IMG/VR virus record: IMGVR_UViG_3300030117_004197
Location: 1 to 23,330 of that record
Reading direction: 5' to 3' (one strand)
Origin: a virus
DNA length: 23,330 nucleotides
Made by a program: the position numbers and the translations under genes. The notes below the pieces were generated by a model. That model was given only the letters and a program-made list of their open reading frames with translations. It was not told the origin of the DNA and ran no database searches. Below, in pieces: positions 1-23,330 of the stretch (the stretch's first letter is position 1; each line of letters begins with the position of its first letter).

Positions 1-57
1 ATATCAAAGCAATTTGCGGAATTATTGGGGACAACCGTAACTACAGGTAGCACGTAA
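1..57 (+). CDS. Possible 3' end of an upstream gene (partial)
   Basis: The first 19 codons in frame 1 are open and end at TAA (55-57), reading ISKQFAELLGTTVTTGST. The composition looks like ordinary coding sequence and the same-strand neighbours agree, so this may be the C terminus of a gene beginning before the window. The stretch is too short to assign a family, and it could be a chance reading frame. Confidence 0.35.
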   Translation: MSKQFAELLGTTVTTGST

Positions 58-361
58 ACCCAACTTCTGACCCTATAACTACCTTCTGGCCCTCTAGGGT
101 GATCTAAGATTCCAATGCAATATTACATAATTCCTACAACAAATGCAAGTATTATAATAAAAATGTATAAATAATTTGAAATTTCTATCTTCATGATCTT
201 GCAATATACAAACCTAATGTTAAATAAATGTTAAGGTAAAAAAAATTTTAGGTAAAAAATTTTTTTAGTGGAAGATTAGTGAGAGCGTGGGGGTATTCAT
301 TATAACACCCCACCAATTTATTGTGTTAACAGGTACCCACGGTACATTTAAAAAATAAATT
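58..361. other. Gene-free leader upstream of the first complete gene
   Basis: No convincing gene lies here. The first part (to about 120) is GC-richer and holds ACCCT/AGGGT inverted repeats. Positions 230-268 are an A/T-rich tandem-like stretch with two copies of AGGTAAAAAA followed by T runs. The end carries two hairpins listed separately. A 23-codon minus-strand frame at 123-194 encodes one hydrophobic segment but has no support. Confidence 0.6.
287..345 (+). promoter_or_regulatory. Two hairpins in the leader of the 362-694 gene
   Basis: GTGGGG (287-292) can pair with CCCCAC (308-313), leaving a 15-nt loop that contains ATTCATTATAA (295-305). Just downstream, GTACC (333-337) pairs with GGTAC (341-345) around a 3-nt CAC loop, ending 16 nt before the ATG. 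The same ATTCATTATAA 11-mer lies 25 nt before the 842 start, so this block is probably part of a shared promoter or leader. No canonical Bacteroidota -7 box was found here. Confidence 0.4.
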
Positions 362-694
362 ATGGCAAACAAAACTAAAGTTTCAAAAGAAATGAAAGCT
401 CATGCTTTCATTACTAATGTAAAGGAGATGACAGGTGTCATCTCATTAGCAGATCAAGTACAGAACCTTAAAACAGGTAAGGTTCTAGGCATTGACGTAA
501 TCAATGCCTCAGGTAAAGCAGCTAACAAAGTTAGCTACTTTAAAATTAAGGGTTGGGCCCTTATGAATAAGGTTCAACGAGCTGAAGCTCTTAAACCTTT
601 TCTTAAAAGCATCGGGAAACAAGTTCCTGTCTGCTTTACAACACCATCTTCTGACGAAGAAGGTACGAAATTCTATAACATAGAATTTCTTTAA
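362..694 (+). CDS. Hypothetical phage protein, 110 aa
   Basis: I do not recognise this 110-residue protein. It is soluble, without signal peptide or membrane segment. The N terminus is lysine-rich (MANKTKVSKEMK), the middle is mixed alpha/beta (around ISLADQVQNL and VLGIDVINASGK), and residues 63-110 contain a basic helix-like segment (MNKVQRAEALKPFLKSIGK) before an acidic stretch (SSDEEGTKFYNIEFL). The ATG is preceded by AAAAAATAAATT with no Shine-Dalgarno, as for most genes here. It stands alone, with hairpins upstream and a strong intrinsic terminator immediately after, so it is a monocistronic unit and possibly highly expressed. No function is inferred. Confidence 0.8.
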   Translation: MANKTKVSKEMKAHAFITNVKEMTGVISLADQVQNLKTGKVLGIDVINASGKAANKVSYFKIKGWALMNKVQRAEALKPFLKSIGKQVPVCFTTPSSDEEGTKFYNIEFL

Positions 695-698
695 TAGT

Positions 699-725
699 AA
701 AAGGGGGACTCTGTCCCCTTTTTTT
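699..725 (+). terminator. Rho-independent terminator after the 110-aa gene
   Basis: AAAAGGGGGAC (699-709) pairs with GTCCCCTTTTT (713-723) around a 3-nt TCT loop. The 11-bp stem has one G-U pair and runs into a T tract ending at 725. It begins four bases after the stop codon of the 362-694 gene. Confidence 0.9.
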
Positions 726-740
726 AAACTTTAATTATAT

Positions 741-816
741 TGCGAGCGAGCACACTTGGCATTCATGTGCACATTTTGTGTGTGAGCGAGCAATAACAAG
801 ATTTAATTCATTATAA
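741..816 (+). promoter_or_regulatory. Direct-repeat block and putative promoter upstream of the 842 gene
   Basis: GAGCGAGCA occurs at 744-752 and again at 784-792, 40 bp apart. It is followed by ATTCATTATAA (806-816), which includes a TATAAT-like box at 812-817. The same 11-mer lies in the leader of the 362 gene, also preceded by a GAGAGCG element (281-287). This suggests a shared promoter or operator organisation for two short genes; the sigma factor or polymerase that reads it is not evident. Confidence 0.4.
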
Positions 817-841
817 TATATAACACTTAGAGTAAATTAAT

Positions 842-1072
842 ATGAAAAATACTATAACTAACATACCAAAGAATATAAAGAAGATAATACATTTTACACT
901 CTTAGTAATAGCTATGATGCTACTACTATTTGGTGGATTATATGTAGCAATAATTAATCTCATTAATCATCCGTTTGTGTTTGGACAAATTATCTGCAGT
1001 CAAATAGGCATTTGCTTTGGATATTATTGTTTTACGATGTTATTTAAGGAGATTAGACTTTATGATAAATAA
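842..1072 (+). CDS. Small membrane protein, 76 aa
   Basis: Two hydrophobic segments are visible, about residues 16-40 (HFTLLVIAMMLLLFGGLYVA plus following residues) and 47-66 (VFGQIICSQIGICFGYYCF). A basic N terminus (KNIKK) and a short charged tail (KEIRLYDK) flank them, consistent with a two-helix inner-membrane hairpin. There is no enzymatic motif. Phage products of this size and topology include holins, superinfection-exclusion factors and lysis regulators, but nothing in the sequence decides between them, and there is no endolysin nearby. The start follows TAAATTAAT with no Shine-Dalgarno. A perfect 13-bp hairpin follows 23 bp after the stop. Confidence 0.65.
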   Translation: MKNTITNIPKNIKKIIHFTLLVIAMMLLLFGGLYVAIINLINHPFVFGQIICSQIGICFGYYCFTMLFKEIRLYDK

Positions 1073-1095
1073 ATATACTCTCATATTGTTACATA

Positions 1096-1133
1096 ATATT
1101 AGGGCAAGTTAATAGGTTTTCTTGCCCTAATAT
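1096..1133 (+). terminator. Perfect 13-bp hairpin after the membrane-protein gene
   Basis: ATATTAGGGCAAG (1096-1108) is perfectly complementary to CTTGCCCTAATAT (1121-1133), with a 12-nt loop. No clean T tract follows (ATTAAAC), so it could terminate transcription in either direction, protect an RNA 3' end or act as a processing site. Confidence 0.6.
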
Positions 1134-1140
1134 ATTAAAC

Positions 1141-1560
1141 AGTTACTAATATTATAAGATAGCATCATTTATCGACCAATAGATAAAGTGTCAGTCTATG
1201 GATCCGAAGCCTAGCTAAGGTGACACATAATATTAACATGGATTAGGCCAGTGTAAATTCAGCATCTATATGATGTGTAGCAACCTGGCCTTTTCCTCTC
1301 ACATGAGTGCCGAGCAATCACTATAAACTGTCTCTAAGCTGCTGGACATTCAGCGTAAAACTGTCCATTCACAACTACATTACCAAAGTTGTAATCAATT
1401 ATATTAACCTTTTATTAATTGGTTTATACTTTGTGTTCACGATTACCGTTTCTTTGGTAATGTAGTTCATTCTAACTCGTGTGGCAACTGTCGCAATAGC
1501 TACTGGGGGGTAATCTATATAAAGGGTGACAACCTTTCACGAGTACTAATATATTTAATT
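1141..1560. ncRNA. Gene-free stretch dense in inverted repeats; candidate structured RNA or origin-like element
   Basis: No coding frame of useful length is present and the region is GC-richer than its surroundings. Possible stems in order: 1168-1173/1182-1187; 1188-1193/1221-1226; 1245-1251/1285-1291 enclosing 1263-1266/1272-1275; 1343-1348/1362-1367; a perfect 16-bp stem 1373-1388/1452-1467 enclosing 1391-1396/1441-1446; and 1475-1481/1538-1544 enclosing 1521-1525/1533-1537. The density and order of stems, with the space otherwise unused in a compact genome, favour a structured RNA over random repeats. An origin or packaging signal is an alternative. Confidence 0.45.
1373..1467. repeat. 16-bp perfect inverted repeat with nested inner arms
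   Basis: AACTACATTACCAAAG (1373-1388) and CTTTGGTAATGTAGTT (1452-1467) are exact reverse complements. Inside, GTAATC (1391-1396) pairs with GATTAC (1441-1446), and CAATTA (1396-1401) with TAATTG (1416-1421). This is the strongest inverted repeat in the window and can form a long RNA hairpin or a DNA cruciform. Confidence 0.85.
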
Positions 1561-1568
1561 AATCAATC

Positions 1569-1724
1569 ATGAAAAAAACTGAATTACTACACCACATTTG
1601 TGAGTTTTATTTAAGAAATAACTCACTTGCAGAAGAAACAAACGAGGGAAATACAATTGTAAATAAAACAACAGCACAAGTATTTGAACTTAAAAATAAA
1701 TTATTCACCAAATTAAATAAATAG
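1569..1724 (+). CDS. Small hypothetical protein, 51 aa
   Basis: ATG at 1569 opens a 51-residue frame beginning MKKTELLHHICEFYLRNNS and ending in LFTKLNK before TAG. It has no membrane segment and is charged with helical propensity. The last 30 nt of coding sequence nearly duplicate the end of the next gene (28 of 30 bases), so the two proteins share the C-terminal LFTKLNK. The stop is embedded in an AAATAAATAG linker and the next ATG follows two bases later. The family is unknown; the conserved tail and tight spacing support its being a real gene. Confidence 0.6.
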   Translation: MKKTELLHHICEFYLRNNSLAEETNEGNTIVNKTTAQVFELKNKLFTKLNK

Positions 1725-1904
1725 TTATGTCAGAAGATAAAGAAAAATACACAATCGCAGATAATGGAGAAAATTTAGTAGGAAAGGAAGCTGATGAGTA
1801 TGAATTTAGAAGAAGTGTTGTAGATCAAGATATTGACATACAATCAGCAATAGATAGAGAGTTCACGAAACAGCAAAATGAATTATTCACCAAACTAAAT
1901 AAAT
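1693..1904 (+). repeat. 30-bp near-direct repeat at the ends of two adjacent small genes
   Basis: Positions 1693-1722 and 1875-1904 match at 28 of 30 bases, both encoding the C-terminal LFTKLNK plus the linker. Each copy contains TTATTCACC, one base from the DnaA-box consensus TTATNCACA. The similarity ends abruptly upstream, which suggests tail exchange or partial gene duplication rather than full paralogy. Confidence 0.75.
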
Positions 1905-1906
1905 AA
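1727..1906 (+). CDS. Small acidic hypothetical protein, 59 aa
   Basis: This 59-residue protein begins MSEDKEKYTIADNGENLVG, is acidic through the middle (EADEYEFRRSVVDQDIDIQ) and ends NELFTKLNK, sharing LFTKLNK with the preceding gene. No known domain is visible. It starts two bases after the upstream TAG, and the following ATG lies two bases past its own TAA, so the genes are probably translationally coupled. Small acidic proteins are common among phage early products that act on host proteins, but that is only a general possibility. Confidence 0.6.
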   Translation: MSEDKEKYTIADNGENLVGKEADEYEFRRSVVDQDIDIQSAIDREFTKQQNELFTKLNK

Positions 1907-1908
1907 AT

Positions 1909-2013
1909 ATGGAAGAGTTATTAAAAGAAACACCTGATATATTTCAAGATCATAGTAAAGAGCTTGATTATTTAAGAATAGTTAACGGAATTAGTCAATA
2001 TATATATAAATAA
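1909..2013 (+). CDS. Very small hypothetical protein, 34 aa
   Basis: This 34-residue frame (MEELLKETPDIFQDHSKELD, then a short tail ending QYIYK) starts two bases after the upstream TAA and ends in the same AAATAAATA linker. It is acidic at the N terminus and probably helical. Support comes only from spacing, the shared stop/start linker and lack of overlap with neighbours; no family is recognised. Confidence 0.45.
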   Translation: MEELLKETPDIFQDHSKELDYLRIVNGISQYIYK

Positions 2014-2019
2014 ATAGAC

Positions 2020-2247
2020 ATGGAAAAACTTAAATTATGGATAAACGATTTGTTTTATGCTTGCGTAGACATATTAATAATGATATCTGATGTATTTGGT
2101 ATAACATATCAAGAAGCAAATGTTATAATATTTTGTTTTATTATGCCATTAATAATAATAGCATTATTTACAGATAATATTTTATTACAAATAAGAATCA
2201 AGAAATTAAAAAAATCAAATAAGTTTAATCTTTTTAAAAATAAATAG
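2020..2247 (+). CDS. Small single-pass membrane protein, 75 aa
   Basis: There is one strong hydrophobic segment at about residues 34-52 (ANVIIFCFIMPLIIIALFT) and a weaker apolar stretch before it (10-28, LFYACVDILIMISDVFG). A lysine-rich C-terminal tail (IKKLKKSNKFNLFKNK) probably faces the cytoplasm. There are no catalytic motifs. The start follows AAATAAATAGAC and the stop TAG lies in the same linker leading into the next gene. It could be a membrane-acting early protein such as an exclusion or lysis-control factor, but this is not shown by the sequence. Confidence 0.6.
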   Translation: MEKLKLWINDLFYACVDILIMISDVFGITYQEANVIIFCFIMPLIIIALFTDNILLQIRIKKLKKSNKFNLFKNK

Positions 2248-2249
2248 TT

Positions 2250-2840
2250 ATGGGAATGGATATATCGGGTATAAACCCAAAGACTACAGGTACTGAGCCT
2301 GTATTCCCAAGTAATTGGGACGAACTATCAGAAAAAGCACAATCATTTTATTGGGAGTTAAAAAGTGATTATGAAAAAGAGAATCCTGGAATATATTTCA
2401 GAGCAAATATATGGTCGTGGAGACCAATACACCTTGCAATCATACAAGCTAACGAATCATTGAACTTAGGAATAGATGATGATACAATAGAGGGTATGAG
2501 TCATAATAGTGGTGCAGGATTAAAAACACAAGTAGAATGTACTGACTTAGCTCATGCTTTAGAATTATTAGCTGATGGTATGGAGGAAGACGGAGTAACA
2601 CAGTTTGGATTTGCATTTGGATATTGGAATTATAGAGATGGGTCTATAATTGTAAGTGAAGAAGATACAGAAGTATTAAATAAAAAATATCCTTATGGTA
2701 AAATGTTAACTGATATGCCAGTTAAATTAGCAACAGGAGATAAAAGTAAAGATGTATGGCCAGCACATGTAACACAAGTAGAACATCTAAGAGAGTTTAT
2801 AGAGTTCTTAAGACATTGCGGAGGCTTTGAAATATGGTAA
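2250..2840 (+). CDS. Conserved phage protein of the MGxDxxGxNPK family, 196 aa
   Basis: The N terminus MGMDISGINPK followed by YFRANIWSWRPIH (about residues 49-61) and an N-S-G-A-G-L stretch near residue 85 matches a widespread phage and prophage family I know only as hypothetical proteins (typically MGMDVYGxNPK...GEYFRxNxWxWRPL). Tryptophans and aromatics cluster at 52-60 and around FGFAFGYWNYRDG. The C-terminal part (VTQVEHLREFIEFLRHCGGFEIW) is helical and also typical of the family. It is cytosolic, with no signal or membrane segment. The start at 2250 comes two bases after the previous stop; MDIS at 2256 is an alternative. The biochemical role is unknown. Confidence 0.75.
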   Translation: MGMDISGINPKTTGTEPVFPSNWDELSEKAQSFYWELKSDYEKENPGIYFRANIWSWRPIHLAIIQANESLNLGIDDDTIEGMSHNSGAGLKTQVECTDLAHALELLADGMEEDGVTQFGFAFGYWNYRDGSIIVSEEDTEVLNKKYPYGKMLTDMPVKLATGDKSKDVWPAHVTQVEHLREFIEFLRHCGGFEIW

Positions 2841-2878
2841 TAAATAAATAAACAAACACTAACTTAAAAAACCTAGAT

Positions 2879-3163
2879 ATGTATAAAATTATATTTGAGT
2901 GTGATCTATTTGGTAGTCACACTGCACCAATTACAGAATTATGTGAAGTTGACAGTATTTTAATAGCTGATCAATTAATAGCACTAAAATTTATACAGGA
3001 ATGTACTTCTTGTATTACAAGGGAAAACGAAATCTGCCCTTGGATAGCACAAAACCAAGATATATTTACAGAAAATAGGCCAATAGCAGAGCCATTTAGT
3101 AAAGTCAAGGATAAAAATGTGCATTTAATTCCAAATAAGAGTGATTTTAAAACATTAATTTAA
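2879..3163 (+). CDS. Hypothetical protein, 94 aa
   Basis: This is an unrecognised 94-residue protein beginning MYKIIFECDLFGSHTAPI. It has five cysteines (in FECD, LCE, ECTSC and ICPW), but their irregular spacing does not make a clear zinc site. The rest is mixed polar, with no membrane segment. It follows a 38-bp gap containing A-rich TAAATAAATAAACAAAC and precedes the next gene by 19 bp in the same direction, so it probably belongs to the 1569-3803 transcription unit. Confidence 0.6.
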   Translation: MYKIIFECDLFGSHTAPITELCEVDSILIADQLIALKFIQECTSCITRENEICPWIAQNQDIFTENRPIAEPFSKVKDKNVHLIPNKSDFKTLI

Positions 3164-3182
3164 ATTTATAAACAAGAATATT

Positions 3183-3803
3183 ATGAAAAATAATCTTAAT
3201 AGTGGCACAATAGAGGCCCTACAACCAGGACAGACATTACTAGTGTCTGCAAGAAAAGTATCTAACGGAGAAAAAGTTCAATTAGAATTTGCAGAACAAA
3301 TAGCATCTAAAGACAGACCAATCAATGCATTAACTATATTAAATGCAAGTGATAGTAGATTTAGCAGTGGTGCTAGACGTTCTTGGATAACTGCAGAACC
3401 GTCTGATGCTACTGAACAATTAGGAATTGACTTTTCTGCTGCCAATACAGCTTGGTATCAATCAGAGAAAGGCGAAGTGATGGATCTAAATATATTAAAT
3501 CCATCTATTGAACTAAATGGTAACAATATGTACTTTAGAGTTCAAGTTGTCGAATCTACTGAACCAACAGAATGGGAAGCTGATAATGTAGAGAAAGCTG
3601 CTAAAAGAGCAGGCAAGAATGGTGATTTTATAACACATAATGGTGATTATATATTCTCTAGAACTCAAGTTATTTTGCTACAAAAAGGCGGAGAAGTTAA
3701 ACACACTATGCTAGAATCTGATACTACTCGTACACAAGTAACTGCTAATCAAGGAGTTAAAGTTGCTGAATTACAGACAGAATTAGATGATATGGGCTTA
3801 TAA
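3183..3803 (+). CDS. Hypothetical protein with acidic C-terminal tail, 206 aa; possibly nucleic-acid binding
   Basis: This soluble, beta-rich protein has repeated short strands (QTLLVSARKVSNGEKVQLEFA; MYFRVQVVEST; DYIFSRTQVILLQKGGEV), an alanine/lysine segment around residue 138 (VEKAAKRAGKNGDF), and a polar C terminus ending ELQTELDDMGL. Beta-strand pairs plus an acidic, hydrophobic-tipped tail recall phage ssDNA-binding proteins, but no family signature is visible and a better SSB candidate exists at 10453-11226. It is the last gene before an intergenic promoter/terminator block. Its codon use is like the neighbours'. Treat the function as unknown. Confidence 0.6.
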   Translation: MKNNLNSGTIEALQPGQTLLVSARKVSNGEKVQLEFAEQIASKDRPINALTILNASDSRFSSGARRSWITAEPSDATEQLGIDFSAANTAWYQSEKGEVMDLNILNPSIELNGNNMYFRVQVVESTEPTEWEADNVEKAAKRAGKNGDFITHNGDYIFSRTQVILLQKGGEVKHTMLESDTTRTQVTANQGVKVAELQTELDDMGL

Positions 3804-3821
3804 ATAAATTCTTTATAATGC

Positions 3822-3852
3822 TTGTGTATTATAATAATTTTGTTTATATTTG
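3822..3852 (+). promoter_or_regulatory. Bacteroidota-type promoter (TTG-N20-TAnnTTTG)
   Basis: TTG at 3822-3824 is followed, after 20 bp, by TATATTTG at 3845-3852, which matches the known Bacteroidota housekeeping -33 and -7 elements (TTG and TAnnTTTG, spacing about 19-21). It lies just after a gene end and before the replication operon. Transcription would begin a few bases downstream of 3852. Confidence 0.65.
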
Positions 3853-3902
3853 TCTTGGATTGTTAACACAGCCTAACTAATTATTTTAGAAACCAAGATA
3901 AA
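3849..3902 (+). ncRNA. Stem-loop between promoter and terminator; candidate short RNA or attenuator leader
   Basis: TTTGTCTTGG (3849-3858) pairs with CCAAGATAAA (3893-3902), ten pairs including one G-U, around a 34-nt loop. The arms partly overlap the promoter -7 box and are followed within 8 bp by a strong terminator. The arrangement would yield a transcript of roughly 85 nt, or act as an attenuator for the replication operon. Confidence 0.4.
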
Positions 3903-3910
3903 TGTGTGTG

Positions 3911-3944
3911 ATAAGGGGGAACCAAAAGTTCCTCCTTATTTTTT
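3911..3944 (+). terminator. Rho-independent terminator upstream of the replication operon
   Basis: ATAAGGGGGAAC (3911-3922) pairs with GTTCCTCCTTAT (3928-3939) around a CAAAA loop, with one G-U pair, and a T tract follows to 3944. It sits 30-60 bp downstream of the 3822-3852 promoter and just before the ATG of the next gene, so it may attenuate as well as terminate. Confidence 0.85.
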
Positions 3945-3950
3945 CTACTA

Positions 3951-4193
3951 ATGTTTAAATTGAGAGTAATGGGACATATGAAAAATATTAGTCAGATGAT
4001 TCAAGATGGATCGTTTGACAACGAATTTGTACCAGCATATGAAAAAGCATTAAACGAAGGTAAACAAACATATATACACAGAGGTTCAAAGTATAGTATA
4101 GAATATGCTAATAACGTTATTGAGTTAGTATCAAGTTTTAGAAGCAATAAAACAGATAATGATGCTATAGAATTAATAAAAAAATTTGAGTAA
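3951..4193 (+). CDS. Small hypothetical protein at the head of the polymerase operon, 80 aa
   Basis: This is an unrecognised 80-residue protein, soluble and helical. An internal ATG at 3978 (MKNISQMIQDGSFDNEF) would remove nine residues and move the start away from the terminator T tract that ends seven bases before 3951; both starts are possible. The core reads EFVPAYEKALNEGKQTYIHR and continues to VIELVSSFRS. The stop overlaps the polymerase start (TAATG), which implies translational coupling with PolA. The position suggests a replication accessory role, but nothing in the sequence proves it. Confidence 0.65.
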   Translation: MFKLRVMGHMKNISQMIQDGSFDNEFVPAYEKALNEGKQTYIHRGSKYSIEYANNVIELVSSFRSNKTDNDAIELIKKFE

Positions 4194-6091
4194 TGATATA
4201 TTATCACGGAAATTTGGGTTTGTCTGCAGACATGTCTTGTTGTGTAAATTGCACAATGGATTTTGTAGTAAGCTATTGCTCTAAAGCAAAAGTATTAGGT
4301 GTAGACACAGAAACAGAAGGAATGGATTTCACTTCTAAAAAAATGGTGATGTTTCAAATAGGTGACGGAACACATCAGTTTATAATTGATACTAGAACTT
4401 CATCCATTGAACCGCTGAGAGACATACTAGAAAGTAAAGACATAATAAAAATATTACATAATGCTAAGTTTGATTATAAATTTATTAAGAAATGGGCTAA
4501 TATAGAGCTATCTAATGTTTATGATACATTTTTAGTAGAAAGACTATTACATTGTGGTAAATCAGATGTAAGATATGGTCTACAACATTTAGTTAAAAAG
4601 TATTTTGATGAGGAAATGGATAAAGAGCCAAGGAACAAGTTTGTTAACTTGCAAGGCCAACCATTTAATGATACACAATTAAGATATGGTGCTAAAGATG
4701 TAGAGTATTTAATTAATATTAAATTATTACAGTTACCACAAATAAAAGAAAAGGAATTACAAAATGTTGTAGATCTAGAAAACAATGCTGTATTAGCATT
4801 TTCTGATATAGAATACAACGGGCTAGATATTGATACAGAAAAATGGAAAGGTTTAAGTCATGAGTTTTGTACTCGTGCTGAAGATATTGCTAAATCATTA
4901 GATGATATAGTAATAGAGCATCCACAATTACAAAGGTTTGTATTAAAATATATACAAGGTGATTTGTTTACTGATAGAACAGAGCTACGAAGAGTTGGTG
5001 TAAACTGGGACTCACCTAAGCAAGTGCTAGAAGTATTAAAAACATTAATTCCTAAACTAGACAATGTAAATGGTAAAGAATTATATAAATATAAAAATAG
5101 TTATACTTTAGTTAAAATATATATAAAGTATAAAGAGTACATGAAATTATGTACATCATACGGTGAAAAGTTTTTTAAATATTTGAAATCTGATGGAAAG
5201 ATTCATACTAATTTTCACCAAATTTTGGATACTGGGCGAGTGAGCTCTAGTAATCCAAATATGCAACAAATACCTGCAGATAATAAATTTAGGAATTGCT
5301 TTACGGCACCTGAAGATTGGGTATTTGTTAGTTCAGATTATGCAAGTCAAGAGTTAAATGTAATAGCATATGGCTCTAAGGATCCTGTATGGATACAAGC
5401 TCTAAAAAATGGGCAAGACTTACATAGTGTGTGTGCTGAACTTGTGTATAGTAAAAAGTGGGCTGAAGGTGCGGAGGATAGCTGTGCTTATTTTGTGAAT
5501 AAGTCAAAGTGCAGTTGTACAAAGCATAATACCTTGCGTACTCATGTTAAGACAATTAATTTTGGATTAGCATACGGTATGGGCCCACACAAGTTATCTG
5601 ATACTTTACAGATTACTAAACAAGAAGCTGAATCTCTTATCAAAAAGTACTTTGATGCATTTCCAAAAATCGGGGGGTTTTTGGAGAAGCTCGGTAGCTT
5701 TGGTAAGAGATACGGCTATATTAAAACATTTCCACCTTTTAGTAGGAAAAGATGGTTTAGTAATTGGTATCCTAAAATCTGGGACAATGAAAGTTCTAAG
5801 ATGGAATTGGGCAGTATTGAACGTGCAAGTAAAAATACTCCTATTCAAGGTGCAAGTGCAGACATGACTAAATTAGCATTGATATTCATTCATCAATATA
5901 TAAAAGAGAATGAAGTCCCTGTTAAAATGGTAATGACTGTGCACGATCAGATTGATACTATATGCCACAAGAACTATGCAGAAGAATGGAAAGTAAAAAT
6001 GACTGAACTAATGGAGAGTGCTGCTAATCAAATAGTCAAGAATAAACTATTGAAAGCTGACACAAATATCTCTTTAGTTTGGGCAAAATAA
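4193..6091 (+). CDS. Family A DNA polymerase with 3'-5' exonuclease (T7-like), 632 aa
   Basis: This is the replicative DNA polymerase. The proofreading domain occupies about residues 30-200: Exo I D38-T-E40, Exo II N90...D94 (HNAKFDY), Exo III Y165...D169. The polymerase domain has the TGR motif (348-350) followed by SSSNPNMQQIP, motif A with D382 (SDYASQEL), motif B R449...K453...F457...Y461 (KTINFGLAYG) and motif C H584-D585-Q586. There is no 5'-nuclease domain; that activity is encoded separately at 17398. The length suits phage T7-type enzymes (T7 gp5 is 704 aa). Phenylalanine at the position equivalent to E. coli Pol I 762 has been associated with virulent phages. A cysteine-containing insertion (C431, C440, C442, H445) lies between motifs A and B. 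Motif C has Q where E is usual. Confidence 0.97.
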   Translation: MIYYHGNLGLSADMSCCVNCTMDFVVSYCSKAKVLGVDTETEGMDFTSKKMVMFQIGDGTHQFIIDTRTSSIEPLRDILESKDIIKILHNAKFDYKFIKKWANIELSNVYDTFLVERLLHCGKSDVRYGLQHLVKKYFDEEMDKEPRNKFVNLQGQPFNDTQLRYGAKDVEYLINIKLLQLPQIKEKELQNVVDLENNAVLAFSDIEYNGLDIDTEKWKGLSHEFCTRAEDIAKSLDDIVIEHPQLQRFVLKYIQGDLFTDRTELRRVGVNWDSPKQVLEVLKTLIPKLDNVNGKELYKYKNSYTLVKIYIKYKEYMKLCTSYGEKFFKYLKSDGKIHTNFHQILDTGRVSSSNPNMQQIPADNKFRNCFTAPEDWVFVSSDYASQELNVIAYGSKDPVWIQALKNGQDLHSVCAELVYSKKWAEGAEDSCAYFVNKSKCSCTKHNTLRTHVKTINFGLAYGMGPHKLSDTLQITKQEAESLIKKYFDAFPKIGGFLEKLGSFGKRYGYIKTFPPFSRKRWFSNWYPKIWDNESSKMELGSIERASKNTPIQGASADMTKLALIFIHQYIKENEVPVKMVMTVHDQIDTICHKNYAEEWKVKMTELMESAANQIVKNKLLKADTNISLVWAK

Positions 6092-6098
6092 ATTAGTT

Positions 6099-6515
6099 AT
6101 GAAATACGAAATAAACGAGGCTAGTCCTAGACATAAAGAGACTATGCATATTATTGACCTTGTATCCAAAGCCTTGGGTATAGGTATGGCAACACTTTTA
6201 GGTAAAAAAAGACAACGACATATAGTAGATGCTAGACGCGTCTGCTATGTGCTGTTGGATGAAAAGTTAGGTCTTCCTGCAATACATGTTGGTGCTTATT
6301 TTGGAAAGGATCATGCAAGTATAAGACATCATCAAAAAGCACATGATGTATTATACAAAATATATCCTGACTATAAGCATATGTATGATAGAGCAGAAAA
6401 GATAGTAAATGCTAATGAGTATGTTGAGTATGACATACACACTTGTGTAAATAATATGCTAGCTAGAATAGAATTATTAGAAACAAAAGTAAAACAATAT
6501 GAACGAATGGGATAG
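6099..6515 (+). CDS. DnaA domain IV-like DNA-binding protein, 138 aa
   Basis: Residues about 18-90 match the DnaA C-terminal DNA-binding domain: a LLGKKRQRHIVDARRVCYVLL helix pair (33-53), then GLPAIHVGAYFGKDHASIR (58-76), corresponding to the DnaA signature helix (GLSLPEIGxxFGxRDHTTVxHA) that contacts the DnaA box. No AAA+ domain is present, so it is not a full initiator. The C-terminal 25 residues (VNNMLARIELLETKVKQYER) look like a coiled coil for oligomerisation. Just downstream of PolA, it may mark the phage origin, recruit the loader/helicase encoded nearby, or occupy host DnaA boxes. The next small gene starts inside its 3' end. Confidence 0.85.
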   Translation: MKYEINEASPRHKETMHIIDLVSKALGIGMATLLGKKRQRHIVDARRVCYVLLDEKLGLPAIHVGAYFGKDHASIRHHQKAHDVLYKIYPDYKHMYDRAEKIVNANEYVEYDIHTCVNNMLARIELLETKVKQYERMG

Positions 6516-6624
6516 AGAACCTTGGCAAGACCAGGTTGATAAAATTAAATGTAAATTTTGCGGTGAAGATTCAGACTATGATTTTTGTAGTCGTGCATGT
6601 TCTATAGCATTTTTTAATGATTAA
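6499..6624 (+). CDS. Zinc-ribbon mini-protein, 41 aa
   Basis: ATG at 6499 overlaps the end of the DnaA-domain gene by 17 nt and opens a 41-residue frame, MNEWDREPWQ and onward. It has four well-spaced cysteines: C18-x2-C21 (KCKFCGED) and C30-x3-C34 (DFCSRAC). CxxC plus FCSxxC is typical of small treble-clef/TRASH-like zinc knuckles. The overlap, the cysteine pattern and the stop ten bases before the helicase start support a real gene. Such proteins bind protein or nucleic acid; the partner is unknown, perhaps a replisome component. Confidence 0.7.
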   Translation: MNEWDREPWQDQVDKIKCKFCGEDSDYDFCSRACSIAFFND

Positions 6625-6634
6625 AAAATAAAAG

Positions 6635-7828
6635 ATGGAAAAAACAATGAGTAAATGTATTAAAATAAAAGACCAAGAACAAAGACATGCATTAAATGCA
6701 TGGGCTATAGCTGGATACCGCGGTTCTGTAATTGCAGGCACAGGTTTTGGTAAATCTCGTGTAGGTGTATTAGCAGTAGGTAAAATATTAAGATTAAATG
6801 AAACACAGAGAGGTATAGTATTAGTTCCCACAACACAACTACAAGATCAATTTAAAGAAGAGTTCCATAAATGGGGTTATGAAGATGTTCTTGACAGAGT
6901 AGATATTTTATGCTACCAGTCTGCTCGTAAATTACGAGAACAACATTATGGTATTGTAGTTGCAGATGAGATACATTTAGGTTTAAGTAAAGAATATATT
7001 AAGTTCTTTAAGTTAAATACATATGATAAATTACTTTGTATGACGGCTACTCAACCAGAGGATCCAGAGTATAAGGTTAAGTTACATATGTTAGCGCCTG
7101 AAGTGTATCATATAAGTCTTGATAAATGTGTGGAGCTAGGATTAATTGCACCATATAATATATATTGTATATCTGTAGAGTTAACAGAGGAAGAAAAAGC
7201 AGAATATAAAAAAGCAAATCAAATGTTTGTTCACTATAAATATAAGTTGGGACAATTTGATGCTTTTAATGAGGCTAAGAGAATACTTGCTAGCAGTAAT
7301 GTTGGTGGGCATGAAAAGCAATGGGCTGTATTGTTTTATAAAGCTATAAGACAACGTAAAGCTGTTGTTGATTTTGCAGTTAATAAAATAGATACTATTA
7401 AAAAGATAGTTTTTTCTAAATTAACTAGTAAAATTCTTACCTTTGCAGGCGCTAATGAATTTACTGATAGAATAGCAGATTCATTGGGCGACTTAGCTAT
7501 GGCTTATCACTCTAAAAGAACTAAGAAACAAAAAGATCTTGCATTATTGTCTTTTAGAACTAATAAAGTAAAAGTATTATGTTCTACAAAAGCATTAAAT
7601 CAAGGTTTTGATGTGCCTGATGCAGATATGGGTATTATATGTGGATTAACAAGTAAATCTTTGACTATGATTCAACGAGTCGGTAGGTTGCTAAGGTTCC
7701 AAGAAGATAAAACTGGAACTATAGTTGTCTTATATATAAAAGATACTCAAGAAGAAAAGTGGTTAAAGTCGTCAGTTAAAGATTTAACTAACGTGAACTG
7801 GATTGATAACTTAACAGACATAAAATGA
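6635..7828 (+). CDS. Superfamily 2 DEAD/DEAH-like helicase, 397 aa
   Basis: The protein is an ATP-dependent nucleic-acid translocase. Visible motifs are Walker A GTGFGKS (35-41), motif Ia around LVPTTQLQDQF (63-73), motif II DEIH (111-114), motif III TAT (137-139), a second RecA-like domain with KVLCSTKALNQGFDVPDADM (motif V region), and motif VI QRVGRLLR (347-354). The architecture resembles compact phage SF2 helicases of the UvsW/RecG-like type used in branch migration and recombination-dependent replication. The length is short, so there are few accessory domains. The stop overlaps the next start (ATGA), showing coupling to the loader-like gene. Confidence 0.93.
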   Translation: MEKTMSKCIKIKDQEQRHALNAWAIAGYRGSVIAGTGFGKSRVGVLAVGKILRLNETQRGIVLVPTTQLQDQFKEEFHKWGYEDVLDRVDILCYQSARKLREQHYGIVVADEIHLGLSKEYIKFFKLNTYDKLLCMTATQPEDPEYKVKLHMLAPEVYHISLDKCVELGLIAPYNIYCISVELTEEEKAEYKKANQMFVHYKYKLGQFDAFNEAKRILASSNVGGHEKQWAVLFYKAIRQRKAVVDFAVNKIDTIKKIVFSKLTSKILTFAGANEFTDRIADSLGDLAMAYHSKRTKKQKDLALLSFRTNKVKVLCSTKALNQGFDVPDADMGIICGLTSKSLTMIQRVGRLLRFQEDKTGTIVVLYIKDTQEEKWLKSSVKDLTNVNWIDNLTDIK

Positions 7829-8370
7829 CAATACAAATCGATTTGGCTTTATTAGAAGATGCGCATTTAACTCCTGATGATTTTGTCTATCTGTACATAT
7901 TACATAGAAAGGGATTTTCTTACTTAGAGAAAATCCCTTTACGTGTATCACCTAGATTAGAAGTAGATGGGTGGGTTGTACTAGATAAAGATGACGAAAC
8001 TAAACATGTTGTACAGCAAAAGTTTAGGGACTTATTTGTAACTGATTTTGATTCTATGTTTACTGAGCTTGTAGATGCATACCCATTTAAGGTAGAGTCT
8101 GCTAGGGGTGTTAGAGTTCTAAGAGCTCAGAACCCTAAAGCTGCAAGCAATAAGAAAGCAAGAAACAAATACAAAAAGATTGTTTCTGGTAAGCCACACA
8201 TGCATAAATTTATTATGCGGTGTTTAAAAACACAATTAGAAAGTGAGCAACATAATTTAGGTTATATGCAGAACTTTGAAACATGGATAAACAATTGTAC
8301 TTGGGAAAAGTATGAAGATATTAACATTAATGACACTAAAGATGACAGACGTATCACAAGGAAACTTTGA
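7825..8370 (+). CDS. Putative replisome organiser / helicase-loader-like protein, 181 aa
   Basis: There is no catalytic motif. The N-terminal half (TPDDFVYLYILHRKGFSYLEK; RLEVDGWVVLDKDD) looks like a winged-helix arrangement as in replisome-organiser proteins. The C-terminal half is basic and helical: an LRAQNPKAASNKKARNKYKK stretch, then HMHKFIMRCLKTQLESEQ, ending in LGYMQNFETWINNCTWEKYE. That last pattern (short helix, ETW(I/L)N, WE) is common at the C termini of phage DnaD-like or loader proteins. It lies directly between an SF2 helicase and the DnaB-like helicase, overlapping both, as expected for a loader. The call rests on context and pattern rather than a firm family match. Confidence 0.55.
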   Translation: MTIQIDLALLEDAHLTPDDFVYLYILHRKGFSYLEKIPLRVSPRLEVDGWVVLDKDDETKHVVQQKFRDLFVTDFDSMFTELVDAYPFKVESARGVRVLRAQNPKAASNKKARNKYKKIVSGKPHMHKFIMRCLKTQLESEQHNLGYMQNFETWINNCTWEKYEDININDTKDDRRITRKL

Positions 8371-9280
8371 TTTCTTAAGAGAGAGAGGTTTTCAACCTAT
8401 TAACAGTGCAGTAGATAAATCTATATCTATTGTAAAGTCAGCTATGCATGGGAACAGAGATGTGTATCCTACAAAATGGCCAAGACTTAATAAAAATTTA
8501 TTGGGTGGATTACAAAGAGGTAAGATGTATGTAATAGCTGGTAGACCAGGTGTTGGTAAATCTGCATTTAGTAACCAGCTAGTATTTGATGTACTAGATC
8601 AAAATCAAGGTAAAGAAATAATAACATTGTATTGGAGTTTCGAGATGCCTGGTTATCAGCAGATTATGCGTAGTGCATCAAAAGAAGTTAAGAAAGAGAT
8701 ATTAGAATTACTATCAGTTGAGGCAAGGCTTAATGAAGAAGACTTCAAAAGTTATGCCAAACGTGTTGATAAATTTAGAAAATATCCTATATATTTTAAC
8801 AGTATTCCTAGAACAATGGAATATATTAAACAAACAAATGAGAATGTATTTTTAAATAGGCCTAAAGCTACAGTTATAAATATATTTGATCACTCTAGAT
8901 TAATTAGAGGGTCTAGTGAGCACACAGAGCTACAGAAATTAAATGAAATTTCTAAGGGCTGTATGTGGATGCAAGCTAGAATGGATGTTATTAATGTATT
9001 ACTATCTCAGTTAAACAGAAACATTGAACAAGAACACAGAGCTAAAAACCAATATCAGCCTCTCTTGACAGATTTGTTTGGTGGTGATAGTATTGGTCAA
9101 GACGCACATGTAGTTATGATATTAAATAGACCTTATGATATATATGGGATTACTAAAACATATTGTGACGAAGATCCTGTAGGATTATTAGCATGTCATG
9201 TAGAAAAAAACCGTGATGGGTTATTAGGAATGATTCCCTATGAAGCGGAAATGTCAACATTTACAATAAAAGAAAGATAA
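8342..9280 (+). CDS. DnaB-like replicative helicase (RecA-fold domain only), 312 aa
   Basis: The replicative helicase motor unwinds DNA 5'-3' as a hexamer. Numbering from the ATG at 8342 (MTDVSQGNFDF): Walker A GRPGVGKS at about 67-74 after LGGLQRGKMYVIA; a Walker-B-like strand VINIFDHSRLI near 180; LSQLNR; the DnaB H4-type segment DLFGGDSIGQDAHVVMILNRP; and the arginine-finger stretch VEKNRDGLLG near the C terminus. The DnaB N-terminal primase-binding domain is missing, as in several phage helicases. Starts at 8312 and 8330 are possible, but 8342 gives the smaller overlap with the upstream gene. It probably works with the loader-like protein and the primase at 11525. Confidence 0.92.
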   Translation: MTDVSQGNFDFLRERGFQPINSAVDKSISIVKSAMHGNRDVYPTKWPRLNKNLLGGLQRGKMYVIAGRPGVGKSAFSNQLVFDVLDQNQGKEIITLYWSFEMPGYQQIMRSASKEVKKEILELLSVEARLNEEDFKSYAKRVDKFRKYPIYFNSIPRTMEYIKQTNENVFLNRPKATVINIFDHSRLIRGSSEHTELQKLNEISKGCMWMQARMDVINVLLSQLNRNIEQEHRAKNQYQPLLTDLFGGDSIGQDAHVVMILNRPYDIYGITKTYCDEDPVGLLACHVEKNRDGLLGMIPYEAEMSTFTIKER

Positions 9281-9283
9281 CAA

Positions 9284-9982
9284 ATGGAATTACCAAAAAC
9301 TAAAGTGAAGGCTTTACGTAAGTCTCCCAAAAACATGGTCATTTATGGCCCGCCTAAGATAGGCAAAACAACAGCATTAAGTAAATTAGAAGGCTGTTTA
9401 ATTATAGATCTCGAAGAGGGTTCTGATATGGTTGAAGCTTTAAAAGTAAAAGCTACTAATCTAGGACAGCTAGCAGAGGTCGGTAAAGCAATTATGCAAA
9501 ACAAGAAACCGTACAAGTATGTAGCTGTAGATACAGTTACAAAGCTTGAAGAGTGGTGCGAGCATGAAGGTAAAAAGATTTATCAAAATACACCTATGGG
9601 TAAAAACTTTGATAAAGATAATAAAGGTACTTCAGTGCTATCATTACCTAACGGCGCTGGCTATCTATATCTTAGAATGGCATTTAAGAAATGGATAGAC
9701 AGGTTAAACATGTTAGCAGATCACATTATATTGGTTGGTCACCTAAAAGACAAGATGATTGATAAGAAAGGGAAAGAAGTCTCTTCTAAAGATCTTGACT
9801 TAACGGGTAAGATTAAACAAATAACATGTGCTAATGCTGACGCAATAGGTTATATCTATAGAGAAGATAATGAGACTAAAATATCATTTAATTCTCAAGG
9901 AGATATAGTCGCAGGGTCACGTTGTGATCACCTCAAGGGACAAGATATGACTCTTGATTGGAAACAAATATTTATTGATTAA
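9284..9982 (+). CDS. Sak4-like / AAA_24 RecA-fold ATPase, 232 aa
   Basis: This single RecA-like ATPase domain has Walker A GPPKIGKT (22-29) and Walker B YVAVDT ending at D82. Later segments HIILVGHLKDK and LTGKIKQITCANADAIGYIYR follow the pattern of phage AAA_24/Sak4 proteins. Those bind ssDNA and promote single-strand annealing or recombination, usually with a phage SSB encoded close by; here the probable SSB is two genes downstream. At 232 residues it is the normal size for the family. It starts three bases after the helicase stop, so coupling is likely. Confidence 0.9.
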   Translation: MELPKTKVKALRKSPKNMVIYGPPKIGKTTALSKLEGCLIIDLEEGSDMVEALKVKATNLGQLAEVGKAIMQNKKPYKYVAVDTVTKLEEWCEHEGKKIYQNTPMGKNFDKDNKGTSVLSLPNGAGYLYLRMAFKKWIDRLNMLADHIILVGHLKDKMIDKKGKEVSSKDLDLTGKIKQITCANADAIGYIYREDNETKISFNSQGDIVAGSRCDHLKGQDMTLDWKQIFID

Positions 9983-10000
9983 CACTTAAAATTATTAGAA

Positions 10001-10432
10001 ATGGTTGAAATGAGAAACAATCCGCAACAGGAGCAAGGTACAACTCCTGCTACTATTACTGTCTCAATGATCTTAGAAGATCTAGATAACGGTATAGATA
10101 GAACTGGTATCAAAGTTAAGTATGATTTACAAGCATGGGAAGTTAAACAAATGTTTGATCACCCATCATTAAAAGGTAAAAAAGCTAAACGAGTTAAGAA
10201 ATTATCTTTTAACTTTATAGATGATACTAATCCAGATGTATTACCTGGACAGGTAGATTTAATAGAAGCTATTGATGAAGAGATGAAAGGCAGACAAATG
10301 ATGGATGCTCAAGATCAGATTCAAGAGTTTGGAACATCTGAGCAGGTCTCTGAAATAGAGCATGAGTCTGTAATTAGAGAAACTATTGATTTAGAAGATA
10401 GAGCAGATACGTACAATGAACAAGATTATTAA
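10001..10432 (+). CDS. HTH-like phage protein with acidic tail, 143 aa
   Basis: Residues about 20-62 (TVSMILEDLDNGIDRTGIKV, then YDLQAWEVKQMFDHPSLKGKKAKR) look like a short helix-turn-helix followed by a basic patch. This resembles a conserved segment I associate with phage proteins encoded beside recombination ATPases. The C-terminal 60 residues are strongly acidic (EAIDEEMKGRQMM... ETIDLEDRADTYNEQDY). A basic DNA-binding head with an acidic tail could be a regulator or an SSB/recombinase accessory factor. Its position between the Sak4-like ATPase and the probable SSB supports a recombination or replication role. The function is unproven. Confidence 0.55.
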   Translation: MVEMRNNPQQEQGTTPATITVSMILEDLDNGIDRTGIKVKYDLQAWEVKQMFDHPSLKGKKAKRVKKLSFNFIDDTNPDVLPGQVDLIEAIDEEMKGRQMMDAQDQIQEFGTSEQVSEIEHESVIRETIDLEDRADTYNEQDY

Positions 10433-10452
10433 TATTAAAAAATTTATATAAA

Positions 10453-11226
10453 ATGGCTATAAACAGCAACAATTCAAACGAAGAGGTAATGAGCAGCATT
10501 AAAAGCTACTCTGGTTTAAGTAACTTTAATATCATGGCAGTTAATCCTACAATGGATGAATTGCATAAAATGGATATAAAAGTTAAGCAAGAACCTAACT
10601 ATCATTTAGAATTAAATGGTGAGGATTATTTTAAATTAGTATTCTGGGTTAAAAATGAAGATTTAACAACTAGATTAGAAATTTTAATGCAGAATAAGCA
10701 CAGAACTAGCAAGACTGGCAAGTTTCAATGGTTAAATGCTACAGGTCAAGGTACATGGAGTGAGAATACTCCTAGCTATGACTGGTGGCAAAAGCCTGAA
10801 ACATCTAGAAAAGCATTTACTGGCGAAGAAACATTAATTAACTTTGTTAAAGCATGGGCTAATGTTGCTCCTGGCGACAATGTATACTTTGATACTATTG
10901 ATAAGATAGTAACAGGTGATGTCACAGAGCTAAAACAATTAGTTACTGCTTTGAAAGATAACAAAGTTAGATTATTAATTGGTGTTAAAGATGGTAAATA
11001 TCAACAAGTCTATACTAGAGTGTTTGGTAGAGTTAAGCCACAAAGAGATGATTTATTTGTAAAAGCATTAAATGACGAGTATGGTGCATTTAACGCTGAG
11101 TTCAATACAGATCTTCAGTGGGGTGAATTCAAACCAGTATTAGCAGTAGTTACTCCAGATTCTGACGAAAATGAAGAGTGGGGAGTAGATAGTAATAATA
11201 CTGAAGAATTACCATTTTCAAACTAG
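10453..11226 (+). CDS. Probable phage single-stranded DNA-binding protein, 257 aa
   Basis: The core has several beta segments with aromatic residues (NGEDYFKLVFWVKNED; NKVRLLIGVKDGKYQQVYTR; TDLQWGEFKPVLAVV), compatible with an OB fold. The C terminus is very acidic and ends in NTEELPFSN, close to the D/E-rich LPF-type tail by which SSBs recruit partners. A lysine/glutamine-rich stretch around residue 75-90 (MQNKHRTSKTGKFQWLN) may contact DNA. The gene ends the replication operon, two genes after the Sak4-like ATPase, matching the common Sak4-SSB pairing. No strict family signature was identified, so the call rests on tail, context and fold impression. Confidence 0.65.
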   Translation: MAINSNNSNEEVMSSIKSYSGLSNFNIMAVNPTMDELHKMDIKVKQEPNYHLELNGEDYFKLVFWVKNEDLTTRLEILMQNKHRTSKTGKFQWLNATGQGTWSENTPSYDWWQKPETSRKAFTGEETLINFVKAWANVAPGDNVYFDTIDKIVTGDVTELKQLVTALKDNKVRLLIGVKDGKYQQVYTRVFGRVKPQRDDLFVKALNDEYGAFNAEFNTDLQWGEFKPVLAVVTPDSDENEEWGVDSNNTEELPFSN

Positions 11227-11524
11227 CGGGATAATAGTAAGCCTTAGTAAGAAGGAGTTATTGGCTGGCCCGCAAGGACATAATAAACCAGCTAATAAAT
11301 TTAGTTTACAGTAAAGGGTGCTTACTCGTCCTTTACTTATTATAATAAAAACACATCCTGAGTAAATACGGTATCTGCAGTACCTGTTAATAAGCTTAAG
11401 TATTTACTTGTATCAGCCCTGGCCAGAGTAGACGAAGTAAAAGAGTTTTTTGGAAAACAAAAATGTTCCTTCAGTCTAACGTGAGGAACCGGTGGATGTG
11501 CTTTTATTTTTACACACATTTATT
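11227..11524 (+). ncRNA. Structured intergenic leader between SSB and primase
   Basis: The stretch is gene-free with several inverted repeats: GCGGG/CCCGC (11226-11230/11269-11273); TTATTGGCTGG (11258-11268) with CCAGCTAATAA (11288-11298), one G-U; AGTAAAGG (11310-11317) with CCTTTACT (11330-11337), perfect; AGTAAATAC (11361-11369) with GTATTTACT (11400-11408), enclosing a GGTA/TACC hairpin; and GTTCCT(T)CA (11465-11473) with TGAGGAAC (11482-11489). There is no T tract typical of a terminator. It may be a regulatory leader of the primase operon or a separate small RNA. A TTTTACACA DnaA-box match lies at 11508-11516. Confidence 0.45.
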
Positions 11525-12538
11525 ATGATAACATCAAGACCAAGTAATGATATATTACACACAGATGTAATATTAGAAAAAATAACAGAGTTTGATATAT
11601 TTAAATTTTATTGTCCTAGATTTATAGAGCTTAATAAAAAGTTTTGCAGTGAGCTGAGAGAAGATAAAAGACCTTCAGCTTCTATTGTTAACTATAATGG
11701 TAATTTACTATACAAAGATTTTGGATACCCAGACCATACATTTAATTGTTTTGGGTATGTTCAATTTAAGTATGGTGTTACATTTACTGAAGCTTTAATT
11801 AGAATTAGCACTGATTTTAATCTTAGACTGGCAAGTACGAATGGTGTAATGCAAACCAAGACTCCTAAACTATATGGTAAACAAGAGATTGACAAGAAAG
11901 TCACTGTAATCAAGAAGAAACGGAGGCCGTGGTACACTAAAGATGCAACATTTTGGAAGAAATTTGGACTAACTAAGGAAATTTTAACTACCTTTGCAGT
12001 TGAGCCCATAGACTACTATTGGATTAACGAGAGCAGATTCTCTTGTAAAACAATAACTTATGCCTTTAGGTTCGGTAACAAATTTAAAATTTATGCGCCT
12101 TATGAAACAGATCTTAAGTGGTTTAGCAACACTAATAAAAAAATTATACAAGGCTACAATCAACTTCCTGATAAGGGTGAGCTCCTTTATATTACATCTT
12201 CCCTTAAGGATGTTATGTGCCTGTTCGCCATGCAATTGTGCGGAGTTGCGTTGCAGTCCGAAATGCAAGTACCCAGCAGAGTGCAAATGCAGTTGTTGTT
12301 AAACAGATTTAAAAAAGTAATTATCTTTTACGATAATGATACCCCCGGACAGGCAATGGCTGAAAAGATATGTCGTGAATATCAATTAGATAATCTATAT
12401 ATCCCAAGTGATTGGGGTGCAAAGGACATATCTGACGCCATTGTCGTTCATGGATTTGAAAAAGTAAAAACATTTATATATGAAAAGATACGCAAGATCA
12501 AAAACCAGAAAACGGAAGAAAGGAAAGATACAGAGTAA
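11525..12538 (+). CDS. DnaG-like DNA primase with TOPRIM domain, 337 aa
   Basis: This enzyme should make RNA primers for lagging-strand synthesis. Numbering from the ATG at 11525 (MITSRPSNDI), chosen over 11492 because the extra 11 residues are atypical and lie in the structured leader. The N-terminal zinc-binding part has C30, C41, H71 and C75 (FYCPRF...KKFC...DHTFNCFGYVQF). The TOPRIM domain runs about 219-310: ITSSLKDVM (223-231), then IIFYDNDTPGQ with D270-N-D272. The usual TOPRIM glutamate position is occupied by serine (ITSS rather than xxEG), as I recall from other Bacteroidota-phage primases. It ends SDWGAKDISDAI plus a basic tail. The next gene overlaps by 59 nt. Confidence 0.88.
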   Translation: MITSRPSNDILHTDVILEKITEFDIFKFYCPRFIELNKKFCSELREDKRPSASIVNYNGNLLYKDFGYPDHTFNCFGYVQFKYGVTFTEALIRISTDFNLRLASTNGVMQTKTPKLYGKQEIDKKVTVIKKKRRPWYTKDATFWKKFGLTKEILTTFAVEPIDYYWINESRFSCKTITYAFRFGNKFKIYAPYETDLKWFSNTNKKIIQGYNQLPDKGELLYITSSLKDVMCLFAMQLCGVALQSEMQVPSRVQMQLLLNRFKKVIIFYDNDTPGQAMAEKICREYQLDNLYIPSDWGAKDISDAIVVHGFEKVKTFIYEKIRKIKNQKTEERKDTE

Positions 12539-12932
12539 GAAAACAGAAGTAGACGGAATAAAATTTAGATCAAAATTAGAAGCATTTACTTATAGAAAGC
12601 TAAAAGAAGCTGGTATTAAACAAGAATACGAAAGTGAAAAATACACACTTCTTGATGGATTCTATTATACTTCAGATGCTTATCAACAATCAACAAAAGG
12701 ATATAGAAATAGAGGAGAAGAAAAGGTTAGAGCAATAACATATACGCCTGACTTTCTTTGCCCTAAACGTGACTGGATTATAGAATGTAAAGGCTATGCT
12801 AATGACAGATTCCCACTTAAGTGGAAAATGTTTAAGAAGCTTTTAATGGAAACTAATCCTGATTGCAAACTCTTTGTACCTAAAAATCAAAAGCAGGTAC
12901 TCGAAACTATAGAAATAATTAAAAATTTATGA
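12480..12932 (+). CDS. DUF1064-family PD-(D/E)XK endonuclease, 150 aa
   Basis: This small nuclease has a very basic N terminus (MKRYARSKTRKRKKGKIQSK) and then the DUF1064 core: VDGIKFRSKLEA with E34, an aromatic insert, YTPDF with D91, and IIECKG with E102-C-K104. These are the metal-binding residues and catalytic lysine of a PD-(D/E)XK fold. Family members occur in phage replication/recombination modules, where they are thought to cut branched DNA such as Holliday junctions. The start at 12480 lies inside the primase gene (59-nt overlap). The long basic leader could be shorter if translation begins further in, but no later ATG precedes the motif. Confidence 0.85.
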   Translation: MKRYARSKTRKRKKGKIQSKKTEVDGIKFRSKLEAFTYRKLKEAGIKQEYESEKYTLLDGFYYTSDAYQQSTKGYRNRGEEKVRAITYTPDFLCPKRDWIIECKGYANDRFPLKWKMFKKLLMETNPDCKLFVPKNQKQVLETIEIIKNL

Positions 12933-12933
12933 A

Positions 12934-13287
12934 ATGAATCACATGGAGTCAACCACTCCTGTCCACGAATGGGCAGAGAGGTTAACGCCAGGCGATTTGA
13001 TTAGAGTATCTTACGGTTCTAGTTCTCATTATATAGGACTATTTAAACAACGTAAGAATAGAGCTAATGGGTGGATACTATATTATTGGGATTTCCCTAA
13101 TCACTTTTATGACTCTAGTCAAGGAGACTGGTATGGAGAAAGGTTGAAGGAAGGTTTACCTCCAACCTCTTATATCTACGGATATACTGTTAAAAATAGA
13201 ATTCATCCCGCAAAGGAATGGGAGCTAGTTACAGAACAAAAAAAATATTACAAAAAATTATTAAAATTTATAAAAAATGAGTATTAA
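12934..13287 (+). CDS. Hypothetical protein, 117 aa
   Basis: Unrecognised. The first two-thirds look like a small beta-barrel (PGDLIRVSYGSSSHYIGLFK; GWILYYWDFPNHFYD) with many aromatics, reminiscent of SH3-like folds. The C terminus is a lysine-rich helix (TEQKKYYKKLLKFIKNEY). There is no membrane segment. The start overlaps nothing but follows the nuclease stop by one base; MEST at 12943 is an alternative. Its stop overlaps the rIIA start by 11 nt, so it is part of the primase-rII operon. Confidence 0.65.
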   Translation: MNHMESTTPVHEWAERLTPGDLIRVSYGSSSHYIGLFKQRKNRANGWILYYWDFPNHFYDSSQGDWYGERLKEGLPPTSYIYGYTVKNRIHPAKEWELVTEQKKYYKKLLKFIKNEY

Positions 13288-16111
13288 AACTATTGATCGC
13301 GACATCCAAGGACAAGAGGGTGTCAAGAAGAAAATAAATAAAGGCGCTGAAAAGCTGGTCTTTGACATTCTTCAGGCTTCTCAATATTCTCAGCCTATCC
13401 CATCAACGGTTAGGGAGTTAACTACAAATGCATGTGACTCTCAACGTGAAAAAGAAATGGCTATAGAAATATTGAAAGGGACAAAGAAAGTTGACGACTA
13501 TTATATAAAGCGGGAAGGAGAAGCTTACACAGATAGTAACTTTGATCTTTCATATTATAACTTGTCACATTTAAATACAACAGAAACTAAAGTCTATCTT
13601 GTATACAAAGAAAATAAAGGAACAGGCTTTTGTGATATATTTACTGTTAGAGACCATGGTGTTGGTATAGGTGATAGAAGAATGGAAGGAATTCTAGAGC
13701 TAGGTTATTCTACGAAAAGAAATACTAGCGAGAATTTTGGCGCATTTGGTTTAGGTGCAAAAGTAGCACTTTCAACAGGCGTTGATTTCTATACTATAGA
13801 AACTGTACATAATGGTAGAAAGTTTAGATGTAACTGTTACAACTATAAAACAGATTTTATTATACCTAAGTTTAATTTAGAAACTGGTAAAGAAAATCCT
13901 TTTATAACATTTTCAGATGGCACTAAGGTATATTATGAAGAGGTAAATAGTTATAATTATACTGAAGTGAGTTTTGGAGTAAAGAGGCACAATCGTTCTC
14001 GGTTTCAAGATGCTGTTGAAGAACAACTTCTATATATTGATAATGTCAATTTTACTGTCATCGATGAAGATGGTGATGAGGATGAAAAGAACTTTCATGC
14101 TGAAGTATTACATAACTCTAAGAATCTTATTATCTCTGACAGTTATGTATTTAGTAGACCACATATTGTAATAGTAAAAGATGAAAATGCTACTACAGGT
14201 ATTAACTACGGCCATATTAACTTTAGAGAGTTAGAAATGGAAGGTATGTGGGGCGCTATTGCATTTAAATGTCCTATGAGACAAGTAATGAGAGATCCAG
14301 AAACTGGTGAAGAGATTGTTCTTCAAGAAGGTGTGGATGTAACTCCGTCTCGTGAGAAGGTTATATGGAATGAGTCTACTAAGAAATATGTGCAGGAATT
14401 AATTAATCGTGCAGGTTTAGAGGCAAGTGAGATTGTTCAGAATGAAATGCAAGAAACAGATGTTGTAGATTGGATGCATAAATGCAGAACTGTTATGAAT
14501 GATGCAGGTTCTGATACTGTTCTTGGTAAACTATCTAATATAGTTGACAAAGATATGTTATCTCCTCATTTTTCTGGTAATAAAGATCTTAAATTTGGTC
14601 AATTTAATAAAGTCTTTGGTAAAAAGACAGATATTAAAAAGATTTGGATTGATAAAGATTGGAGTACTAAGAAAGAAACTGTTAAGAGAGAGAAGCTTGA
14701 AAATTGGGACAGTTTTGGTCATAAAGATCATAATATATATCTAAAAGAGTTAGAAACTAATTATAGTTGGAAGAAAGATGCATATGCTATCAGAAAACTA
14801 CAAGAGGGTGAAACTATATATGTTATATCTGAACATGACGGTACTGATACTGAAAGGATCGCTGCAATAGGTGGAATAATTGATGACACAGACAGACAGA
14901 AGCAAATGGATGCTTATACTAAAGAAAAGAATAGAGTAAAAGCTTTATTTGCTGAACTTCGTAAGTCTAGCCGTGTTAAATACTATGAAGATATTGAGGT
15001 AGATGATGATTGGTTAACAGAGTTTAAGACAGTAGCTAAACAAAGAGAGGAAATAGCTGCAATGTCTCATATGACTGCTGAGGAGCGACGTAAGATACAA
15101 GAGCGTATGGTAGCATATACCCTACGTAAGTGTACTAAATATCGCGGATCTGCCTCTGCTAGCCCTACAGGCTATGTATGGGACAAAGTAGAGCCTAGAA
15201 CTTCTGATTTGATGAATACTGAAACTAGGACATATTATGGCACTACAGAAGATGAAGGATCATTAATATTAGCTGCTGATATTCTTGAACTTCAGAATCC
15301 TACTCATAAACAAGTGTGGAGTAATGATAGGAATGCTTATGATGATCAAGATAGTAATCCTGTATATTTTTGGGAATATCCTCCTGTTAGATCTTATTAT
15401 GGTGATGAGCCTAGTGAAAATTGGACTAAAAATCAAAAGCTAGATTGGGATAGACCTCAATTACTTAGAGTTAATGCAAAGACAGCCAAACATATGGCGT
15501 CTAATCCTAACTGTAAGCATATTGATGAATTCTTTTATACAGCTACTGATAATAATCATGTTTCTGTAGATCCTGCTATTAGAAGATGGTATACAGGTTA
15601 TTGTATGCAATTTGAAAATGCTGGTTTTATGGAAAAGATGAAACTTGTTAATAAAGAAATGTATGATAATTATACAGAAATTGTAGAATATCTTCACGGT
15701 ACGACAGGAACTTATTCAATTAAGAATTGGTTAAATAAGCCTCAAATGGCTATGTTTAATAAAATGATAGAATTTCATAAATTTCTTGATACTTTAAATC
15801 AAGATGGTGAAACTACACAAGAAGAGTATCATGCTATTAAAGCTAAGTCTAGAGAGTTATTTGTATTCACAGATGTAACATGTAATAGTGTTGTAGATAA
15901 AGATATGATTATAGCTTATGAAGACTTGTTGTTATACTTAGAACCTATATCTATATTTCTTGATGGGATGGATAATATTAGATCCTCAATACAAGATTCT
16001 GATACAGGTGATGATTATTCAAAACAGCTAAATGATTATCTTAAATATAAACAAAGATTAGGTTGGAAACCACCTATAAATTTACTAATTTTAAATAAAA
16101 ATAAAAAATGA
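13277..16111 (+). CDS. rIIA-like: rIIA-like GHKL-ATPase protein, 944 aa
   Basis: The N terminus is a GHKL (gyrase/Hsp90/histidine-kinase/MutL) ATP-binding domain: N box E47...N51 (RELTTNACDS), G1 box D126-HGVG (VRDHGVGIGD) and G2 box GAFGLGAK (155-162). This is the pattern of T4 rIIA homologues found in many large phages. The remaining 750 residues are mixed helical and aromatic with no further motif recognised. At 944 residues it is longer than T4 rIIA (725). T4 rII proteins affect phage growth in lambda-lysogenic hosts and are membrane-associated; the molecular role is unsettled. The last bases overlap the rIIB start (ATGA), so the pair is co-translated. Confidence 0.9.
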   Translation: MSIKTIDRDIQGQEGVKKKINKGAEKLVFDILQASQYSQPIPSTVRELTTNACDSQREKEMAIEILKGTKKVDDYYIKREGEAYTDSNFDLSYYNLSHLNTTETKVYLVYKENKGTGFCDIFTVRDHGVGIGDRRMEGILELGYSTKRNTSENFGAFGLGAKVALSTGVDFYTIETVHNGRKFRCNCYNYKTDFIIPKFNLETGKENPFITFSDGTKVYYEEVNSYNYTEVSFGVKRHNRSRFQDAVEEQLLYIDNVNFTVIDEDGDEDEKNFHAEVLHNSKNLIISDSYVFSRPHIVIVKDENATTGINYGHINFRELEMEGMWGAIAFKCPMRQVMRDPETGEEIVLQEGVDVTPSREKVIWNESTKKYVQELINRAGLEASEIVQNEMQETDVVDWMHKCRTVMNDAGSDTVLGKLSNIVDKDMLSPHFSGNKDLKFGQFNKVFGKKTDIKKIWIDKDWSTKKETVKREKLENWDSFGHKDHNIYLKELETNYSWKKDAYAIRKLQEGETIYVISEHDGTDTERIAAIGGIIDDTDRQKQMDAYTKEKNRVKALFAELRKSSRVKYYEDIEVDDDWLTEFKTVAKQREEIAAMSHMTAEERRKIQERMVAYTLRKCTKYRGSASASPTGYVWDKVEPRTSDLMNTETRTYYGTTEDEGSLILAADILELQNPTHKQVWSNDRNAYDDQDSNPVYFWEYPPVRSYYGDEPSENWTKNQKLDWDRPQLLRVNAKTAKHMASNPNCKHIDEFFYTATDNNHVSVDPAIRRWYTGYCMQFENAGFMEKMKLVNKEMYDNYTEIVEYLHGTTGTYSIKNWLNKPQMAMFNKMIEFHKFLDTLNQDGETTQEEYHAIKAKSRELFVFTDVTCNSVVDKDMIIAYEDLLLYLEPISIFLDGMDNIRSSIQDSDTGDDYSKQLNDYLKYKQRLGWKPPINLLILNKNKK

Positions 16112-17286
16112 TTTCAATAAATGTAATTGATGATAAGATCTCAGGATCTTATGGAGATAAGACATTTTGTATAGACTTCGATAAAGGAGTCTATACAAAA
16201 ATGTTAGAGCTTGCTGATAAAGCTAATGAAGCTCAAACTATGGAGGCATATAAAAGTATATTAGATACTTTTGAGCCTTTAACTGTCCAAGATTATACTA
16301 AAACTGTTCAAGATAAATGTGAGCACATCCATGTAAATAAAAGTACAGGTGAGTTCTTTTTACAACATAATGGTATAGTATCATCTATTCCGATGCCGGA
16401 AGCATTGGTAGAAAGAATCTATGAGTCTATGGACAAAGGATTAGATTTTATGCCACTAGTTAAAATGTGGACTAGATGGTTAAGAAATCCTGTTCTTCGC
16501 ACTAAAATGAAGAAAGGTTGGGGTAAAGAATTCTGTGAAAGATTCTTTAGCTATATTAATCTTAAATATGTTCATCCTAAACTTAAAGAAGAGTTAATGG
16601 AAGAACATGGTTTAAGTGAAGAAGTTGCAGAAAGAAGAGCTACTATGTATCAAATGAAGATAACCAAAGAAGGTTTATTAAATGGATATAAAGTATCTAC
16701 TGAAATCATGACTAAATTTCAAGAAGGTGAAGATGGCGAAGTTGTTGAAGTGCCACGGTATAAAAGAACTTTTAATGTCGATACTGGTGAAATAGAGTCA
16801 GATGGATTGCCAGAACATGTAGAAGATAGACTATTTCAACCCGCTATTATGGGTTCAAGTGGTGATGCTTTCTTTTGTGAAGGGACTAATGGCTATGCTA
16901 AACCATGTCACTTTATAAAAGTTGGTTGTACTCATCGTTTACCTGGTTGGGACTATGTTAACACTAATGATCGTGTATCATGTGTTAAAGGTCTTCACTT
17001 TGGTGGGCTAGAGTATATTAACTGTATATCTGGTGAGATACATAATATATTTGTAGACCCAATGCATATTGGTGCAGTACCTGATGATGATACAGGTGCA
17101 GCTAGATGTCTTCAATATTTTGTACACTCTTCACTAGCAGGTGTAAATGGTTCTATATATCATAGTTCTACTTATGCAGCTAAAACAGATGAAGAATGGG
17201 CTGAGATGCGTAAACAAATTGTTGCTGATTACAAAGAGAAATCTGAAGAAACCAGCAAAGAAGTTACGGAATTAACTCAGCTTTAA
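16108..17286 (+). CDS. rIIB-like: rIIB-like protein, 392 aa
   Basis: The partner of the preceding rIIA-like gene. It has the conserved rIIB C-terminal stretch: GYAKPCHFIKVGCTHRLP, then RVSCVKGLHFGGLEYINCIS and HNIFVDPMHIGAVPDDDTGA (about residues 268-345), with several cysteines and histidines. The N-terminal half is charged and helical (KMLELADKANEAQTMEAYKS; EEHGLSEEVAERRATMYQMK). Its length is above T4 rIIB (312). The 4-nt overlap with rIIA makes the two stoichiometrically coupled. A hairpin ending as a terminator follows within 10 bp. Confidence 0.88.
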   Translation: MISINVIDDKISGSYGDKTFCIDFDKGVYTKMLELADKANEAQTMEAYKSILDTFEPLTVQDYTKTVQDKCEHIHVNKSTGEFFLQHNGIVSSIPMPEALVERIYESMDKGLDFMPLVKMWTRWLRNPVLRTKMKKGWGKEFCERFFSYINLKYVHPKLKEELMEEHGLSEEVAERRATMYQMKITKEGLLNGYKVSTEIMTKFQEGEDGEVVEVPRYKRTFNVDTGEIESDGLPEHVEDRLFQPAIMGSSGDAFFCEGTNGYAKPCHFIKVGCTHRLPGWDYVNTNDRVSCVKGLHFGGLEYINCISGEIHNIFVDPMHIGAVPDDDTGAARCLQYFVHSSLAGVNGSIYHSSTYAAKTDEEWAEMRKQIVADYKEKSEETSKEVTELTQL

Positions 17287-17293
17287 TATTAAT

Positions 17294-17390
17294 AAGAAAG
17301 GGGAATTGTGAACGGCCAAGCGTTGCTAGCAAAAAGTGTGAATAATCGTTAAACGCATCACGCGCCCACATTCCCCCCTTTCTTTAATTT
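17294..17390 (+). terminator. Long bulged hairpin after rIIB, ending as terminator; candidate small RNA
   Basis: AAGAAAGGGG-AAT-GTG (17294-17310) pairs with CAC-ATT-CCCC-CC-TTTCTT (17368-17384) with a bulged T and two extra Cs, and is followed by TAATTT. The 57-nt interior holds GCGTT/AACGC (17320-17324/17352-17356) and the self-complementary TTGCTAGCAA (17323-17332). The interior is GC-richer than flanking genes. It works as a terminator, but a simple terminator would not need the elaborate loop, so it may be the 3' end of a stable RNA. Confidence 0.6.
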
Positions 17391-17397
17391 AAAAAAT

Positions 17398-18174
17398 ATG
17401 GAAGAACTAGATGTATTGCAATTGCCAGATAATGGCCCAATTGCATTAATAGATGCTGATAGTTTATTATATTACGAAATGGGTAAGCCAACATTAGAAG
17501 AGGCTATCCAAGGTATAAATAGTAGATTATTTCATATGCTACATATGTGTGGAACTAGCAGATTTGCTGGGTTTCTAACATTATCTAAATGTTTTAGATA
17601 CAAAGTAGCAGAAACTAAATCTTACAAGTATAATAGAAAAGGCGGATCTAAACCTCCTATTTTTTATGCTTTACGAGAATATGTACAGCAAGATTGGAGA
17701 ATGGAACATGTCCCTGGACTTGAAGCCGACGATCTTGTTGCAGTGCATTCAAAACCAAGCGGAACTATTATATGCAGTCCTGATAAGGATGTGTTATATC
17801 AAGTAGCAGGTACACATTTTAATTTTAGAACAAATGAATTTGTAAAGACTTCAAAGTTAGAAGCCAATCGATTCCTTTGGAAACAAACATTAATGGGTGA
17901 TGCTACAGATGGTATAGTTGGTATCCCTAAATTGGGACCAAAAACTGCAGATAAACTTTTAAAGAAAGCTAGAGCTGGGTTTGAAAAGATAGCTATTGAG
18001 AAATACGTAGAAAAATTTGGATATTATGAAGGAGTTTGTAAATTTACTGAAACATTCAAACTTGTACATATCTTAAAAACTTACGATCAAGTCAAAGATG
18101 CTATTGGTGTGGACTTAGCAGGTTCACTTGTTGTTAATGATATAAAACACTTAAATATTACTTATGGCAGTTAA
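17398..18174 (+). CDS. 5'-3' exonuclease / flap endonuclease (T5 FEN-like), 258 aa
   Basis: This enzyme removes RNA primers and flaps and degrades DNA 5'-3', complementing a polymerase without that domain. Motifs: ALIDADSL with D19 and D21; GLEADDL with E109, D111 and D112; SPDKD with D129 and D131; GDATDGI with D168 and D171; and the helix-three-turn-helix GIPKLGPKTA (175-184). All the metal-binding acids of the family are present. The 258-residue length is at the short end for T5-type enzymes (291 aa). It heads the last plus-strand operon after the rIIB terminator; its stop overlaps the next start by 11 nt. Confidence 0.92.
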   Translation: MEELDVLQLPDNGPIALIDADSLLYYEMGKPTLEEAIQGINSRLFHMLHMCGTSRFAGFLTLSKCFRYKVAETKSYKYNRKGGSKPPIFYALREYVQQDWRMEHVPGLEADDLVAVHSKPSGTIICSPDKDVLYQVAGTHFNFRTNEFVKTSKLEANRFLWKQTLMGDATDGIVGIPKLGPKTADKLLKKARAGFEKIAIEKYVEKFGYYEGVCKFTETFKLVHILKTYDQVKDAIGVDLAGSLVVNDIKHLNITYGS

Positions 18175-18910
18175 ATGTGACAAAATTATCTTAAATCCTA
18201 CTAATGCTAGAACTATAAAAGTTACTGGTGGTACTAGGTCTATTAAGGTTCATAAGTATAAAAATAAAATAGTTTCTCTAGAGCTCCCTGACGACAAAGT
18301 TATAGCCTTAGAGCAAACTATTTCTATTAAAAACAAAAATTATAAAGTTAATATTATTAAACAGAATTTTGTTAGCGATATAATTTTATATGAACTTTTA
18401 ATAGCAGAACGTACAAAATCAACATTATTTGCACTTCCTATGTTAGGAGGAGAGCGTAAACTATATTTTTATGATAATTTATTAATTAATTGCTTTATAG
18501 GAGTCCCTGACCATGAAGGATGCATTGCATTACTTTATAGATGGAGTGGAGATCCTTTGTTTCATAAATTTGAAGCAGCAGTTAAAGAGTTTAGTAATTA
18601 TATAGATAGCTATATTCCTGATGAGAATATGGAATTTATAATGTTTTTGTTTGATGTTCCAAAAAGACACACTACGAATTACAAAAAATTTATAAACGGA
18701 GAATATTCAAAATTAACAGCTAGATACAAAGAGGATATATTAAAATTTCACGGATTAGATATTACTAGTCAATTAGGACAAATAATATTTAAAAGTGAGA
18801 AAAGAAAACTAATGCTAGAAAACACTTTAAATATAAAGTTAGATGATGATGCAGAATTATATAGTATTATTGATTCTAACGAAATTTTTAACCCTAAATA
18901 TTATTTGTAA
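18164..18910 (+). CDS. Conserved phage protein of unknown function, 248 aa
   Basis: I cannot name a domain. The pattern LPMLGGERKLYFYDNLLINCFIGV, then CIALLYRWSGDPLFHKFE (about residues 91-135) and FIMFLFDVPKR...YKKFINGEYSKLT (about 158-185) is one I recognise as a recurrent unnamed family in phages with similar replication modules. There is no nucleotide-binding loop, membrane segment or zinc motif. The N-terminal 60 residues are beta-rich and lysine-rich. It sits between the flap exonuclease (11-nt overlap) and the MazG-like gene (TAATG overlap), so it is probably connected with DNA metabolism. Confidence 0.65.
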   Translation: MAVKCDKIILNPTNARTIKVTGGTRSIKVHKYKNKIVSLELPDDKVIALEQTISIKNKNYKVNIIKQNFVSDIILYELLIAERTKSTLFALPMLGGERKLYFYDNLLINCFIGVPDHEGCIALLYRWSGDPLFHKFEAAVKEFSNYIDSYIPDENMEFIMFLFDVPKRHTTNYKKFINGEYSKLTARYKEDILKFHGLDITSQLGQIIFKSEKRKLMLENTLNIKLDDDAELYSIIDSNEIFNPKYYL

Positions 18911-19284
18911 TGACTTTTTCAGAAAAACTAGACAAAAAAACTAAAGAAATCACAGATCTATTAAAATCTAAAAATAAAGCCTACGGTAACAGCGCCTTGA
19001 ATCCAGCTAACATCTTCAGCCAAGCTAATGCTATTGACTCTCTATGTGCACGCATAGATGATAAGTTAATGCGCATTAAAAACAAAGGAATTTACGATGC
19101 AACTGAAGATACAGTAAATGATTTAATTGGATACTTGATGCTGTTACTTATGGCGATTGAGGATAGAGGTGGTGATGAGGATTATGAAAGCTTTAAAGAA
19201 ACTTTAGAGTTGGGAGGACACGTTAATATAAACGGACGACCAATAAGCTGCATTAAAGCTTTAAATGATCACTATAAAAAATAA
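18910..19284 (+). CDS. Nmad1 / DUF1599 MazG-like protein, 124 aa
   Basis: The all-helical pattern KNKAYGNSALNPANIF (residues 21-36), IDSLCARIDDKLMRIKNKG (42-60) and EDTVNDLIGYLMLL (66-79) is that of DUF1599, also called nucleotide-modification-associated domain 1. The family is related to MazG-type NTP pyrophosphohydrolases; D50, D51, E66, D67 and D71 sit where the metal-binding acids of the fold would be expected. It may control modified or host nucleotide pools. No hydroxymethylase or other base-modifying enzyme is seen in this window, so whether this phage modifies its DNA is open. It is the last plus-strand gene, ending six bases before the converging giant gene. Confidence 0.8.
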   Translation: MTFSEKLDKKTKEITDLLKSKNKAYGNSALNPANIFSQANAIDSLCARIDDKLMRIKNKGIYDATEDTVNDLIGYLMLLLMAIEDRGGDEDYESFKETLELGGHVNINGRPISCIKALNDHYKK

Positions 19285-19290
19285 ATATTT

Positions 19291-19329
19291 TTAACGAACT
19301 GCTGGGACTAACATTCCAGCATCGTTAAA
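19291..19329 (-). terminator. Minus-strand hairpin embedded in the end of the giant gene
   Basis: TTTAACGA (from 19290) plus TGCTGG (19300-19305) pairs with CCAGCA (19316-19321) plus TCGTTAAA (to 19329), about 14 pairs with a 2-nt bulge and a 10-nt loop. Read on the minus strand, it contains the stop codon and last dozen codons, and is followed by AA-UAUUUA-UUUUUU. This fits an intrinsic terminator for the minus-strand gene, overlapping its coding end because the converging gene leaves only six bases. Confidence 0.65.
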
Positions 19330-22300
19330 TTCTACCAATCTATTCAATTGATTAAATCCAGGAACAAACTTTACTGTATGATAGAAGAAAGGACTTTTAT
19401 CTCTTGGATTTTCTCTTATTATTCCTAATAATTCTCCCATTTCACTTATACCATTTGTACCAACTTTTGCTAAGTCTGAGAATAAACCTATTAATGGGAT
19501 ACCTCCACGTAGCATAGATGCCATATCAAGAGGATTTAACATAAATCCTAATTCTTGTGTTGTTCTAGTTAGTATCAAATGTAATTTTCTACTTGCCCAA
19601 GATTTTCGATGCCATTTTTCATCATCAGGGCCTACACCTACTCCCATTGCTACTGCAGCTGCCATTAATCCTAGTATAGCTCTAAGCTCTGCTAATGTAC
19701 GTCGTACAGATCTTTGACGCATTGCTAAAAACTGTTTTCTAGTTACGTTCCTTGCAGGATCTCCTTCAGGCAAATTCTTTTTCCATGCTTCAAACTCGGC
19801 ATCTAAAGACTCTACTCTTTTTTCGTATCGTGCTTGATCTGCAGGACTCCACTTATCTTTTTCTATTAATCTTAATCTTTCTGCTGGATTAGTTGTCCAT
19901 TTTCTTAGCATAGCTAAGTTTAACAAAGCATCTATTCCACGCTTTGCATTATGTTTTAGTATTGCATTAAATCCTACTTCAGAAAGTATTATGTCTCTAC
20001 TACTACTAGACCCTTTAAAAAATCCTATATATCTACCTTCTTCTAATGCTTTTAAAGTACGATTATATCCAATTGGCATAAATCTTTCTTCTGCTAATTT
20101 AGGCATCCAACTTTTAAACTGCATCATAGCATCACCTATTAAGGATGTATCTATAGCAACAATATTTTGCTCATCCATAGCACCTTTAATTCCTCCCATT
20201 ACTTCTTTTACCCTTAGCCTAAAATCTTCATATGCATCTTGTGTAAGATTGTTTATAAGGATCTGTTCTTTATCATTTAAATTTTCTTGAAATGAGTCCC
20301 ACATAGATTTTGTATCTGGTGGTAAATCTTCTAATCTTTCTAAGTTTCCTGTTTCAGGATCTATACCATGATTCATGGCCATAGCCACGGTTACAATAGC
20401 ATCCATATTTTCATCTGCAGCTCTTAATGGTAGATATAAATGGTTTAAATCTAACATTCCAGATACAGATTTCATAGATAAATCATTTGCTTTCTTCCAT
20501 GTTAGTCCTTGTTGGTACGGATCAAAATAATTAACAAATGCATTAAATGCTCTGTTATTTGTTACTAACATTTTTTGTGCTGCACGCATTTGTTTTTTGT
20601 TGTAGTTAAAACCATCTATTGTTTCTATCCACATATTAATTCCACCCACAATTCTTGCCGCTATAGCTGGTGCAATTGCAAACCCTAATACTTTTGCAGA
20701 ATATATTGATTTAAGAGTTTTTACAGTCTTAATCATACTTATACCACCAGGCCCTACTTTATCTTCTGTTTGTATTTTTTGCCCATACAAATAATACTTT
20801 AAGAATGTTTCATATAGATCTGTTGTAGCAGCATCTGTAACATCTGTAGTTACCTGTTCTCCACCTTCATATATAATATTTCCCGCTCTGTCTGTAGTAG
20901 TATGCCCAAGTTCAGCTAAATAATCTGATAATGTTAATAAGTTAGCTTCTATTTCTGACATATGTTTATGGTTATATACACTATTAGCTAATAAATATAA
21001 CGATTGTCCTAAGTCTACAGATTTTAAACTTGGGTCTATATTATTTTTAGAATCTCTTAAAGGATTTATAAATAAAACAGGAATACTACTTATTCGTTTA
21101 CCATGCTCATCTGTAACATAATGAGTTTCTTCTTCTGAATGCACTAAAAATGCACTTGATATAGATTCTGCTAGTTCAGACATATTAAAGCCTCTATTTA
21201 TAACAGTATCCATAACTCCTTCTCTTCTATTAGCTATAAAAGTTCTATTAATATCTAATCCAGAATCTCTTCTCATTTTTTGATTTAGTTGTGTATAATA
21301 CTCATAAAAAGCAAATACTTCTGGGTTTGCTTTTAATGCATTATATTCTTTACTAAAATGTTTTGATGGTTCTTTAGGCTCTAAGTATCTAAAAGTATTT
21401 TCATTTAACCAAGCGCTGTCATGTTTCCATACATTATTTTTTTCATCCCACTTCTTCATAGCAAGATCTATCGCTTTCTCTTTTTTTGCCTCGATAATTT
21501 CTTTTCCAGCTGCATCTGTAGTCCTATATGCCTCTTTATTTATAACTTCTTGTTCTTCTATAAATTTTTTGTTTTGGATAAATTGATCATGTGCATTTTC
21601 CCTAATCTTAAAATTATCTTTTATCCATTTTATATCTTCAGGTTTTCCACTCTCTTTTCTTTTTTCTAATTCGTCTAAAAATTTAGCGCTGTATTTACCT
21701 ACTAATCCTCTTGACACTACTTTACCATTTTTAATAGTATCTTTTATCATAAGTTTATATGCATCTTCTTTTGAAATTCCTGCATCTTCTATAGCTTTTG
21801 TATATTTTTGTATATCTTCATATATACCATCAGTAATTGCTTTTGTTTTATTAAAAGAATGATTTATTTCTCTATAAGCTGTTCTAAATATTGGATGATC
21901 TATTTGAGACATTTGTGTAAATAGTCTAGACCAAGACCCTAATTGCTTAGGTTTTACTTTTAAATTTTCATCATATTTTTCCCCTAAAGCTATTGCTCTA
22001 TTAAATAATGCTTGCTTTATAACTTCCCCGTGATTTCTAACAGTTTGAGCTGCTTTATTAAATGCAGCTTTTGTAGATAATGCTTCTTTTGGAGGTAAAT
22101 CTTTTACTAGTTTATTTATATAGTCTTGAGATTCTGCTACAATTACATCAAACATTTTTGAATCTTGCAATGCATTTCTTAATACAGTCGGAGATATAAA
22201 ATTAGGATCTGACTCGTCCATAATTCCCGCATGCTCAGATGTTATAGCTGCATTATTACCTGCTTCCCTTAAAACGTCTAATAAATCTTTATCTACAATT

Positions 22301-23268
22301 AATCTTTGAATTTGATCATTAAGTGTTTTTAAGGACCTTTTTGTTTTTGCTAAATCTATTCTTTTCCCTTTTATATTTCTTAACGACTCTTGTATTTTAT
22401 CTCGTCGTTTACGTAACTTTTTTATAAGTTTATCTATACCTTCGTATCCAACTTTTTCCCCTGCTACAGAAATTTGTCTTAGGAATTCATTTCCGTATTC
22501 CCCTTTATTACCCATGTACAATGCTTCAATTTTTCTACTAGGTGTGTAATCTCCATCTTTCCAATTAGGAGTATTAAACTGTACATGCACAGGTATAATA
22601 CGCAGCTCTCTGAAATTATCTACATTAAATCTTTTCTTTAGCATATTTCTATATATACCAATTTGAGTATTCCATCCATCTATCTTAGCATCTGTAAATC
22701 CTTTTATTAATTGAGCCTTTTCTCCTGGTTTAGTGACATAATCACTATATGGGTTTATAAAATTTTTCCAATCATATATTGCAACGCTACCATCAGAATA
22801 TACTACTACCATGTCTATTGTACCTGCCTTATCTTCTTTAGGGTCGTATATTTGTACTTCTGTTAAAATTTTAGCAGTTCCCTTAGAATCTATTTCACTT
22901 TGTTTTTTATCTATAGTTTTTAATACATCTCTAATACCTGCTCTCATATTAACCCATGATGCATTTTTATATACATTGCCTCTATCAGGCATTAGTTCAA
23001 ATCCCGGTGTGTTATTCTTGATATTATCTAAGCTTCTTATTTTTTCATTATGGACATTATCTAATTGTACATGTTTAAAAGCTTTTCCCGATGCAAAGTT
23101 TTCTACTATATTTTGATATACGCCATGCAATACGGTTCCCTGGTTTCTTGTAAATAAACTTCTTTCCGTAGAGTTTATCTGTAAAGGGTCCTTTTTTAAT
23201 ATATCTCTTACAAACGAGAACAAACTCCAGAAAGATGCCAGCATCCTAAAAGCCGCAATAAGAAACAT
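19291..23268 (-). CDS. Giant multidomain phage protein with PD-(D/E)XK nuclease domain, 1325 aa
   Basis: Residues about 40-240 form a RecB/Cas4-type nuclease: GTVLH with H48, E137 (TEVQIYD), G149-T-I-D152, D166-W-K168, and Q202...Y206. A charged coiled coil follows (about 275-330, KLIKKLRKRRDKIQESL onward), then a long helical, charged middle. Two apolar stretches lie near residues 860-885 (LGFAIAPAIAARIVGG) and 1195-1215 (LGLMAAAVAMGVGVG). The mix of an enzyme domain with long helical regions and late hydrophobic segments suits polyvalent or ejected virion proteins of phages; this is inference. The first ~20 residues (MFLIAAFRMLASFWSLFSFV) are doubtful, see findings; M9 or a TTG at residue 16 are other starts. 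An in-frame TGA lies upstream, so no longer form is possible in this frame. Confidence 0.85.
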   Translation of the reverse strand: MFLIAAFRMLASFWSLFSFVRDILKKDPLQINSTERSLFTRNQGTVLHGVYQNIVENFASGKAFKHVQLDNVHNEKIRSLDNIKNNTPGFELMPDRGNVYKNASWVNMRAGIRDVLKTIDKKQSEIDSKGTAKILTEVQIYDPKEDKAGTIDMVVVYSDGSVAIYDWKNFINPYSDYVTKPGEKAQLIKGFTDAKIDGWNTQIGIYRNMLKKRFNVDNFRELRIIPVHVQFNTPNWKDGDYTPSRKIEALYMGNKGEYGNEFLRQISVAGEKVGYEGIDKLIKKLRKRRDKIQESLRNIKGKRIDLAKTKRSLKTLNDQIQRLIVDKDLLDVLREAGNNAAITSEHAGIMDESDPNFISPTVLRNALQDSKMFDVIVAESQDYINKLVKDLPPKEALSTKAAFNKAAQTVRNHGEVIKQALFNRAIALGEKYDENLKVKPKQLGSWSRLFTQMSQIDHPIFRTAYREINHSFNKTKAITDGIYEDIQKYTKAIEDAGISKEDAYKLMIKDTIKNGKVVSRGLVGKYSAKFLDELEKRKESGKPEDIKWIKDNFKIRENAHDQFIQNKKFIEEQEVINKEAYRTTDAAGKEIIEAKKEKAIDLAMKKWDEKNNVWKHDSAWLNENTFRYLEPKEPSKHFSKEYNALKANPEVFAFYEYYTQLNQKMRRDSGLDINRTFIANRREGVMDTVINRGFNMSELAESISSAFLVHSEEETHYVTDEHGKRISSIPVLFINPLRDSKNNIDPSLKSVDLGQSLYLLANSVYNHKHMSEIEANLLTLSDYLAELGHTTTDRAGNIIYEGGEQVTTDVTDAATTDLYETFLKYYLYGQKIQTEDKVGPGGISMIKTVKTLKSIYSAKVLGFAIAPAIAARIVGGINMWIETIDGFNYNKKQMRAAQKMLVTNNRAFNAFVNYFDPYQQGLTWKKANDLSMKSVSGMLDLNHLYLPLRAADENMDAIVTVAMAMNHGIDPETGNLERLEDLPPDTKSMWDSFQENLNDKEQILINNLTQDAYEDFRLRVKEVMGGIKGAMDEQNIVAIDTSLIGDAMMQFKSWMPKLAEERFMPIGYNRTLKALEEGRYIGFFKGSSSSRDIILSEVGFNAILKHNAKRGIDALLNLAMLRKWTTNPAERLRLIEKDKWSPADQARYEKRVESLDAEFEAWKKNLPEGDPARNVTRKQFLAMRQRSVRRTLAELRAILGLMAAAVAMGVGVGPDDEKWHRKSWASRKLHLILTRTTQELGFMLNPLDMASMLRGGIPLIGLFSDLAKVGTNGISEMGELLGIIRENPRDKSPFFYHTVKFVPGFNQLNRLVEFNDAGMLVPAVR

Positions 23269-23330
23269 TGAAGTTATAGAAAACCAAATTTTAGACTCTC
23301 TTCAAATTGACTTTAAAGATGCTTTTAATA
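23201..23330 (+). CDS. Possible start-less fragment of a plus-strand gene at the window end
   Basis: The plus frame is open from 23117 to the end of the window without an ATG. Its last part reads NISLTNENKLQKDASILKAA and continues RNIEVIENQILDSLQ to the end, which looks like genuine helical, charged protein. It lies antisense to the first ~20 residues of the giant minus-strand frame; both cannot easily be real. The frame may be chance, or a gene truncated by a misjoin. Confidence 0.3.
   Translation, partial: MSLTNENKLQKDASILKAAIRNIEVIENQILDSLQIDFKDAFN

Follow-up and report, generated by a model that had tools for sequence, protein, structure and literature searches.

The post-transcriptional shaping of phage messages is known mostly from T4 and T7. 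In T7 early mRNA, the RNase III sites are irregular hairpins that lie in the gaps between early genes and at which the polycistronic message is processed. Among described phage pseudoknots, that of the gene 32 leader in T4, T2 and RB69 is an autoregulatory operator located 67 nt upstream of one gene (PMC3014915). The ToxI pseudoknot has a conserved G5 and A6, a U12-U22 pair and a U:U:G triplet (PMC8860590), and the phage hammerhead and HDV-like theta ribozymes (PMC10879173) are small RNAs found near tRNAs or between genes. Here, we analysed a window of 23,330 bases, an IMG/VR fragment of a marine crAss-like virus, and focused on its gene-free block at positions 1141-1560. Modularity, covariation, coding-strand bias and the intergenic positions of its modules in many phages show that about six small, separately evolving RNA modules with a function at the RNA level stand in tandem in this block. 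Two are assigned, in the case of a pseudoknot tentatively, to RNA families that Rfam 15 lacks and that recur between genes of many phages. Like T7 RNase III sites, the array places irregular hairpins between early genes of a polycistronic phage message, but its modules have sequence-conserved loops, one element is a pseudoknot, and cleavage by RNase III is putative here. As in the gene 32 leader, a small H-type pseudoknot is carried by a phage mRNA; however, the new family is found behind the stop codons of many different genes and ahead of tRNAs. The phage ribozymes (PMC10879173) are likewise small and lie close to tRNAs or between genes, and the homologous block of another locus (L002) contains a hammerhead, whereas the window block itself holds no known ribozyme in Rfam 15. 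No description of these motifs appeared in open-licence papers on structured RNAs of crAss-like phages, on pseudoknots of phages or on resistance to 3' exonucleases.

The crAss-like assignment of the window relies on its own PolA, DnaB-like helicase and Sak4-like protein, together with the terminase and portal of its close relative L019 (IMG/VR contig 3300030372_002470), whose terminase is 38-41% identical to those of the best-matching gut crAss-like phages. At the left end of the window, positions 1-361 form a conserved gap that separates the leftward late genes from the rightward early genes and is also present in L001 and other relatives. The block is flanked by two small early genes of the plus strand, one encoding a 76-aa membrane-like protein (842-1072, with a homologue in L019) and the other a 51-aa protein (1569-1724, conserved in L019 and L001). 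Identity between window and L019 reaches 97-99% across most downstream genes and 79-95% within pieces of the block, and no recognisable copy of the block was found in L001, a relative with 75% PolA identity. Gene-free gaps of 250-940 nt occur in about 55 of about 90 PolA-related loci. Many lie between the divergent gap and polA, and stems are visibly abundant in much of the gap sequence; the block is thus one case of a habit of the family, with content that changes fast. A blastn search of the region against named phages matched nothing, and exact scans with the 17-mers CAACTACATTACCAAAG and GTCGCAATAGCTACTGG returned, outside the close relative, nothing but chance matches, of which many fall in coding sequence.

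Several other features were observed around the block. Upstream, positions 695-841 contain a terminator-like hairpin followed by an inverted element (GCGAGCGAGCAC...GTGTGTGAGCGAGC) and a conserved TATAATATATAACACTTA sequence, an arrangement that is present ahead of blocks in relatives as well and is possibly an early promoter. Downstream, a 37-bp direct repeat with 89% identity (1693-1729 and 1875-1911) covers the 3' ends of two adjacent small ORFs. The coding sequence of the first early gene (362-694 in the window, 8188-8511 in L019) folds as a row of perfect local hairpins, with minimum free energy z-scores of -7.2 and -7.5, respectively, against synonymous-codon shuffles. The first genes of several relatives (e.g. 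L039 6658-6945 and L041 6523-6810; further coordinates are L046 6656-6943 and L059 7532-7783) also score between -4 and -7, some of these genes being without evident homology. This suggests strong selection on mRNA structure in the leading early transcript.

Every stem listed in the initial annotation of the block was recovered at its position, and the block was rightly described as non-coding: no conserved reading frame runs through it, its modules are permuted in L019, and the sole ORF of at least 50 aa is a 52-aa GTG ORF. It is GC-richer than the window as claimed, by a small difference (0.36 versus 0.32). The whole block folds better than its dinucleotide shuffles (z -3.07, about -3.1 on either strand) but, with GC allowed for, is unexceptional among the 420-nt windows of its own genome: its residual z is -0.5, and 7 of 110 windows equal or surpass it in folding. 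Folding energy alone is therefore weak proof, and the evidence had to come from relatives; function is shown by covariation. Compensatory changes were indeed found in homologues. The proposed ordered series of stems exists, although its order is not conserved, as L019 carries the counterpart of 1306-1367 upstream of that of 1238-1303, followed by 1369-1560. The inventory was also incomplete: stem 1343/1362 belongs to a pseudoknot as its stem 2, the accompanying stem 1 (1338-1341/1351-1354) having been overlooked together with a tandem sister copy at 1306-1333. As in the initial annotation, no known class was recognised, Rfam 15 giving no match at gathering thresholds over the window and, at E≤5, only two chance-level matches over positions 700-1700.

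From its 5' end, the array (all features on the plus strand) begins with M1, two adjacent hairpins (1168-1173/1182-1187 and 1188-1193/1221-1226, spanning 1168-1226) recognised from the sequence, with a fold z of -1.5; searched with nhmmer, 2.8 Mb of related loci gave no match beyond the window. The M2 hairpin (1240-1291; fold z -4.6) has an outer GGA/TCC, stems P1 (1245-1251/1285-1291) and P2 (1262-1266/1272-1276) and a conserved internal loop. M5 (1475-1544) combines P1 (1475-1481/1538-1544), an inner hairpin (AAAGG 1521-1525/CCTTT 1533-1537) and a conserved GTCGCAAT strand, with a fold z of only -1.6. Both M2 and M5 recur with rebuilt stems in the distant relative L045. For M2, GGCCAG/CTGGCC in the window is compensated to GGTCAG/CTGACC in L019, and L045 (6878-6929) places the same loop inside an entirely different but complementary stem (E 1.1e-9 with a model that included the L045 copy itself). 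For M5, a model of window and L019 detects, adjacent to the M2 copy, L045 6938-7014 (E 7.5e-5), where P1 changes from ACTCGTG/CACGAGT to ACTCCTG/CAGGAGT and the inner hairpin from AAAGG/CCTTT to AAAGA/TCTTT. With three sequences each, M2 and M5 are supported rather than proven as RNA elements. Three hairpin modules with a common ACAGCAATT motif and different but complementary stems lie in L009 (6600-6870) and are possibly another RNA family. Look-alikes of a "mini-tRNA" with acceptor stem and T-arm were seen within gene-free blocks of L007 (~7895-7945) and L009 (~8465-8540), and L005 (6953-7072) contains a tRNA-Leu-like sequence with an abnormal middle part that is called neither by ARAGORN nor by Rfam.

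M4 (1373-1467; fold z -6.1) is built on a 16-bp P1 (1373-1388/1452-1467) that encloses P2 (GTAATC 1391-1396/GATTAC 1441-1446) and a conserved TATACTTTGTG core. Its family, traced through similarity to L095, consists of hairpins of 66-100 nt with a conserved core and the layout P1-UUAGUAAUU-P3-ACUUUGU-AUUACAAUU-P1', which the window copy shares with different junction nucleotides. Scanning viral contigs with part of the core yielded 52 stretches, a count that, like those for the pseudoknot, includes related contigs. The P1 arms were no part of the search pattern; in 42 distinct copies they are complementary over 3-15 nt, with sequences that differ. The covariation score is 0.270 against 0.156 in shuffles, and six of seven pairs of helix 1 are changed on both sides among 29 sequences. 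A covariance model trained on 25 other phage copies, with window and L019 excluded, recovers window 1383-1457 (E 0.0015) and L019 9302-9381 (E 0.0004) and nothing more in either, and in 1.17 Mb of relatives it detects 13 copies, every one on the strand of the genes. M4 commonly lies 4-8 nt past a stop codon, with the next ATG about 30 nt further on. Against Rfam 15, the copy in L052 gave only sub-threshold miRNA-precursor matches (best mir-1175, 24 bits for a gathering threshold of 51), taken as generic hairpin similarity.

The second family is a 25-27-nt H-type pseudoknot with a 4-bp S1 and a short L1, for which relatives give the consensus S1-CU-RRRCA-W-S1'-AYAAAC-UGYYY (L1 CU or CC, L2 of 1 nt, five standard pairs in S2). 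The window holds two tandem diverged units about 32 nt apart (1306-1366). In unit 1 (1306-1333), S1 is AGTG 1306-1309/CACT 1319-1322 and S2, GAGCA 1312-1316/TGTCT 1329-1333, is imperfect; a model built without window and L019 detects it at E 0.087 and its L019 counterpart (9144-9170) at E 8e-6. Unit 2 (1338-1366), located by a descriptor, has both stems (GCTG 1338-1341/CAGC 1351-1354 and GGACA 1344-1348/TGTCC 1362-1366) with L3 GTAAAAC; its spacing departs from the consensus, so the same model gives no score below E 5. Both units being diverged, their assignment to the family would rest on the L019 copy and on the paired stems. A sequence-only scan of viral contigs returned at least 120 stretches of the motif, related contigs included, and the same scan of 257 Gb of prokaryote genomes only 20 (19 distinct, one being a CRISPR spacer). 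The search pattern contained nothing of S1 except one C, and S1 with a 1-nt L2 nevertheless forms in 85 of 86 distinct viral matches, among the matches listed. Over 44 distinct 27-mers, the covariation score is 0.307 versus 0.076 in shuffles, and S1 covaries strongly (for example, GC 18, CG 12, UA 10 and AU 2). For S2, 16 family members, mostly picked without requiring complementarity at variable positions, show AU, GC or GU at two of five pairs plus one further double change at another pair, with a mismatch in two members, window unit 1 and its L019 counterpart. In the isolates Roseobacter phage CRP-13 and Lentibacter phage ICBM2, the pseudoknot occupies the same position between the ribonucleotide reductase and glutaredoxin genes with a compensated difference (AAGCA/TGCTT versus GAGCA/TGCTC). 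The sequence-specific motif is enriched (147 versus 1 in reversed sequence), whereas a generic pseudoknot descriptor over gene-free gaps gave no excess (165 versus 151 in shuffles). Cellulophaga phage phi14:2 does not have the motif within its first 50 kb, and no Rfam family covers the L166 copy at E≤10. A match in a Saprospirales MAG (L293, 4586-4609) falls in a CRISPR-like array, one spacer being a copy of the phage pseudoknot.

A long ORF ends within 60 nt upstream of the pseudoknot in 83 of 127 distinct copies, and in 54 of these 83 its stop codon lies 4-8 nt before S1. Nine of the 127 sit 3-10 nt upstream of a same-strand tRNA gene (eight at 3-6 nt), where our rough estimate, based on 127 copies and 66 tRNAs in 1.13 Mb with some contigs related, is well below one. 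The main coding strand carries 111 of 123, and up to five copies occur on one locus, most being single elsewhere. The units of the window and of L019 sit within the array, outside the typical position 4-8 nt after a stop codon or ahead of a tRNA. A role in stop-codon readthrough or frameshifting is not supported, as extensions were short and next-ORF frames mixed in 41 cases. In the homologous gene-free block of L002, a pseudoknot lies alongside a type I hammerhead ribozyme (3704-3755; E 0.0004, below the gathering threshold). A sequence nearly identical to this hammerhead is present at ~7270-7325 of L074.

These data bear on several explanations of the block. The initial annotation had put forward a possible new phage structured RNA, with GOLLD and ROOL as precedents, and, as an equal alternative, an origin of replication or packaging signal. 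Covarying stems and a location on the coding strand support a structured phage RNA. GOLLD and ROOL (PMC12286853) are likewise structured RNAs of bacteria or phages, and the length of the block, its number of stems and its fold z would suit one ornate RNA of that kind. Yet those have a single conserved large architecture, whereas the block consists of separate, reorderable modules of 27-100 nt; because these are reordered in L019 and solitary in other loci, the block is not one large RNA, and in the lack of any Rfam match we consider this hypothesis extremely improbable. A DNA-level element is hardly more credible. The GC skew, which climbs from ~1500 onward, and the 16-bp inverted repeat speak for it, but the skew tracks gene orientation, the two widespread modules are multi-copy and on the strand of their neighbour genes at many genomic positions, and L001 lacks a recognisable copy of the block; the supposedly equal alternative is not supported.

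A further explanation, unlikely but worth weighing, is that the modules are operators or aptamers for a phage protein, or ligand switches, which would control translation of the next gene. Indeed, M4, M2 and M5 hold internal loops that are conserved while their stems vary freely, the next start codon commonly follows after 10-40 nt, and gp32 binding to the T4 gene 32 leader pseudoknot offers a precedent (PMC3014915). However, the neighbouring genes are highly varied, a locus may hold five pseudoknots, some precede untranslated tRNA genes, and the 1-nt L2 leaves scant space for a ligand pocket. It is improbable that the pseudoknots are RNA decoys against host defence, e.g. mimics of pseudoknot antitoxins as in type III toxin-antitoxin systems. 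They resemble ToxI and CptI (PMC8860590, PMC4627078) in H-type topology, size and tandem arrangement in the window, and the blocks change quickly between related phages; but ToxI membership is not supported, as the ToxI G5, A6 and U-U/U:U:G triplet are missing (L1 is CU or CC and S2 has five standard pairs), the new pseudoknot is usually single and after stop codons, and bacterial and archaeal genomes gave just 19 distinct matches. A Pfam scan of ten window proteins found no toxin. We likewise assign a low probability to M2, M4 and/or M5 being unrecognised self-cleaving ribozymes that would cut the polycistronic transcript: their closed stem with an invariant core, their intercistronic site and the L002 hammerhead would agree with this purely by analogy, while no catalytic signature was recognised in any of them.

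Processing of the early transcript between cistrons, or stabilisation of its 3' ends, is the most likely role, the mechanism being inferred from position. More precisely, we consider it an evenly balanced proposition that the block forms intercistronic RNA elements of the early rightward transcript that mark and protect message ends. Each module folds independently in the RNA and is gained, lost or reordered as a unit. The RNA would be cut by RNase P at the tRNA, or elsewhere by other nucleases or ribozymes, after which the pseudoknot would remain as the 3' terminus of the upstream mRNA, where it would block 3'-to-5' exonucleases. Located just past a stop codon and just before an RNase P cut, it occupies the spot expected of a protector of the upstream message. 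M4, found in the same stop-to-start gap, may act similarly or be a processing site. In this phage, several such elements are stacked between two early genes, where they may act on the upstream gene or give rise to a stable non-coding RNA. The hammerhead of L002 indicates that such arrays already include RNA processing and, together with the placement of M4, fits a general role in which polycistronic early RNA is cut and protected. Against stabilisation, the window pseudoknots are diverged and not close behind a stop codon, M1 has no homologue, and a position after stop codons equally fits translational or transcriptional roles.

More broadly, and tentatively, many unrelated marine phages may share a dedicated intercistronic module set that cuts and stabilises polycistronic mRNA, which crAss-like phages would gather in exchangeable arrays behind the early promoter. 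This set would include new hairpin families, which may be ribozymes or structures that block nucleases, and the 27-nt pseudoknot, which is not yet catalogued. Present in many phage contigs, absent from Rfam and in a fixed position relative to stop codons and the 5' ends of tRNAs, the pseudoknot offers a concrete candidate, easy to test, for a general device of mRNA stabilisation or processing. Its very small size and the covariation behind both stems should also make it of use to RNA biology.
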